From: an uncultured Alphaproteobacteria bacterium
Lineage (GTDB): Bacteria; Pseudomonadota; Alphaproteobacteria; UBA11222
Reading direction: 5' to 3'
Length of the DNA: 64,000 bases
Assembly (NCBI GenBank): GCA_947258435.1
Contig: CAMYID010000012.1
Coordinates: forward strand, 62,001-126,000
Each line of letters begins with the position of its first letter. Positions within the stretch are counted from its first letter, which is position 1. Positions 1 to 64,000 of the stretch are shown here, in pieces. Both the position numbers and the translations under genes were made by a program. The notes beneath the pieces were generated by a model. That model made no database searches, had not been told where the DNA came from, and saw only the letters and a list, made by a program, of their open reading frames with translations.

Positions 1-576
1 GCGTTGCTTGCGGCCTTTGCCTGGTTCACGGCGCAAAGCGCGAAAGCGGGCAATGTGGTGCTGGCCGCCAATGCGATCCTGCTTCAGTTCGTCTCGGTCA
101 GCGCCTATTTCCTGGACGGCTTTGCATTCGCAGCCGAAGTTCTGGTCGGTAAGGCAATCGGCGCGCGTCATCGGGGAGCATTGCTTGCGGCTGTGCGTCT
201 GTCGGGGCTGTGGGCGGTGGTTATGGCGTTTCTGATCAGTGTTGCCTATATGCTGGCCGGGCCGGCGATCATCGATCTTCTGACCACCGATCCCGATGTG
301 CGCGCAACAGGGCGCCAGTTCCTGGGCTGGGCGGTCGCCATGCCCATCATATCGGTCTGGTGTTTTCAGCTTGACGGTATCTTCATCGGTGCGACACGCG
401 GCGCCGAGATGCGCAACGCCTCGCTTGCTTCAACCGGTATTTTCCTTTTGCTATGGTGGGTCTTGCTGCCACTTGGCACAGACGGGCTGTGGCTTGCGTT
501 TTTACTGTTCAATGTGGCCCGCGGGGTGACGCTTGGGGCCTATTTCCCGCGCCTTGTGCGTGGCTTGCATGTTTGA
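1..576 (+). CDS. MATE-family multidrug/sodium antiporter, C-terminal part (5' truncated by window)
   Basis: This is the last 191 codons of a MATE (DinF/NorM-like) exporter, an inner-membrane protein that expels cationic drugs in exchange for H+ or Na+. The frame is open from the first base of the window, so the start lies outside. The visible part has about six hydrophobic helices, and the stretch with LDGFAFAAEVLVGKAIGAR is typical of the second half of DinF-type MATE proteins. The next gene starts 17 bp downstream on the same strand, so the two are probably cotranscribed. The family call is firm; the substrate is unknown. Confidence 0.85.
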   Translation, partial: ALLAAFAWFTAQSAKAGNVVLAANAILLQFVSVSAYFLDGFAFAAEVLVGKAIGARHRGALLAAVRLSGLWAVVMAFLISVAYMLAGPAIIDLLTTDPDVRATGRQFLGWAVAMPIISVWCFQLDGIFIGATRGAEMRNASLASTGIFLLLWWVLLPLGTDGLWLAFLLFNVARGVTLGAYFPRLVRGLHV

Positions 577-593
577 TTGGAATAGGGACGGAT

Positions 594-1295
594 ATGCGCC
601 ATCGGGCACAGGATATTCGGGAAGCCTTCGATGCGGCGGCGTTGGCTGACTATGATGGGCTGCGGCGGCAGCTTGTACCCGGATTTGATGATCTTTACGG
701 GGCTGTGCTGGCGGTGCCGGGCTGGCCGGGCGATGCGGCGCCGCACATCCTTGATATCGGCGCGGGGACCGGCCTGCTGTCAGGGCTTGTGCAAGCGGTC
801 TGGCCCGATGCTCAGATTACCCTGATCGATTTATCTGACGAGATGCTGGCCCGCGCCCGTGAACGTTTTACCGTATTGGGCCGTTCGGTTGAGATTGTGA
901 CAGGCGATATTACCGGCCCCTTGCCTGACGGGCCCTATGATGCGGTTATTTCCGCCCTTGCGATCCATCATCTGAGCGATGCCGACAAGCAGCTGCTCTA
1001 TCGCCGTGTTTTCGGGCTGTTGAAGCCGGGGGGCTGGTTCCTGAATGCCGAGCAGTTGCGCGGTCCCACGGATGCGGCACATGCGCTTTATCAGCGCGAA
1101 TGGCTGCAGCGGGTGCGCGCCGCCGGTGTGGGGGAAGATGAACTGGCCGCGGCACGCGAGCGGATGCGTTTTGATCAGGAAGCAACGCTTGCCGATCAGT
1201 TGCAATGGCTGCGCGATATCGGGTTTGCCGATGTCGATTGTTTTTACAAGAACTTCCGTATGGGGACATTCGGGGGGCGCCGGCCTGAAGCCTGA
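594..1295 (+). CDS. class I SAM-dependent methyltransferase
   Basis: A 233-residue Rossmann-fold methyltransferase. Motif I is visible as LDIGAGTG (residues 53-60), followed by an acidic strand end (LIDLSDEML) and the VISALAIHHL and LLKPGGWFLNAEQ segments usual for this superfamily. I chose ATG 594 because an AGGGACG ribosome-binding site lies just upstream and because the upstream extension of the frame overlaps the MATE gene. It sits 17 bp behind the MATE gene and may be cotranscribed with it. The methyl acceptor cannot be told from sequence. Confidence 0.85.
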   Translation: MRHRAQDIREAFDAAALADYDGLRRQLVPGFDDLYGAVLAVPGWPGDAAPHILDIGAGTGLLSGLVQAVWPDAQITLIDLSDEMLARARERFTVLGRSVEIVTGDITGPLPDGPYDAVISALAIHHLSDADKQLLYRRVFGLLKPGGWFLNAEQLRGPTDAAHALYQREWLQRVRAAGVGEDELAAARERMRFDQEATLADQLQWLRDIGFADVDCFYKNFRMGTFGGRRPEA

Positions 1296-1363
1296 TCGTC
1301 AAGATCCGCTTGCCGCCCGTGCCTGTCTTCCAGACCCCACCCCCGCACCGGTGGCTGAACCGC

Positions 1364-1711
1364 CTAAAGGATGTCGAGCACCTGCTCGGGCGGGCGGCCG
1401 ATCGCGGCCTTGCCATTGGCGAGGACGATAGGCCGTTCGATCAGCACAGGTGTGGCGTGCATTGCGGCGATCAGCGCGGCATCGCTTTTTGCCGGGTCAT
1501 CAAGTCCCTGTTCCTTATAGGGGGCCTCTTTCCTGCGCATCAATTCACGCGGTGCCATACCAAGCATATTCAGGATATCCGACAGCTCTTCCTGGGATGG
1601 CGGGGTCTTCAGATATTCGACGATTTCGGGCTTGATGCCTTTTTCCTCAAGCAGCGCCAGTGTCTGGCGTGACTTGCTGCAGCGCGGATTGTGATAGATC
1701 TTGACGCTCAT
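1364..1711 (-). CDS. arsC: arsenate reductase, ArsC (glutaredoxin-dependent) family
   Basis: A 115-residue thioredoxin-fold protein of the ArsC/Spx family. The N-terminal motif YHNPRCSKSRQTL places the catalytic cysteine at residue 11 with the expected CSKSR context, and the C-terminal half has the conserved TPVLIERPIV segment with the arginine that binds the oxyanion. ArsC enzymes reduce arsenate to arsenite in the cytoplasm using glutathione and glutaredoxin. No arsenite pump or ArsR lies nearby, so this may be a housekeeping paralogue (YfgD/ArsC-like) rather than part of an ars operon. It lies 72 bp downstream of pyrD on the same strand. Confidence 0.85.
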   Translation of the reverse strand: MSVKIYHNPRCSKSRQTLALLEEKGIKPEIVEYLKTPPSQEELSDILNMLGMAPRELMRRKEAPYKEQGLDDPAKSDAALIAAMHATPVLIERPIVLANGKAAIGRPPEQVLDIL

Positions 1712-1783
1712 GGGGGCTCCCTGTTGTCTGTCCGAGGTTTTTTGTTGCGCGGCAGCTTAGTGCGGATCGTGCATAAGGAAAAG

Positions 1784-2839
1784 TCAGTGCCGGTGATCGG
1801 CGCCGACCGCATCGCGAATATTGGCAAATCCATCACGGTCGAGCAGTGTGGCAAGATCCCCGATGAGGGCGGGAATAAGCTGTGGCCCGGCAAAGGTCAT
1901 TGCCGTGTAAAGCTGGACGAGCGAGGCACCGGCGCGGATTTTACGATAGGCGTCCTCGCCCGTGGCGATCCCCCCCACACCAATCAGGGGCAGCTTGCCG
2001 TCAGTCAGGTGATACATATCCGACAAAACTTCCGTCGATAGCGCAAACAGGGGTTTCCCTGATAAACCGCCCTGTTCGCCCCGATGCGGGCTTTCCAGCG
2101 TCTTTCGCCCGCCAATCGTCGTATTGGAGACGATCAGCCCGTCAATGGCGCTGTCGCTTGCCACATTTGCGACTTCCTGCCGCCCGTCGCGGTCCAGATC
2201 GGGGGCGATCTTCAAAAGGATCGGTGGCTTATGCGGCAGTTTTGCGCGGCGATTGCTCAGACCATGCAACAGTTCGCGCAGCATTTCGGGTTCCTGCAGG
2301 CCGCGCAGCCCCGGCGTGTTGGGGGAAGACACATTTACGGTGAAGTAATCGGCGCAGCCATTCAGCGCCTCAAATGCGGTGAAGTAATCCGCGATGCGGT
2401 TTTCGCTATCCTTGTTGGCACCGATATTCGCGCCCACAATACCCGGGCGGTTACGGCGCTTCAGAAGGCGTTCCTTATAGGGGGCAAGCCCCTTGTTATT
2501 GAAACCGAGACGGTTGATAACCGCCCCATCCTCTGGCAGGCGGAAGATGCGCGGTCGCGGGTTGCCCGCCTGGGCGCGCGGGGTAACCGTGCCCGTTTCG
2601 ACAAAGCCGAATCCCATCCCAAGCATGGCGTCGGGGACAGTGGCATTCTTGTCAAAGCCTGCCGCAAGCCCGACCGGATTGGGAAAGTCGAGGCCGAACA
2701 GCTGCTGCCGCAGGGCGGGATTTGCAGGCGGCCTGTAATGTGGCCCAAGCCCGAGCGACAATGCCCAGACCGTCAGTGTGTGGGCACGTTCAGCCTCAAG
2801 CAGCCGCAGAAGACGCCCTGAAAGTGCGTAGATATCCAT
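1784..2839 (-). CDS. pyrD: dihydroorotate dehydrogenase (quinone), class 2
   Basis: A 351-residue class 2 dihydroorotate dehydrogenase, the membrane-associated FMN enzyme that oxidises dihydroorotate to orotate with ubiquinone in pyrimidine synthesis. Visible signatures are GLAAGFDKN (57-65), NRLGFNNKG (109-117), the active-site VNVSSPNTPGLRGLQ region with the catalytic serine near residue 172, and the FMN phosphate loops IGVGGIATGEDA and GASLVQLYTA. The N-terminal helix that class 2 enzymes use to bind the membrane is present. A DUF952 gene lies 18 bp upstream on the same strand, probably in one operon. Confidence 0.96.
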   Translation of the reverse strand: MDIYALSGRLLRLLEAERAHTLTVWALSLGLGPHYRPPANPALRQQLFGLDFPNPVGLAAGFDKNATVPDAMLGMGFGFVETGTVTPRAQAGNPRPRIFRLPEDGAVINRLGFNNKGLAPYKERLLKRRNRPGIVGANIGANKDSENRIADYFTAFEALNGCADYFTVNVSSPNTPGLRGLQEPEMLRELLHGLSNRRAKLPHKPPILLKIAPDLDRDGRQEVANVASDSAIDGLIVSNTTIGGRKTLESPHRGEQGGLSGKPLFALSTEVLSDMYHLTDGKLPLIGVGGIATGEDAYRKIRAGASLVQLYTAMTFAGPQLIPALIGDLATLLDRDGFANIRDAVGADHRH

Positions 2840-2857
2840 TCTGTCTGTTACTTATGG

Positions 2858-3217
2858 TCAAGTCCGGTCCGGAAGCCCGGACGGAAAACGATGCTTTCCC
2901 GCCGCATCCAGCGGAAGCGGTTCTGCGGAGATTATCTGTTCCAGCGGCAGGACGCCATAAAGATGCGGAAACAGATCGCCACCGCGCGACACTTCCCATT
3001 TCAGTGCATCGCCCAATGTCACGCTCTCGACGCGCAGCAGGAATAATCCTGCCTCGCCGGCAAAATGACGCGCCGCTGTTTCGCGGAGTTGGGCAGCCGT
3101 TGAAAAATGGATAAAGCCATCCGCAAGATCCACCGGCGCACCCCGAAAAACCCCATCGCGCCGGGCTTTCTTCCATTCCGCATCGCGGCAGATCTTGTAG
3201 ATAAGCTGGCTTTCCAT
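2858..3217 (-). CDS. DUF952 family protein
   Basis: A 119-residue DUF952 protein. Typical features are the opening IYKICRDAEWKKA, the DGFIHFSTAAQLRETAARHF segment and the LFPHLYG-LPL motif near the C terminus. Its biochemical role is unknown; the fold has been compared with nucleotide-processing or ADP-ribosyl-type folds, but nothing in the sequence proves activity. I chose the ATG at 3217 because AGGACAGG precedes it and because the longer open frame has no family-like sequence before this point. The gene ends 18 bp before pyrD and is probably cotranscribed with it. Confidence 0.85.
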   Translation of the reverse strand: MESQLIYKICRDAEWKKARRDGVFRGAPVDLADGFIHFSTAAQLRETAARHFAGEAGLFLLRVESVTLGDALKWEVSRGGDLFPHLYGVLPLEQIISAEPLPLDAAGKHRFPSGLPDRT

Positions 3218-3291
3218 CCTGTCCTGATCTATTCCTGTTCTAGTCTGTTTCCGCCCATTGATTACGGGTAGAGAATAAGCAATAATTCCTA

Positions 3292-3314
3292 TTGCATGAT
3301 AATCATCATAGCAA
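3292..3314. promoter_or_regulatory. AT-rich imperfect palindrome between divergent genes
   Basis: The site has the perfect inverted repeat ATGAT-A-ATCAT (3296-3306), flanked by TTGC on the left and GCAA on the right. It lies 29 bp before the S24-type regulator start and between two divergent genes, where an autoregulatory operator would be expected. That role is inferred from position only. Confidence 0.3.
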
Positions 3315-3342
3315 GTCTTGGTGAGACGGGCTGGAACAGGAA

Positions 3343-3978
3343 ATGCTGACACATCGGCAAATGTGGGATGGGATCGACGCGTTGGCCGCGCGCTATGGCT
3401 ATTCCCCTTCGGGGCTGGCAAAGCGTGCCGGGCTTGATCCGACAATCTTCAACCGCTCCAAACGGATTCAGAACGGTAAGCCCCGCTGGCCGAGTACCGA
3501 AAGCCTGTCGCGTGTTTTGGCGGTGACCGGAGCCTCCATTGCCGACTTTGCCGAGCTTGTACAGCTTGCGCCGGGGGAGCGGCCGCGCGGGTCGCGACCG
3601 ATCCCGGTCATCGGTTTTGCGCAGGCCGGTGATGCGGGGTTCTTCGATGATGGCGGTTTTCCGGTCGGCGGAAGCTGGGATGAGGTGAACTTTCCCAATA
3701 CGCGCGATGAGAATGTCTATGCGCTGGAGGTCAGTGGTGACAGCATGCTGCCGGTCTATCGGGACGGAGATGTGATTATCGTTTCACCGCAGGCCGATGT
3801 GCGGCGCGGTGACCGGGTAGTGGTAAAGACCAGCGACGGCGAGGTAATGGCCAAGCAGCTTGTCCGTCAGACCGCAAGCCGGGTTGAACTGCTTTCATTC
3901 AATCCTGAGTTTCCCGACCGGGTTGTCGCAGCTTCAGACCTGCTTTGGATTGCACGTATTATCTGGGCGTCGCAATAA
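3343..3978 (+). CDS. XRE/HTH regulator with S24 (LexA-like) peptidase domain
   Basis: A 211-residue repressor-like protein. Residues 1-75 form a helix-turn-helix region (YGYSPSGLAKRAGLDPTIFN). Residues 86-211 form a LexA/CI-type S24 domain. The self-cleavage elements are all visible: an Ala-Gly bond at 95-96 (GFAQAGDAG), the nucleophile Ser134 in SGDSMLP and the general base Lys171 in EVMAKQL. Such proteins bind operators as dimers and can be cleaved with RecA help after DNA damage. No phage genes are nearby, so this is probably a chromosomal regulator rather than a prophage repressor. The start has AACAGG upstream. A cupin gene follows 29 bp downstream. Confidence 0.88.
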   Translation: MLTHRQMWDGIDALAARYGYSPSGLAKRAGLDPTIFNRSKRIQNGKPRWPSTESLSRVLAVTGASIADFAELVQLAPGERPRGSRPIPVIGFAQAGDAGFFDDGGFPVGGSWDEVNFPNTRDENVYALEVSGDSMLPVYRDGDVIIVSPQADVRRGDRVVVKTSDGEVMAKQLVRQTASRVELLSFNPEFPDRVVAASDLLWIARIIWASQ

Positions 3979-4007
3979 TGAGAAATATAAATGTGGGAGG
4001 AACGGTA

Positions 4008-4340
4008 ATGTCTGAGAAAGCGCAGGAACTGGGGCCAATCGCGACAAAAATTCTGTATGAAGATGATGACATCCGGATCTGGGATCAGCGGCTTGCGCCC
4101 GGGCAGCTTCTGCCGCCGCATAAACATGAGTGTGACTATCTGTTGTGCGATGTCAGCGGCGATTTGATCGAGGCGGAGAGTTTGCCTGGCAATGCGGGCG
4201 AATTCGAGGGACGGATCGAACTGAATGTGCGGCGCGGCAATGCCATTCTTGTCAAAAAAGGCGGTGTCGAACAGGCACGCAATATCGGCAAGCAGCCATT
4301 TCGCGCGATTTTGATCGAATATAAGGATGGATCACCGTAA
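4008..4340 (+). CDS. small cupin-like protein
   Basis: A 110-residue single-domain cupin. The metal-binding half-motif appears as PPHKHECDYLL, with histidines at residues 38 and 40, and the later RGNAILVKKGGVEQARNIG supplies the second conserved cupin stretch. ATG 4008 has an excellent ribosome-binding site (GGGAGGA) seven bases upstream, which decides the start. The function is unknown; small cupins of this type bind a metal or a small ligand. The gene lies directly after the S24 regulator, and its stop overlaps the stop of the convergent TPR gene by 9 bp. Confidence 0.7.
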   Translation: MSEKAQELGPIATKILYEDDDIRIWDQRLAPGQLLPPHKHECDYLLCDVSGDLIEAESLPGNAGEFEGRIELNVRRGNAILVKKGGVEQARNIGKQPFRAILIEYKDGSP

Positions 4341-5231
4341 CCCATAGGCGGGCGGCCGGTTACTTTGGGCTGGCTTGAGCGTGCTTTCGGGGAACTCGGT
4401 CTGTGCCTTAATTGCAGCGGTTACGATGTTGCGGTTGCGCGTTGCAAGCGCGATCAGCAATTGCTGTGCGCGTTGCTGGGCAAGCCCTTCAAATGCGTTG
4501 CGTGCGGGTAATGTGATGGCTTCTCTGAGCTGTTTCTCCGCCTCTGACCCAAACCGGCGCATATCCTGTGCCGCCAGCGCCAGCCCGAATTCGTAATGCA
4601 ATACCGGGTTTTCGGGATCGAGTTGTAATGCCTGGCGGTAAAGCGCGATCCCCTCATCGAGTTTTGCGCCATAGACCGATCCGGCCAGAAAGCCGCCACC
4701 CTTGCGGACAATTTCCATATGCCAGGCACCCAGCATGCCCCGCGCCCAGCCATTTTGCGGATCAAGCTTCAGCGCGGTATCGAGATGGGTGCGGGCATCG
4801 GTCGCATAACCGGCCAGATGGGCACGTATATTTCCCGCAACCCGCCCCATGAAGCCAAGCGCCACTACATATTGCAGATGTGCCTCGACATTTTGCGGGT
4901 CAAGCGCGATTGCGCGTTTGGCGAGCGCGGCGCAGGCTTCGAGCCTGGTGAAACTTGCCGCTTGGCGGTCGACATAGGAAAGATAGGCAAGTTGTGCACG
5001 CGCGGCGAGTGTCAGGCTTTCTGAGTCGTGCCCGCCCCGGGCAAGCTGTGCCGCGGCTTCGAATTCGCCACTTTCATAAAGCCGGATGGCTTGCAGCAGA
5101 TCGCTTGTCTCGGCAAGCGCATCCGGCGCGCGCCAGATGGGCAGCAAGGCGCTCAGCAGGCAAAGCGCAAGCCCAAGAAGCCGGAAGCTCCACCCGATAA
5201 CATTCCGCGATTGCCCTGCATCCCGCCACAT
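4332..5231 (-). CDS. TPR-repeat protein with N-terminal signal/anchor
   Basis: A 299-residue protein that starts with basic residues and a hydrophobic segment (about residues 13-33), followed by tetratricopeptide-like helices: one set around LLQAIRLYESGEFEAAAQLA and others around AIALDPQNVEAHLQYVVALG, ALKLDPQNGWARGMLGAW and ALQLDPENPVLHYEFGLAL. It is probably exported or anchored facing the periplasm and mediates protein contacts. I prefer the ATG at 5231 over the upstream GTG at 5327, because it gives a normal signal sequence and avoids overlap with lysS. The gene lies 76 bp downstream of lysS on the same strand and its 3' end overlaps the cupin gene. Confidence 0.78.
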   Translation of the reverse strand: MWRDAGQSRNVIGWSFRLLGLALCLLSALLPIWRAPDALAETSDLLQAIRLYESGEFEAAAQLARGGHDSESLTLAARAQLAYLSYVDRQAASFTRLEACAALAKRAIALDPQNVEAHLQYVVALGFMGRVAGNIRAHLAGYATDARTHLDTALKLDPQNGWARGMLGAWHMEIVRKGGGFLAGSVYGAKLDEGIALYRQALQLDPENPVLHYEFGLALAAQDMRRFGSEAEKQLREAITLPARNAFEGLAQQRAQQLLIALATRNRNIVTAAIKAQTEFPESTLKPAQSNRPPAYGLR

Positions 5232-5307
5232 CGCGCCATGATAGGCGGATCGGGCGGGGCGGGACAGTGATATAGATTGCTGTGTTTGTGAATAATTGAC
5301 GCGATAT

Positions 5308-6891
5308 TCAGTGCGCCAGATCCTCACCCGCCAGAACGCGGGCTATGAGGGCACGGGTTTCGGTGACCCCGTAAAGCGCGATGAATGAGCCCATCCTCGG
5401 CCCCTGACTTTGCCCGAGCAGGATTTCATAAAGTGCCTGGAACCAGGCTCGCAGATTGTCAAAGCCATGTTCCTTGCCGACCGCAAAAACCGTATTCTGC
5501 AGCGCGGCGGCATCGCTGTCAGCGGAAAGCCCACCAAGTGCGTCCGAAAGTGCGCTGAGGGCCGCAGCCTCGGTTTCCGTCGGCAGGCGGTATTTTTTCG
5601 CCGGTTTGACGAAGTCGTGATAATAGGCGATCGCCCGGTCAACAAGGCTGTCCAGGATCGGATGCGCTGCGGGTGTGGCGTCAGGCAGATAGCGCCGGAT
5701 AAAGCCCCACAATACGTTGCGGTCCTCTGAATTGCTGGCGCTGACCAGATTGAGCAGGATTGAGAAGGAAATCGGCACCTCCTCCTGCGGCGGTTCGCCA
5801 TTATGGATATGCCAGACAGGGTTGCTCAGCTGATCGGCAAGCGTCTGATCGGAAAAGGCGGCAAGATGGGTCAGATATTCGTCAACCGCCTTGGGGATTA
5901 CATCAAAATAAAGGCGCTTGGCCTTGCGCGGCTTCTGGAACATGAACAGCTGCAGGCTTTCAGGCGAGGCATAGCGCAGCCATTCCTCGATCGTCAGCCC
6001 ATTGCCGCGCGATTTCGATATCCGCTCGCCATTCTCATCCAGAAACAGTTCGTAATTAAACCCTTCGGGTGGCCGGCCGCCAATGATCTTGCAGATGCGA
6101 CTGCTCAGTTGCACCGAAGTCATGAGATCCTTGCCCGACATTTCGTAATCGACGTCAAGCGCGGCCCAGCGCATGGCCCAGTCGGCACGCCATTGCAGCT
6201 TGCAGCGTCCACCCGTTACCGGCGTTTCGGTCAGTGTTCCGTCTTCGTCGCGATAGATGACGGTGCCGGCGTCGGGCCGGGTTTCCACAATCGGCACTTC
6301 CAGTACGCGGCCGGATTTCTCGCAGATCGGCAGGAAGGGGCTGTAGGTCTTGCGCCGTTCCTCCCCAAGCTCGGGCAGAACGACATTGATCACCGCCTCG
6401 TAATTTTCGAGTATCCGCAACAATGTCGTATCGAACCGACCGGCGCGATACATTTCACTTGCGCTGACAAATTCATATGTGAAGCCGAATGCATCGAGAA
6501 AGGCGCGCAGCCGCGCATTGTTATGATGGCCAAAGCTTTCATATGCGCCGAACGGATCGGGTACCTGGGTCAGCGGTTTCTTGAGATGTTGCGACAGCAT
6601 GTCGGCATTGGGCACATTATCGGGTACCCGCCGCATCCCGTCCAGATCGTCCGAAAAGCAGATAAGCCGGGTTGGAATATCGCTCAGCCTCGTAAAGGCA
6701 TGCTGTACCATCGCGGTGCGCGCGACCTCCCCGAATGTGCCGATATGCGGCAGTCCGCTTGGTCCATAACCTGTTTCAAACAGCAGATGGCCTTTGCCAG
6801 GCAGTTTGCCGCCCATGCGTTTGAGCAATCGCCGCGCCTCTTCGAACGGCCAGGCCTTGCTGTTGAGATAGGTTTCGTATGAGTTGGACAT
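5308..6891 (-). CDS. lysS: lysyl-tRNA synthetase, class I
   Basis: A 527-residue class I lysyl-tRNA synthetase (LysK type), which charges tRNA-Lys. It has the HIGH-like motif PHIGTF (48-53) and the KMSKS-like motif ISKSRGNG (291-298), and the length is normal for the family. Most bacteria use the unrelated class II LysS; the class I enzyme is widespread in Alphaproteobacteria, which helps place this genome. It is transcribed away from the histidine kinase gene at 7003. Confidence 0.96.
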
Positions 6892-7002
6892 GAATGTTAT
6901 AAGGATCAGGCGGCATTTGCCGCAGGCGAAAAACGGGTCGCGAATGTAGGGGCGGGGCGCATCCCCGTCAATGATGGAAAATCGCTTACGATAAGGCCGC
7001 CA

Positions 7003-8853
7003 TTGTCCAAGGTAGCATCAAGCATAGAACAGCGCAGGCTGGAAGCCCAGATTGCATTGCTGCTGGAATTGAGCCGGGCCACCCGATACATCCCGATCCT
7101 GGGACTTGGGATGATGGGGCTTGTGTTCAGCGAAGATGGCCCCTTCTGGGCGCCGGTTTTCGTTGTGGGTCTGCAGATTCTGGGCACGCTTGGGTTTGAT
7201 CGGCTGCGCAAGACCCACGCGGAATCGGGCTTTTCGCGGCTCTCGGCGCGGCAAATCGGTTCGCGCTTTTCCCTGCTTTCGGTTGTGACAGGGTTAAGCT
7301 GGGGGGCGGCGGGCTTTCTGTGGTTCGCGCCCGATTCATTGCCGAAAGTATCTGTTCTGGGCCTGTGTCTGCTGTCGATTTCACTCTCGGCAACCATGTC
7401 GCGTTCCATTTACCCGCAGGCGCTTTATGCATTCTATCTGGCTGCGGCCGTACCACCCGGGGTTGCACTGTTGCTGGATGCGCAGCCCATCAGTCTGGCG
7501 CTGCTTGCGATGGGCTGCGTCTATTATGCAAGCCTTCTTGGATGGGCGAGGCAATTGCACGATATGCAACTTGGTTCGATCAATCTGCGTTTTGAGAATG
7601 TGGAGCTGGTGGATCAGCTGTCCGAGGCAAATGCGCTGGCGGAACAGGCCCGCCAGAATGCGGAACTTGCGCGCGATGCGGCGGAAGAAGGCACCCGGGC
7701 CAAGTCCGGATTTATCGCAACCGTCAGCCATGAATTGCGGACTCCGATGAATGGTATCATCGGCATGACCGATCTGCTGCAGCGGACACAGCTTGGGCCA
7801 AAGCAACGTGAGTATCTTGATGCGATTCACGATTCCGCAGAAACCCTGGATAGCCTGGTTAATGACCTGCTGGATTTCGAACAGCTTGAGACAGGCAAGC
7901 TGCGCCTGCACAGGGAGCGCAGCAATCTGCGGCAGGCGATCAGCAGCACCGTGACATTGCTATCGGCAAGGGCGGCGGAAAAAGGCGTTGGCCTGCACTG
8001 CCATATTGCCGATGATCTGCCTGAGGAAGTGATCTGCGATACCATAAGAATAAGGCAGATCCTGTTCAATCTGATCGGCAATGCGCTGAAATTTACCGAA
8101 CAGGGGCGTGTGGATCTTGCCATTGGCTGGGCCCGTGGGCATGTGGGGGAACAGCGGCTGCGTTTCACCGTAACCGACACCGGGATCGGCATCCCCAAAC
8201 AGGCCTTGTCGAGTATCTTCAAGGAGTTTACGCAGGTTGATCAGACGATTACGCGCCGCTATGGCGGTACGGGGCTTGGGCTTGCCATCTGCAAGCGTCT
8301 GGTCAATCTGATGGGGGGGGAAATCGGCGTAGAAAGTATTGAGGGTAAAGGGAGCGAATTCTGGTTTGAGATACCGGTAAGGATCGCTGAACCGGATCAC
8401 GAGGTGCAGGCGGATGGCACGCCGCGCGAGGCTGCGAAAAATGATATGGCCGGATCGCCGGACACCCATGATGGCGGCAGGTTACGGATCCTCGTTGCCG
8501 ATGATCACGAGGTCAATCAGCGGGTGCTGGCGGCGATTTTATCAGCATTCGGACATTCGGCGGTGATTGTCGGCGGTGGCCGTGCGGCCGTCGATGCCGC
8601 ATCCGAGGGCGGTTTCGATGTTATTCTGATGGATCTTGAGATGCCTGATCTTGACGGGCTGGCGGCAACCCGGAAAATCCGTGAGCTCCCGGGCGCGGCC
8701 GGAACCGTTCCGATCGTTGCGCTGACCGCACATGCATTTGATGAGCAGTATGAGCGTTGCCGGCAGGCTGGTATGGATACCGTGCTGACCAAGCCGATCA
8801 ATCACGAAGCATTGCATGATTTGCTGCAATCATATCGCGTGCCCGTCCAGTAA
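7003..8853 (+). CDS. hybrid sensor histidine kinase / response regulator
   Basis: A 616-residue hybrid kinase. About six transmembrane helices lie in residues 28-185 with only short loops, so the sensor is probably the membrane domain itself. A short coiled linker leads to the HisKA domain with phospho-acceptor His243 ([10 protein letters not shown]). The ATPase domain follows with N-box [16 protein letters not shown] and [13 protein letters not shown]-terminal receiver domain carries the phospho-acceptor Asp544 (LMDLEMP) and the conserved lysine in LTKPIN. No DNA-binding output domain or HPt domain is present, so a separate phosphotransfer partner must exist. The start is a TTG at 7003; the first in-frame ATG would cut into the first helix. 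Confidence 0.9.
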
Positions 8854-8902
8854 GTGAGACACATGGCTTCAGTCCGGCTTCAGACATCTGCCCGGTGCGG
8901 CG

Positions 8903-11725
8903 ATGGATAGTCCCGATCCTCTGCAGCTTCCCACCGTGCTTTTGCCCGGGCTTTCTGGTGCGATAGCGATCAGCGCCGATGGTGAATATGAGGAGCTTGA
9001 CCGCACCGCCGCCTTGCAGCGCTGGGAGGCAGAGCCCCTGCTATTGTGTCACCGGGCGAATGTGGCGCGTCGGCTTTCGGCCAGCGTCAATCTGGGGATG
9101 CATCACCTCGATTTACTGGAGTTGTTTGCGTTTGTCCGCCCTGCACGGTTTTGCCTGCCGACCCCGGCAGGTGTCCTCGCCGCGCTTGATCTGCCCCGGC
9201 CCGACGATCAGGTCGGCATGGCGCTGTCCTTGTTTGCGGCAACCGGGTATCTGCTTGATGAATTGGCGGATCCCTCCTATCGCGACCGTGAGGAAACCGC
9301 GCAGGCGGCTCAGCAGATGATGCGCGCCGGCTGGTCCTGGGGGGGTGCCGTTGCCGGCAGGCTGGGTGCGCCGGCGCGTGCAGCGGGGCCGCTTGGCGGG
9401 CTGGATATCTGGCGCCATCTTGCGGAGTGGGAGGAATTCGCGCCGCCGCCGCCGGCCGGGGATCGGCCGGTGCCCGCCGCTGCGGCTCGTGAAAAGTTGC
9501 AGCAAATACTGGGAGTGACGGCGGAGCGGCGGGAGAAACAGGCCGACTTTGCGGCACTTGCGGCGGAAAGTTTTGCGCCCGTCGAACAGGCCGGACATCC
9601 GCATGTGATTCTTGCGGAAGCCGGTACCGGGATCGGCAAGACGGCAGCCTATCTTGCGCCGGCCGAAATCTGGGCGCGGCAGAATGCCGGCAGTGTATGG
9701 GTATCGACCTACACCAGGAATTTGCAGCAGCAGATCGATGCCGAGACAGACCGGCTATATCCGGACCGACAGGAAAAGTCGGCAAAGGTGGCAATCCGCA
9801 AGGGGCGCGAGAATTATCTTTGCCTGCTTAATCTGCAGGAAGCGATGACGAGCGGGCGAGCTGTAAACCCTGCCGGGCCGGGGCTGATGGCCCGCTGGGC
9901 GCGCTATTGCCGTGACGGTGATCTGAGCGGTGCTGACTTTCCCGCATGGCTTGCCGGGCTGCTGGGGGCGAATTTTGTTTCAGCGCTGAGCGACCACCGG
10001 GGCGAATGCATTTATTCCGCCTGCACACATTACCGCAAATGCTTCATTGAAAAGGCAATCCGCAAGGCGCGTCAGGCCGACATCGTCATCGCAAACCATG
10101 CGCTTGTCATGATCCATGCCGCATTGGCGCAGGCCGTACCGCAGAGTGCGGAAAAGCCGCGCAAGCCTGTGGCGGTCATAAACCCGCCACCGGGCGGCGG
10201 CCATGCAAATAAAACCCCCCAGGGGCAAGGCGCCGCGCCCGGTACGCCCACCCGATATATCTTTGACGAAGGGCATCATCTTTTTCATGCGGCTGACAGT
10301 GCTTTCTCTGTACATCTCAGCGCATTTGAGTGCGCCGAACTCCGCCGTTGGATCCGGGGCGCGGAAGCGCAGCGGGGCGCGCGGGCGCGCGGCCTGACCG
10401 AACGGGTTGGCGATCTGGTCACAGAAGATGAGGAAGATGGGCAGGCACTTGTTGCCGCGCGGCGTGCGGCGGTGATCCTGCCGGAACCCGGGTGGCGTGA
10501 AAGGCTCCAGGCGGGGCGCCCGAAAGGGCCGGCTGAGACATTCTTTCTGGCATTGCGGCAGCTTGTCCTTGCCCGTGCCGCCAATCCGCGCCTTGGCTTT
10601 GATCTGGAAACCGAACTTGTGGCGCTGCCTGCGCCGCTGCTTGATGCCGCAGATGTTTTTGCCAGGGGAATAGCCGGATTGGCTGAGCCGCTAAGGCGGC
10701 TGGCCGCGGTGCTGGCCGCCCGGCTTGATAATGAGGTGGATCAGCTCGACAGTGCGACGCGCAACCGGATCGATGCGGTGTGCAGAAGTCTGCACCGCCG
10801 CGCGCTTATCTTGCTGCCTTCATGGCAGCAGATACTGCGCGATCTGCACTGTGAGACGCCGCCTGACTTCGTCGACTGGGCAGGGGTCGAACGGATTGCC
10901 GGGCGTGACAATGATGTCGGGATCAGGCGGCACTGGATCGACCCGACCCTGCCATTCGCGAATGCCTTGCTGGGCGGCGCTGATGGTGTGCTGATCACAT
11001 CCGCGACCTTGCAGGATCGCGCCGGCGATCTGCCGGACGACTGGACCGATTCTGAAATCCGCACCGGGGTACAGCATCTGCCCCTGCCCGCGCGGCGGGC
11101 GCGGTTTGAATCGCCTTTCGATTATGCGGCGCAGAGCCGCGTATTCATCGTTTCGGATCTGGCAAAGAACAATATTGAACAAACTGCCGCTGCCTATCGG
11201 GAGCTTTTCCTGGCCGCGGGCGGTGGCGGGCTGGGTATCTTTACCGCGATACACAGGCTGCGCGAGGTATACAGCCGTCTTGCCCTTCCGCTCGCCGAGC
11301 AGGAGATTGCGCTTTATGCGCAGCATGTGGATGGCATGGATGTCGGCACCCTTGTCGATATTTTCCGCGCCGATGTAACAGGTTGTCTGCTTGGCACGGA
11401 TGCGGTGCGGGACGGCGTCGATGTGCCGGGCGATGCGCTGCGGCTGATCGTCTTTGACCGGGTGCCCTGGCCGCGTCCCGATATCATGCATCGTGCAAGA
11501 CGGGCGGCTTTTGGCGGACGGCACTATGATGATTTCCTGACGCGAATGCGGTTAAAGCAGGCATTTGGCCGGCTATTGCGGAAACAGGATGACAGGGGCG
11601 TTTTCGTGATTCTCGACAGGCAGATGCCGACAAGGCTGACAAGCTGTTTTCCGCCCGAAATCGCGGTCGAACGCTGTGGAATCGCCGAGACGATTGCTGC
11701 TGTGACGGAATTTCTAGGTGATTGA
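8903..11725 (+). CDS. DinG/XPD-type superfamily 2 DNA helicase
   Basis: A 940-residue ATP-dependent helicase of the Rad3/XPD/DinG branch. The N-terminal 190 residues are outside the helicase core. Walker A is GTGIGKT (241-247) and the DEAH-type Walker B is DEGH starting at Asp455. Between them lie cysteines 307, 336, 369, 374 and 380, which match the place of the 4Fe-4S cluster of this family. The C-terminal part has the helicase motifs around DAVRDGVDVPG and the arginine-rich motif QAFGRLLRKQDDRG. These enzymes unwind 5'-3' at forks, D-loops or R-loops. It starts 49 bp after the histidine kinase gene on the same strand. Confidence 0.92.
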   Translation: MDSPDPLQLPTVLLPGLSGAIAISADGEYEELDRTAALQRWEAEPLLLCHRANVARRLSASVNLGMHHLDLLELFAFVRPARFCLPTPAGVLAALDLPRPDDQVGMALSLFAATGYLLDELADPSYRDREETAQAAQQMMRAGWSWGGAVAGRLGAPARAAGPLGGLDIWRHLAEWEEFAPPPPAGDRPVPAAAAREKLQQILGVTAERREKQADFAALAAESFAPVEQAGHPHVILAEAGTGIGKTAAYLAPAEIWARQNAGSVWVSTYTRNLQQQIDAETDRLYPDRQEKSAKVAIRKGRENYLCLLNLQEAMTSGRAVNPAGPGLMARWARYCRDGDLSGADFPAWLAGLLGANFVSALSDHRGECIYSACTHYRKCFIEKAIRKARQADIVIANHALVMIHAALAQAVPQSAEKPRKPVAVINPPPGGGHANKTPQGQGAAPGTPTRYIFDEGHHLFHAADSAFSVHLSAFECAELRRWIRGAEAQRGARARGLTERVGDLVTEDEEDGQALVAARRAAVILPEPGWRERLQAGRPKGPAETFFLALRQLVLARAANPRLGFDLETELVALPAPLLDAADVFARGIAGLAEPLRRLAAVLAARLDNEVDQLDSATRNRIDAVCRSLHRRALILLPSWQQILRDLHCETPPDFVDWAGVERIAGRDNDVGIRRHWIDPTLPFANALLGGADGVLITSATLQDRAGDLPDDWTDSEIRTGVQHLPLPARRARFESPFDYAAQSRVFIVSDLAKNNIEQTAAAYRELFLAAGGGGLGIFTAIHRLREVYSRLALPLAEQEIALYAQHVDGMDVGTLVDIFRADVTGCLLGTDAVRDGVDVPGDALRLIVFDRVPWPRPDIMHRARRAAFGGRHYDDFLTRMRLKQAFGRLLRKQDDRGVFVILDRQMPTRLTSCFPPEIAVERCGIAETIAAVTEFLGD

Positions 11726-11805
11726 CCGGGCGCGATAGTCGCCATAGGGTCGGCACCGGTATAAAGCGGCAGTCAGGCGCGACCCAAGCAGGAGAAAAGT
11801 TAGCA

Positions 11806-12219
11806 ATGGCATCCACAATCAACCAGCAGAGCGCACTCATCTATGTCATGGTGACCATGTCCGCAGCCGACAGTATTATGCGCGATCAGGAATTCCGCAC
11901 GATTGGCGGAATTGTGGAAAGCCTGCCTGTCTTTGAGGATGTCAATCGCGATGCGCTGGTTGCGGCAGCGGAGGATTGTGTCAGCCTGCTGGAGCCTGAA
12001 GACGGGCTTGATGCTGTTCTGGGACTTGTGAAAGAGGCCTTGTCCCCGGATTTGTGCGAAACCGCTTACGCACTGGCCTGCGAGGTGGCGGCCGCTGATG
12101 GTATGCTGGAGCAGGAAGAGCTGCGCTTGCTGGAGTTGATCCGGCATGAGCTTGATGTTGACCGGCTGCATGCGGCGGCGATCGAACGTGGCGTGCGCGC
12201 GCGTTATACCACCGCATAG
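11806..12219 (+). CDS. TerB-like (tellurite resistance B family) protein
   Basis: A 137-residue all-helical protein of the TerB-like type. The acidic metal-binding loops are visible as SAADSIMRDQEF near the N terminus and AAADGMLEQEEL near residue 103, the usual two-fold TerB arrangement. The molecular role is unknown; solitary TerB-like proteins are common in Alphaproteobacteria and do not by themselves mean tellurite resistance. ATG 11806 was chosen because GGAGAA lies 10 bases upstream; the longer frame overlaps the helicase gene and has no family sequence. It follows the helicase gene by 80 bp. Confidence 0.78.
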   Translation: MASTINQQSALIYVMVTMSAADSIMRDQEFRTIGGIVESLPVFEDVNRDALVAAAEDCVSLLEPEDGLDAVLGLVKEALSPDLCETAYALACEVAAADGMLEQEELRLLELIRHELDVDRLHAAAIERGVRARYTTA

Positions 12220-12271
12220 ACCGGGTTGAAGCGCGACCGGGTGTGTAACCCGCCTGAACCCCGGAAAAGCA

Positions 12272-13531
12272 ATGCCGCAAGATCATAACGCGATGCCGGC
12301 CAGATGGCGTGTCATTGGGCTCGTCACGGTATTGTGCGGCGCTTATATGATCAGCCAGTTTCTGCGTTCCTCCACAGGTGTGATTGCGCCGGAACTGTCG
12401 CGCGATCTGCAGCTTGCGCCGGGTGCGCTGGGTATGCTGAGCGGCGCTTTTTTCTTCTCATTTGCCCTGGCGCAGATACCGGTGGGGTTGATGCTCGATC
12501 GTTATGGCGCGCGCAACTCGATGGTTGTGCTGATGGGTTTTGCGATTGTCGGCTGTGTGATCTTTGCCCGGGCCGATGGCCTGTTTGCGCTGGGGGGCGG
12601 GCGTGTTCTGATGGGGATCGGCTGCGCCTGCCTGCTGATGGGGCCGTTGATGATCTATACGCGCTGGTTTCCCGCGGACCGGTTTGCGACCTTGTCAGGT
12701 ATACAGATTGCCGCGGGAACATTGGGGGTGCTGCTTGCGACGACGCCGCTTGCCGCGATCTCTGAGTGGATTGGCTGGCGCGGCGCCTTTTGGGGACTTG
12801 CTGTCATTACCGCAATGATGGCGGCGCTTGTGCTGGGCACCGTGCGCGATGTGCCCGCGCATCTGCCGCAGCCATCGCGTTCGCGTGAAAGTCTGGGCGA
12901 AAGTATACGCGGTCTGGGTAGGGTGCTGCGTAATCCCTCACTCCCCTATATCTTTGCGCTGCAGTTTGTCGCCTATGGCGCGATGATCAGCGTGTTGGGG
13001 CTGTGGGGCGGGCCGTTTCTGAATGATGTTTATGGGCTTGATGGTCCCGGGCGGGGCAATATCCTGTTGCTGATGTCCATCGCCGTGGCGGTTGGCATGC
13101 TGTTCTGGGGCCCACTTGATCGCAGGATGAACAGCCGCAAGCGACCGATCCTGTTGGGTGGGGCGGGAAGTGCCGCGGCATTGCTGTTGCTGGCGTTGCT
13201 GCCCCGGTCAGGGATTGTGCCGGTCACCGCCTTGTTCATAGTGCTTGGTTTCTGTAACGGCTATACCGCGATTTCACTGGCTCATGGGCGGTCGATTTTC
13301 CCTGATGCCCTGGTGGGGCGTGGTATTACCCTGCTCAATATGGGCAATATGGCCGGCGCCGGGCTGTTGCAGTTTGTGGCGGGTCTGATTATCGGGCGGT
13401 TCGTGCCGCCGGGAATGCCTGCGCCGGTTGCGGCCTATCAGCTCGTATTCGGTTTTCTCGCGCTTTGCCTGATTGCCGCGCTGCTGTTTTACCGCCGAAT
13501 CGATGATTGTCCGCCAAATGCCGCCAATTAA
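12272..13531 (+). CDS. MFS transporter
   Basis: A 419-residue major facilitator carrier with 12 predicted helices. The family motif between helices 2 and 3 is recognisable as GLMLDRYGARNSM. The layout (QFLRSSTGVIAPELSRDLQLAPG at the first helix and loop) resembles nitrate/oxalate/organic-anion type or general MFS proteins, but the substrate cannot be assigned. It lies 52 bp after the TerB-like gene. Downstream it is followed by the sRNA locus and a BKACE-dioxygenase operon; whether it belongs with them is unclear because the sRNA terminator lies between. Confidence 0.85.
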   Translation: MPQDHNAMPARWRVIGLVTVLCGAYMISQFLRSSTGVIAPELSRDLQLAPGALGMLSGAFFFSFALAQIPVGLMLDRYGARNSMVVLMGFAIVGCVIFARADGLFALGGGRVLMGIGCACLLMGPLMIYTRWFPADRFATLSGIQIAAGTLGVLLATTPLAAISEWIGWRGAFWGLAVITAMMAALVLGTVRDVPAHLPQPSRSRESLGESIRGLGRVLRNPSLPYIFALQFVAYGAMISVLGLWGGPFLNDVYGLDGPGRGNILLLMSIAVAVGMLFWGPLDRRMNSRKRPILLGGAGSAAALLLLALLPRSGIVPVTALFIVLGFCNGYTAISLAHGRSIFPDALVGRGITLLNMGNMAGAGLLQFVAGLIIGRFVPPGMPAPVAAYQLVFGFLALCLIAALLFYRRIDDCPPNAAN

Positions 13532-13633
13532 TTTGTGCGGGTGCGGGATAATTTGTCGCAGATGAGGCGGGATAGACTTTAAATGACAAAACAGACTATA
13601 AAATATCCATAAAAATCAAGTGGTTATCTGTAT

Positions 13634-13650
13634 TTTGTGCAATGCACAAA
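13634..13650. promoter_or_regulatory. perfect palindrome TTTGTGCAATGCACAAA (PhaR-box-like)
   Basis: This is an 8-1-8 perfect palindrome about 27 bp upstream of the predicted -35 box of the sRNA gene. Bases 13638-13649 (TGCAATGCACAA) fit TGCRNYGCASMA, the PhaR binding consensus I recall from Bradyrhizobium. The 12-mer TTGTGCANTGCA in it occurs again upstream of phaZ. A run of seven T follows the palindrome on the + strand, so a weak terminator for the MFS gene is an alternative reading. Confidence 0.5.
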
Positions 13651-13676
13651 TTTTTTTGCAGAGCAGTATTTTTTTG

Positions 13677-13704
13677 TTGCGCCTAATCAGAATTAGGCTA
13701 TTAT
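13677..13704 (+). promoter_or_regulatory. sRNA promoter with embedded operator
   Basis: TTGCGC (13677-13682) and TATTAT (13699-13704) form a sigma-70-like promoter with a 16-bp spacer. The perfect palindrome GCCTAATCAGAATTAGGC (13681-13698; 7-bp arms, 4-bp centre) fills the whole spacer. A bound regulator would block or remodel the promoter, so it is a likely operator. The regulator is not identified. Confidence 0.55.
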
Positions 13705-13710
13705 GAACTC

Positions 13711-13802
13711 ACGGCACAGGGATTTTCATCCCTCCCGCCGTTGCCCTTCCTGGGCGTTTCCTCCCTAAACTCGGGCCGTTCCTGCGGGAACGGCCTTTTT
13801 TT
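13711..13802 (+). ncRNA. small RNA resembling the alpha-r8/suhB (MmgR) type
   Basis: The inferred RNA is about 92 nt. It starts with a closed stem ACGGC/GCCGT (13711-13715 with 13737-13741) enclosing the hairpin GGGAT-TTTC-ATCCC. A second hairpin GCCC-TTCCT-GGGC (13743-13755) follows. Next is an unpaired segment with TTTCCTCCCT (13757-13766), then a strong Rho-independent terminator. As I recall, MmgR/alpha-r8 RNAs keep exactly such an unpaired UUUCCUCCCU motif before the terminator; it resembles an anti-Shine-Dalgarno sequence and would pair with ribosome-binding sites of target mRNAs. The 5' end is inferred from the promoter at 13677-13704. No reading frame explains the segment. Family identity is inferred, not tested. 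Confidence 0.65.
13774..13802 (+). terminator. Rho-independent terminator of the sRNA
   Basis: A perfect 9-bp stem, GGCCGTTCC (13774-13782) with GGAACGGCC (13787-13795), encloses a TGCG loop and is followed by seven T residues. This is the strongest intrinsic terminator in the window. Confidence 0.92.
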
Positions 13803-13907
13803 CTTCTTCGCGGCAAGCCGGCGCCAAAGGGCGAATAACGCTTTGTGGAAATGCCGCGCTTCTCTACACTTAATCCTGGAAAACAACAAGTATCAGGGGG
13901 AGGGATT

Positions 13908-14786
13908 ATGGCCGGTGAATGCTGGCTTGAAGTGGCGCTTAACGGCCCCTGGGGAAAAAGGCGCCAACCCCATGTTCCTGTAAGCGTCGATGAGATCGTG
14001 GCCGATGCGGTCGCCTGCGTCGAGGCGGGAGCGGCTATCATCCATTTCCATGCATATGACACGGCGACAGGGCGGCAAAAGGACGATGCGGACCTTTATG
14101 CCGCAATCGTTGACGGAGTGCGTAGCCGTTGCGACGCGATCGTCTATCCGACCCTGCCTGCCGACGGCAGTGCGGATATCGACCCCGAAGGCGGGGCCGA
14201 TGCCCGGTTCGCTGCGTTAAAGGGGTTGGCTGACCGTGGCCTTGTTGAATGGGGGGCGCTTGATCCCGGTTCGATGAATTTCGCCCATTCGGGGCAGGTG
14301 GCGGCCGGGGATAAGGGATTTGTCTACACCAATTCGGTTGAACATATCCGCGCGGGGTTGCGTTTTGCCGCAACGCGCGGGCTGCCCATGGCTTATGCGA
14401 TTTACGAACCCGGATTTCTTCGGCTGGGGGCGCAGCTTGCGGCTGAACAACCCGATGCGGGACAGCCAATATACCGGCTGATGTTCACCGAAGGCTTTAC
14501 GTTCAGCTATCCGCCACGGCCCTATGCGTTGCGGGCCTATCATGAATTGTTGCGCGAATTTGCACCTGGTGCCCCCTGGATGATCGCCGGGCTTGATGTG
14601 GATCTGATGCCGCTTATTCCGCTTGCGGTCGAGCTTGGCGGGCATGTCCGGGTCGGGCTTGAGGATGCGCAGCTTGGCCATCCCAGAACAAATCTTGAAA
14701 TCGTGCAGCAGGCTGTCACCGCGATTAAGGGCGCGGGCGGGACACTGGCAGCGCCCGGGCAGATCCGCGCAGCGCTGCGCCAGTAA
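13908..14786 (+). CDS. BKACE family protein (beta-keto acid cleavage enzyme, DUF849)
   Basis: A 292-residue TIM-barrel enzyme of the BKACE/Kce family (PF05853). Family members cleave beta-keto acids with acetyl-CoA to give acetoacetate and a new CoA ester, using zinc. Visible marks are EVALNGPWG at the N terminus, the metal-site histidines in AAIIHFHAYD, and the later GGHVRVGLEDA segment. The precise substrate varies within the family and cannot be fixed here. ATG 13908 has GGGGGAGGGA just upstream. An extradiol dioxygenase gene follows 53 bp downstream, so the pair probably acts in one catabolic route. Confidence 0.85.
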   Translation: MAGECWLEVALNGPWGKRRQPHVPVSVDEIVADAVACVEAGAAIIHFHAYDTATGRQKDDADLYAAIVDGVRSRCDAIVYPTLPADGSADIDPEGGADARFAALKGLADRGLVEWGALDPGSMNFAHSGQVAAGDKGFVYTNSVEHIRAGLRFAATRGLPMAYAIYEPGFLRLGAQLAAEQPDAGQPIYRLMFTEGFTFSYPPRPYALRAYHELLREFAPGAPWMIAGLDVDLMPLIPLAVELGGHVRVGLEDAQLGHPRTNLEIVQQAVTAIKGAGGTLAAPGQIRAALRQ

Positions 14787-14839
14787 CAAAAACCCGATGG
14801 GTATAAGCCGGGCACAGAGAAACAGAAGGAGACCGGATC

Positions 14840-15709
14840 ATGCAGAAAGTTACCGAACTCGGCTATATGGGGATCGGCGTCAAAAGCCTTGCGGAATGGA
14901 AGGATTATGCCTCCCGGATCGTCGGGCTTGAGGTTGTTGACGGGGCGCATCCGGGCCAGTGCTTTTTGCGCATGGATTACTGGCATCACCGGATCATCGT
15001 TGAGGAGGATGGCAGCGATGATCTTTCCTTCCTTGGTTTTCGTGTCGCAGGCGCCGAAGAGTTTCGCGCCATGCGTGCCCAGCTTGAGGAAGCTGGCGTC
15101 ACAGTGCAGCCCGCAAGCGCCGGGGAGGCGCAGGAACGGCATGTACTTGAGCTGATGCGGCTTGAGGATCCAAGCGGCAATGCGCTGGAAATTTTTCATG
15201 GTCCGCATGTGCAGACGCATAAACCCTTCCATCCCGGCCGCGCTATGCATGGCCGGTTCATGACCGGTACCGGCGGGCTGGGCCATCTCATCCTGCGTGA
15301 GACGGTGGGTTTTGAGAAAACCCACACATTCTACAGTCTGCTAGGGATGCGCGGCGGGGTCGAATACCGTATTCCGATACCCGGCATGGATAAGCCGTTC
15401 GAGATCATGTTCCTGCATTGCAATGATCGCGATCATACGCTGGCCTTCGGATTACCCGGCGATAAGCGCATCAATCATCTGATGCTGGAATATGAAAACT
15501 TCCACGATGTGGGGCTGGCCTATGATCTTGTGCAGCAGAATGAAATCCATGTCGGCATCACGCCGGGCTGCCACGCAAACGATCAGATGTATTCGTTCTA
15601 TGCCGCCAATCCATCAGGCTGGATGATCGAATTTGGCTGGGGCGGCCGCGATTCCACCCATCAGTCCGAATATTACGACCGCGACACCTATGGCCATAAG
15701 GCGCAATAG
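14840..15709 (+). CDS. extradiol ring-cleavage dioxygenase, BphC-like (VOC superfamily)
   Basis: A 289-residue two-domain type I extradiol dioxygenase, like 2,3-dihydroxybiphenyl 1,2-dioxygenase. These Fe(II) enzymes open catechol-type rings next to the two hydroxyls. The iron ligands of the family are in place: His149 (GLGHLIL), His213 (INHLMLEY) and Glu264 (WMIEFGWGG). His200 in DHTLAF and Tyr254 in YSFYAANPSG match the usual active-site residues. The linker PFHPGRAMHGRF is also typical. Because this is a complete ligand set, the enzyme is probably active; the catechol substrate is unknown. It has AGAAGGAG upstream and forms an operon with the BKACE gene. Confidence 0.88.
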   Translation: MQKVTELGYMGIGVKSLAEWKDYASRIVGLEVVDGAHPGQCFLRMDYWHHRIIVEEDGSDDLSFLGFRVAGAEEFRAMRAQLEEAGVTVQPASAGEAQERHVLELMRLEDPSGNALEIFHGPHVQTHKPFHPGRAMHGRFMTGTGGLGHLILRETVGFEKTHTFYSLLGMRGGVEYRIPIPGMDKPFEIMFLHCNDRDHTLAFGLPGDKRINHLMLEYENFHDVGLAYDLVQQNEIHVGITPGCHANDQMYSFYAANPSGWMIEFGWGGRDSTHQSEYYDRDTYGHKAQ

Positions 15710-15714
15710 CTATG

Positions 15715-15756
15715 AGGGGCGGAAGCGCGGTCATGTTGGACCACGCTTCCGCCCCT
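15715..15756. terminator. bidirectional hairpin terminator
   Basis: AGGGGCGGAAGCG (15715-15727) pairs with CGCTTCCGCCCCT (15744-15756), and an inner GGTC/GACC extends the stem past a mismatch, with loop ATGTT. It lies between convergent genes (dioxygenase and symporter). T tracts are weak on both sides, so it may act in both directions as a stem block. Confidence 0.7.
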
Positions 15757-15770
15757 AAAGGTTTGTCTTC

Positions 15771-17210
15771 TCAGGCAGCTGTCTGCCCTTCCGGCGCCGT
15801 GTCATCGATGGCCGGTACTGCGCGCTTTTCACTTAACAGCCAGCCGACGATAAGCGCGAGCAGGATGGCAGGCATTCCCTCATAGACATCCAGATGCCAG
15901 TCGAGATAGCGCCAGTACAGCGCTGTTGCGACCCCGATGATCATGATCAGTATCGCATAGCGTTCGGTAATCGTGCGCCCCAGTGCATAGAGAATAAGCA
16001 AGGGGCCAAAGGCGCTCGCCAGCGTCGACCAGGCGAGGATGACAAGGCTGAAAACACTCTGATTTTCGCCCAGCGCGATGATCAGGGCAAACAGGGTGAC
16101 AAGTGCTGTTGCGCCTTTCAGTTCCCAGTTGCGCTCCAGCTGGCGTGGCAGCAGATCATGTGTCAGCGCCGCGGAACAACTCAGCACAAGCGAATCCGCG
16201 GTCGACATGGTGGCTGCAAAGATACCTGCCAGAATCAGCCCGACCAATATGGGCGGCAGCAGCTCGCGCGCCATGGTCGGCAGGGCCAGTTCAGGGTCAA
16301 GCCCGTCAAGCTCGGGCAGATAGATCCGCGAAAGCAGGCCCACCCCTGTTGCCAGCAAATAGAAGGGAATGAAATAACCGTAATACCAGGCGCGCGCGCG
16401 GCGCATATGACCGGGCTTGTCCAGTGCCATGAAACGGACCATCACATGCGGTTGGCCGATGACCGACAGCCCCGCGAACATCCAGCCCACGACAAACAGG
16501 ATCATGCCCAAAGCGCCGGGGAACAGCAGATCGTCAGGAAACCAGTTAAGAAACCCGGTTACCTCGCGCATTTTGGCCATTGTGCCGTCAACGCCCCCCA
16601 AACCCCACACACCGACGACAAGAAGCAGCGTCATCGCGGCGATCATGACCACAGATTGCGCCGTATCGGTCCAGATTGAGGCGCGCAGTCCACCTGCCAC
16701 GCTATAGGCCAGCACGATCACCGCCACCAGCACAGCACCAGCCTGTGGCGGCCAGTCGAACACGCCGTGCAGCGCCTTGCCCCCGGCGCTGATCTGCGCA
16801 GCGGCATAAGCGCCCAGAAAGATAATCGTGACAATGGCGGCAAGTCGGCGCCAGACGGCAAATTCAGTTCCGCCCCAGCGCGCAAGCACCGCTGAGAACG
16901 ATGCCTCGTCGGTCTGCATCGTGGCTTTGCGTAACTCCCGATGGACGAAAGTGGATGCCAGATAATCACCCAAGATCCAGCCCACCATCAGCCAGATCGC
17001 GGAAAGCCCCACCGCATAGGTGTAGCCGATCACCCCGATAAACATATATCCCGAATTATTGGTCGCAACCGCCGACAGTCCGGTCATCCAGGGGCTGACT
17101 TCACGGTCCGCCAGATAGTAATCGCGCTTTGTCTGTTTCGCGCGCAGGAAAGATAGCAGCCCGATGACAAGAAAGAGCGCCATGAAAACGAGGAAGCTGA
17201 TGAGGGTCAT
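15771..17210 (-). CDS. sodium:solute symporter (SSS family)
   Basis: A 479-residue symporter of the PutP/SSS family with about 13 helices and the LeuT fold. Characteristic segments are the YYLADREVSPWMTGLSAVAT start, SAVATNNSGYMFIG in helix 1, VIGQPHVMVRFMA and the STADSLVLSCSAALTHDLL motif in which serines and threonines bind sodium. Substrates of this family include proline, pantothenate and other organic acids; the exact one is not clear. Its start codon overlaps the stop of the upstream TPR gene in an ATGA arrangement, so the two are translationally coupled. Confidence 0.92.
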   Translation of the reverse strand: MTLISFLVFMALFLVIGLLSFLRAKQTKRDYYLADREVSPWMTGLSAVATNNSGYMFIGVIGYTYAVGLSAIWLMVGWILGDYLASTFVHRELRKATMQTDEASFSAVLARWGGTEFAVWRRLAAIVTIIFLGAYAAAQISAGGKALHGVFDWPPQAGAVLVAVIVLAYSVAGGLRASIWTDTAQSVVMIAAMTLLLVVGVWGLGGVDGTMAKMREVTGFLNWFPDDLLFPGALGMILFVVGWMFAGLSVIGQPHVMVRFMALDKPGHMRRARAWYYGYFIPFYLLATGVGLLSRIYLPELDGLDPELALPTMARELLPPILVGLILAGIFAATMSTADSLVLSCSAALTHDLLPRQLERNWELKGATALVTLFALIIALGENQSVFSLVILAWSTLASAFGPLLILYALGRTITERYAILIMIIGVATALYWRYLDWHLDVYEGMPAILLALIVGWLLSEKRAVPAIDDTAPEGQTAA

Positions 17211-18097
17211 GTGATGGCTCCATCCGGGTTGACGAGTTTTTCGAAGGCGTCATTACCGTTCAGTGAGGCGAAAGCGCGTTCGGCTTTGGCGGTCTCACGG
17301 TAGTTGTCAGAATGTGCGATCACCGTCTGCAGGTCTGAAAGCGCTTCTGTCGGCATTTCCATCGCGGCATAGGCACAGGCGCGCTGATACAAGGCATGCG
17401 GATTGGCGGGATCGCGCCTGATGGCCTGGTTTGTCAGGCTTAGCGCCCATTGCGGCTCGTCCAGTTCGAGTGCGGCATCTGCCTTGAAGGACAGTGCTTC
17501 GGAGTCTTCGGGGCGTATCTGCAGAATTTCATCATAGATTGCGATTTTCGCTGCCGGGGTCAATTCCTGGCTGGCGCGCAGCCACAGTGAATGAATTTCA
17601 TTGGTTTCGTCAATTTCACGCTGTGTCGCGATCAGATTTTCCGATTTTTCCTGCAATTCCTGCTCAATCAGGTTAAGCCGTTCGGCATAGCCTTCCACCA
17701 GCTCGCCAACCTTCGCCTCGGCGATTTCATTAATCCGGTTACGGACATCGCGCAGTGAATTCCATCCCAGGAAAACAAGCAAAGTCATCACAGCGGTGAT
17801 AACAAAGAAAAACAATTCTACGGCATTACGGGCATAGCCCGCAGCTTCATGCGCAATCTCATATTCGCGGCTGATCTGGCGTTCGATCATCTGGGCGCGG
17901 CTGCGCTCGAATTCCGAACGCAGATTACGGATCTCATCCAGCAGATAACGTGCCGTAAATGGCGAATAAAGCGGTGCATCCGGGGCATCGATGGGGGTGT
18001 CGATAATTCCTTTTGCCGGCGCTTGCAACGCGGCGGGCGCTTCTTCGGCTGGTCCAGGCTCGACCGATTCTTGCGCGGCGGCGGTTGCAGGGGACAT
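17207..18097 (-). CDS. membrane-anchored TPR/coiled-coil protein coupled to a symporter
   Basis: A 296-residue protein. Residues 1-45 are rich in Pro, Ala and Glu, residues 48-90 are helical and charged, one transmembrane helix spans about 92-112 (AVELFFFVITAVMTLLVFLG), a coiled coil covers 115-165, and TPR-like helices fill the rest (PAAKIAIYDEILQIRPED, ALSLTNQAIRRDPANPHALY). Its stop overlaps the start of the sodium symporter, which suggests a joint function such as assembly or regulation of the carrier. Translation read upstream of the annotated ATG gives a signal-peptide-like stretch (CQIFSIALVAGVTVMSPATA) but no ATG, GTG or TTG, so the real start is uncertain. Confidence 0.75.
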   Translation of the reverse strand: MSPATAAAQESVEPGPAEEAPAALQAPAKGIIDTPIDAPDAPLYSPFTARYLLDEIRNLRSEFERSRAQMIERQISREYEIAHEAAGYARNAVELFFFVITAVMTLLVFLGWNSLRDVRNRINEIAEAKVGELVEGYAERLNLIEQELQEKSENLIATQREIDETNEIHSLWLRASQELTPAAKIAIYDEILQIRPEDSEALSFKADAALELDEPQWALSLTNQAIRRDPANPHALYQRACAYAAMEMPTEALSDLQTVIAHSDNYRETAKAERAFASLNGNDAFEKLVNPDGAIT

Positions 18098-18324
18098 GAC
18101 GGTAACCCCCGCAACCAGAGCAATGGAAAATATCTGACAACGCCAGGTAAAAGCCGTTTGTCGCTGATGACCCCTAAAAGAGATTTTTCCTACCCCCGGA
18201 AATTTGTTTTCAAACCATCAGTCTACGGTAAACGACCATTGAGCCGACCGATGGTGTATAACGCAGTTTACGTTGGCTATCCTGCCAGAAAACGCGGCCA
18301 GTGCCAAATCAGGCAGGGATATGC

Positions 18325-19167
18325 CTAGCTATTCCGTGCCGTGACGATCCAGGTCGCCGCATCCATTTGCAGCCCCTGTTCACCGAAGTCCGGTTTTACG
18401 GCTTCTGTCACCGCATCGCGGACGCGGGTTTGTGTGGCCGCGTCCTCTTCTGCCAGCATAAGCCGTAACGGCCCGATACCGAGCAGAAAGCCTACCGCAT
18501 CCTCAAGCCCCATTCCCTTGCCAATGGTGATTTTCGCATCATGGGGCTCAAGACCGATCTCCGTGAAACCGGCGGTGCTGAGTATACGCTCAACCCTCGC
18601 CGCATCCCCGAAGGAGAAAGGTCCCGGATCTTCCGGTCCCGCCGGTTCGGGCATCTGAATATGCTCGGCAGCGACCATCAGGCTTTTCAGCACCCAGGGG
18701 TTTTCGCGCACCGGTCGCCACACCACATTGCAAAGCCGGCCTTGCGGTGTCAGTGCGCGGCGCATGTTCGAGAAGGCGGCCACCGGATCGTCGAAGAACA
18801 TAACCCCAAAGCGCGAGAAGATCAGATCCGCACTGCCCGCCTCGAAATCATGGGTCGTCGCGTCGGCTTTCCGGAATGAAATATTGTTTCGCCCCTGCGC
18901 GCGCGCCTGTGCCCGCGCCAGCATGGGGTCAGATATATCGATGCCCGTGACCTGCCCGTCCGGACCGACACGGTCGGCAATCGTAAGGCTTGTATCCCCG
19001 CATCCGCAACCGATATCAAGGACGCGTTCGCCCGGCGCAATACCCGCCCGGTCCTGCCCCGCCAGGCCAAGTGGCGCGAGCATCGCATCGAGCAATGCCT
19101 GTTCCTCGGTCCAGCGCTGACCGATATCCCCGTTCCAGATGTCGATCTGCTCGCTATTATCCGTCAT
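18325..19167 (-). CDS. class I SAM-dependent methyltransferase
   Basis: A 280-residue methyltransferase of the UbiE/Coq5-like group. The opening IDIWNGDIGQRWTEEQ is typical of this subgroup, motif I is VLDIGCGCGDTSL (residues 49-61), and GIDISDPMLARAQARA gives motif II. SADLIFSRFGVMFFDD and ALTPQGRLCNVVWR complete the set. It lies 26 bp downstream of the SDR gene and is the last gene of the acyl-CoA dehydrogenase operon, so its acceptor may be an intermediate of that pathway; this is inference. A 227-bp gap without recognisable features separates it from the TPR gene. Confidence 0.88.
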   Translation of the reverse strand: MTDNSEQIDIWNGDIGQRWTEEQALLDAMLAPLGLAGQDRAGIAPGERVLDIGCGCGDTSLTIADRVGPDGQVTGIDISDPMLARAQARAQGRNNISFRKADATTHDFEAGSADLIFSRFGVMFFDDPVAAFSNMRRALTPQGRLCNVVWRPVRENPWVLKSLMVAAEHIQMPEPAGPEDPGPFSFGDAARVERILSTAGFTEIGLEPHDAKITIGKGMGLEDAVGFLLGIGPLRLMLAEEDAATQTRVRDAVTEAVKPDFGEQGLQMDAATWIVTARNS

Positions 19168-19193
19168 TGCTGTGTGACCTTCCCGATTTTGGT

Positions 19194-19988
19194 TTACGCG
19201 CTGAGCCCGCCATCGACGACGACCGAGGCCCCCGTCATGGGTTGTGAGCGTGAGGACAGGAGATGCCCGATCTGATTGGCCAGTTCTTCAGGCGTCGCGA
19301 ACCGGCCAAGCGGTGTGCCACCCTTGGCCATGGCATCGAACGCCGCTTCATTACCGCCCATCTTGTCCGATAATGAATCGAAAAAGGGCAGCCCGTTCCA
19401 GATCGGTGTTTTGACCCCGCCGGGCAGGACCACATTGACCCGGATCTGATCGCGCGCGCCTTCGCGGGCGGCAACTTTGGTAAGCTGAACCGCCCCGGCT
19501 TTCGCCGCGGCATAGGGGCCTGCGCCCTGTTCCGCCTTGACCGCGGCAACCGAGGCGATGACGACCATTGCGCCGCCGCGCCCGCCTTCGCCGATTATCC
19601 CAAGCCCGGTCTTCAGCGTCAGGAAGACCCCGTCCAGATTGACCGCGATGACGCGCCGCCATTCCTCGAAACTGCATTTGACGAGAGGTCCGCCCGCCGG
19701 GATGCCCGCATTTGCGACCGCATAATCGAGCCGGCCGAATTTTTCCGCGATCTGCGCAGCGGCCTGATCCCAGGCTTGTGGGTCCGCCACATCCTGCGCA
19801 AGGCAGAGCAGGCGATCGTCAGGCAGGCCGAGTTCATCGCGAATGCGGGCCAGATTGTCCGTATTCCATTCCATCAGCACAAGCCCATGCACCCCCTCGG
19901 CGGCAAGCAGCCGTGCGGTGGCCGCGCCGATCCCCGATCCCGCGCCGGTAATAAGCGCTACCGCCCCGGGGTTATCGTCAAACATCAT
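19194..19988 (-). CDS. short-chain dehydrogenase/reductase (SDR)
   Basis: A 264-residue classical SDR, an NAD(P)-dependent alcohol/ketone oxidoreductase. The cofactor motif TGAGSGIG (residues 14-21), NAGIP, the catalytic serine in VIASVAAV and the YAAAK catalytic pair are all present. The C-terminal LLSSRSQPMTGASVVVDGG is usual. I use the first of two adjacent ATGs (19988), which has GGAA seven bases upstream. The much longer open frame reading into the next gene is not coding. It lies 77 bp downstream of an acyl-CoA dehydrogenase gene and probably oxidises a hydroxyacyl or alcohol intermediate in the same route. Confidence 0.92.
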   Translation of the reverse strand: MMFDDNPGAVALITGAGSGIGAATARLLAAEGVHGLVLMEWNTDNLARIRDELGLPDDRLLCLAQDVADPQAWDQAAAQIAEKFGRLDYAVANAGIPAGGPLVKCSFEEWRRVIAVNLDGVFLTLKTGLGIIGEGGRGGAMVVIASVAAVKAEQGAGPYAAAKAGAVQLTKVAAREGARDQIRVNVVLPGGVKTPIWNGLPFFDSLSDKMGGNEAAFDAMAKGGTPLGRFATPEELANQIGHLLSSRSQPMTGASVVVDGGLSA

Positions 19989-20065
19989 AGCTGTGTTCCG
20001 TTCTGAATGCGTTTGTTCTGTCGCTACCTGACTGGGGATACCGAAACCAATTGGGGAAACCGAAA

Positions 20066-21253
20066 CTAATTGGGGAAACCCACAAGTTGCCGTGCCATCA
20101 CCACGCGCTGGATCTGGCCTGTCCCTTCGACGATATCCATCGCTTTCATGTCGCGGTACAGTTTCTCGATCATGTGATCGCCGCGTCCGCCGACAAGCCC
20201 CAACAATTCCATCCCCAGGCTTGCCGCTTCCATCCCGACCTGCGGGGCAAGCGCCTTGCACATGGAGGCCTCGACGATATTGGGCATCTGATGATCGGCA
20301 AGCCAGGCAGCCTTGAAAGTCAGCAGGCGGCACATTTTCACCTTGCGGTGCATCCGTTCCAGCCGGTCGCGCACCCGCACATCACCAAGCAGGTCATTAT
20401 CGCGCGCAAAGCGCATGGCCTCATCCACCGCGGCGCGCGCCATCCCCACCGCCATTGCGGCGATCATCGGGCGGGTCGAATTGAAGGTCTTCATTGCGCC
20501 TTTGAAACCCTTGCCGCCGGTATAATAATCCTCGCCACCGACGAGATTTTCCGCCGGGACACGGCAATCGCTGAGCACGAAAGAGGTCGACTCATAGCCC
20601 TTGATGCCGGTCTTTTTCTCGATATGGAAATTACCAAGTCCGGGGGTTCCCTTTTCGACGATGAAGGCGCGGTGCCCGTCACGGCCAAGCGAAGGATCGA
20701 TCGTCGCCCAGACCAGTATCCAGTCAGCCCGGCTCGACGCACCGGAAAAGGATTTATTGCCGTTAAGGATCCAATGCTTGCCATCCTTGACGCAGCGGGT
20801 GCGAATACCCGCCACATCCGAGCCCGCGCCCGGTTCCGTCATCGCAAAGGCCGCCCAGCGTGGCCTGTCGGGGTCGATGAAGGGGCCAAGAAAGCGCGCT
20901 TTCTGTTCTTCTGTCCCCATGGCGATCAGCGGGCCTTCGCCAAGCCCCGGGCTTGGCCCCGATACGGCGACACCCCGGTCCCAGTAGGACATTTCTTCTG
21001 AAACGAGCAGGGTGCTGCGGGTATTTCCGGGCTTGCCTGTATCCTTTTTCCTTTCCGGTTCGCCGGGCTTTTTGGGGCGCCAGCGGGTGCGACCCATGCC
21101 CATCTTGTGCAGCATCCTGAAATACTCATGATCGGGCGGCAGCGGGCGGCCCAGCCGGTCGCATTCAAGCCCGAGCGGACGGATATAATTCTTGCCCAGC
21201 GCATGCACCCGTTCGAGGCGCGCCTGTGTCGGCTTGTCGATTGTGAAATCCAT
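20066..21253 (-). CDS. acyl-CoA dehydrogenase (catalytically complete member of a pair)
   Basis: A 395-residue FAD-dependent acyl-CoA dehydrogenase. It shows AFAMTEPGAGSDVAGI and the WILNGNKSFSGASSRADWI signature, and the C-terminal IVEGTGQIQR motif puts the likely catalytic base at Glu376. It introduces a 2,3-double bond into an acyl-CoA, passing electrons to ETF. Its ATG overlaps the TGA of the upstream acyl-CoA dehydrogenase gene, a sign of translational coupling and of a possible hetero-oligomer. The residues around 60-85 include an unusual lysine-rich loop (KKPGEPERKKDTGKPG), which I have not seen in standard fatty-acid members. Confidence 0.92.
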   Translation of the reverse strand: MDFTIDKPTQARLERVHALGKNYIRPLGLECDRLGRPLPPDHEYFRMLHKMGMGRTRWRPKKPGEPERKKDTGKPGNTRSTLLVSEEMSYWDRGVAVSGPSPGLGEGPLIAMGTEEQKARFLGPFIDPDRPRWAAFAMTEPGAGSDVAGIRTRCVKDGKHWILNGNKSFSGASSRADWILVWATIDPSLGRDGHRAFIVEKGTPGLGNFHIEKKTGIKGYESTSFVLSDCRVPAENLVGGEDYYTGGKGFKGAMKTFNSTRPMIAAMAVGMARAAVDEAMRFARDNDLLGDVRVRDRLERMHRKVKMCRLLTFKAAWLADHQMPNIVEASMCKALAPQVGMEAASLGMELLGLVGGRGDHMIEKLYRDMKAMDIVEGTGQIQRVVMARQLVGFPN

Positions 21254-22338
21254 CAGGCTTCAACCTCCGTCAGCTGGATCGGAAGATCGCAGTCGAAATA
21301 GGTCTGCCCGATATCCTCGCGGGCGCGGTCGATCCCGCCATAGAGCAGCCCCAGCGCGCGGCATTCGCGCATATATTTTTCTACCGGCAGATCTGCCATA
21401 AAGCCCGGCCCGCCCAGAATTTGCAGGGCGTTTGGCCCGATATAGGCGGCCTGTTCGGCGGCTTCGACGAATGCCTGCGCGGCGGCAACCTCGAAGCTGC
21501 GCCCCTGATCGGCGCGGCTTGCCGCTTCCTGGGTCAGGATACGCGCCCCTTCAAGAGCCGCGTTCATTTCCACAATCAGAAAGGCAAGTCCCTGATGATG
21601 GGCGATTGGTTTGCCGAAGGCGACCCGGTCCATGGCATATTCGCGCGAATAGATACAGGCGGTGCGCATCACCCCGCATAAAAGGGCCGCCGCGCTGAGC
21701 CGGGCACGAGCGAGCGCCCGTGCAGCACCGGCTTTATCCTGCCACTGCGCGGCAATCGGCGCATGATCGAGCCGGATTTCAGACGCACCGGCGCAACGCA
21801 GTCCCGATCCTTTCAGTTTTTCAAGCGTGATGCCATCGCTGACGAGCAGCGCCCCCTCGGGTGTCAGGATGGCAAGCAGATCGATCCGGTCCGCCGGAAC
21901 CCAGGGGATGGTGCCGCTGACAGTCTGCGTCCCGATATCAAGGTGCGCTTCATCGGCTAGCACCAGCACCGCACGCGCGCCATCCTGTTCAAGCAGCGGC
22001 AGGCAATATTGCTCAACCGCACTTTCGCCGCCCAGCTCGCTGATCGGATAAAGTGCCGCGCCAAGCGGGTCGAGCGCGATGGCCGATCCGGCATCCCCTG
22101 CGGCCAGTTCTTCCAGCACGGTGATTCTGGCGACCGCGCCAAGCCCGGCACCGCCCAGCTCCTCTGGAATTTCAAGTGCGCCGAGCCCGATCTCGGCAAA
22201 GGCCGCCCGGTGATCCGTGGCGACTTCACGCGCGGCTTCGAAGTCACGCTGCGCGGGGTTAAGTATCTCTGTCGCGAATTTCCGCGCGGTGTCCTGAATG
22301 AGGGTAAGCTCTTCCCCCGGATCGAGATCGATCATCAT
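21253..22338 (-). CDS. acyl-CoA dehydrogenase-like protein lacking the usual C-terminal glutamate
   Basis: A 361-residue acyl-CoA dehydrogenase-fold protein. The N-terminal domain (LTLIQDTARKFATEIL, EIPEELGGAGLGAVA) and the C-terminal helix bundle (GKPIAHHQGLAFLIVEMNAAL, LGGPGFMADLPVEKYMRECRALGLLYGG) are clear. Where the partner gene has VEGTGQIQ, this protein reads YGGIDRAR near residue 334, so the usual catalytic glutamate is missing. Proteins of this type often form a heterotetramer with a complete subunit, as in the actinobacterial FadE28-FadE29 and ChsE1-ChsE2 pairs. The ATGA overlap with the following gene supports that model here. Activity on its own is doubtful. Confidence 0.88.
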   Translation of the reverse strand: MMIDLDPGEELTLIQDTARKFATEILNPAQRDFEAAREVATDHRAAFAEIGLGALEIPEELGGAGLGAVARITVLEELAAGDAGSAIALDPLGAALYPISELGGESAVEQYCLPLLEQDGARAVLVLADEAHLDIGTQTVSGTIPWVPADRIDLLAILTPEGALLVSDGITLEKLKGSGLRCAGASEIRLDHAPIAAQWQDKAGAARALARARLSAAALLCGVMRTACIYSREYAMDRVAFGKPIAHHQGLAFLIVEMNAALEGARILTQEAASRADQGRSFEVAAAQAFVEAAEQAAYIGPNALQILGGPGFMADLPVEKYMRECRALGLLYGGIDRAREDIGQTYFDCDLPIQLTEVEA

Positions 22339-22401
22339 ATCCCTCCCGCCAAAGGCCAGAGGCGGCGGCGCGTCCGGCCGCCACCAGCCACAAAGATATG
22401 C

Positions 22402-23193
22402 CTATTTGCCGGCGAAATTCGCGGGACGGCGTTCGGCGGTTGCCTTGATGCCTTCCTTGGCGTCTTCGGTCCGCATCAGCCAGTTTTGTTCCTGCAGCTC
22501 ACGGTCGGTTGCGGCGCGCACCCGGTCTGCTAGTCCCATGCGCAGCGTTTCGCGGACAGATACAACCGCAAGCGGGGCGGAAGCCGCCAGTTCGCGTGCG
22601 AACGCCTGCGCCGCGCTACGCACCTCTTCCTTCGGCACCAGCCGGTCGACCATGCCCATTTCCTTTGCCTCTTCCGCCTTCACCCGGCGGCCGGTATAGA
22701 ACATGTCATAGGCGTTCTGCTGACCGATCAGGGCAGGTAATGTGTGGGTCAGTCCGAAACCGGGGTGGAAGCCAAGCTGGGTGAAGTTCGCTGAAAAGCG
22801 GGCCTCGGGGCAGGCGACGCGGAAATCGGGTACCAGCGACAGGCCGAGCCCGCCACCGATCGCCGCGCCATTGATTGCGCCGACAATGGGTTTTTTGTTG
22901 GCAAACAGCCGCACCGCCTGATCGTAGAGGTGGCCGCCGCCACCGCCCTCATTCATTCCTTCGGCGCGCGGGCTGCCCTGAAAATTCGCACCGGCGCAGA
23001 AGGCCTTGCCGCCTGAGGCAAGCACGATGGCGCGGCAGGCGGGGTTTTCGTCCAGCGCATCGAAGCAATCAGCCAGCGAGGTCAGCATCTCAAGATCGAA
23101 GAAATTCAGATCCCCATTCTGCATTTCAACGGTGGCTACATAGTCATCCGCCAGATCGACCTCGATCAGCGTGAAATCTCCGAATTTTGCCAT
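22402..23193 (-). CDS. crotonase (enoyl-CoA hydratase/isomerase) family protein
   Basis: A 263-residue crotonase-fold protein. The CoA/oxyanion elements are visible as ASGGKAFCAGANFQG and GAINGAAIGGGLGLSLVPD. The two glutamates used by true enoyl-CoA hydratases are not where expected: the segment that normally reads QPE-x2-G is FTQLGFHPGFGL, and the second site reads THTLP. It may therefore be an isomerase, a hydrolase or another crotonase type rather than a hydratase. It is the first gene of the operon with the two acyl-CoA dehydrogenases, 63 bp upstream of the next. Confidence 0.88.
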   Translation of the reverse strand: MAKFGDFTLIEVDLADDYVATVEMQNGDLNFFDLEMLTSLADCFDALDENPACRAIVLASGGKAFCAGANFQGSPRAEGMNEGGGGGHLYDQAVRLFANKKPIVGAINGAAIGGGLGLSLVPDFRVACPEARFSANFTQLGFHPGFGLTHTLPALIGQQNAYDMFYTGRRVKAEEAKEMGMVDRLVPKEEVRSAAQAFARELAASAPLAVVSVRETLRMGLADRVRAATDRELQEQNWLMRTEDAKEGIKATAERRPANFAGK

Positions 23194-23262
23194 GACGGGC
23201 TCCCCTTACAGTATTTTGGTTTCTTTGCGCCGATGCTAGCAGCGGCAGGGTGGGCGCACAAT

Positions 23263-23322
23263 GTGTTTGCCCTAGTCAAGTGGGTGTTTGCCCTAATCAG
23301 GTGGGTGTTTGCCGCAATCGGG
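23263..23322. repeat. 21-bp tandem repeat, nearly three copies
   Basis: The unit starts GTGTTTGCCCTA and begins at 23263, 23284 and 23305. Copies one and two differ at two positions, and the third diverges after about 17 bases. It lies in the intergenic region upstream of gpmA and could be iterated regulator sites or simple slippage. Confidence 0.75.
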
Positions 23323-23452
23323 CAACTTGCCGCCCGTAGGTGGGCGAAGCGGGCATTGTGGGAGCGGGGCAGGGGCGAAATTTCTGGCCCGGCCGCGCAA
23401 GCTGCGCTAGACCCGGTGCAATAAAACAGCTTCGTACCTGCAATCGCTTGGG

Positions 23453-23496
23453 CCGGAAAACAGTTTGGAAATCTCCGGAAAACAGTTTGGAAATCT
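23453..23496 (+). repeat. perfect 22-bp tandem duplication at the gpmA start
   Basis: Two identical 22-bp copies (23453-23474 and 23475-23496, core AAAACAGTTTGGAAATCT) end one base before the gpmA ATG. Each copy carries a GGAAA-type ribosome-binding site, so the duplication repeats the translation start region. Confidence 0.9.
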
Positions 23497-23497
23497 G

Positions 23498-24220
23498 ATG
23501 ACGACACTCGTAATGATCCGCCATGGGCAAAGCCAATGGAATCTCGAAAACCGCTTTACCGGCTGGCATGATGTGCCACTGACCGATCAGGGCGTGGCCG
23601 AGGCGCGCAAGGCCGGCCAGTTGCTGCGTGAGGGCGGCTACAGCTTCGACCGGGCCTATACCTCTGTTCTGCGGCGTGCAATCCGGACGCTGTGGCTGTG
23701 TCTTGAGGAAATGGACCGGATGTGGATCCCCGAAACCAAGGCGTGGGAGCTCAACGAGCGGCATTACGGTGCGCTACAGGGGCTCAACAAGGCGGAAACG
23801 GCGGAAAAACATGGTGACGAGCAGTTGCATATCTGGCGTCGCAGTTTCGATACGCCGCCGCCGCCGCTTGACGAAAATGACGAACGGCATCCGAAATTCG
23901 ATCCCCGCTACAAGGGATTAAGCCCGGCGCAACTGCCCGCGACCGAATCGCTTAAGACCACACTTGACCGGGTGCTGCCCTATTGGGATGCGGAAATCGC
24001 GCCGCATGTGCGCGCGGGCGAGAATCTCATCGTCGCAGCCCACGGCAACAGCCTGCGTGCGCTTTGCAAGCATCTGCTTGATATTACCGATACTGATATT
24101 CCCGGGCTTGAGATCCCGACCGGCAATCCGTTGGTGTTTGAGCTGAACGACGATTTGTCGGTTCAGAGCTGCCGTTATCTGGATGAAAGCCGCGCGCAAT
24201 CCCTGCCGGAGCCGAAATAA
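23498..24220 (+). CDS. gpmA: 2,3-bisphosphoglycerate-dependent phosphoglycerate mutase
   Basis: A 240-residue dPGM that interconverts 3- and 2-phosphoglycerate in glycolysis. The phospho-histidine motif is [11 protein letters not shown] near the N terminus, followed by [35 protein letters not shown] and the second active-site histidine in [13 protein letters not shown] 23498 matches the family start exactly; the frame upstream only reads through the 22-bp repeat. It stands alone on the + strand between two minus-strand operons. Confidence 0.95.
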
Positions 24221-24288
24221 CGGCCCGAGCTGGCGGCGCATGGTTGTTAGGGGCATTGCACTTACATCGTTGAAGTCGATGTTTGTAT

Positions 24289-24765
24289 TCAGCGCGCGCG
24301 CAAACGCTTTTGCATGAGCGGGAGCGTTCTGCCCCCTATTGAAGCTGAGTTGACCGCGCCGATCAGTTCTGCACCCATCGCGGCATAAAATGGCACGGCA
24401 TTCGGGTCTGCTTCGATATGCATTGTGTCCGCGCCTGCTTGAGCAGCGCGGGTGGTTGCCCAATCGAACATCTGTTTTCCGATACCCTGACCAATACAGC
24501 CTGGATCCACGAATAGTTTGAGTAGCTCACATACCGGCAACTTCTTATCCAATTGGACTACGCCGATGAGTCTCCCTGCGTTGCAGGCAAGGGCGATTTC
24601 TGTCGCCGCCAATTCGGTAGGGCGAAAGGTCAGCTCGTCCCGGCACGCCGCCATGAAATCGGCATCGTAGCCCCAAACCGCCTTTGACTTCAGGCACAAC
24701 GCTGACATCATCTCAAGGTCGGTAAGGCGCGGTGCGCGGAATGCGATCTGCAAACGACCTGTCAT
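24289..24765 (-). CDS. GNAT-family N-acetyltransferase
   Basis: A 158-residue GNAT protein that transfers an acetyl group from acetyl-CoA to an amine. The acetyl-CoA site is seen in the segment LLKLFVDPGCIGQGIGKQMFDWA, where Q-G-I-G-K matches the pyrophosphate-binding loop, and IEADPNAVPFYAAMGAELIG gives the C-terminal motif. The acceptor is unknown. The gene lies between gpmA and an acyl-CoA dehydrogenase gene and has no clear functional link to either. Confidence 0.88.
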   Translation of the reverse strand: MTGRLQIAFRAPRLTDLEMMSALCLKSKAVWGYDADFMAACRDELTFRPTELAATEIALACNAGRLIGVVQLDKKLPVCELLKLFVDPGCIGQGIGKQMFDWATTRAAQAGADTMHIEADPNAVPFYAAMGAELIGAVNSASIGGRTLPLMQKRLRAR

Positions 24766-24833
24766 GACGGGCTTCGCCGGTGCCAGGCGGTACCGGTGTA
24801 CCTGTCGCTGGCCACCGACCGATTGCCGCAGGC

Positions 24834-26042
24834 TCAGCCTGCGCCGGTCGGGAGTTCGTTAAACGGCAGGTCCTTATCGACGCGGATCTCGCCGGGCATT
24901 TTCAGCACCCGTTCGGAGATGATATTACGCATCACCTCATCGGTGCCGCCCGCGATCCGCATGCCCGGCGATGACAGCCAGTTATCCTGAAAGCCTGCAG
25001 CGAATGGCACGAGATCAGGGTCGCGGATGATGCCGCCCATATCCATAAGTTCGGCGGCGAAGCCCGCAAGATCCTGCCGGCGCGGGGCGCTGACAGCCTT
25101 GGAGATGGAATTTTCCGGTCCCGGCGTTTCCCCCCGGCTGAGCGCGGTCAAAGAGCGGAAGCGGGTATATTTCAGCCCCTGCGACTGTATATGCCAGTCC
25201 GCGATCCGTTCGCGCACGGCCATGTTATTGAGGGCGGGTCCGTCGATCAGTTCCGTCTCACGCGCCAGATCGATCAGTTCCTCTGTGCCGACGCTGACAC
25301 CGATACTGCCCACCGCCGAGCGTTCATTCATCAGAACGGTGAGTGCGACCTTCCAGCCATCGCCCACCGCGCCCAGACGGTTTTCGTCCGGAATGCGGAC
25401 ATTTTCGAAAAACACCTCGTTGAAATGGCTTTCACCGGAAATCTGCTTGATGCGTTTGACGGTAATGCCGGGCGTCTTCATATCGACGATGAAGAATGTC
25501 AGCCCCTTATGTTTGGCAACGGTTGGATCGCTGCGGGTGACCAGAATCCCGAGATCGGAATAATGCGCGCCAGATGTCCAGATCTTCTGGCCATTGACAA
25601 CCCATTCATCGCCATCCTTTTCCGCACGGGTGCGGATACCGCCAAGGTCCGAGCCGGCACCGGGTTCGGAGAAGAGCTGGCACCAGATTTCCTCCCCATA
25701 AAGGCCTTTCTGGATATAGCGTTCTTTCTGGTCCGGGCGGCCATGCACCATGATCGTGGGCAGGGCCATACCAATACCGATGATGAAGAGCGCGCCGGGC
25801 AGGTTATATTGCGATTCCTCCTGCCCGTAGATTACGTTCTGCATCGACTTGCCGCCCATGCCGCCATATTCCCTGGGCCAGGTAATTGCCGCATAGCCTG
25901 CCTTGGCTTTCACCGCCTGCCAGGCTTTGGATTGATCCATGTTCGGCCGGGTGCCCAGCGGGTAGCGCGGCGCATTCTTGTCCAGCCAGTCGCGAACCTG
26001 CGCGCGGAATTCAGCTTCTTCCGGTGTATCTTCAAAATCCAT
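24834..26042 (-). CDS. acyl-CoA dehydrogenase (paralogue 3 of tandem set)
   Basis: A 402-residue acyl-CoA dehydrogenase, one of three tandem paralogues that all begin MDFEDTPEEAE. FAD and substrate signatures are CQLFSEPGAGSDLGGI and GQKIWTSGAHYSDLGILVTR. The C terminus reads RIAGGTDEVMRNIISERVL, so glycine stands where short-chain enzymes have the glutamate of EGT; in this large bacterial subfamily that is common and the base lies elsewhere. The gene is last in a four-gene acyl-CoA dehydrogenase cluster. Members of this group act on branched, aromatic or polycyclic acyl-CoAs more often than on plain fatty acids, but the substrate is not known. Confidence 0.93.
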   Translation of the reverse strand: MDFEDTPEEAEFRAQVRDWLDKNAPRYPLGTRPNMDQSKAWQAVKAKAGYAAITWPREYGGMGGKSMQNVIYGQEESQYNLPGALFIIGIGMALPTIMVHGRPDQKERYIQKGLYGEEIWCQLFSEPGAGSDLGGIRTRAEKDGDEWVVNGQKIWTSGAHYSDLGILVTRSDPTVAKHKGLTFFIVDMKTPGITVKRIKQISGESHFNEVFFENVRIPDENRLGAVGDGWKVALTVLMNERSAVGSIGVSVGTEELIDLARETELIDGPALNNMAVRERIADWHIQSQGLKYTRFRSLTALSRGETPGPENSISKAVSAPRRQDLAGFAAELMDMGGIIRDPDLVPFAAGFQDNWLSSPGMRIAGGTDEVMRNIISERVLKMPGEIRVDKDLPFNELPTGAG

Positions 26043-26098
26043 GGCGCAAGCCTCCTTGTCTTTTGCCGGGTCTTTTCCCGGTTCCGGGCTGTCTGGCG

Positions 26099-27328
26099 TC
26101 AGAACCCGGTCGGTTGTTCGTTAAAGGGTGTATCCTTGTCGACGCGCACATCGCCGGGCAGACCCAGCACCCGTTCAGCGATGATATTGCGCATGATCTC
26201 GTCGGTGCCGCCGGCAATGCGGATGCCGGGCGCCGCGATCCATTCTTCCTGAAACCGCCCCCGGAAGGGCGATAATTCGCGGTCGCGGACAATTCCGCCC
26301 AGATCCATGAGTTCCATGGCAAAGGCCGACAGATCCTGCTTGCGCGGTGCATTGACAGCCTTGGAGATGGAGGCGCGCGGGCTGGGCGTTTCGCCGCGGC
26401 TCAAGGCGGTCAGGCTCATGAAACGGATATATTTCAGCCCCTCGCTTTGAATATGCCAGTCGGCGATCTTCTCGCGCACCGCCGCGTTGCGGATCGCGGG
26501 GCCATCGGCCAGTTCGGTTTGCCGCGCCAGTTCGATAAATTCCTCGATACCGACGCTTGAGCCCATATTGCCAACCGCCTGACGTTCGTTCATCAGCGTT
26601 GTCAGCGCGACCTGCCAGCCATCGCCTTCCGCGCCGACACGCATGGAATCGGGGATGCGGAGATTTTCGAAATAAACCTCGTTGAAGTGATGCGCGCCGG
26701 AAATCTGCGTGATCGGCTTTGCTTCCACGCCGGGCGCTTTCATATCGACGAGGAAATAGCTCAGCCCCTTATGTTTGGGTTTTGTCGGATCGGTCCGCGC
26801 GACCAGAATACCCCAATCGGAATAATGCGCGCCCGATGTCCAGATCTTCTGGCCGTTGACGACCCATTCATCGCCGTCCTTTTCCGCGCGGGTGCGCACA
26901 TTGGCCAAGTCCGAGCCCGCGCCCGGTTCTGAAAACAGCTGGCACCAGACTTCTTCCCCATAAAGCGCGGGGCGGATGAACCGTTCGCGCTGTTCGGGGG
27001 TGCCATGCACCATCAATGTCGGCATGGCCATGCCGATCCCGATCAGAAACAGGTTGCCGGGCATGTTGAATTTGGCTTCTTCCTGCCCATAGATGACGTT
27101 CTGCATCGAGGTGCCGCCCATGCCGCCATACTCTTTGGGCCAGGTGATCGCGGCATAGCCCGCATCGGCCTTGATCTTCTGCCACGCCTTGGAGCGTTCG
27201 ATGACCTCGCGCCCGGTAAGCGGCCGGCTGCGGTCGCGCCCTTCATCGAACTTGCCGGCATTCTCTGAAAGCCAGGCGCGGATTTCAGCGCGGATTTCAG
27301 CTTCTTCGGGTGTATCTTCAAAATCCAT
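26099..27328 (-). CDS. acyl-CoA dehydrogenase (paralogue 2 of tandem set)
   Basis: A 409-residue paralogue of the flanking genes. It carries CQLFSEPGAGSDLANV, GQKIWTSGAHYSDWGILVAR and RIAGGTDEIMRNIIAERVLG. Compared with paralogue 3 it has a longer N-terminal loop (NAGKFDEGRDRSRPLTGREV). The spacing to the downstream paralogue is 56 bp and the upstream gap is 141 bp, long enough for an internal promoter. Strong similarity along the whole length to its neighbours shows tandem duplication followed by divergence. Confidence 0.93.
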   Translation of the reverse strand: MDFEDTPEEAEIRAEIRAWLSENAGKFDEGRDRSRPLTGREVIERSKAWQKIKADAGYAAITWPKEYGGMGGTSMQNVIYGQEEAKFNMPGNLFLIGIGMAMPTLMVHGTPEQRERFIRPALYGEEVWCQLFSEPGAGSDLANVRTRAEKDGDEWVVNGQKIWTSGAHYSDWGILVARTDPTKPKHKGLSYFLVDMKAPGVEAKPITQISGAHHFNEVYFENLRIPDSMRVGAEGDGWQVALTTLMNERQAVGNMGSSVGIEEFIELARQTELADGPAIRNAAVREKIADWHIQSEGLKYIRFMSLTALSRGETPSPRASISKAVNAPRKQDLSAFAMELMDLGGIVRDRELSPFRGRFQEEWIAAPGIRIAGGTDEIMRNIIAERVLGLPGDVRVDKDTPFNEQPTGF

Positions 27329-27469
27329 AGAAAGGCAGCTTCTTCACTCTTCCGCCGCGTCTGTGTGCAGCAGATGTTTCATGCAGATATGCCGGCCGGG
27401 AAGGGGCATCGCGTTTCGGGCTGATGCAGTGTTTCCCGGCCGGTCCTGGTTCAAATGCCTGGGACGGGC

Positions 27470-28699
27470 TTAGTGTCCCGTCGGCAGTTCGTTGAATGGC
27501 GTATCCTTGTCCACACGGATTTCACCGGGCAGGCCGAGCACGCGTTCGGCGATGATATTCTTCAGAATTTCATCGGTGCCGCCGGCGATCCGCATGGCCG
27601 GCGCAAACAGCCAACCGCTCTGGAAGCCTGCTTTCAGCGGCGCAAGGTCGGGGTCGGTGATCATGCCGCCAAGTTCCATCAGTTCCAGTGCGAAGGACGT
27701 GTAATCCTGTCCGCGCGGGGCGCTGACCGCCTTGCCGATGGAGTTTTCCGGCCCGGGCGTCTCGCCCTTGCTGAGCGCGGTGAGCGAGCGGAAGCGGGTA
27801 TATTTCAGACCCTGCCCCTGCACATACCAGTCAGCAAGACGTTCGCGGACGGCCATATTGTTGATGGCGGGGCCATCATGCATCTCGATCCCGCGGAACA
27901 GCTTGAGCAACTCGTCAGAGCCGAGCGCGCCGCCACCGCCGCCGATCGCCGCGCGTTCGTTCATCAGCGTGGTAAGCGAAACTTTCCAGCCATCGCCTTC
28001 CGCGCCCAGACGCTGTGAATCGGGGATGCGCACATCGGTGAAGTAGACTTCATTGAAGTTTGCGCCGCCCGAAATCTGCTTGATCGGTTTGACTTCCACG
28101 CCTGGCGTTTTCATGTCGAGGAAGAAGAAGGTCAGCCCCTTATGCTTGGGCACATCGGGATTGCTGCGGGTGACCAGAATGCCGTAATCGGAATAATGCG
28201 CGCCCGAGGTCCAGATCTTCTGACCGTTCACCACCCATTCGTCACCATCCTTTTCAGCACGGGTGCGGATGCCCGCCAGATCCGAGCCCGCCGCGGGTTC
28301 GGAAAACAGCTGGCACCAGATTTCCTCGCCATACAAAGCGGGTTTGGTGTAACGCTCCGCCTGTTCCGGGGTGCCGTGGGTCAGCAGGGTCGGAATGCAC
28401 ATGCCAAGCCCGATGTCGAAAAACCCGCCGGGGAGCGCGTATTTCGCTTCTTCCTGCGAATAGATCACATTCTGGATCGGGGTGCCGCCCATGCCGCCGA
28501 TTTCGCGCGGCCAGGTGATTTTGGCATAGCGTGCATCGGCTTTCTTGGCCTGCCATTCCTTGGCAATTTTCAGTGCCTCTGCCTCATTGAGATCGGCACT
28601 GAATGCATTGGCGCTGGCATTTTTCGGCGCATTCGCCTTAAGCCAGGCCTGCACTTCTGCACGGAACTCGGCTTCTTCTGGTGTATCTTCGAAATCCAT
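27470..28699 (-). CDS. acyl-CoA dehydrogenase (paralogue 1 of tandem set)
   Basis: A 409-residue paralogue of the two downstream genes with the same signatures (CQLFSEPAAGSDLAGI, GQKIWTSGAHYSDYGILVTR, RIAGGTDEILKNIIAERVLG). It differs by an Ala in place of Gly in the EPGAGSD signature and by a glycine-rich GGGGGALGSDELL in the helical domain where the others read MGSSVG or IGVSVG. It starts 40 bp after the short acyl-CoA dehydrogenase gene, so those two are probably cotranscribed and could form a mixed complex. Confidence 0.93.
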   Translation of the reverse strand: MDFEDTPEEAEFRAEVQAWLKANAPKNASANAFSADLNEAEALKIAKEWQAKKADARYAKITWPREIGGMGGTPIQNVIYSQEEAKYALPGGFFDIGLGMCIPTLLTHGTPEQAERYTKPALYGEEIWCQLFSEPAAGSDLAGIRTRAEKDGDEWVVNGQKIWTSGAHYSDYGILVTRSNPDVPKHKGLTFFFLDMKTPGVEVKPIKQISGGANFNEVYFTDVRIPDSQRLGAEGDGWKVSLTTLMNERAAIGGGGGALGSDELLKLFRGIEMHDGPAINNMAVRERLADWYVQGQGLKYTRFRSLTALSKGETPGPENSIGKAVSAPRGQDYTSFALELMELGGMITDPDLAPLKAGFQSGWLFAPAMRIAGGTDEILKNIIAERVLGLPGEIRVDKDTPFNELPTGH

Positions 28700-28739
28700 T
28701 TATCTGTCTCCTGAATTGCCGGTGAATTTCCGGGCTGCT

Positions 28740-29867
28740 CTAGGCTGCGTTACGCTTTTCAAGCTCGGATACGAGCTTGTCTTTCCAGGACAGCGCGCTG
28801 CCCAGAGAAACGCTGAGCAGTTTTGCCCGCCGGTAGAACAGGTGACAGTCAAATTCCCAGGTGAAGCCCATGCCGCCATGGGTCTGGATGTTTTCCTTGG
28901 CCGCGAAGTTGAACGCATCGGTCGCGGCAATCCGCGCACCGGCCGCCGCCGCAGGCAGATCCGGCGCGTTGGTCGACAGCGCCCAGGCGCCGTAATAGCT
29001 GTTCGAACGGGCAAGCTCGTTCTTGATATACATATCCGCAAGCTTGTGCTTGATCGCCTGGAATGAAGCGATCGGACGGCCGAATGCGTAACGGCCAAGC
29101 GCATATTCCTTCGCTGTGTTCAGCGCGGCATCCGCACCGCCGACCTGCTCGAATGCGGTCAGTACGGCGGCCCGGTCCAGCACCTGCCGGATGGTCGACC
29201 AGCCGCTGCCTTCCGCGCCGACAAGTTCGGCCGGGGCATTGTCGAAGGTAATGTTCGAGAGATTACGCGTCGGATCGAGTGTGGTGACCGGTGTGCGGGT
29301 AACACCTTCGCCGGTGAGGTCGACAACCGCGAGCGAGATCGCGCCTTCATCCGAGCCGCTGCCGGTTTTGACCGCAACAACCGCGAAATTGGCAATGTCG
29401 CCATCGGGCACCGGCAGTTTCGTGCCGCTGATCTTGCCGCCCGAATAGCTTGCCTTGATGGTACGCGGGGTCGCGGCCTGCGTCCCTTCATTGAGCGCGA
29501 GCGTGCCGATCATCTCACCTGCCGCAAGGGCGGGGAGATATTTCTGCTTCTGATCCTCGCTGGCCGCGATCAGCAGCGCTTCGGTCGCAAGATAGACCGA
29601 GGAGGAAAAGGGCACCGGCGCGAGCGAACGGCCAAGCTCTTCCGCAATCATGCAGAGTTCCAGATGCCCAAGCCCGATGCCGCCATATTCTTCGGGAATC
29701 GCTGTGCCGGTCCAGCCCATCTCCACAATGCCTTTCCAGACATCGGCCTCGTAGAGTTCATCCCCGTCCAGAATGCGGCGCACGACCGTCAGGTCGCACT
29801 TGTCCTGGAGAAATTTATTTGCCTGATCTTTCAGGAGTTTTTGATCGTCTGAGAAGTCGAAATTCAT
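28740..29867 (-). CDS. acyl-CoA dehydrogenase-like protein, short partner type
   Basis: A 375-residue acyl-CoA dehydrogenase-fold protein that begins MNFDFSDDQKLLKDQA. The FAD-binding middle domain is degenerate (TLALNEGTQAATPRTI instead of a TEP-x-GSD motif), and the C-terminal segment reads GGMGFTWEFDCHLFYRRAKLLS with no EGT motif. These traits are those of the partner subunits in two-gene acyl-CoA dehydrogenases. It is the first gene of the four-gene cluster, downstream of the MarR gene, and the next gene is a full-length member 40 bp away. Confidence 0.9.
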   Translation of the reverse strand: MNFDFSDDQKLLKDQANKFLQDKCDLTVVRRILDGDELYEADVWKGIVEMGWTGTAIPEEYGGIGLGHLELCMIAEELGRSLAPVPFSSSVYLATEALLIAASEDQKQKYLPALAAGEMIGTLALNEGTQAATPRTIKASYSGGKISGTKLPVPDGDIANFAVVAVKTGSGSDEGAISLAVVDLTGEGVTRTPVTTLDPTRNLSNITFDNAPAELVGAEGSGWSTIRQVLDRAAVLTAFEQVGGADAALNTAKEYALGRYAFGRPIASFQAIKHKLADMYIKNELARSNSYYGAWALSTNAPDLPAAAAGARIAATDAFNFAAKENIQTHGGMGFTWEFDCHLFYRRAKLLSVSLGSALSWKDKLVSELEKRNAA

Positions 29868-30097
29868 GGCGGAGCACCGTCCCTTCCCTGTTCATTTCCA
29901 TAAATCCATGACGGCAGGTGCATCCCAAGGACATTCTCTGCCAGCCGGACTCTATTCATGGCGTCAGAAAACATGGCCGCCAAGACTATGACAAGGATTT
30001 TCTTGGCGATGGCGGTACAGAATCAGCCACCCAGCCTTCCGGGACCGCCGAAGATGCGTGAACGCAGATCGCAGATGGATTGAATTTTCTCAGCCTT

Positions 30098-30583
30098 TCA
30101 GGCCGTTTCCGTCCGTGTGGCGGTCAGCGCCTTGTTCGCGCTTTGCTCGGCTGACTGGATATTGGTTTTGATGTGGTCCAGCATCCGAATCAGCGCCAAC
30201 AGCTCGGTATCGGCCAACTTGCCATAGACGGTATCGAACTGCTCTTTGGCCTGTTCGCGGAACGGTTCCATAAAGGTCTTGCCCTCCCGCTCCACCAGAT
30301 AAATACGCTTGGCGCGCCGATCATGGGGGTCCTGCCGCCGTTCGATCACGCCCTGTTCTTCCAGCTTGTCCAGCAGGCGACCAAGCGGTGCGCGGGCAAT
30401 TTCGGTTTCTTCGGCTATTTCGGTCTGGGTCTGACCCTCACGCCGCCCGATCTGCAGCAAGACACGCCACTGATGCGGCGTCAGGCCAACTTCCCGCACC
30501 TTCTTTTCAAACGAGCGCATCAGTAAACGCGACACGTCGTATATCAGCCAGCCCGCATCACGCTGTAACTCAAAACGGTCCAT
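30098..30583 (-). CDS. MarR-family transcriptional regulator
   Basis: A 161-residue winged-helix regulator. The recognition region is VGLTPHQWRVLLQIGRREGQTQTEIAEETE, and the wing is seen in GVIERRQDPHDRRAKRIYLVEREG. MarR proteins bind small ligands and release palindromic operators. It lies between the acyl-CoA dehydrogenase cluster (same strand, 230-bp gap) and the divergent thioesterase genes, so those are its likely targets; an acyl-CoA or aromatic ligand would fit. The AT-rich region just upstream is a likely site of self-regulation. Confidence 0.92.
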   Translation of the reverse strand: MDRFELQRDAGWLIYDVSRLLMRSFEKKVREVGLTPHQWRVLLQIGRREGQTQTEIAEETEIARAPLGRLLDKLEEQGVIERRQDPHDRRAKRIYLVEREGKTFMEPFREQAKEQFDTVYGKLADTELLALIRMLDHIKTNIQSAEQSANKALTATRTETA

Positions 30584-30620
30584 GTAACCCGTTCACCGTG
30601 AAATTCGTCACTTTTACGAC

Positions 30621-30668
30621 AGAAATTATTGATAATGTATATAATGATAATATATAGATGTATACTAA
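30621..30668. promoter_or_regulatory. AT-rich divergent promoter/operator region of the MarR gene
   Basis: In a GC-rich genome this stretch is nearly all A and T. It contains ATTATTGATAAT (an inverted repeat ATTAT/ATAAT) and a second TGATAAT copy 15 bp later, followed by TATATAG. It lies between the MarR gene and the thioesterase genes, where a MarR operator and both promoters would be expected. The exact boxes are not resolved. Confidence 0.45.
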
Positions 30669-30743
30669 TTCTTAAAGCCGCTATGGAAAAATATCTGTTC
30701 CATGGGCGGTTTCTTCCGCTGACTTTTATCGCAAGTTTTTGAA

Positions 30744-31235
30744 ATGAATGATCAATTGCCGATGTCTTGGGCCGATTTCCGGGGTCAGGCAGGACAGTTA
30801 TATGACGGGAATGCCGGAATATTGGGGGAGCTTGGGCTGATCATTGAAAGCCTGGCTGAGGACGGTTTGCGGATTCGCCTGCCGAAGAATCCTGCAAGTG
30901 TCGGCGATCGGGAATGGCAGGTCGTGCATTCGGGATTACTGATGATCATGCTGGATACGGTGTGCGGATTGGCGACGATACAGAAGCTTGTGGAACCCGC
31001 GCCGATTGCCACACTGGATTTGCGGGTCGACTATCTGCGTGCGGTGCCCGCCTCGCAGGATGTTTTGGTGACCGGGCAATGCTACAAGCTCGGACGGAAT
31101 GTGGGGTTCGCAAAAGGGATCGCCTATACCGGTAATCCGGAAGATCCCGCAGCGATTGCCAATGGCACCTTCATGCTGGGAACGGCAGGTGACACGCCGC
31201 CCATGGCCGCGGCCTTAAAAGCAGCGGGGCGTTGA
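30744..31235 (+). CDS. PaaI-like hotdog-fold thioesterase
   Basis: A 163-residue hotdog-fold protein of the PaaI/4HBT group, which hydrolyses acyl-CoA thioesters. The helix that normally carries HGG reads VVHSGLLMIMLDTVCGLAT, and the strand TLDLRVDYLRAVPASQDVLVTG is typical. No good ribosome-binding site is seen before the ATG, so the start is probable rather than certain. It precedes a second thioesterase gene by 7 bp and may recycle CoA from dead-end acyl-CoAs of the neighbouring dehydrogenases. Confidence 0.82.
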   Translation: MNDQLPMSWADFRGQAGQLYDGNAGILGELGLIIESLAEDGLRIRLPKNPASVGDREWQVVHSGLLMIMLDTVCGLATIQKLVEPAPIATLDLRVDYLRAVPASQDVLVTGQCYKLGRNVGFAKGIAYTGNPEDPAAIANGTFMLGTAGDTPPMAAALKAAGR

Positions 31236-31242
31236 AGCGGAA

Positions 31243-31737
31243 ATGACGACAAAACAGACACAGGGCGGCACGGCCTCGAGCGGTGGCGCGGATATTCCGC
31301 TTGCCGAATTATTCGACCGCATCCCCTTTGCCGCGCGGCTTGGCCTGCGTGCGGCACTGGATGGCGAGAATGTGTTGTGCACCATGCCTTTTTCCGCGCG
31401 GCTTGTGGGCAACCCCAGCTTGCCAGCGCTGCATGGTGGGATTGTCGCGACTTTTCTTGAGGCGACGGCGCTGGCAACCGTGATGCATGCACAGCGCGCG
31501 CCGGAAAACAATAATCGCTGCGGGCAGGATATTCCGCGCGTGATCAGCACAACGGTCGATTATCTGCGTCCTGCGGGACCAAAGGATACATTCGGGCAGG
31601 CGGAAATTATCCGCCTTGGTTCGCGGCTGTCGACGGTTGTCGCCACAGTCTGGCAGGACAATCGGGACAAGCCGGTGGCGCGCGCCAATTGCCATTTTCT
31701 GGTGGCGGCGCAACCGGGTGCCGGAAAACGGAACTGA
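31243..31737 (+). CDS. PaaI-like hotdog-fold thioesterase
   Basis: A 164-residue second hotdog thioesterase. The active-site helix is PALHGGIVATFLEATALATVM, with the conserved HGG, and the strand STTVDYLRPAGPKDTFGQAEI matches PaaI family members. The first 20 residues are polar and probably disordered. It starts 7 bp after the first thioesterase gene. The two differ in sequence enough to be an old pair, perhaps forming a hetero-oligomer. RND pump genes follow 69 bp downstream on the same strand. Confidence 0.87.
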   Translation: MTTKQTQGGTASSGGADIPLAELFDRIPFAARLGLRAALDGENVLCTMPFSARLVGNPSLPALHGGIVATFLEATALATVMHAQRAPENNNRCGQDIPRVISTTVDYLRPAGPKDTFGQAEIIRLGSRLSTVVATVWQDNRDKPVARANCHFLVAAQPGAGKRN

Positions 31738-31806
31738 ATTTATGAACGCTGTGAAGAAATTGACGGTGGCTGGATACAGCCCCGGGCCGTCAGGTGGAGA
31801 TTGAAC

Positions 31807-32973
31807 ATGCGACTGCTGACTTTTGTGGCCCTGACGGTCGGACCGCTTCTGCTGCTGGCCTGCGGTGAGGGCAGTGGCGAAGATGCGGCGGGCAAGGCAA
31901 CTGTCGTTGTGGAACAGCCTGCCAAAGATATGAAGTCGCTGGGGCTGTCGATTATTCTGCCCCAGCAGGAGGAGATCGTGGAGCCGGTTATCGGCACCGG
32001 CACAATCTCGGCATCCCAGAAAACCAATATCGGCCCGATCGTAACGGGTATTCTGGAAGAGACATTCGTTGCGGTGGGGGACCGGGTTAACAAAGGCGAC
32101 CCGCTGTTTCGGGTTCGCAGCACCAATTATGAAATTCGGGTGCAGGAAGCGCAGTTTCAGGTTCAACTGGCCCAGGCGGAGCTTGAAAATGCCCGCTCCG
32201 AGCTGAAGCGGATCAAGGAGTTGCGCAGCTCAGGCGTTGCCTCAAAAGGTCGGCTCGACAAGGTCGAGGCGCAGTTCAATATTGCCACGGCCCGGTTGGG
32301 GATCGCCAGGGCAAGCCTTGCCAAGGCCAAGCAGGATCTCGACGATACGGTTGTTCGGGCGCCGTATGACTGCGTTGTGGTATATCAGCATAAATATGTG
32401 GGTGAGTTTCTGACCACCTTTGGCGGGCCGGGCGGCATGGCTGGCGGTGCCGGTGGTGGTGGCGGCGGGGGACGCGGCGTGTTCGATGTTTCCAAAATCG
32501 ACATCGTCGCGGCAATCGTGGAAATTCCGGAAACCAAGCTGAAATATATCCGGCTCGGTACCCCGGGGCGGGTCTATATTGACGGGCTTGATCAGGAATA
32601 TCCCAGTCAGGTTCACATTCTGAATGATCAGGTGGATACGGTCACCAGGAAGGTGCAGGTTCGTCTGGCTATCCTGAACCCCGATTATGCGATCAAGCCG
32701 GGCCTTTTTGCCCGTGCCACATTACTGCCTGAGGCACGAAAAGTGCTGACGCTTGACCGGCGCGCGCTGATGGGCAGTCGAAGCGCGCGCTATGTGTTCG
32801 CGCACAGAGAGGGCCGGGCGGCGCGGGTACCGGTGACGGTGCGGGAGCTGGATGCCCGCAGGGTGGAGATCGTCAAGGGGCTGACCGCCGCAGACAGAAT
32901 TCTGGCCGGACCCGGTTTGAACCGGGTGCGGGATGGTGACCCGGTTTCCGTGGAGATGGCACATGTGGATTAG
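31807..32973 (+). CDS. RND efflux periplasmic adaptor (membrane fusion lipoprotein)
   Basis: A 388-residue lipoprotein adaptor of an RND pump. The signal peptide ends in LLLLAC, with the lipid-modified cysteine at residue 19. The hairpin coiled coil (QEAQFQVQLAQAELENARSE and following) and lipoyl half-motifs (GILEETFVAVGDRVNKGDPL; DDTVVRAPYDCVVVYQHKYVG) are clear. A glycine-rich loop (MAGGAGGGGGGGRG) interrupts the beta-barrel region and is unusual. ATG 31807 has GGTGGAG upstream and beats the TTG at 31801. Its end overlaps the start of the transporter gene by 11 bp. Confidence 0.92.
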   Translation: MRLLTFVALTVGPLLLLACGEGSGEDAAGKATVVVEQPAKDMKSLGLSIILPQQEEIVEPVIGTGTISASQKTNIGPIVTGILEETFVAVGDRVNKGDPLFRVRSTNYEIRVQEAQFQVQLAQAELENARSELKRIKELRSSGVASKGRLDKVEAQFNIATARLGIARASLAKAKQDLDDTVVRAPYDCVVVYQHKYVGEFLTTFGGPGGMAGGAGGGGGGGRGVFDVSKIDIVAAIVEIPETKLKYIRLGTPGRVYIDGLDQEYPSQVHILNDQVDTVTRKVQVRLAILNPDYAIKPGLFARATLLPEARKVLTLDRRALMGSRSARYVFAHREGRAARVPVTVRELDARRVEIVKGLTAADRILAGPGLNRVRDGDPVSVEMAHVD

Positions 32974-35900
32974 TGAAATTTCCATAAGGCGGCCGGTTTT
33001 CGCGGTGATGCTTGTCGCCGCGCTGGTTTCGCTCGGTTTTGTCGCGATGCAACGGATGGGGACGGATCTGTTCCCGCGTGTGGAGTTTCCCTTCGTCAGT
33101 GTATCCACAATTCTTGAAGGGGCGGCACCTGAAACCATCGAAAGCGAAGTCACCGATATTATCGAGGAAGAGGTCAATTCGATCGCGGCGATCAAAAGCC
33201 TGCGTTCGCAAAGCTTTGAGGGGCGCTCGGCGATTTCTGTCGAGTTTGAGCTGAGCGAAAATGTCGATGTGAAATCGCAGGATGTACGAGACAAGGTTGC
33301 GATTGCCCTCAACGATTTGCCGCGTGATATCCACAGCCCGGTGGTTGGCAAGGTCGACCCCGATGCCCAGCCGATCATGTCGGTCATGGTCGCCGGCGAT
33401 CTGCCGATCCGCGAGATCACCCGTTTCGCCGATACGGTTGTCAAAGAGCGTATTCAGCGCCTGCCCGGCGTCGGCTCGGTCACGCTTGTCGGTGGCCGCG
33501 ACCGGGAAGTGCGGATCTGGCTCGATGCGGACAAGTTGCGCGCGCATCACGTCACCGCTGACGATGTAATTCAAGCTATTCAGAATGAACATGCGGAGCT
33601 GCCTGGCGGGCAACTTCAGACTGCTGGCAATTTCGAGGAGTTTTCCGTCAAGACGCTGGGCGAGGTGCTGAGCGTCGAAGAATTTGCCGACATCGTTGTG
33701 GCGTTCGCCGACGGGGCGCCAACCCGCGTTGGCGATGTCGCCCGTGTCGAGGACGGGATGGAGGACGAGCGGACCTATGCCGAACTGAATGGCCAGAATG
33801 GTGTGTCGCTCGAAGTTCGTCGGCAGTCGGGTGAGAACACGCTGAAGGTCGCCAATGCTATCAAGGCATCGATGGACGAAATCCGCGCGCTTGCCCCCGA
33901 AGGGATGAAGATCGTCGTGGCGCGGGATATTTCGACCTTCATTCAGGGGTCGATCGAGGATGTGACCAAGGACATGATCCTGGGACTTGTGCTGGTTGTG
34001 ATCGTGACTTTGGCCTTTTTGCTTAGCCCGCGCGCGACAATTATCGTCACGATCTCCATGCCGGCGGCGATCATCTCGACCTTTATGGCGTTCTATGTGG
34101 CGGGCTTTACCGTCAATATGATGACGATGATGGCGCTCAGTGTTGCCGTCGGCCTGCTGGTTGATGATGCGATCGTCGTACTGGAATCGATTTACCGGGC
34201 GATTGACGATGGGTATTCGCCGATGGAGGCGGCATCAGTCGGCATCAAGCGGGTGGGTGCTGCGGTGCTTGCGGGGTCGAGCTCCATTCTGGCTGTGTTT
34301 GTGCCGATTGCCTTCATGGAAGGGATCGTCGGGCGGTTTTTCTATCAATATGGCCTTGCGATTGTTTTTTCAGTACTCGTTTCGCTGCTGATTTCGCTGA
34401 CTCTGACGCCAACCCTTTGCGCGCGTTTTCTGCGACCGCAATCTGAGCTGGGGCGGGTTGGCCGGATTTTCGATTCGGCCTATCAGAAGCTTGAGGCGGC
34501 GTATGGCAAGCTGCTGCGCGGTGCGTTGCGGCTACGGATCGTGGTGATCGGGCTTGCGGCGCTGACGATTGGTCTGGGTGTTTTTATTGCCGGTAATGTT
34601 CCGTCCGACTTTTCAGGCAAAACCGACCGCAGCGAGTTTCTGGCGGAAATGGAATTGCCCTTCGGTGTCGGGGTTGAGGAAACAAAGCGTGTCGGCAGCC
34701 GTGTTGCCGCCGCGCTGCGCGAGATCGAACATGTCACAAACAGCTTCATCACAATCGGATCGGATCAGCAATCCAAGGTCAATGTCATTCAGTTCTATCT
34801 GACCCTGACGCCCAAGCAGGAACGGGATACGGATTTCCTCGAAATCATGCAGGCTGCGCGCGAAACCATGGCACGCGCCGCGCCCGAGGCAAAGAGCTTT
34901 GCGGTAATGGAGGTGCCGTGGATTTCGGGGCCGGGCTTCGGCAATCTCGATATCGATTTTCTGATCCGGGGAAGCGACCTCGCCGAACTTGAGCGGATCA
35001 GTGAAGAGATCATGCAGAAGATGGAAGCCGAAGGCATTTTCGTTGATATCCAGTCGAGCTTTGAAACCGGTCGTCCGGAAGTGCAGATCGAAATCGACCG
35101 CCAGCGCACAGCGGATCAGGGTGTGTCGGTTCGCGGGCTGGCTTCTACCATCAGGACAATGGTCGGTGGCGTTGATGTCGCAACTTTTGAGGAAGACGGG
35201 CTGCGCTATGATGTGCGGTTGCGGCTGGAAGAGAATCAGCGCAATGACCTGTCCAAGCTTGAACAGATTCAGGTGCGTGGCAGCCGTGGCGAATTGATCG
35301 ATCTGGCCAATGTCGCCGATATCAATGTGAATTCGGGACCTGCGCAGATTAATCGCCGCGACCGGCTGCGTGCGATTGACGTCTATGCGTCGGCCGCAAA
35401 TGGCGTGCCATTGTCGGTGGCGACCGAAGCGGTTGAGCGGATCGCCGACGAAGTCGGTCTGCCCGAAGGCTATATCGGCACGCATGAGGGTAAATCCAAG
35501 CGGATGCAGGAATCCACCGGTGCGATCAAATTCGCCTTCGTGATGGCATTGATCGCGCTCTATATGATTCTGGGAAGCCAGTTCAACAGCTTTACCCAGC
35601 CATCGGTGATCATGCTGACCGCGCCGCTGTCTTTTATCGGTGCTTTTGTCGCGCTGTTCATCGCGGGCCAGACTATGACGATGTTCGCCCAGATCGGGCT
35701 GATCGCCCTGATGGGCATTGTGATGAAAAACGGCATTCTGCTCGTCGATCAGGCCAACCGTTTCCGGGACGAAGGGGCAAGCGCGAAGGAGGCCATGCTG
35801 CGTGCGGGGCCCATCCGGTTGCGGCCGGTGCTGATGACGGCGCTATCGACGATTTTCGGCATGATTCCTGTTGCGCTGTCGGACTCGCAGGGGTCTGAGT

Positions 35901-36109
35901 TCCGCAAGGCGCTCGGTGTGCTGATTTTGGGCGGGCTGACATCATCGACGGTGCTGACGCTTGTGGTCGTGCCGGTTGGCTATACCCTGCTGGCGGATGC
36001 ACAGGATGGCGTGAACCGGCTGCTTGTATTCCTGAAACTGCGCAAGCCTGCGCAGGTTGCAGAAGGCGACGTGGATCGGCGGATTTCCACACCTGCCGCG
36101 GCTGAGTAA
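32963..36109 (+). CDS. RND-family efflux transporter, inner-membrane pump
   Basis: A 1048-residue RND (HAE1/AcrB-like) proton-driven exporter with 12 helices and two large periplasmic loops. It opens with MWISEISIRRPVFAVMLV and has the proton-relay aspartates Asp401 and Asp402 in helix 4 (GLLVDDAIVVLESI). Other signatures are GRDREVRIWLDADKLRAH and the C-terminal NGILLVDQANRFRDEG region. I chose the ATG at 32963 because it gives the canonical family start. No outer-membrane channel gene follows, so a shared TolC-like protein elsewhere must complete the pump. Substrates are unknown. Confidence 0.95.
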   Translation: MWISEISIRRPVFAVMLVAALVSLGFVAMQRMGTDLFPRVEFPFVSVSTILEGAAPETIESEVTDIIEEEVNSIAAIKSLRSQSFEGRSAISVEFELSENVDVKSQDVRDKVAIALNDLPRDIHSPVVGKVDPDAQPIMSVMVAGDLPIREITRFADTVVKERIQRLPGVGSVTLVGGRDREVRIWLDADKLRAHHVTADDVIQAIQNEHAELPGGQLQTAGNFEEFSVKTLGEVLSVEEFADIVVAFADGAPTRVGDVARVEDGMEDERTYAELNGQNGVSLEVRRQSGENTLKVANAIKASMDEIRALAPEGMKIVVARDISTFIQGSIEDVTKDMILGLVLVVIVTLAFLLSPRATIIVTISMPAAIISTFMAFYVAGFTVNMMTMMALSVAVGLLVDDAIVVLESIYRAIDDGYSPMEAASVGIKRVGAAVLAGSSSILAVFVPIAFMEGIVGRFFYQYGLAIVFSVLVSLLISLTLTPTLCARFLRPQSELGRVGRIFDSAYQKLEAAYGKLLRGALRLRIVVIGLAALTIGLGVFIAGNVPSDFSGKTDRSEFLAEMELPFGVGVEETKRVGSRVAAALREIEHVTNSFITIGSDQQSKVNVIQFYLTLTPKQERDTDFLEIMQAARETMARAAPEAKSFAVMEVPWISGPGFGNLDIDFLIRGSDLAELERISEEIMQKMEAEGIFVDIQSSFETGRPEVQIEIDRQRTADQGVSVRGLASTIRTMVGGVDVATFEEDGLRYDVRLRLEENQRNDLSKLEQIQVRGSRGELIDLANVADINVNSGPAQINRRDRLRAIDVYASAANGVPLSVATEAVERIADEVGLPEGYIGTHEGKSKRMQESTGAIKFAFVMALIALYMILGSQFNSFTQPSVIMLTAPLSFIGAFVALFIAGQTMTMFAQIGLIALMGIVMKNGILLVDQANRFRDEGASAKEAMLRAGPIRLRPVLMTALSTIFGMIPVALSDSQGSEFRKALGVLILGGLTSSTVLTLVVVPVGYTLLADAQDGVNRLLVFLKLRKPAQVAEGDVDRRISTPAAAE

Positions 36110-36142
36110 CTCATTGGCTTCAGCGAAGGCGCAGTATTGCCG

Positions 36143-36173
36143 TCCCGCCCCGTAACTTGGGCGCGCGGCGGGA
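36143..36173 (+). terminator. possible terminator of the RND operon
   Basis: TCCCGCC (36143-36149) pairs with GGCGGGA (36167-36173) around a 17-base loop, followed by a short TTTG. It lies 34 bp after the pump stop codon. The loop is long and the T tract poor, so the call is tentative. Confidence 0.4.
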
Positions 36174-36292
36174 TTTGTGGTTGACAGTGCCTTGCATCAG
36201 GCCGTGCCTGCCGTGATAATCCGGACTGAAATTTTTCGATTATTTTTGCAGGTCAAGCTGTCTTGGTCAGTTAGTCAGTGGAAAGTCACTTT

Positions 36293-38950
36293 ATGAGCGA
36301 ATCTGCGCCGCAACCGGTTTTTGCAAAAGATTATTCGCCGCATCCCTACCGTATTGACCAGGTGAAGCTTGATATAGCGCTTGATCCAACGCGCACATGT
36401 GTCAGTGCCAGGATGAATGTGATCCGGCAGGCTGGGGGCGATGTGAATCCGCCGCTGGTTTTGGATGGGGAGGCACAGCAACTGCTTTCTGTGCATATCA
36501 ATGGCAATTTGCTGTCAGGGGGCGCCTATGTCTGTACGGCGCAGTCACTGACGATACTTGATCCGCCATCGGATCGGTTTGAGATCGAAGTTGCAACAGC
36601 GATCAACCCTTCGGCGAACCGTGCCCTTGAAGGGCTTTATCTTTCCGATGGCATGTATTGCACCCAATGCGAAGCGGAAGGGTTTCGCCGGATCACCTAT
36701 TTTATCGATCGGCCCGACAATCTTGCCTTGTTCACGACACGGATCGTGGGTGATCGCGCCAGCTGCCCGGTTCTGTTATCGAATGGCAATCTGGCGGCAA
36801 GCGGGGTGCTGGAGGAGGGGCGCCACTGGGCGGAATGGGCTGATCCGTTCCCCAAGCCAAGCTATCTGTTTGCGCTTGTCGCGGGCGATCTGGCCTGCGT
36901 GCGCGACCGGTTCACTACCGCCTCGGGACGGGATGTGGATCTGCGCATCTATGTCGAACAGGGGATGCAGGACCGTTGTGACTATGCAATGGACGCGCTC
37001 AAACGCGCCATGGAATGGGATGAGGCACGGTTTGGCCTCGAATACGATCTTGATATCTACATGATCGTCGCGGTCAGCCACTTCAATATGGGGGCGATGG
37101 AAAATAAGGGGCTGAATCTCTTCAACGCAAAATATGTGCTGGCGCGTCCCGATACCGCGACCGATATGGATTATGAGGGGATCGAGCGGGTCATTGCACA
37201 TGAGTATTTCCACAACTGGACCGGCAACCGGGTCACGTGCCGCGACTGGTTCCAGCTCAGCCTGAAAGAAGGGCTGACGGTGTTTCGCGATCAGGAGTTT
37301 TCCGCTGATATGCGCGCCGCAGCCGTGCAGCGGATCAATGATGTGCAGATGCTGCGCGCGCGCCAGTTTGCCGAAGATGCGGGGCCGCTCGCGCATCCGG
37401 TGCAGCCTGATTCCTATATCGAAATCAACAATTTCTACACTGCCACGGTTTACGAAAAGGGTGCCGAGATTGTGCGCATGATCCACAGTCTTTTGGGGGA
37501 GGAAAACTTCGCTGCCGGCTTGCGAAGCTATCTGTCACGCCATGACGGCACGGCGGCGACGGTAGAGGATTTCATCCTGGCGATGGAGCAGGCGGGCGGT
37601 GTCGATCTGACCCGCTTCCGCCGTTGGTATCATCAGGCGGGAACGCCGCATGTCACAGTCGTGCAATCCTATGATCCTGAACGGCAGGCGCTTGTCCTGA
37701 AGCTATCGCAGCATACACCGCCGACGCCGGGGCAGACCGACAAACAGCCATTGCAGATTCCGGTGCGGATGGGCCTGCTTGACAGCCAAAGCGGCAAGCC
37801 CGTGCCGTTAGGCCTGTTTGATGGCGCGGCTGAAGGTATCCTCAATTTTGAGGAGGCAAGTCAGACATTTGAATTCTCAGGGGTGGCGCGTCCGGCGGTG
37901 GCGTCTCTGCTGCGCGGATTTTCCGCGCCTGTCATTCTTTCCGAAGATGATGCGGCGGCGGCATGGGCCCTGCAGGCGGAAGCGGATACTGATCAGTTCA
38001 ATCGCTGGCAGGCGGTGCAACAGCTTGCCCTGCGGCAAATGCATGATCAGATTGTGCGGTTTCAGGATGGGACAGTGCCTGTTTTTGATGCGCGGTTGAT
38101 TGCCGCGCTCGGTTCCGCGCTGACAGATCGCGCCAGCGACAAGGCGTTCATTGCCAAGCTGCTCGCGATACCCGGTGAGCAGGAAATAGCGCAGCATCTG
38201 TCGCAGGTTGATGCCGCTGCGGTGCATAAGGTGCGGTTTGCCTTGCGCCGCGAGATCGCTACCGCGCTGCATACAGAGCTTGAGGCACTCTATTACGCAA
38301 ATGTCGTCACGACATCCTACAGCCCCGATCCACAGCAGGCCGGACAGCGTGCGCTGCGCAACAGCGCGCTTGCCCTGCTGGCGACCCTTGAAACGCCCGC
38401 GACGAACAAGCTGGTCGAAGATCATTATGACAGCGCGGATAACATGACCGATGCGATCGCCGCCCTGGCTTTGCTGGCCAATCTCGATATTGCCGCGCGG
38501 GAAACAGCGCTTGCCGATTTTCATGCGCGCTGGCGCGATGATCCGCTGGTGCTGGATAAATGGTACATGGTGCAGGCGCAGTCACGGCTGCCCGACACGC
38601 TCAAGCGGGTTGAGCAGCTTAGTGCCGTTCCTGAATTCGAGATCGACAATCCGAACCGGGTGCGCGCGCTGATCGGCGCCTTCTGCCATGGCAATCCGCT
38701 GCATTTTCACGCGCCGGACGGTTCAGGCTATCGCTTCTTTGCCGATCAGGTGCTGGCGTTGAACGGTATCAATGCACAGATTGCGGCGCGGCTGCTGACC
38801 GCGATCGACCAGTGGCGGCGCTATATGCCTGCCTGTCAGACCCATGCGAGGGCGGCGCTTGAGCGTATTGTCGCCGCGCAGGGGCTGACCCGCGATGTGT
38901 ATGAGATTGCCGGCAAAACACTGAACGCCCCCGAGCTGCCGGGCTCATAA
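36293..38950 (+). CDS. pepN: aminopeptidase N (M1 family)
   Basis: An 885-residue cytoplasmic zinc aminopeptidase of the gram-negative PepN type. The exopeptidase motif GAMEN is at 267-271 and the zinc motif HEYFH starts at His303, with the third ligand glutamate in LKEGLTVFRDQEF. The C-terminal helical half (ALGSALTDRASDKAFIAKLLAIP and following) is full length. It removes N-terminal residues from peptides in protein turnover. I use ATG 36293 with GGAAA eight bases upstream; a GTG at 36278 is possible. The stop codon overlaps the convergent ligase gene by 6 bp. Confidence 0.96.
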   Translation: MSESAPQPVFAKDYSPHPYRIDQVKLDIALDPTRTCVSARMNVIRQAGGDVNPPLVLDGEAQQLLSVHINGNLLSGGAYVCTAQSLTILDPPSDRFEIEVATAINPSANRALEGLYLSDGMYCTQCEAEGFRRITYFIDRPDNLALFTTRIVGDRASCPVLLSNGNLAASGVLEEGRHWAEWADPFPKPSYLFALVAGDLACVRDRFTTASGRDVDLRIYVEQGMQDRCDYAMDALKRAMEWDEARFGLEYDLDIYMIVAVSHFNMGAMENKGLNLFNAKYVLARPDTATDMDYEGIERVIAHEYFHNWTGNRVTCRDWFQLSLKEGLTVFRDQEFSADMRAAAVQRINDVQMLRARQFAEDAGPLAHPVQPDSYIEINNFYTATVYEKGAEIVRMIHSLLGEENFAAGLRSYLSRHDGTAATVEDFILAMEQAGGVDLTRFRRWYHQAGTPHVTVVQSYDPERQALVLKLSQHTPPTPGQTDKQPLQIPVRMGLLDSQSGKPVPLGLFDGAAEGILNFEEASQTFEFSGVARPAVASLLRGFSAPVILSEDDAAAAWALQAEADTDQFNRWQAVQQLALRQMHDQIVRFQDGTVPVFDARLIAALGSALTDRASDKAFIAKLLAIPGEQEIAQHLSQVDAAAVHKVRFALRREIATALHTELEALYYANVVTTSYSPDPQQAGQRALRNSALALLATLETPATNKLVEDHYDSADNMTDAIAALALLANLDIAARETALADFHARWRDDPLVLDKWYMVQAQSRLPDTLKRVEQLSAVPEFEIDNPNRVRALIGAFCHGNPLHFHAPDGSGYRFFADQVLALNGINAQIAARLLTAIDQWRRYMPACQTHARAALERIVAAQGLTRDVYEIAGKTLNAPELPGS

Positions 38951-40321
38951 ATACCAGGCATATTCGCGCGCCGAGGGAGCTGTGATGAACTTTTCCAGCT
39001 CACGGCGCTTTGCTTGGGCATAAAACGCAAGATATGTCGATGGCAGATAGCGAGGCAGGACCGTCGCTTTTTCAAGCGTTGCCAGCGCATCCCAGGGGGT
39101 CAGGGGCAGCTTGCCGGGCCCGGCATCGCCAGCGGCCCGGCCCGTGATGTCCGGGCCAGGATCTGCTGCTTCGTCAAGCCCGTAAAGGATTCCCGCAAGC
39201 AGCGCCGCGAGCAGCAGATAGGGATTGGCATCGGCGCAGGCAACCCGGTGCTCAAGCCGTCTTGCCGCGTCAGCTCCGGGCGGTACCCGTACCGCGACCG
39301 AGCGATTGTTATAGCCCCAGCAGGCGCTGAGCGGCACGAAAAGATCCGGCTGAAAGCGCCGGAAGCCGGCGATATTGGGAACGCAGATCGCCATTGTTTC
39401 GGGCAGTGCGGCGCAAAGCCCGCCAATGGCGTGCCGCAGGACGTCACTGCCCCTTTCGCCACGGCCCGCAAAAATGTTCCGGTTCTTGTCATCCAGCAGA
39501 CTGATATGGACATGAAAGCCGCTGCCTGCCTGATCGGGATAGGGTTTGGGGTGAAAGCTCGCCTCCATCCCGTTGTGGATGGCGGCAGATTTCACCAGTC
39601 GCCGGAACAGGGCCGCATGATCTGCAGCCCGTAATGCGGATGACTGATGTTCGAGATTGACCTCGAATTGCGCGGGGGCGAATTCCGCGCTGGCAGCGGA
39701 TGTCGGAATAGCCTGCATTTCCGCCCAGTCCTGCAGCCGGTCCAGCAATTCACCGAAATAGTCCAGTGTGTCGAAACTATAAACCTGATTCAGCCGGTCC
39801 CGGCGGTCGGTGCCGGGCAGCGAAGGCGGCTGGGGATGGCCATTGGCTGTGCGTTGCTTGTCGATCAGGTAGAATTCGAGCTCGCAGGCGACAACCGGGG
39901 TCAGCCCGCGCGCCGCATATGCCGCAACGACCGCCGCCAGTATATTGCGCGGGTCGATCAACGCCGCGCTATTGTCCGGTTCATCAAGATGCAGGAGAAC
40001 CTGTCCATGTTCGGGCCCGGCCCAGGGCATCGGCGCAACTGTACCGGGAACCGGAATTGCCGTTCCGTCGGGGTCACCGTCGCTGAAGCCGCGTCCCATA
40101 ACGTCAAGCTGATCGCCGGTCGCATCCAGCGCGTAAAGACTTGCGGTCACCGACAGCCCTTGCGCAAACAGGGTGGGAAGTTCGCCAACAGGTATACGTT
40201 TGCCGCGGGCAATGCCGCACATATCGATCAGAACAGCATCGATAAATCGCGTATCGGGATAGCGCTGCAGAAAAAGCTCAACTTCCGTCAGGCCATCCTT
40301 CCTGGACATATTTCCGGCCAT
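38945..40321 (-). CDS. glutamine synthetase-like ligase (PuuA/GlnT type)
   Basis: A 458-residue type I glutamine synthetase-fold enzyme. The metal and ATP motifs are visible: CELEFYLID, EFAPAQFEVNLEH, GSGFHVHIS, NNRSVAVRVP and RLEHRVACADANPYL. The short beta-grasp N-terminal domain is kept (FIDAVLIDMCGIARGKRIPVGEL). Its likely type is gamma-glutamylpolyamine synthetase or a related gamma-glutamyl-amide ligase rather than the housekeeping GlnA, because the adenylylation loop is absent. A DMT carrier gene lies 107 bp upstream on the same strand and may import or export the amine. An alternative start is ATG 40309. Confidence 0.88.
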   Translation of the reverse strand: MAGNMSRKDGLTEVELFLQRYPDTRFIDAVLIDMCGIARGKRIPVGELPTLFAQGLSVTASLYALDATGDQLDVMGRGFSDGDPDGTAIPVPGTVAPMPWAGPEHGQVLLHLDEPDNSAALIDPRNILAAVVAAYAARGLTPVVACELEFYLIDKQRTANGHPQPPSLPGTDRRDRLNQVYSFDTLDYFGELLDRLQDWAEMQAIPTSAASAEFAPAQFEVNLEHQSSALRAADHAALFRRLVKSAAIHNGMEASFHPKPYPDQAGSGFHVHISLLDDKNRNIFAGRGERGSDVLRHAIGGLCAALPETMAICVPNIAGFRRFQPDLFVPLSACWGYNNRSVAVRVPPGADAARRLEHRVACADANPYLLLAALLAGILYGLDEAADPGPDITGRAAGDAGPGKLPLTPWDALATLEKATVLPRYLPSTYLAFYAQAKRRELEKFITAPSAREYAWYL

Positions 40322-40428
40322 AATTCGGAGTAAAGCATAAATTTCTTACGACAGGCTTAGTAAAATGCGGCACCGTGACCTGTCGGCCCGGCCGGGGGCG
40401 GGCAGGATATCCCGTCAGATGGCGCTAT

Positions 40429-41427
40429 CTAGTCGACGCGCGCCTCCTTTCCTCTTTTCCGGGCGGCAAGCCGGGCTTCCCGCTGCGTGATATAGAGCGT
40501 TGAGCCGGCGATCACGGCCGCACCGCTGATCGTCCAGATATCGGGCACATCCTGAAAAAACAGATAGCCCGCAAGGGCGGCAAAAATCAGCCTGGTATAG
40601 TCAAGCGGCGCAAGCGCTGTCGCCTCACCGGCGGAATAGCCGCGAATAAAGCAGGTCTGTGCGCTGACCCCGACGAGTCCCATCGCCATCAGCAGCCCCA
40701 GTTCGGTCAGCGTCGGCTGCTGCCAGAACAGCATGGCCGGTATCGCCGCCATCAGTGCGGCGATGGCAGAGGAGTAAAAGATCAGTGTTGTCGGATTGTC
40801 CGTGCGGCTCAGAATTTTCACAATGATGACGACAAATGCCACCAGTACCGCGCCCCCCAATGCGACAAAGGTTGCAAATTCAACCGCGCCGCCGGGCCGG
40901 GTCATGATGATGACACCGCCAAACCCCACAAGGGTGGCGATGGTGCGCCGCATTCCGACCTGTTCGCCCAGAAAGATGGCCGCAAGCACAACAAGAAACA
41001 GGGCGCGTGCAAAACTCAAGGCGGTGGCATCGGCCAGCGGCAGATGGATCATCGAATAAAAGCCGCACATCATGGCGGATCCGCCCAGCAACCCGCGCAC
41101 AAGGTGCAGAAAAGGCCGCTTTGTCGACAATCCTTGCAGCCCGCCGCGTATGGCGAAGGGAATGACGAACATAAAACCGAACAGGGCGCGAAAAAAGGCA
41201 ACCTGAAACGCATCCAGCCTGCCGCCGAGAAATTTCGCAAGGCTTGTCATCATGCTGAAAAGCAGTGCTGATGCCAGAATCCATAATCCGCCGCGAAAAT
41301 TGGGCGGCAATTCGTGCCACCAGACAAGCCAGCGCTGCTTCGCTGCCGCCAGTTGCCCCGGTTGCAGGGATGTCCGCCCAACTGCCACGCCGGTCGGTGC
41401 GGCATCTTCTTTCTCTGTTGTCTGCAT
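40429..41427 (-). CDS. DMT-family (EamA) transporter
   Basis: A 332-residue carrier with ten predicted helices in two EamA repeats. Repeat one is seen around GGLWILASALLFSMMTSLAKFLGGRLDAFQVAFFRALFG and repeat two near the C terminus around LAPLDYTRLIFAALAGYLFFQD. DMT proteins export amino acids, nucleosides or other metabolites. The start is not certain: ATG 41427 is preceded by AAGGACG at a long distance, and ATG 41460 would add 11 basic residues. It probably shares a transcript with the glutamine synthetase-like gene downstream. Confidence 0.85.
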   Translation of the reverse strand: MQTTEKEDAAPTGVAVGRTSLQPGQLAAAKQRWLVWWHELPPNFRGGLWILASALLFSMMTSLAKFLGGRLDAFQVAFFRALFGFMFVIPFAIRGGLQGLSTKRPFLHLVRGLLGGSAMMCGFYSMIHLPLADATALSFARALFLVVLAAIFLGEQVGMRRTIATLVGFGGVIIMTRPGGAVEFATFVALGGAVLVAFVVIIVKILSRTDNPTTLIFYSSAIAALMAAIPAMLFWQQPTLTELGLLMAMGLVGVSAQTCFIRGYSAGEATALAPLDYTRLIFAALAGYLFFQDVPDIWTISGAAVIAGSTLYITQREARLAARKRGKEARVD

Positions 41428-41747
41428 ATAGCTGTGGCGCGTCCTTCGGGCGGGCCTCATTGATTTTCTTGATTTATGTGCAAGTCCGTGCCCGCCAGGC
41501 GCGGGGTCGCACACTGTGCCGCCCCATCTTCAATAGCATGAAAGCATGGGTCTTGCGCCACCTTATGTTGCGGGTCCCACTAGCGAGCGCGGTGCGTTGC
41601 AGCCCGTCGTGGCAGCCAGTGATTATCGCATTAGCGCAGCACCTGGAGCGGTGCCGGGCGGGGCAATGGAATCTTAACGGCTCGGGTTCATTTTGGAGGA
41701 ACAGCAGCAGCCGATTCTATGGCCGAAACGCAACAGATGGACCAAAA

Positions 41748-42134
41748 ATGCCGTACCACACAAAAACCGATAGCGCAGATATTGCCCGACAGCATGGTGC
41801 GGCGGCGGGCGTTTTCACATTGCCGCTGGAACTGCCTGTCGCATTGTCGCCGATCGATCTGGAGGTGTTGCAGATCGCATTTGACCAGCAGGCGCAAAAA
41901 TCCGTCTGGTACGGCTTTACGGTCCTCAAGCCGCGCCAGCAGGCCGAAGGTGCATCATCGCTAACGCGGGCGGTGCTGTTCGTGGCGAGCAGTCGTATCG
42001 GACATCTGACCTTGATGCGGCAACTGGGCGGGACATATGCGCTCTACGACGGCTGCAGCAGGATTGTCGGTGCCGACAGCGATCTGTACCGGCTGCTTGG
42101 TCTGTTTCGCGGCAGCCGCCGGCCCCTGCATTGA
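41748..42134 (+). CDS. hypothetical protein
   Basis: I do not recognise this 128-residue protein. It begins MPYHTKTDSADIAR, has a middle part PVALSPIDLEVLQIAFDQQAQ and a C-terminal half (VLFVASSRIGHLTLMRQLGG, GCSRIVGADSDLYRLLGLFRG) that could fold as alpha/beta. There are no transmembrane segments or cysteine pairs. The start is doubtful because the good GGAGGA at 41695-41700 is too far upstream and fits the +1-shifted frame that begins at ATG 41719. Codon use in the last 100 codons looks like coding sequence. It stands alone between two minus-strand genes. Confidence 0.5.
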   Translation: MPYHTKTDSADIARQHGAAAGVFTLPLELPVALSPIDLEVLQIAFDQQAQKSVWYGFTVLKPRQQAEGASSLTRAVLFVASSRIGHLTLMRQLGGTYALYDGCSRIVGADSDLYRLLGLFRGSRRPLH

Positions 42135-42135
42135 T

Positions 42136-42186
42136 TTTCCGATACAGGAACCTTTCGATACGGGGACCTTTCGATACGGGATCACC
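42136..42186. repeat. three short tandem repeats with core TTTCGATACGGG
   Basis: Units of 16-18 bp start at 42136, 42153 and 42169. The second and third share TTTCGATACGGG exactly and the first has TTTCCGATACAGG. They lie directly after the hypothetical gene and before the stop of the convergent acyl-CoA synthetase gene. Confidence 0.7.
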
Positions 42187-42233
42187 CGCCATACAGTCAG
42201 TTCGATACGCTGAGCCCAGAGCGGGCGCGGGGC

Positions 42234-43772
42234 CTAGCTGCCCGCAACCCGGCGATCCTGTCCGGCCCAATAGGGTTCACGCAGATCCTTGCGCTTGATT
42301 TTCCCGACCGGGCTTTTGGGCAGGGGTTCAGTGCGCAGTTCGACCTGCCCGGGTTTTTTATATGAGCCAAGCTCGTCCGCGCACAGGCGAATGATCTCCT
42401 CAGCATTTACCGGCTGGTCGTTGACCACGCACACCGCCATCGGCGTTTCGCCCCATTTTTCGTGCGGAATGCCAAAAACCGCCACCTCGACCACCGCGGG
42501 ATGGCCCGCGATCACGTTCTCAAGCTCCATAGGCCAGATATTGTAGCCGCCTGAAATGATCATATCGTCGGACCGGTCAAGCATGTAGAGATAACCATTC
42601 TTGTCCAGCCGGCCGATATCGCCTGTCTTGACCCAGCCATTCACAAGCCGTTCTGCAGTGGCTTCGGGGTTGTTCCAGAAGCCTGTCATCTGGCCGTCCG
42701 TCTTGGCGACGATCTCGCCCGCCTCGCCCACAGGCAGGGGATTATTTTCCTCATCCCATATCTGCAACTGCGAGAAGGGGAGGGGCATACCGCAAGCACG
42801 CAGCGGGGTCGAGCCTTCCACCCCCTCGCGGAACCATTGCCGCGGCCCCATCATCGCAACCGGCAGAACTTCGGTCTGGCCATAGCCCTGATAGAGCACA
42901 TCGCCGAAAATCTCCCGCGCGCGCAGGGCAGTATCGTCGGAAATCGGCGCAGCCGAGATCAGCAGGCATTTCAGTTTCGACCAGTCGCGTGCCGCGACAC
43001 CGGGCAGATGCGCAATCGCATTGACCATGGTCGGCACCATGAACATAAAGCCGATGCCCTCGCGCTCCATTACATCGAGCGTGCCTGTGGGATCGAAATG
43101 ATCCTCAAGCACGTTACAGCCGCCACTCAGCCACATTGGCAGGAACAGATAACCGGATCCGTGTGAAATCGGCCCGACATGCAGGCAGCTATCGCCAGGC
43201 TCCACCGGCGGATAAAGGTAGAACCAGTCGCGGCCCGCCGCCAGCCAGGCGCGATGGGTATAGGAGACACCCTTGCTTTTGCCCGTCGTGCCGCCTGTAT
43301 GGCGGATGATGTAGATGTCATCGGGGTCGATCGGTATGTTGGGGTCCGTCGCCGGGTGGCTGGCAAGCCAGCTTTCATAGGTTTTGTCGCGGATTATGAC
43401 ATGGTCGAGGTCAGGCAGACTGTCGGCAATACCGTCAACTTCGGATGCATAATGCTCTGCGACAAGCAGGACGCGGCAATTGGTGTGGCCGAGCATATGT
43501 TCATGGGCTTCACGACCGTTACGGGGATAAAGCGGCACCCGCACGATATTGGCAACCGCACCGGCGATATAGAAGTCCGCCGCCTCAATGCTGTTATCTT
43601 CCAGAACGCCGACCCGTTCCCCCGGATTGACGCCCAGTGCGATGAGCGCATTGGCAAGCCGGACCCCGCGCGTCCACGCCTCGCTGAAGCTCAGACGTCG
43701 CGATCCCGCGACCACCGCGTCATAATCTGCGTAAAATTCGGCTGCGCGCCGCATCTGCGTCCGGACATCCAT
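42234..43772 (-). CDS. AMP-forming acyl-CoA synthetase / ligase
   Basis: A 512-residue ANL-superfamily enzyme that activates a carboxylic acid to its CoA thioester through an acyl-AMP. The ATP loop reads HTGGTTGKSKGV, the A5 motif GYGQTEVLPV, the hinge region SDDMIISGGYNIWPMELE, and the C-terminal lysine lies in KSPVGKIKRKDL. The length suits a medium-chain or aromatic acid ligase. It is divergent from the first amidohydrolase gene with a 231-bp gap, so both may be controlled together, and it would supply acyl-CoA to the many dehydrogenases of this region. Confidence 0.93.
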   Translation of the reverse strand: MDVRTQMRRAAEFYADYDAVVAGSRRLSFSEAWTRGVRLANALIALGVNPGERVGVLEDNSIEAADFYIAGAVANIVRVPLYPRNGREAHEHMLGHTNCRVLLVAEHYASEVDGIADSLPDLDHVIIRDKTYESWLASHPATDPNIPIDPDDIYIIRHTGGTTGKSKGVSYTHRAWLAAGRDWFYLYPPVEPGDSCLHVGPISHGSGYLFLPMWLSGGCNVLEDHFDPTGTLDVMEREGIGFMFMVPTMVNAIAHLPGVAARDWSKLKCLLISAAPISDDTALRAREIFGDVLYQGYGQTEVLPVAMMGPRQWFREGVEGSTPLRACGMPLPFSQLQIWDEENNPLPVGEAGEIVAKTDGQMTGFWNNPEATAERLVNGWVKTGDIGRLDKNGYLYMLDRSDDMIISGGYNIWPMELENVIAGHPAVVEVAVFGIPHEKWGETPMAVCVVNDQPVNAEEIIRLCADELGSYKKPGQVELRTEPLPKSPVGKIKRKDLREPYWAGQDRRVAGS

Positions 43773-43939
43773 CTCACTTACTCCCCACTCTTTATCGGTT
43801 GGACCGTTCTTGTTGGAACAAGTTTGCTGTGCGGACGGGTCTGCGTCAATTCCGTGGTCCCGATCTTCTTCCGTTTTATCTAAATAACCATAAAATAAGT
43901 GCGACTATTTGGCGCAGCGTCTCTCGGGGCTGTCATCCC

Positions 43940-43956
43940 TATAATTATGATCAGAG
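43940..43956 (+). promoter_or_regulatory. promoter-like element TATAATTATGATCAGAG, copy 1
   Basis: The 17-bp element sits 48 bp before the ATG of the first amidohydrolase gene. The same element, with one change, lies before the second amidohydrolase gene. It joins a perfect -10 box (TATAAT) to a TGATCA palindrome. No convincing -35 box is visible, so an activator or alternative sigma factor may be needed. Confidence 0.5.
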
Positions 43957-44003
43957 TTTCTAGCCGAGTTTCTGAGGATCACAACAATAAAAGGGAGGAA
44001 ACA

Positions 44004-45164
44004 ATGATACCTGCTGGCGCCATTTCGGCGGATTCCCATGTGACGGAGCCGCCTAATTGCTACATTGATTATATCGACCCGAAATTCCGCGATATCGCGC
44101 CCCGGATCGAGCGCACCGATTCCGGTGAAGATGTCTATGTCATCAAGGATATGAAGAAGGGCGTGCCGCTCGCCCTGCTTGATGGGGCGGGCTATTCGAT
44201 CAAGGATCGCAATGCGCGGGTTGGCAAGATCACATATGAAGAAACCCGGCCTGGCGGCTGGAACCCCAAGGCGCGGGCCGCCGATCTCGACCGCGACGGG
44301 ATCGCAGCCGAAATCATCTATGCCTCGGTCGGCATGGCGCTTTGCACCCATCCCGATGTAGCCTACAAGGATGCCTGCATGCAGGCCTATAACCGTTGGC
44401 TTGCCGAATTTTGCGGCGGGCTGCCAGAGCGGTTGTTCGGGCTGGCGCAGACGGCTGTCGTTTCCGTTGACAGCGCGATCGAGGATTTCCGTCGTGCCAA
44501 GGAAATGGGGATGGTCGGCATGATGATGCCCGGCGAACCGGTTGAAGGCGATTACGATCAGCCCGAATATGACGCATTGTGGGAATGTGCGACCGATCTC
44601 GACATGCCGATCTGTTTCCACATTCTGACCTCGCGTCAGGGCGGGTTCGGGCAGATTTTCAACCCTACCCGTGGCCACAAGATGAACGGTTTTCTGACAA
44701 TCATCCGCGCGGTGCAGGATGTGGTCGGTCTGCTGACGCTGGGCGGTGTGTTTGAACGACACCCCAGGCTCAAGATGGTTTGCGCGGAAGGGGATGCGGG
44801 CTGGATGCCGCATTACATGTACCGGATGGACCATGCGGCAAAGTTCAATGTGGAAGGGGGCATCATCCCTGGCCTCAGCAAGCTGCCCAGCGAATATCTC
44901 AAATCCAATGTCTGGATGACGTTCCAGGATGACTGGACCGCCTTCAAGACAGCGGATCTGATGAACTACAAGCAACTGATCTGGGCCAATGATTTTCCGC
45001 ACACAGATTCAACATGGCCACATTCGCAGGAGCTGCTGGCCGCGCATACGACCGAGCTGAGCGAAGCGCAGTGCCAGGCGATCATGCGCGACAATGTGGC
45101 GGGCATCTTCAACCTGCCGGCGGGTAATAAACCCTGGCGGATGGAGAAGATGGCGGCGGAATAG
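44004..45164 (+). CDS. amidohydrolase family 2 metal-dependent hydrolase/decarboxylase, copy 1
   Basis: A 386-residue TIM-barrel enzyme of PF04909, a family of metal-dependent hydrolases and non-oxidative decarboxylases (ACMSD, gamma-resorcylate decarboxylase). It begins AGAISADSHVTEP, with the first metal histidine in DSH; CFHILTSRQGG gives the next ligand, MDHAAKF is conserved, and NDFPHTDSTWP has the C-terminal metal aspartate. ATG 44004 has GGGAGGA four bases before it. A second gene nearly nine-tenths identical at residue level follows in tandem. The nearby acyl-CoA synthetase suggests that the product or substrate is an organic acid. Confidence 0.92.
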   Translation: MIPAGAISADSHVTEPPNCYIDYIDPKFRDIAPRIERTDSGEDVYVIKDMKKGVPLALLDGAGYSIKDRNARVGKITYEETRPGGWNPKARAADLDRDGIAAEIIYASVGMALCTHPDVAYKDACMQAYNRWLAEFCGGLPERLFGLAQTAVVSVDSAIEDFRRAKEMGMVGMMMPGEPVEGDYDQPEYDALWECATDLDMPICFHILTSRQGGFGQIFNPTRGHKMNGFLTIIRAVQDVVGLLTLGGVFERHPRLKMVCAEGDAGWMPHYMYRMDHAAKFNVEGGIIPGLSKLPSEYLKSNVWMTFQDDWTAFKTADLMNYKQLIWANDFPHTDSTWPHSQELLAAHTTELSEAQCQAIMRDNVAGIFNLPAGNKPWRMEKMAAE

Positions 45165-45198
45165 CTCCGGGCGCTTCCCGCGGTATTGCCAAACTAGG

Positions 45199-45229
45199 CC
45201 GGAGGCCGCAGCGCAGATGCGGCCTCCGG
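45199..45229 (+). terminator. strong hairpin after amidohydrolase copy 1
   Basis: CCGGAGGCCGCA (45199-45210) pairs perfectly with TGCGGCCTCCGG (45218-45229) around a 7-base loop. No T tract follows. It lies 35 bp after the stop of copy 1 and separates the two amidohydrolases, so each probably has its own transcript. Confidence 0.65.
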
Positions 45230-45340
45230 TTGCCGTATACCCCGGCGTTCGCCCCGCTGGTTTTGTGACTTTCCCGCGCTTTTTCGCCGCATCGTTTGCA
45301 GGCGCAAAAATTACCCTTCAGGATTGTGGGGGAACTGCGC

Positions 45341-45357
45341 TATAATTCTGATCAGAG
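45341..45357 (+). promoter_or_regulatory. promoter-like element TATAATTCTGATCAGAG, copy 2
   Basis: This copy differs from copy 1 at one base and extends the centre to the perfect palindrome TCTGATCAGA (45347-45356). It lies 30 bp before the ATG of amidohydrolase copy 2. The conservation, while flanking DNA has diverged, suggests a functional site. Confidence 0.5.
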
Positions 45358-45387
45358 ATTAAGCACAAAAACGGGAAGGAACGGATC

Positions 45388-46560
45388 ATGGCAAAGGATG
45401 AAATTCCGGCGGGCGCAATTTCTGCTGACTCGCATATTACCGAGCCGCCAAATTGCTATGTCGATTATATCGATCCCAAATATCGCGATGTGGCGCCGCG
45501 GATTGAAAAGTCCGATAAGGGCGATGAAGTTTATGTCATTAAAGACCTGAAAAAGGTCGTGCCGCTCGCATTGCTGGACGGGGCGGGCTATTCGATCGCG
45601 GAACGCAAGGCACGGGTCGGCACCATCCGGTTTGATGAGACGCGGCCTGCGGGCTGGGACCCCAAGGCGCGCGCGCAAGCGCAGGAACGCGACGGGATCG
45701 CGGCTGAGATCATCTATGCCTCGGTCGGCATGGCGCTTTGCACCCATCCGGATGCGGACTACAAGAATGCCTGCATGCAGGCCTATAACCGCTGGCTTGC
45801 GGAATTTTGTGGCGGGCTGCCCAACCGCCTGTTCGGTCTGGCGCAGACGGCAGTGATGTCGGTCGACAGCGCGATCGAGGATTTCCGTCGTGCCAAGGAA
45901 ATGGGCATGGTCGGCATGATGATGCCGGGCGAGCCGATGGAAGGCGATTACGATCAGCCCGAATATGACGCATTGTGGGAATGTGCGACCGATCTCGACA
46001 TGCCGATCTGTTTCCACATCCTGACCTCGCGTACCGGCGGTTTCTCGCGCAAGCAGAATACCCATCGCGGTCATCCGATGAACAGCTTCCTGACGATCAT
46101 CCGCGCGGTGCAGGATGTGGTCGGTCTGCTGACGCTGGGCGGCGTGTTCGAACGGCATCCCAGGCTCAAGATGGTTTGCGCGGAAGGGGATGCGGGCTGG
46201 ATGCCGCACTATATGTACCGCATGGATCACGCGGCGAACTTCAATGTGGAAGGGGGCATCATCCCCGGCCTCAGCAAGCTGCCCAGCGAATATCTCAAAT
46301 CCAATGTCTGGATGACATTCCAGGATGACTGGACCGCCTTCAAGACAGCGGATCTGATGAATTACAAGCAGCTGATCTGGGCCAATGATTTTCCGCACAC
46401 AGATTCAACCTGGCCACATTCGCAGGAGCTGCTGGCCGAGCATACGACCGAGCTGAGCGAAGCGCAGTGCCAGGCGATCATGCGTGACAATGTCGCGGAG
46501 ATATTCAACCTGCCGGCGGGTAATAAACCCTGGCGGATGGAGAAGATGGCGGCGGAATAA
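45388..46560 (+). CDS. amidohydrolase family 2 metal-dependent hydrolase/decarboxylase, copy 2
   Basis: A 390-residue tandem paralogue of the preceding gene. Direct comparison shows about 40 differences in 386 aligned residues. These concentrate in the first third and in one loop after CFHILTSR (TGGFSRKQNTHRGHP against QGGFGQIFNPTRGHK), while the last 140 residues are almost identical. All metal-site motifs are kept. The variable loop follows a metal-binding histidine and could change substrate choice. The ribosome-binding site is GGGAAGGAA. Confidence 0.92.
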   Translation: MAKDEIPAGAISADSHITEPPNCYVDYIDPKYRDVAPRIEKSDKGDEVYVIKDLKKVVPLALLDGAGYSIAERKARVGTIRFDETRPAGWDPKARAQAQERDGIAAEIIYASVGMALCTHPDADYKNACMQAYNRWLAEFCGGLPNRLFGLAQTAVMSVDSAIEDFRRAKEMGMVGMMMPGEPMEGDYDQPEYDALWECATDLDMPICFHILTSRTGGFSRKQNTHRGHPMNSFLTIIRAVQDVVGLLTLGGVFERHPRLKMVCAEGDAGWMPHYMYRMDHAANFNVEGGIIPGLSKLPSEYLKSNVWMTFQDDWTAFKTADLMNYKQLIWANDFPHTDSTWPHSQELLAEHTTELSEAQCQAIMRDNVAEIFNLPAGNKPWRMEKMAAE

Positions 46561-46590
46561 CTTCCGGCTCCCGCCAGTTTGCGAAAAATG

Positions 46591-46619
46591 AAAAAGGTCC
46601 GGCTTGCCCGGGCCTTTTT
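46591..46619. terminator. bidirectional Rho-independent terminator
   Basis: AAAAAGGTCCGG (46591-46602) pairs with CCGGGCCTTTTT, with one G-U pair and loop CTTGC. A-run and T-run flank the stem, so it can stop transcription from both the amidohydrolase gene and the convergent sulfatase gene. Confidence 0.88.
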
Positions 46620-46646
46620 CAGTTGTGTCCGACCTGTCCGCGCCTG

Positions 46647-48329
46647 TCAGCGGTTCGATATATCGATCACCCCGTTGCGGGCGACGTAATCCGCCCAATC
46701 TGCTTTCAGTTCGGCAAGCTTGCCCGGTTCGGTGGCGGCCAGATCGCGGGTTTCGGCCGGGTCTTTTGCAATATTGAAAAGCTCCCAGCGTCCCGGTGTG
46801 CCGTCGAACCGGTTCACCCAAAGAAGCTTCCAGTCCCCCTTGCGGATCGCGCGGCTGCCAAACAGTTCCCACCCGATATAATCGTCATGCACCGGCCCGT
46901 CCCCACCGCCAAAATAGGCCGCCATCGAACGACCCTGAACAGGGGCCGGGGAGATGCCGTCGATTTTCTCAGGCGGGGTAATGCCTGCCATGGCATAGAG
47001 CGTCGGTGCGATATCCATGATATGGGCGATCGTTGTGGCGTCTGTCTCGCCGCGGCGGTTAATACCGGCGCCCGCGACGATAAAGGGGGAGCGGATACCC
47101 CCTTCTGCGGTAAAGAATTTCAGCAGGCGGAAGGGGGCCATGCTTGCATGCGCCCAGCCTGCGCCAACCGAAATACGCGAGCCCTTGCTGCCCCAGTTTT
47201 CGGTCTTGTTATCGAAATTCCCGGGCAGCCAATCGGGTATTGTGCGCGGATAGCGTTCATACTGATTGCCGTTTGCGCCATTGTCGGAAAAAAAGATGAT
47301 GACCGTATTATCGTATAGGCCGCGTTGCCGGAGCGTTGCGATCACCCGCCCGATCTGATGATCCATATTGGCGACCATGCCGGCATAGATCTCCATTTTC
47401 CGCGCGGCGTCCGCTTGTGCGCCGGGTGGCAAGTCATCCCAGGGCTGAACATGGGGCAGGCGCGCAGCAGGCGCGATATCGGGCGGTAACAGGGCGTGCG
47501 CGGCGAGTGCATCGATCCGGGCCTCGCGCAGTGCGTCATAACCCGTATCGTACCAGCCTTTGAACTTGTCCGACCAATCGGGCGGTACATGCAGCGGGTC
47601 GTGCGGCGCGGTAAAGGCCAGATAGGCGAAGAAGGGGGCATCACGCGGATGCGCATCCAGATAGCCGATCAGCTTGTCGGCATAATGGCGCGAGGAATAA
47701 AAATCGTCAGGCAGCGGAATTTCCGCGTCATCTTCCACATAGGTGACGAGATAGTCTAGCCCGTCACTCGGCGGGAACAGCGGCAGACGGCTGTCATAAT
47801 GGCTGCCCCCCGCCTGAAGCAGCGCGAAGCTGCGATCGAACCCCTTGTCGACAGGCCAGTAACCGCGCTTTTCACCCAGATGCCATTTGCCCGACATATA
47901 GGTGCGGTAGCCATTGCGGCGCAAAATATCGGGCAGGGAATAAACACTGTCGAGCAGATGGCCTTCATAGCCGGGCTGGTTTTGCAGATCGGGAAAGCGG
48001 TCCAGCACCTCGCGCATCGTGCCGATCCCCGCCTTGTGATTATCGACACCGGAAAACAGCATCGCACGGGCGGGCGAACAGGTCGGCGCGGTATAGAAAC
48101 TGCCCATCCGCAGCCCGCGTTCGGCAAGCGCCTGTAGCGCGGGTGTGGGAATTTCCCCGCCAAAGGGGGTGAAATCGGAATAACCCAGATCATCGGCAAC
48201 GATCAGCAGGAAATTCGGTTGCGATCCGGTCGTCCCGGTCTGCGCCGCCATCGTCCATCCGGGCACCGGGGTCAAAAGGGCGAGCGCAGCCAGAAGCCGG
48301 CGCAGCGCCCTGCCGGGTTGAATGGTCAT
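46647..48329 (-). CDS. secreted type I sulfatase (arylsulfatase-like)
   Basis: A 560-residue exported sulfatase with an N-terminal signal peptide (about residues 1-29, LLAALALLTPVPGWTMAAQ). The calcium ligands are Asp46-Asp47 in VADDLGYSD. The formylglycine motif is CSPAR with Cys84, followed by GVDNHKAGIGTM as in AtsA-type arylsulfatases. Its cysteine must be converted to formylglycine by a separate enzyme before export; that gene is not in the window. It cleaves sulfate esters in the periplasm or outside. It lies 54 bp downstream of the PQQ alcohol dehydrogenase gene on the same strand. Confidence 0.94.
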   Translation of the reverse strand: MTIQPGRALRRLLAALALLTPVPGWTMAAQTGTTGSQPNFLLIVADDLGYSDFTPFGGEIPTPALQALAERGLRMGSFYTAPTCSPARAMLFSGVDNHKAGIGTMREVLDRFPDLQNQPGYEGHLLDSVYSLPDILRRNGYRTYMSGKWHLGEKRGYWPVDKGFDRSFALLQAGGSHYDSRLPLFPPSDGLDYLVTYVEDDAEIPLPDDFYSSRHYADKLIGYLDAHPRDAPFFAYLAFTAPHDPLHVPPDWSDKFKGWYDTGYDALREARIDALAAHALLPPDIAPAARLPHVQPWDDLPPGAQADAARKMEIYAGMVANMDHQIGRVIATLRQRGLYDNTVIIFFSDNGANGNQYERYPRTIPDWLPGNFDNKTENWGSKGSRISVGAGWAHASMAPFRLLKFFTAEGGIRSPFIVAGAGINRRGETDATTIAHIMDIAPTLYAMAGITPPEKIDGISPAPVQGRSMAAYFGGGDGPVHDDYIGWELFGSRAIRKGDWKLLWVNRFDGTPGRWELFNIAKDPAETRDLAATEPGKLAELKADWADYVARNGVIDISNR

Positions 48330-48383
48330 GCCGCTCTCCCTGTTGTTATTGTTTGGCGAGGCGGGTGGGGTGACGGGACGCGG

Positions 48384-50483
<2,100 letters not shown>

Positions 50484-50585
50484 TTCCTCCCCGCCAAATT
50501 CTTATCTGCCCCAAATTATCCGGCCCCGTCTTCGGGTGCAACATATCCGCACATCAGCAGCCAGGCATGGGTGTGCCCGCGCGGT

Positions 50586-51839
50586 TCAATCCCCGGCAAT
50601 GGTGGGGGCAGGCGCCGCTTCAGTTTCCGGCGTGCTGATGCGGCGGCCTTTTTGGGTGGCAGGCACCGCAATGGCAAGGGTCAGCAGGCCGCAGGCGCAG
50701 ATAATAAGGGTCAGCGGTAGCTGGGTACCATCAAAGCTGCGCCCGACCAGTGCGCCGATCAGTGCCGCGCAGCTCATCTGTACGAATCCGAACAGGGAAG
50801 AGGCCGCCCCGGCCATATGCGGAAATGGCGTCAGCGCACCGGCAATCGATTGCGGCAGTACCATGCCGACCGATGCCATGAAAAACATATGCGGTCCGAC
50901 CACCGCCATTGGCCGATCGATACCGCCCAGCGCCAGCGCCAGCATGGCGAGGCCGGATGCAGCGGCCAGCCATGCGCCGAACCAGACAATCCGGGCAAGG
51001 CCTACACGTTCGGTCAGTCGCGTGGCAATGCGCGTTCCGCAGACATAACCCAGGCACACAAGCGCGAAATAGAAGCCGAAATTTTCCGCCGCAACCCCGA
51101 ACACCCCCTGAAGCACGAAGGACGAGCCGGAAATAAACGCAAACAAGCCCGCAAAGCTGAAGCAGCCGCAGGCCATATAGCCAAGATAAACCCGGTGTCG
51201 CAGCAGGCTGCGGAAGTTGGCCGCAAGCTGAAGAGGCTGCAGGGCATCGGGGTCCGGGATATGCAGGGATTCGGCAATCTTCAGAACAAGCGCGGCGATG
51301 GCAATTACCCCGATCAGCCCGACAAATATGAAGGAGGCGTGCCAACCCCACCAGATCTCAAGATATCCGCCGATGATCGGTGCGATGGCGGGTACCAGCC
51401 CCATCACCGAACCCATCGCCGACAGCATGCGCGCCGCCTTGTCGCCGCCATGCAGATCGCGCGCAATCGCCCGCGCCAGGACCGGTCCCGCGCTTGCGCC
51501 GACCGCCTGAAAAAAGCGCAGCACGATCAGCATTTCAATTGATTGCGCGATGGTGCAGGCAAAGCTTGCGGCGACAAAGATCGCAAGCCCGCCGAACATA
51601 ACCGGCTTGCGGCCGAAACGATCCGACATCGGGCCGTAGAAAAGCTGGCTGATCGCAAGTCCCAGCATGAAGGCGCTGAGCGTGAGCTGAATTTCTGCCG
51701 TGCTTGCGCTGAAGACCCCTTCCATGGCGGGCAGGGAGGGCAGATAGGTGTCGGTCGCCAGCGCGCCGATCGATGTGAACAGCGCCAGCACGATGACAAG
51801 CGCGCGCGAATCGGGGGTCAGCTTGCGCATCGCGGGCAT
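50586..51839 (-). CDS. Bcr/CflA-family MFS drug exporter
   Basis: A 417-residue 12-helix major facilitator of the Bcr/CflA drug:H+ antiporter group. The opening LFTSIGALATDTYLPSLPAM and the motif QLFYGPMSDRFGRKPVMFGG are diagnostic. Its start lies 3 bp after the stop of the YgjP-like gene on the same strand, so both share a transcript. It may be followed by the PQQ dehydrogenase gene, 102 bp downstream on the same strand, but that gap allows a separate promoter. The exported compound is unknown. Confidence 0.93.
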   Translation of the reverse strand: MPAMRKLTPDSRALVIVLALFTSIGALATDTYLPSLPAMEGVFSASTAEIQLTLSAFMLGLAISQLFYGPMSDRFGRKPVMFGGLAIFVAASFACTIAQSIEMLIVLRFFQAVGASAGPVLARAIARDLHGGDKAARMLSAMGSVMGLVPAIAPIIGGYLEIWWGWHASFIFVGLIGVIAIAALVLKIAESLHIPDPDALQPLQLAANFRSLLRHRVYLGYMACGCFSFAGLFAFISGSSFVLQGVFGVAAENFGFYFALVCLGYVCGTRIATRLTERVGLARIVWFGAWLAAASGLAMLALALGGIDRPMAVVGPHMFFMASVGMVLPQSIAGALTPFPHMAGAASSLFGFVQMSCAALIGALVGRSFDGTQLPLTLIICACGLLTLAIAVPATQKGRRISTPETEAAPAPTIAGD

Positions 51840-51842
51840 GCC

Positions 51843-52634
51843 TCAGGCCTTGCCTGTCTGACGCCCGCAGGCGGCCTGTCTCGCGACATTGCGATAGCGG
51901 TGCAGCCCCGCCCCCTGCTCGCGCAGCCAGCGATCTGCCGCATCGGTGTCGGAAATGCGGCTGCGCACAAGCCGCCAGAAGGCGGGGCTGTGGTTCATCT
52001 CCACCAGATGCGCGGCTTCATGGGCGGCGACATAGTCAAGAATTTCCGTTGGTGCGAGGATCAGCCGCCAGGAAAAGGACAGATTGCCCGCCGCCGTGCA
52101 GGCACCCCAGCGGGTTTTCGGATCGCGTACGGTAATCCGCCCCGGGCGTTTGCCGAAGGCTGAGGCATGGGATGTGGCTGCAATATGCAGGGCTTTGCGC
52201 GCCTCTTTTTTCAGCCAGTCCTCAAGACGCCGCCCCAGATGCGCGGCTTCGCCTGAAACGTGAATCTGCCCGTCCCGCCGGTCCACGACCCCGCGCATGT
52301 CCGGGGCATGTCTGATGATGTGCGGTTGCCCGGCAAACGGGATTTCCGCGCCTGCGCGCAGGGTGACAAGCGGGGGCTGATCGGCCAGCCTTTTTGCGAT
52401 CCAGCCGCGATGCGAATCGAAGAATTCCCAGGCAAGCCCGCTGGCGCAATGGTTTGGCACCACAAGGGTGACCGAACCGGGTTCGGGGTCGATGCGGATC
52501 TGTACCCGCCGGGCGCGCGGTGTGCGACGCAGGGTGACATGCAGCGGGCTGCCATTGATTTCCACATGATGCCGGCTCAACTGAACCACGGGCTGTTTCC
52601 TGATGCGTCCTGTTCTGCCTATGATGCTTGTCAT
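51843..52634 (-). CDS. YgjP/SprT-like zinc metalloprotein (DUF45, M48-related)
   Basis: A 263-residue protein of the YgjP family (DUF45). The zinc motif HEAAH is at 205-209, the third ligand His215 lies in NHSPAFW, and the conserved TRWGACT precedes them. The N-terminal half (VEINGSPLHVTLRRTPRARRVQIRI) is a beta-rich domain. Some relatives are metal-dependent hydrolases near restriction or repair genes, but the cellular role is poorly known. ATG 52634 has GGGGACG seven bases upstream. That ATG overlaps the divergent VOC gene start within one CATG. Confidence 0.88.
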   Translation of the reverse strand: MTSIIGRTGRIRKQPVVQLSRHHVEINGSPLHVTLRRTPRARRVQIRIDPEPGSVTLVVPNHCASGLAWEFFDSHRGWIAKRLADQPPLVTLRAGAEIPFAGQPHIIRHAPDMRGVVDRRDGQIHVSGEAAHLGRRLEDWLKKEARKALHIAATSHASAFGKRPGRITVRDPKTRWGACTAAGNLSFSWRLILAPTEILDYVAAHEAAHLVEMNHSPAFWRLVRSRISDTDAADRWLREQGAGLHRYRNVARQAACGRQTGKA

Positions 52635-53076
52635 GAACACGTCCCCACGTCCAGCATTTCACCTGGCTTTCCGTGTCGACGACCTCGAAGCGGCGCGGCA
52701 ATTTTATGGTGGATTGTTACGCTGCGCGGAAGGACGCAGCACCAAGGACTGGATCGATTTCGACTTTTACGGGCATCAGATCGTCGCGCATATGCTGCCC
52801 GAAGATGCTGCGCGACCTTCTGCGTCAGGGCAGGTTGACGATGTGGCGGTGCCGGTGCCGCATTTCGGGCTGGTGCTTGACTGGGCGGAATGGTGCGCAC
52901 TTGTTGACCGGCTCGAATCGCATCCGGTGGATTTTCTGATCGCGCCGGAAATCCGGTTTGCCGGGCAGCGGGGCGAGCAGGGCAGTTTCTTCCTGCGCGA
53001 CCCGGCCGGCAATGCGCTTGAATTCAAGGCAATGCGTCATCCCGACGCGTTGTTTGCGGAATTTGAGGCCGATTAG
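52633..53076 (+). CDS. VOC/glyoxalase superfamily protein
   Basis: A 147-residue VOC protein. It opens FHLAFRVDDLEAARQFYGGLL, a standard first beta-alpha-beta unit, and ends FFLRDPAGNALEFKAM. His7 equivalents and the C-terminal glutamate could bind a metal. Relatives include glyoxalase, dioxygenase and antibiotic-binding proteins, so the function is open. ATG 52633 overlaps the start of the divergent YgjP-like gene. No ribosome-binding site is visible upstream, and ATGs at 52621 and 52624 are alternative starts. Confidence 0.85.
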   Translation: MNTSPRPAFHLAFRVDDLEAARQFYGGLLRCAEGRSTKDWIDFDFYGHQIVAHMLPEDAARPSASGQVDDVAVPVPHFGLVLDWAEWCALVDRLESHPVDFLIAPEIRFAGQRGEQGSFFLRDPAGNALEFKAMRHPDALFAEFEAD

Positions 53077-53186
53077 GCCCGTACCTGCCAGTCCCGCCTG
53101 GGCAATCACACACAACTGATCAGCCTGTCGGACAGCTTGCCCTTCCTGGCTACTCTTTTTGGCGTGCCCCTGTTAACGCGCCTCTG

Positions 53187-54437
53187 TCAGCTTGCGACGG
53201 GGAAGGTGCGGATGAATTCCTTGATCCGGGGGGCGATTTCGTTGCGCCAGCGGCTGCCATTGAATACGCCGTAATGGCCGACCCCTTTCTGGATATAGTC
53301 AAGCTGCTTTTCGGCCGGAATGTTTTTGCACAGATCGTGCGCGGCCTGGGTCTGGCCGATTCCGGAAATATCGTCAAGTTCACCCTCCACCGTCATCAGC
53401 GCGGTTTTGGTGATCTTGTCGGGGCGGACCGGGCGCCCGCGATGGGTGGCCTCACCCTTGGCCAGGCTGAATTTCTGGAACACCTCGCTTACCGTCATCA
53501 GATAGAATTCAGCCGTCAGGTCCATCACCGACAGATATTCGTCATAGAATTTCCGGTGCGCTTCCGCCGAATCGCCGTCGCCGCGCACAAGGCTTGTGAA
53601 CAGATTGCGGTGCGCGTTCAGATGCCGGTCCAGATTCATGCTCATAAAGCCGCTCAGCTGCAAAAAGCCGGGGTAAACCCGGCGCATGAAGCCCGGATTG
53701 GGCAGCGGCACATGGGTAATGAGATTATGCTCGAACCAGGAAAGCGGCCGTTCGGTGGCCAGCAGATTGGGTTCGGTCGGGCTTTGGCGTGCATCGATCG
53801 GGCTGCCCATCAGCGTCATGGTGGGGGGCTGATAGGGATTGTCTTCTGCGGCCATCAGCGCCACCGCCATCAGCACCGGCACGCCGGGCTGACAGACCGC
53901 CAGCACATGGGTGTCCGCGCCGATCATGCGCAGGAATTCAATGATGTAATCGATATAGTCGTCGAGGTCGAAATGCCCCTCGCTGACCGGCGCCATGCGC
54001 GCATCGCGCCAGTCGGTGATATAGACTTCGTGATCGGGCAGCATCGCCGCCACCGTGCCGCGCAGCAAGGTCGCATAATGGCCCGATAACGGTGCGACGA
54101 TCAGCAGTTTGGGATCGTCGCGCTTCGCACCATCCTCAAACTGGCGGGCAAAATGTTTAAGCTGTCCGAATGGCTTGCGATAGACGATCTGTTCCTCGAT
54201 GGGCACCTCCTGCCCCTCGATCATCACGTGGTCGAGCCCGAACTCAGGTTTGTCATAGCGCCGGGTCAGCCCGTCCAGCACATCGATCGCAGCGGATGCC
54301 GTATGCGCAAAGGGGCTAAACCGCATGGGGTTTGACGGATGCAGCAGTGAATATTTGCTGGCCCGCATCGCCGCGCGCATCGGGGCGATGGCCGCATGTC
54401 CCAGTTCAAAAGCGTGATAGAGCATAAAACTATCCAT
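53187..54437 (-). CDS. phaZ: intracellular polyhydroxyalkanoate depolymerase
   Basis: A 416-residue intracellular PHA depolymerase that mobilises storage PHB granules. The nucleophile is Cys182 in VLAVCQPGVPV, as in the cysteine-type PhaZ of Cupriavidus. The rest of the triad is probably the aspartate in VEGELDDISG and the histidine in GVGHYGVFNG. The N terminus MLYHAFELGHAAIAPMRA is diagnostic. No PHA synthase, phasin or phaR gene lies in the window; in many Alphaproteobacteria phaC would be divergent from phaZ, but here that side holds an RNA-like locus. A PhaR-box-like site lies 36 bp before the start. Confidence 0.93.
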   Translation of the reverse strand: MDSFMLYHAFELGHAAIAPMRAAMRASKYSLLHPSNPMRFSPFAHTASAAIDVLDGLTRRYDKPEFGLDHVMIEGQEVPIEEQIVYRKPFGQLKHFARQFEDGAKRDDPKLLIVAPLSGHYATLLRGTVAAMLPDHEVYITDWRDARMAPVSEGHFDLDDYIDYIIEFLRMIGADTHVLAVCQPGVPVLMAVALMAAEDNPYQPPTMTLMGSPIDARQSPTEPNLLATERPLSWFEHNLITHVPLPNPGFMRRVYPGFLQLSGFMSMNLDRHLNAHRNLFTSLVRGDGDSAEAHRKFYDEYLSVMDLTAEFYLMTVSEVFQKFSLAKGEATHRGRPVRPDKITKTALMTVEGELDDISGIGQTQAAHDLCKNIPAEKQLDYIQKGVGHYGVFNGSRWRNEIAPRIKEFIRTFPVAS

Positions 54438-54469
54438 CCATGAGAATCAGCTTAGAGTGAGATCGCTGA

Positions 54470-54484
54470 TTGTGCAGTGCAGCA
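54470..54484. promoter_or_regulatory. PhaR-box-like element upstream of phaZ
   Basis: TTGTGCAGTGCA (54470-54481) is identical, except for the central base, to 13635-13646 upstream of the sRNA gene. Bases 54473-54484 (TGCAGTGCAGCA) fit TGCRNYGCASMA. Position 36 bp before the phaZ start suits a PhaR repressor site. Confidence 0.5.
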
Positions 54485-54760
54485 TAAATAGCATCGCGAC
54501 GCTCGGATTTCCAGCGATAATGTTACGGCATCCCCGTTAGCAAGGCGTTTACGCCCTGTTGCAGGTGCGAATGGTTTTGCCGAAAAGCCGCTTGCAACAG
54601 CGCTTATGGTTACGGTTGAGAAAGTCAAAACCGAAACTATTTCAAAATGACAAAGACAAAACTCCTGAAGAGCGCCAGGTATTTGTGCTGTATTTCATTT
54701 TATTTCAGAAAAATCGCAGAAATATTTTTATTAAACCTTTTGTTAACACATAGTCCTCAT
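54485..54760. other. non-coding region upstream of phaZ, AT-rich toward its right end
   Basis: No reliable gene is visible. A basic 64-codon frame starting near 54559 has no ribosome-binding site and no familiar sequence. CTGTTGCA (54556-54563) and TGCAACAG (54593-54600) form a distant inverted repeat. From 54660 on, A+T rises, as expected for a promoter of the following RNA-like locus, but no clean -35/-10 pair is found. Confidence 0.5.
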
Positions 54761-54866
54761 ACTGACACTCAGCTGTCATATGGATACGTCCCCCAACGGC
54801 ATCCGCTTTGTCAGACGGCTCCCTGTTGAAACTTGGGCTGCAATTTTTTTGCAGCCCATTTTTTTT
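54761..54866 (+). ncRNA. putative small RNA with 3' module like the 13.7-kb sRNA
   Basis: No open frame explains this segment, yet it ends in a perfect intrinsic terminator. A 5' hairpin TGACA/TGTCA (54763-54778) is followed by C-rich TCCCCC. Then comes CTCCCT (54819-54824) and AAACTTGGGC (54829-54838), which runs into the terminator stem. The sRNA at 13.7 kb has CTCCCT followed at once by AAACTCGGGC, again running into its terminator stem, so the two 3' modules look related. The 5' end is a guess and no good promoter was found. It could instead be the leader of the DUF1465 gene. Confidence 0.45.
54835..54866 (+). terminator. Rho-independent terminator
   Basis: GGGCTGCAA (54835-54843) pairs with TTGCAGCCC (54849-54857) around TTTTT and is followed by A and eight T residues. 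There is no gene end just upstream on this strand, which argues for a short non-coding transcript. Confidence 0.88.
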
Positions 54867-55007
54867 CTTTGGCGCGGGAACGCTTCTGTTGCGCGCATTT
54901 TCCTGCTTTTCGATACGTTCGGTTAATCCCGACCGCTTATATCTGGCGGCAGCAACTATGCCCGGGAGGGGTTGGGCAGTTGCGGGAATTATGTAAAAAG
55001 GGCGGTT

Positions 55008-55538
55008 ATGGACGATTGGGAACAGAATCAGGATGACATGGGGCAGCCATTTGCCGGCGTTGCGGTTTTTGCGCGTTCTGAATTGTTTTCGCGCATCTAT
55101 GACGATGCCATGCAGATGGTACGCGATGCAGCCGATTATCTGGAACTTGATGGCCAGATCGACCGCAATTCGATGCCCGACGATCTGGCGCCGGTTTATG
55201 CGTGCGAGAGCATGCGCCTGACGACACGGCTGATGCAGGTATCGGCGTGGCTGCTTGCGATGCGCGCGGTTCAGGAAGGTGAGCTGAGCAGCGACGATGT
55301 CAAGGGCAGCCGTTACCGGCTTGGTGCTGCCGATGTATGCCTTGGCGGGCCGGTTCGTGGCGCCGGCCTGCTGCCTGCGCAGCTGATCGATCTGCTTGGT
55401 ACAAGCCGGCGGCTTTATGAACGGGTGGCGCGGCTTGATACCCTGTTGTTCGAGGATGCGGTCGATCAAGGCGCTGGAAATCCTGTCGATCAGCAGCTCA
55501 ACCGTCTGGCGCGGGCATTTAACCGCAAGGAAGAATAA
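55008..55538 (+). CDS. DUF1465 family protein
   Basis: A 176-residue protein of the alphaproteobacterial DUF1465 family. Recognisable parts are FARSELFSRIYDDAMQMVRDAADYL and CESMRLTTRLMQVSAWLLAMRAV, both helical, and the C-terminal LLGTSRRLYERVARLDTLLFE. The function is not known to me; the protein is soluble and mostly helical. ATG 55008 has AAGGG upstream. A terminator hairpin follows 94 bp after the stop, and rpmE converges on it from the other side. Confidence 0.8.
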   Translation: MDDWEQNQDDMGQPFAGVAVFARSELFSRIYDDAMQMVRDAADYLELDGQIDRNSMPDDLAPVYACESMRLTTRLMQVSAWLLAMRAVQEGELSSDDVKGSRYRLGAADVCLGGPVRGAGLLPAQLIDLLGTSRRLYERVARLDTLLFEDAVDQGAGNPVDQQLNRLARAFNRKEE

Positions 55539-55632
55539 GCACGCCGGCGCGTACCGCGCTGCCGTCCCTGACAGCTCGCGGTTCGCACCATGCAGCGCAA
55601 AACGCCCGTACAACTGCCCGCATAAAAGCAAA

Positions 55633-55654
55633 GCCCGGCAAAAATCTGCCGGGC
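55633..55654. terminator. hairpin terminator between DUF1465 gene and rpmE
   Basis: GCCCGGCA (55633-55640) and TGCCGGGC (55647-55654) form a perfect 8-bp stem around AAAATC. The flanks AA and CTTATT allow extension and moderate bidirectional function. Confidence 0.8.
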
Positions 55655-55733
55655 CTTATTCATTCTGTTTGACTGCTGGCTGTCTATGCGCCTGTGGGGG
55701 CGGGGGTATCGGTCCGCAACTGCCCCGAAGCAA

Positions 55734-55958
55734 TCAGGACAGGCCGAAATTTGCGAATTTCTTTTTGAACCGTCCCACGCGGCCGCCGGTATCGACAAGA
55801 TGCTGCCCGCCGCCGGTCCATGCGGGATGCGTTGTCGGATCGATATCGAGCTTCAGCTCATCGCCTTCCGAACCCCAGGTCGAGCGGGTCTGATAGTTTG
55901 AACCGTCAGTCAGCACAACCGTGATGGTGTGATAATCGGGGTGAATGTCTTTCTTCAT
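55734..55958 (-). CDS. rpmE: 50S ribosomal protein L31
   Basis: A 74-residue L31 of the zinc-free type. It begins [19 protein letters not shown] and has [29 protein letters not shown] and [11 protein letters not shown]. The CxxC zinc pairs of long-known L31 proteins are absent, as is usual in Alphaproteobacteria. ATG 55958 has GGAGCAG upstream; the longer frame has no L31-like sequence before it. L31 bridges the two ribosomal subunits. Confidence 0.95.
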
Positions 55959-56446
55959 CGAACTGCTCCGAGGCACCTTGGGGGACCGTGGTGCCTGCGC
56001 GGCGTTGCTGTCCCCTGGCGACATTGAATTCAAGGTGCGCGATTATACTCAGCCGCCTGCGCGACGCAAGCCTTGCGGAGACAAAATATTTCCCAATTCT
56101 GTTCTGCCCGCTTATACCCGCGCCGGTCCCGTTCATCGCCCCGCCCGCTGTTCCGGTCAGCACCTGATCCATAGCTATTCAGCGCCCATACTGCACCCAT
56201 ACTGCACCCATACTGCACATTGTATCTGACGTGCTGATGCGCATATAGTCGCCACGATTCAGTTGTTGCACTTTATTTGAGCTTGATTGCGGTCCGATTT
56301 CGGCGATAACCGCTTGTGAGCGCAGCTTTGCTTGCTTTAGTATCCTGGCGTTACCGAAGCCACGACCTGTGAAGAATCAATGGGGTAACGGTTTGGCAGG
56401 TCACAAAGCGCTTACCGCGCGTCACGAAGGTACAAAGGGGAACATC
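55959..56446. other. 488-bp divergent intergenic region
   Basis: This region between rpmE and the lipoprotein gene should hold promoters for both. Apart from the 11-bp repeat at 56185-56217 I see no gene, RNA or clear promoter. The GTG-started frame from 56369 is in frame with the lipoprotein but lacks a signal sequence before 56447. Confidence 0.5.
56185..56217. repeat. 11-bp tandem repeat, three perfect copies
   Basis: CCCATACTGCA occurs three times head to tail at 56185, 56196 and 56207. Its period equals about one helical turn, so a protein could bind the copies on one face; slippage is the simple alternative. Confidence 0.9.
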
Positions 56447-57652
56447 TTGCATAAGTCGCGGGCTTTAGTTGTTGGAGCAGCTTTCTTGGTGTCTGCTTGC
56501 TCGTGGAATTCCGACTCTCTATGGCCAAGTCTTTCCGATAGCGGGCCGGGCGGAAATGATGAACGTGCCGCAGCAGCGGCAGCCGCCGCCGATGAGCAGG
56601 CGCCCGCTGCATCCTCCCAACCTGTATTCAGTGCCGGGGATTTGCTGAACAATGCGCCGGCCGCCGCATCGCCCCCGGTTCTGGGTAATACCAATTTTGT
56701 TCCCACCGGGCCTGCCCCGGGCATGCCAACCGGCACAGTGGTCGGTCAGCGGATCGCGCAATTACGCGCTGAATTGCAGGCGCTTGATGGCCGGGTCGGC
56801 AACAACAATACGCGCTTGCAGCAATTGCGTGCGATGACGGCCGCCAATGCGCAGCGTTATCATGGCACGGTGGCGGCCATTACCGCGCGACTGCAGCTTG
56901 GCACCACCCCCGGCAATCCGATTGTCGTCAATCAATGGAATGCCGCGCAGGCCGATCTGGATCGGTTGAGCGCCGATATCGGCGCGATGAACGCCTTAAG
57001 CGCCTCGGTTGCTGAAAATGCCGGCACGGCGGAATTCCTGCTCGAATCGGCGCGGGCGACCTTTGGTTTGTCCGGCGCGATCGATGAAGATCACCGTCAG
57101 CTTGAAATTCTGGAAGATGAAATCAATCGCTCTCTCGTGCTGATCCAGCGCTTGCTGAGCGAGTTGACCGAAGACGTCGACAGACAGACCGCCTATGTCG
57201 CCAATGAGCGCAGCCGTCTGACAACGCTTTCCAATGCGATTTCATCCGGCGAATTATATGGCGAGGCGCTGTCAAGCCGCATGGCCCCGTTCGGGGCTTC
57301 CGGGACGCGGCGTGGCGCGGGGCCGGCGGCAAGCAGCGGATCGGTTGGCGGCGGTCGCCCGCTTGTGGTCATCCGTTTCGACCGACCCGATGTCGCCTAT
57401 GAGCGGCCGCTTTACAATGCCCTGTCGCGTGCGCTGGAACGCAATCCCAATGCCTATTTCGATGTCGTCGCCGTCGCGCCGACCGGCGGCAGCCCGTCAG
57501 AGGTCCGCCGTGCGCAGACGCAGTCGCGGCGTAATGCGGAAGCTGTGATGAGCACGGTTGCCGAGATGGGACTGCCGGCCAACAGGCTGCGTCTCTCATC
57601 GACGACCAGCGCGTCCGCGGCCAACAGCGAAATCCATGTCTATGTGCGGTAG
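56447..57652 (+). CDS. envelope lipoprotein with coiled coil and OmpA-like C-terminal region
   Basis: A 401-residue predicted lipoprotein. I chose the TTG at 56447 because AAGGGG lies six bases upstream and because it gives a short signal peptide with lipobox VSAC and Cys18. An Ala/Pro-rich linker (about 35-95) is followed by long helices likely to form a coiled coil (QRIAQLRAELQALDGRV to SELTEDVDRQTAYVANERSRL). The last 95 residues (PLVVIRFDRPDVAYERPLYN, RRNAEAVMSTVAEMGLPANRL) resemble the OmpA-like peptidoglycan-binding fold, but its usual binding aspartate/arginine pair is not clear. The role is probably structural at the outer membrane. I know no named family for it. Confidence 0.68.
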   Translation: MHKSRALVVGAAFLVSACSWNSDSLWPSLSDSGPGGNDERAAAAAAAADEQAPAASSQPVFSAGDLLNNAPAAASPPVLGNTNFVPTGPAPGMPTGTVVGQRIAQLRAELQALDGRVGNNNTRLQQLRAMTAANAQRYHGTVAAITARLQLGTTPGNPIVVNQWNAAQADLDRLSADIGAMNALSASVAENAGTAEFLLESARATFGLSGAIDEDHRQLEILEDEINRSLVLIQRLLSELTEDVDRQTAYVANERSRLTTLSNAISSGELYGEALSSRMAPFGASGTRRGAGPAASSGSVGGGRPLVVIRFDRPDVAYERPLYNALSRALERNPNAYFDVVAVAPTGGSPSEVRRAQTQSRRNAEAVMSTVAEMGLPANRLRLSSTTSASAANSEIHVYVR

Positions 57653-57799
57653 CGCAGGCAGCTTGCAGCTTGGCTGATCTGCGCAGTCCCAAATCCCCGG
57701 CTTGCGCAGAACTGTGATAGCCTGACCTTCACGCAAGGCGGGCAGCGACCCGTTCGGGGCATGGCTGCCATGCCAGATAGTGACAGGGAGCTTTTCACA

Positions 57800-58681
57800 A
57801 TGCGCATCGGAGTGTTCACACCTTTTTCCAACCCGTTTGCCACCGCAGCAATTATCAAGGCTGTCGGACAGGCCGCGGACGGTGCGGGATTTGCCTCCAT
57901 GTGGCTGCCCGAGCATGTGGTGCTGTTTGACGAATATGGATCAAGCTATCCCTATTCGCCTGATGGCAAACTGGCGGTTCCCGCTGAATCGGGACTGCTG
58001 GAACCTTTCACCACCATGGGGTTTCTGGCCGCCTGCACGGAAAATATCCGGATCGGGACAGCGATCTGTCTGCTGCCGCAGCGCAATCCGGTCTATGTCG
58101 CCAAGGAGGTTTCCAATCTCGACTATCTGTCTGACGGGCGGATCAATCTCGGGATCGGGGTCGGGTGGTTGAAAGAAGAATTTGATGTCCTGAATATCGA
58201 TTTTGCCCGCCGTGGCGCACGGACGGATGAATATATTCAAATCCTGAAAACGCTCTGGTGTGACCCGGTTTCCCGATTCAGTGGCGAATTCCACCAGCTG
58301 CCCGCCTGCCGGATGTATCCAAAACCGGTGCAGTCGCCCCATCCGCTACTTTATATCGGTGGGGAAAGCGATGCCGCCTTGCGCCGGGTCGCGCGTCTGG
58401 GGCAGGGCTGGCACGGCTTTAATCACACGGTCGAAACAGCCGCGGAGCGGATTGCGCAACTCAGTGCCTTCATCGCCGCCGAAGGGCGTGCGCGATCCGA
58501 TGTCGATGTGACGGTTGCGGTTCCGATGGGGCTTGAGCTGTCACTTGATGATGTGAAGCGATATCGCGATGCCGGGGTCGATCAGCTCACCATCCCGGTC
58601 TTTGCCGCGAATGTGGATCAGGCAAAGGATGTGATCGATGCCCTGGCCGAAACCGTTCTGGTGCCTGCGACCGGCCTCTAG
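57800..58681 (+). CDS. LLM-class (luciferase-like) F420/FMN-dependent oxidoreductase
   Basis: A 293-residue TIM-barrel luciferase-like oxidoreductase. It begins RIGVFTPFSNPF, has the WLPEHVVLFDEY segment, the ICLLPQRNPVYVAKEVSNLDYLS motif and GRINLGIGVGWLKEEF, which are typical for F420-type members of this group. Proteobacterial members may use FMNH2 or F420. The substrate is unknown. ATG 57800 has AGGGAG upstream and matches the family start; an in-frame ATG at 57761 would add 13 residues. Confidence 0.9.
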   Translation: MRIGVFTPFSNPFATAAIIKAVGQAADGAGFASMWLPEHVVLFDEYGSSYPYSPDGKLAVPAESGLLEPFTTMGFLAACTENIRIGTAICLLPQRNPVYVAKEVSNLDYLSDGRINLGIGVGWLKEEFDVLNIDFARRGARTDEYIQILKTLWCDPVSRFSGEFHQLPACRMYPKPVQSPHPLLYIGGESDAALRRVARLGQGWHGFNHTVETAAERIAQLSAFIAAEGRARSDVDVTVAVPMGLELSLDDVKRYRDAGVDQLTIPVFAANVDQAKDVIDALAETVLVPATGL

Positions 58682-58739
58682 CAGCTTTATGGCGGGGCCG
58701 GGGGCCTGCATGCCTTTGTCCATGGCCCTGTGTGGGGCG

Positions 58740-59777
58740 TTACAGCCCGTGTATGTCGCGATAGCCGCGCAGATGGGCGATGCTGTCGGCGTGATAAACG
58801 CCGCGCGCCAATGCCCGTGCCACACAGTCGGCGGCCAGGCTGCCGATCAGGCTGAGACCGGCGGCGGGCGCATCTGAAAGCGGTACATCACCGGTCGCAA
58901 GGACAAATATGGTATCGCCGTCAAAGGGGGTGTGGGCGGGGCGCACCGCACGGGCCAGCCCGTCCTGTGCCATGATCGCGATCCGCTGTGCCTGAGCCGG
59001 GGTCAGGGCGACATTGACTGCGACCACGCCGATCGTTGTGTTGCCGCCGGGCGCTGTATCGGCCTTGCTGCCCGCCATGGGTGCGGGGGGATCGGGCGGC
59101 ATTGGCGGCCGGGTGGGCCCCAGCTCGTCGCCGAATGCCAGAGGTTGCGCCCAGAAGGCGGCGCTGCCCGGTATCACCGGCGTACCATAAGGGTTGGCGG
59201 CGATCAGCGCACCGATCTGCAAATCCCTGCCCGCCGACCAGCGCGGCCAGATTGCCGACGCGCTGCCCAGCCCGCCTTTATACTGCCCGGCCGTCGCGCC
59301 AAGTCCGGCACCGGAATTACCCAGTGCAAAATCCTCGCCCGCACTTTCACAGGCGGCAATCCCCAGGCTGCGATAGGGCGGTGTCATGCCCCAGCTCTTG
59401 TCGCCGCCATTGCTGAGATCGAACAGGATCGCGCCTGGTACGATAGGGGCAACCATGCCGGCCGCCGGCAGGCGGTAGCCGCGATCTTTCTGCGACAGCC
59501 AGGCAACCGCCCCGCCCGCCGCATCAAGGCCGTAAACCGAACCGCCAGACAGGATCACCGCATCGACCGTATCGACAAGGCAGGTCGGTCCCAGCGCATC
59601 GGTTTCGCGGGTTCCAGGCGCGCCGCCCCGCACATCGACCGCCCCCACGCAGGCGTGATCTGGCAGAATGACAGAAACGCCTGTAAGTGCGTTATGGTCT
59701 TCCGCATTGCCGACCGTGATGGCATCGACATCGGTGATAAGGTTTTTGGGGCCGGGGAGCGGGGCTGTCTGTTGCAT
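58740..59777 (-). CDS. P1-family peptidase (DmpA/BapA-like aminopeptidase)
   Basis: A 345-residue Ntn-fold hydrolase of the DmpA/P1 (S58) family. The proenzyme cleaves itself to expose a nucleophile; the site is in GGNTTIGVVAVNV, making Thr247 or Thr248 the likely N-terminal residue of the small subunit. Upstream conserved blocks are ILSGGSVYGLDAAGG and GAGLGATAGQYKGGLGSAS. Family members are aminopeptidases with D- or beta-amino acid activity. It is divergent from the gamma-glutamyltransferase gene by 146 bp, which could point to joint peptide or glutathione-conjugate breakdown. Confidence 0.9.
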   Translation of the reverse strand: MQQTAPLPGPKNLITDVDAITVGNAEDHNALTGVSVILPDHACVGAVDVRGGAPGTRETDALGPTCLVDTVDAVILSGGSVYGLDAAGGAVAWLSQKDRGYRLPAAGMVAPIVPGAILFDLSNGGDKSWGMTPPYRSLGIAACESAGEDFALGNSGAGLGATAGQYKGGLGSASAIWPRWSAGRDLQIGALIAANPYGTPVIPGSAAFWAQPLAFGDELGPTRPPMPPDPPAPMAGSKADTAPGGNTTIGVVAVNVALTPAQAQRIAIMAQDGLARAVRPAHTPFDGDTIFVLATGDVPLSDAPAAGLSLIGSLAADCVARALARGVYHADSIAHLRGYRDIHGL

Positions 59778-59923
59778 GTGCCGAACCTAATCGGCGTATC
59801 GGGGGCGGTCAATCGGCGTTGCAAATTGTGGAATTGGCGTTGCTGTCATTCGCGTGCGGGGCATAATCGGGGCCCTGCGCGGCATAATAGGGGCCCGACA
59901 GGTTCGGGCGTGAGGGAGAGAGC

Positions 59924-61717
59924 ATGCATCAGAGAATCCTTCATCTGCCCGGTCTGGTATCAGGGCTGGGCTTGCCTGTCGCCTTTGCGGCTGTTTTATG
60001 GTTGGGCACGCTTTCTCATGGTGATGTGGCTCGGGCGGATCTTGCGCCCAAACAGGCGCTGGCGGGTCGCCATATGGTATCGGCCGCGCATCCGCTGGCA
60101 GCAGAGGCGGGGCGCGAAATTTTGCGCGCGGGCGGTAGCGCGATGGATGCGGCGATTGCCGTGCAACTCGTGTTATCGCTGGTCGAGCCGCAATCCTCGG
60201 GCATTGGCGGGGGCGCGTACCTGCTTTACTGGGATGCGGCGGCGGCGCATCTTTATGCCTATGACGGTCGGGAAACCGCGCCGGCCAGCGCGACGTCTGA
60301 TCTGTTTCTGCGGCCGGATGGATCGCGGATGGCGTTCATGGATGCCATGGTCGGGCCGCGGGCTGTCGGGGTGCCCGGTGTGATGGCCATGCTTGCAAAG
60401 GGGCATCAGCGGCATGGCAGGTTGCCATGGTCGGCCTTGTTTGCCGATGCAATCGAACTTGCCGAATCAGGGTTTTCTGTCACGCCGCGCCTGCACCGGA
60501 TGATCGACCGCATGCCGCGCCTGTGGCAACTGCCCGATGCGCGCGCGCTTTATTTTCAGGACAGGCCGGATACAGCCGACAGGGCCGCCTCCCTGAGGCC
60601 CGCTCCTCTGCCTGTTGGTGCGTTGCTGAAAAATCCTGCATATGGACGCAGTCTGCGTCTTCTGGCGCGCGAGGGGGTGAGGCCCTTCTATCACGGGGCG
60701 ATTGCGGCGGAAATTGTCGCCGCTGTGCAGGCGGCATCGGCGGCGGGCAGGATCTATCTGACGCAGGCGGATCTTGCCAGCTATCAACCGCGCGCGCGGC
60801 AGCCGATCTGCCGGCCCTACAGGGGCTATCGGGTATGCGGCATGCCGCCCTCGACATCTGGCGGGCTGACGGTGTTGCAGATTCTGGGTCTGCTTGGTTC
60901 CTTCGATATGGCGGCGCTTGGACCCGGTTCGGCTGATGCGGTGCATTACATTGCCGAGGCAAGCCGGCTCGCCTATGCGGATCGGGACCGCTATATCGGT
61001 GATCCGGCTTTCGTCGATGTGCCTGTGCGCGGCATGCTCGACAGTGCCTATCTGGCGCGGCGGGCCCGGCTCATTCAGCCCGACCGTTCGCTCGGTGTTG
61101 CCGATGCGGGTGATCCGCCCGGCGTGCAAGGCAGCGCGCAGGCGTCTAATCTGGCCGTCGACCGCCCCTCGACCACGCATTTCGCTATCATCGATCAGTG
61201 GGGCAATGCGGTTTCCATGACAAGTTCGGTTGAAGCGCCGTTTGGCAGCCACCTGATGGCCGGGGGCTTTATACTGAATAATCAGCTGACGGATTTTTCA
61301 TTCGCTCCGGAAGTCGATGGCAGGGCCGTTGCGAATGCGGTCGCGGCGGGTAAGCGGCCCCGCTCTTCCATGTCGCCCACGGTGATTTTCGGTCCCGATG
61401 GCAGGCTGTTCGCCGTGCTCGGCTCGCCGGGGGGGAGCCGCATCATCGCCTATGTGGCGCAGACGATTGTCGCGCTCATCGACTGGCGGCTCGATATGGC
61501 GGCAGCCATCGCCCTGCCGCGGCATGTCAATCGCAATGGCGCGCTTGAGCTTGAAGCGGACACCTCTGTTGCCCTCAATGCGGAACGCTTGCGCGCGCGC
61601 GGGCATGAGGTTGCCATCCGTCCGATCACAAGCGGACTGCATGGTATCCGGATTGTCCCGGGCGGTTATGAGGGTGGGGCCGACCCCCGGCGAGAGGGCG
61701 TTGTGCTTGGCGATTAG
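59924..61717 (+). CDS. ggt: gamma-glutamyltransferase (periplasmic)
   Basis: A 597-residue Ntn hydrolase that removes the gamma-glutamyl group of glutathione and its conjugates in the periplasm. The N terminus has a hydrophobic export signal (about 8-30). VSAAHPLAAEAGREILRAGGSAMDAAIA and GIGGGAYLLYWD are conserved. Self-cleavage should occur before Thr417 in RPSTTHFAIID. The substrate loop is SPGGSRIIAY. ATG 59924 has GGGAGAGAG upstream. Its stop codon overlaps the convergent glucokinase gene by 4 bp. Confidence 0.94.
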   Translation: MHQRILHLPGLVSGLGLPVAFAAVLWLGTLSHGDVARADLAPKQALAGRHMVSAAHPLAAEAGREILRAGGSAMDAAIAVQLVLSLVEPQSSGIGGGAYLLYWDAAAAHLYAYDGRETAPASATSDLFLRPDGSRMAFMDAMVGPRAVGVPGVMAMLAKGHQRHGRLPWSALFADAIELAESGFSVTPRLHRMIDRMPRLWQLPDARALYFQDRPDTADRAASLRPAPLPVGALLKNPAYGRSLRLLAREGVRPFYHGAIAAEIVAAVQAASAAGRIYLTQADLASYQPRARQPICRPYRGYRVCGMPPSTSGGLTVLQILGLLGSFDMAALGPGSADAVHYIAEASRLAYADRDRYIGDPAFVDVPVRGMLDSAYLARRARLIQPDRSLGVADAGDPPGVQGSAQASNLAVDRPSTTHFAIIDQWGNAVSMTSSVEAPFGSHLMAGGFILNNQLTDFSFAPEVDGRAVANAVAAGKRPRSSMSPTVIFGPDGRLFAVLGSPGGSRIIAYVAQTIVALIDWRLDMAAAIALPRHVNRNGALELEADTSVALNAERLRARGHEVAIRPITSGLHGIRIVPGGYEGGADPRREGVVLGD

Positions 61718-62706
61718 CAGGCGACCGTACCGGTCCCGTGCGACTGCCGCAGCAGGGCGGCAAGGCCGATCAGGGCGGGATTGTCATGGGTAATCAGATA
61801 GCTGGGGATCCTTGCCATATAGCTTTCAAACCGGCCTTTTGCCTCGAACCGTTGCCGGAACAGGGTCCGGTTGAAAAGCGGGCCCAGCCGGCCTGTAATT
61901 CCCCCGGCCAGATAGATGCCGCCCGCAGCCCCCAGGGTCAGCGCCAGATCGCCCGCCACCGCGCCAAGCAGGGCTGAAAAAAGATCAAGCGTTTCGATTG
62001 CCCGTGCATCCGTGTCGCGGGCGGCGCGCTGTGTGATATGTTCGGCGGTAAGCGGGGCCTGACCGTGTTGATCGGCTTCGGACGCCGCGCCGTCAATGAT
62101 CGCCAGGGTTTTGTAAAGTGTCGCAATGCCCGGCCCCGACAAGAGGGTTTCGGCTGAGACGCGGCCCCGTTCGGCCAGCAATTGCCCGAAAATCTCAATC
62201 TCCCGTGCGGTGCCGGGCGACAATCCGACATGTCCGCCCTCGCCCGACAGGGCAATCGCGCTGTCGCCATTGCGGACCAGCCCCGATACGCCAAGCCCCG
62301 TGCCCGCGCCGATTACCCCGGCAGGCGCCGTGTCATCCGCCGCGCCGCCCCCGATCTGCTCAAGATCATGTGCGCCAAGATGCGGTAGTGCATGTGCGAT
62401 GGCGGTAAAGTCGTTGACGATCCGTACCCGCGCAATGCCGCAGCGATCGGCAATCTCCTGACCGTTGATGATCCAGGGGCAGTTGGTCATGGCGATGGTG
62501 CCGCCCGATACAGGCCCCGCGCCGCAAATGGCGGCGGCTGCGACCGGCGCGGGTGCATGCGCATTGATAAAGGTGGCAAGCGCTTGCGGAAAGTCCGGAA
62601 AATCGCGCGTCTGCAGAACGACCGGCACGTCTGGTTTCCCGTCGGCACCGGCCAAAGCGAAGCGCGCATGGGTGCCGCCAATATCGGCGACAAGCGCAAC
62701 ACTCAT
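61714..62706 (-). CDS. glk: glucokinase (bacterial Glk/ROK-like)
   Basis: A 330-residue ATP-dependent glucokinase that makes glucose 6-phosphate. The N-terminal phosphate motif is ADIGGTHARFAL, the sugar-site region is AICGAGPVSGGTIAMTNCPW, VNDFTAIAHALPHL carries the catalytic aspartate, and GAGTGLGVSGLV and GEGGHVGLSP follow. I prefer ATG 62706, the usual Glk start; a GTG at 62721 would add five residues and lie 3 bp after the otsA stop. It is cotranscribed with otsA, linking glucose 6-phosphate supply to trehalose synthesis. Confidence 0.95.
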   Translation of the reverse strand: MSVALVADIGGTHARFALAGADGKPDVPVVLQTRDFPDFPQALATFINAHAPAPVAAAAICGAGPVSGGTIAMTNCPWIINGQEIADRCGIARVRIVNDFTAIAHALPHLGAHDLEQIGGGAADDTAPAGVIGAGTGLGVSGLVRNGDSAIALSGEGGHVGLSPGTAREIEIFGQLLAERGRVSAETLLSGPGIATLYKTLAIIDGAASEADQHGQAPLTAEHITQRAARDTDARAIETLDLFSALLGAVAGDLALTLGAAGGIYLAGGITGRLGPLFNRTLFRQRFEAKGRFESYMARIPSYLITHDNPALIGLAALLRQSHGTGTVAC

Positions 62707-62724
62707 GCCGGATTTGCGCACCGC

Positions 62725-64000
62725 TCAGCGACCGCCGGGCGCGGCCGGGCTAACGGCTTCCAGCCGGCTGATGAAATCATTGCGCCAGGCTGCCACATCC
62801 TCGCGCCGCATGCGCTCGACCATACGGTTGCGCCGCTCCAGCCGTTCGTCATAGGGCATGTTGAGCGCGGTCTGCATGGCTTCGGCCACACCATAGCTAT
62901 CGTAAGGATTGACGATCAGCGCGCCGTCCGCCTGATTGGCGGCACCGGCGAAACGCGACAGGACAAGCACGCCCGGATCATCCTCGGACTGCGCCGCGAT
63001 ATATTCCTTGGCGACCAGATTCATGCCGTCGCGCAGGGGCGTTACAAGCCCGACGCGGCTTGCGCGGTACATGCCCGCCAGCGCCTGACGGCTGAATCCG
63101 CGATTGAGATAGCGTATCGGTGTCCAGTCATAGTCCGAATACTGACCGTTGATATTGCCTGCCATCTGCTCAAGCTGTTCGCGGATATCGACATATTCGG
63201 CCACATCCTCGCGCGAGGGGGGCGCGATCTGCACAAATGAGGTGCGACCGCGATTTTCAGGGTAATCGGCAAGCAGCCGCTCAAAAGCCTCAAACCGTTG
63301 CGGCAGCCCTTTTGTATAATCGAGCCGGTCGACGCCAATGATCTGCAGCCGCTCACCCAGCACCTTCTTCATCCTGTTAAGATGCAGGCTTGCCTCGCGC
63401 GAGGTGGCGAATTTTTCGAAATTCTGCGTGTCGATTCCGATCGGTATGGCGGCGGCAACCAATGTGCGCCCGAAGGCAAGCACCCGCTCATCATCAAGCT
63501 CGGTCCCGCCAACCTCGTTGACGATGTAATTGACGAAGCAGCGCCGGTCGCCTTCGGTCTGAAACCCGATAATGTCATAGGCGCACATGGCGCGGATAAT
63601 CGCTTCGTGATTGGGCAGGGTGGTAAACACCTCAGGCGCGGGAAAGGGGATATGCAGGAAAAATCCCATCGGCTGGGTGCAGCCCATATGGCGCAACTCC
63701 GCCCCGAAAGAAAGCAGATGATAGTCATGTACCCAGATCAGATCATCATCGGATAAAAGCGGGTAAATCGCCTGGGCGAAGTTTGAGTTGACCCGCAGAT
63801 AGCCGCGATAATTATGCCGGTCATAGGTGGTCAGATCGATCCGGTAGTGAAATAGCGGCCACAAGGTGCGATTGGCAAAGCCCTTGTAATATTCCTCATT
63901 ATCCTCTTCGGACAGGTCGATGGTTGCGACCGATAGCGGGCCATGCTGTTCGATGACAGGATCGCCGATGCCCGTTTCGGAAATTTTGCCGCTCCAGCCG
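62725..64000 (-). CDS. otsA: alpha,alpha-trehalose-phosphate synthase (N-terminal end outside window)
   Basis: The last 425 codons of OtsA, a GT20 glycosyltransferase that joins UDP-glucose and glucose 6-phosphate to trehalose 6-phosphate. The frame is open from the window edge, so the start lies beyond base 64000. Visible motifs are [41 protein letters not shown], and the UDP-binding [23 protein letters not shown]. An OtsB phosphatase is not in the window. The product protects cells against osmotic or dry stress. glk follows within 20 bp. Confidence 0.95.

Follow-up and report, generated by a model that had tools for sequence, protein, structure and literature searches.

Cell-cycle small RNAs have been studied in Caulobacter and Sinorhizobium. 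The Caulobacter cell-cycle RNA CcnA is described as encoded at the origin of replication, with a CCCC loop and a predicted CtrA site in its promoter (PMC8959179). For Sinorhizobium, the neighbours given are divK-pleD/rpmG in the case of EcpR1 (PMC4414408) and SMc03844/SMc03845 in that of GspR (PMC5928217). RcdA is described as one of the adaptors for the regulated degradation of CtrA (PMC8959179), and a CtrA motif has been reported upstream of its gene both in S. meliloti, with TAA-N7-TTAAC as the CtrA-site consensus (PMC3616915), and in agrobacteria (PMC10469942). For BjrC1505 (RF02356 in Rfam) no stated function was found in accessible sources. The limited collection of literature that we searched held no paper connecting this RNA with rcdA or CtrA, and the terms sought on the question were absent from the available text of a survey (PMC3927594).

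The RNA locus at 54.8 kb

In the window, i.e. the whole stretch of 64,000 nucleotides that we analyzed, a terminator is located at 54834-54866 on the plus strand, with a stem of 10 pairs followed by a T-run; of three terminator-like sites in the stretch scanned it is the best. No protein gene ends ahead of it, and the gap in which it stands runs from phaZ (53187-54437, minus strand) to a DUF1465 gene (55008-55538, plus strand). A preliminary description had seen in this lone perfect terminator the mark of an RNA-like locus, and our analysis bears it out: the segment folds better than all of 200 shuffles (z -4.9) and the locus is present, in the same phaZ–DUF1465 gap, in the six genomes of the bacterial family examined, as expected of an autonomous and conserved small-RNA gene. 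We consider that this is almost certainly a real RNA gene. Of the bounds first proposed, 54761-54866, the end stands; the gene probably begins near 54771, a position that we infer from an invariant AGCUGUC, a possible -10 hexamer (CATACT, 54758-54763), the class-wide geometry and the conservation; a scan for sigma-70 consensus promoters found none at the locus. The RNA would thus measure about 96 nt.

Folding places a 5' hairpin with a C-rich loop (CCCCCA, 54790-54795) at 54782-54804, and a weak hairpin, GACG-GCTCCC-TGTT, at 54814-54827 that would show an anti-Shine-Dalgarno-like GCUCCC. Overlapping the latter, a pattern scan located the 3' module CTCCCTGTTGAAACTTGGGC (54819-54838). The body of the RNA has 70 invariant columns out of 96 in five sequences of the family, while the flanks diverge, and everything from AGCUGUC through the T-run is nearly invariant. 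Covariation within the family alone is almost nil (1 of 26 pairs). Over 33 diverse loci the terminator stem does covary, with 7 of 8 predicted pairs changed on both sides, and UUGACGCCUCCCUGUU is nearly invariant. The class consensus keeps the weak hairpin as GACG-CCUCCC-UGUU in nearly all 33 sequences, and when these are folded singly, one or two more hairpins appear on the 5' side, of which some have C-rich loops (10 of 33 by pattern). In the variant of the window, the weak hairpin competes with a possible pairing between the 5' AGCUGUC and GACGGCU. An RNA modelled in this way would be suited to pairing with G-rich ribosome-binding sites.

A crude search for targets, with a simple duplex energy against the leaders of 47 automatically chosen starts in the window, gave no convincing target, those of ctrA and rcdA not being outstanding; with the 5' part of the sRNA the rcdA leader ranked 6th. 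One candidate pairing with the rcdA leader, through a GTTGGG match found in the window and in one further family genome (G001), was rejected, as it is not kept in three genomes of the sister genus g2 (G003-G005).

Relation to BjrC1505 and MmgR

Four Rfam families match the locus over their full length and below their gathering scores. The model of BjrC1505 scores it 34.8 bits (gathering score 50), suhB (RF00519) 33.3 bits (cut-off 41), and SorY (RF02651) and SorX (RF02784) 22.3 and 21.5 bits, far under their cut-offs. The RF02356 cut-off is reached in none of the six family genomes. Genome-wide, at E up to 0.001, RF02356 matches this locus alone, from model position 1 to 140 (E 8.1e-5). In an Rfam scan of 18 loci, nine were over the RF02356 cut-off, and two metagenome-assembled genomes (MAGs) of the family were below it. 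The locus of Bradyrhizobium jicamae, which precedes rcdA on its own strand, scored 131.8 bits.

Two covariance models of our own were also used. The first, R1, was made from five sequences of the family only and was searched against 55 sources. It gave 45 matches with E up to 1, namely the locus of the window (102 bits), MmgR, one Caulobacter site located elsewhere and 42 loci from outside the family, with the BjrC1505-type loci scoring from 44.9 bits (best E 8.7e-7) down. The second, R2, combines 33 sequences, the window's own among them, so that its 59.5 bits at 54.8 kb are not an independent score. Its only other match in the window is MmgR (27.6 bits, E 5.2e-6). Because of these results with R1, RF02356 and R2, we regard the locus as very probably a divergent relative of BjrC1505.

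The other small RNA of the window, at 13.7 kb, is MmgR (13736-13810, plus strand), which the suhB model scores 71 bits, well over its cut-off. It had been proposed that the two RNAs are members of one family, on the resemblance of the bases that lead into their terminators. The resemblance is real. The window has exactly two sites for the pattern CTCCCT-N0..6-AAACTYGGGC, one in the module at 54819-54838 and one, in a variant form, within MmgR at 13761-13776, and 100 shuffles gave none; the R2 match to MmgR agrees with it. A single narrow family is not supported, given the score of the 54.8-kb locus under the suhB cut-off and the result of R1, which ranks MmgR last (16 bits, E 0.67). On this sequence comparison the 3' module makes MmgR a relative too, but a more distant one. 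Elsewhere the genome has a third sRNA carrying this module, which is SorX-like (35.9 bits, cut-off 46.6; L151 1487-1559, corresponding to G000:C23:199395-199457). That MmgR, BjrC1505, SorX and SorY have a 3' module in common does not imply a common pathway.

The neighbouring rcdA gene and the CtrA-type box

The DUF1465 protein of the window matches the RcdA structure (PDB 3ctw) with an E value of 1.2e-31. It scores 143.5 bits with the NCBIfam RcdA model, for which the equivalog cut-off is 170 and is exceeded by the Bradyrhizobium and Caulobacter proteins. By these structure and profile matches the gene is rcdA, coding for the predicted protease adaptor for CtrA degradation. We examined 80 rcdA loci of named genomes with R2, and 22 of them gave a match of 54-99 bits, the next best being 21.9. 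All 22 matches preceded rcdA on its own strand, at 182-351 nt from the protein match. The carriers were Bradyrhizobium jicamae, Nitrobacter, three Stappia, Roseibium, Microvirga, Methyloligella, two Parvibaculum, Hyphomicrobiales and other MAGs, and two MAGs of the window's own family. Among the 34 rcdA loci titled Caulobacter, Phenylobacterium, Brevundimonas or Caulobacterales/-aceae, as counted by record titles, none had a match of 54 bits or more. Three Caulobacter genomes gave no R2 match above 31.5 bits, and the matches found there were suhB.

We then turn to 278 genomes drawn evenly from the class, 104 of which had a DUF1465 gene. R2 gave 28 matches of at least 49 bits, 25 of them in genomes with DUF1465 and 21 on the same contig as this gene. 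Specifically, 17 of the 28 shared the strand of DUF1465 and were located within 2 kb upstream of it, with an additional one at 3.4 kb, counts that, like those of the promoter box given below, come from loci related by descent and are not independent. No strong match showed another arrangement within 6.5 kb of the gene, and 10 of the 28 were not within 6 kb upstream of rcdA. Matches below 49 bits upstream of rcdA were left out of the linkage evidence since one of them (G100) is suhB and another (G092) suhB-like; inspected singly, most had a CCUCCCUGU-type core and several had the box.

The picture for phaZ is different. It adjoins the sRNA in 20 of 207 loci examined, all 20 from the window's own family. 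Of the BjrC1505 loci retrieved from outside the family, 12 have DUF1465 as a neighbour, and phaZ is found beside none. Judged from these arrangements, it is rcdA and not phaZ that the class has conserved as partner, which suggests that phaZ stands beside the 54.8-kb locus by local arrangement only.

Some loci show other arrangements. In one genome (G214) the BjrC1505-type RNA is repeated in tandem ahead of DUF1465 (L028 45-130 and 245-329) and an additional copy ends a different contig, and a genome in which no DUF1465 was detected has two strong copies, of 75 and 60.7 bits (L018; G006:C110:66834-66927). In two g2 genomes (L206 1046-1120, L207 1042-1116) the MmgR gene follows rcdA on the same strand, at a distance of about 3.8 and 5.2 kb, in contrast with the window, where 41 kb separate it from rcdA. 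The suhB RNA of G100 lies 1.2 kb upstream of rcdA (L219 276-349). Both kinds of sRNA, MmgR/suhB and BjrC1505-type, may have arisen near rcdA.

Upstream of the sRNA of the window, at 54732-54746 on the plus strand, the sequence TAAA-CCTTTTG-TTAA agrees in 7 of 8 positions with TTAA-N7-TTAA and resembles a CtrA box, placed at about -39 to -25 from the presumed start. We looked for this box, at a match of at least 7/8 and 58-108 nt before CTCCCT, in the 48 loci with enough upstream sequence; three loci without the CTCCCT anchor (L019, L020, L025) and the first copy of L028, with too short an upstream part, were left out. The box was found in 40 of the 48, compared with 5-18 at spacings of 2-6 and 8-14 and with a Markov background averaging 5.9 (largest value 13 in 300 runs). 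After thinning of similar upstream parts the figure was 34 of 42. Besides, it was present in 11 of the 11 loci in which no rcdA was seen within 2 kb, one of them (L039) at a contig end, and since this is so the box goes with the RNA. Within the window's family, the 7/8 box was found in the window and in G001, and was missed at the expected place in the other four of six loci, all of genus g2, which keep only its TTAACC half.

This genome encodes CtrA itself, with a score of 425.8 bits that exceeds the cut-off. An 11-mer covering the box, CTTTTGTTAAC, has only two sites in the 2.88-Mb genome, the 54.8-kb locus and a position 54 nt before ctrA, and its reversed pattern has none; it was picked after comparing both promoters, which makes its rarity a post hoc observation. 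In Rfam, the RF02356 consensus begins with UUuACggccuAUUaac, i.e. TTTA-N7-TTAA, and because of this the model may represent promoter DNA, and not RNA, over about its first 45 positions.

A candidate sRNA of the CtrA circuit

The explanation that we favour, at a probability of about two in three, is that of a CtrA-linked, stand-alone trans sRNA, a relative of BjrC1505 with rcdA as its neighbour. We take it to be quite probable that the RNA acts in trans; its function is likely to be tied to the CtrA programme and not to PHA storage. Phosphorylated CtrA would switch the sRNA on through the predicted box, which overlaps the -35 region. The RNA would bind Hfq, and its C-rich loops, CCCCCA and GCUCCC, would pair with the G-rich ribosome-binding sites of target mRNAs, tuning in this way the CtrA cell-cycle programme. 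As RcdA is the genomic neighbour and aids CtrA degradation, a single CtrA-linked locus would have both the RNA and the protein as its outputs.

The preliminary description had seen possible support for a storage circuit, in which a second MmgR-like RNA beside phaZ would control PHA genes. The 3' module common with MmgR beyond chance, the phaZ neighbour in all six family genomes and the MmgR genes past rcdA in two g2 genomes all speak for it. However, the presence of the locus beside phaZ in relatives, which had been proposed as a check, holds inside the family and fails in every locus examined outside it, MmgR matches the family's own model poorly, and the phaZ leader ranked near the bottom as a duplex partner (with the 5' part, 45 of the 47 background leaders equalled or bettered it, in what is a crude test). 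With phaZ as neighbour in this family only and rcdA kept across the class, the storage reading is not supported and we consider it very unlikely. The alternative that the same description had set against its own proposal was that the segment serves the DUF1465 gene as an attenuator or 5' leader, the terminator ending an abortive transcript that controls rcdA. The common strand, the 141 nt from the T-run to the rcdA start in the window and the linkage across the class would agree with this, but RNA and box occur together without rcdA seen within 2 kb in 11 of 48 loci (L039, at a contig end, among them), three of which have rcdA more than 40 kb away. Besides, the gap between RNA and rcdA is 1 to 6 kb in some genomes and the leader sequence after the terminator is not conserved. 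An attenuator is disfavoured by the loci without a nearby rcdA, and seems to us improbable.

Two further readings concern the function of the RNA and its control. An inert terminator relic, or a functionless RNA hitch-hiking with rcdA, is hard to believe when the RNA body is conserved well beyond its diverging flanks and UUGACGCCUCCCUGUU is kept over such diverse loci. A BjrC1505-type trans sRNA without CtrA control, the box being a chance sequence or the site of another regulator, would account for the degenerate box in four of the six family loci. Against it stand the enrichment specific to the N7 spacing and the box in all the loci with no rcdA seen nearby, and we hold it to be rather unlikely. 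The favoured reading, a CtrA-linked trans sRNA, can be carried further, tentatively and with more doubt than belief: BjrC1505 and its relatives could be an ancestral cell-cycle sRNA of the whole class Alphaproteobacteria, co-inherited with rcdA and driven by CtrA, on whose circuit it would act back by means of its C-rich loops. Caulobacterales would have lost this sRNA, using CcnA instead.

Among the known systems, BjrC1505 is the one that the 54.8-kb locus resembles in most of its parts: the nearly invariant GACGsCUCCCUGUU core, the terminator, the geometry from box to RNA, and the place, which in Bradyrhizobium and Nitrobacter too is ahead of rcdA and on its strand. The differences are that the type family has two 5' hairpins before the CUCCCUGUU core, while the window's family folds one, with a C-rich loop, and that GACGG stands where the type has GACGC. 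MmgR/suhB has in common with the locus the module CTCCCT...AAACTYGGGC and the terminator, but not the UGCCCUUCUUGGGCGUUUCCUCCCU hairpin, which is missing from the locus, and the Rhodobacter RNAs SorX and SorY are similar in the 3' module, CUCCCUGUUG-ACUU-GGC. The rcdA linkage and the CtrA-type promoter box give BjrC1505 a concrete and testable role, that of a small RNA belonging to the CtrA circuit, in addition to the cases studied so far in Caulobacter and Sinorhizobium. EcpR1 and GspR, as described, are likewise conserved sRNAs that act on cell-cycle regulators, although with other neighbour genes. CcnA, compared by description only, is alike in outline, with its CCCC loop and predicted CtrA site, and differs in that its gene is at the origin of replication and that of the 54.8-kb sRNA is beside rcdA.
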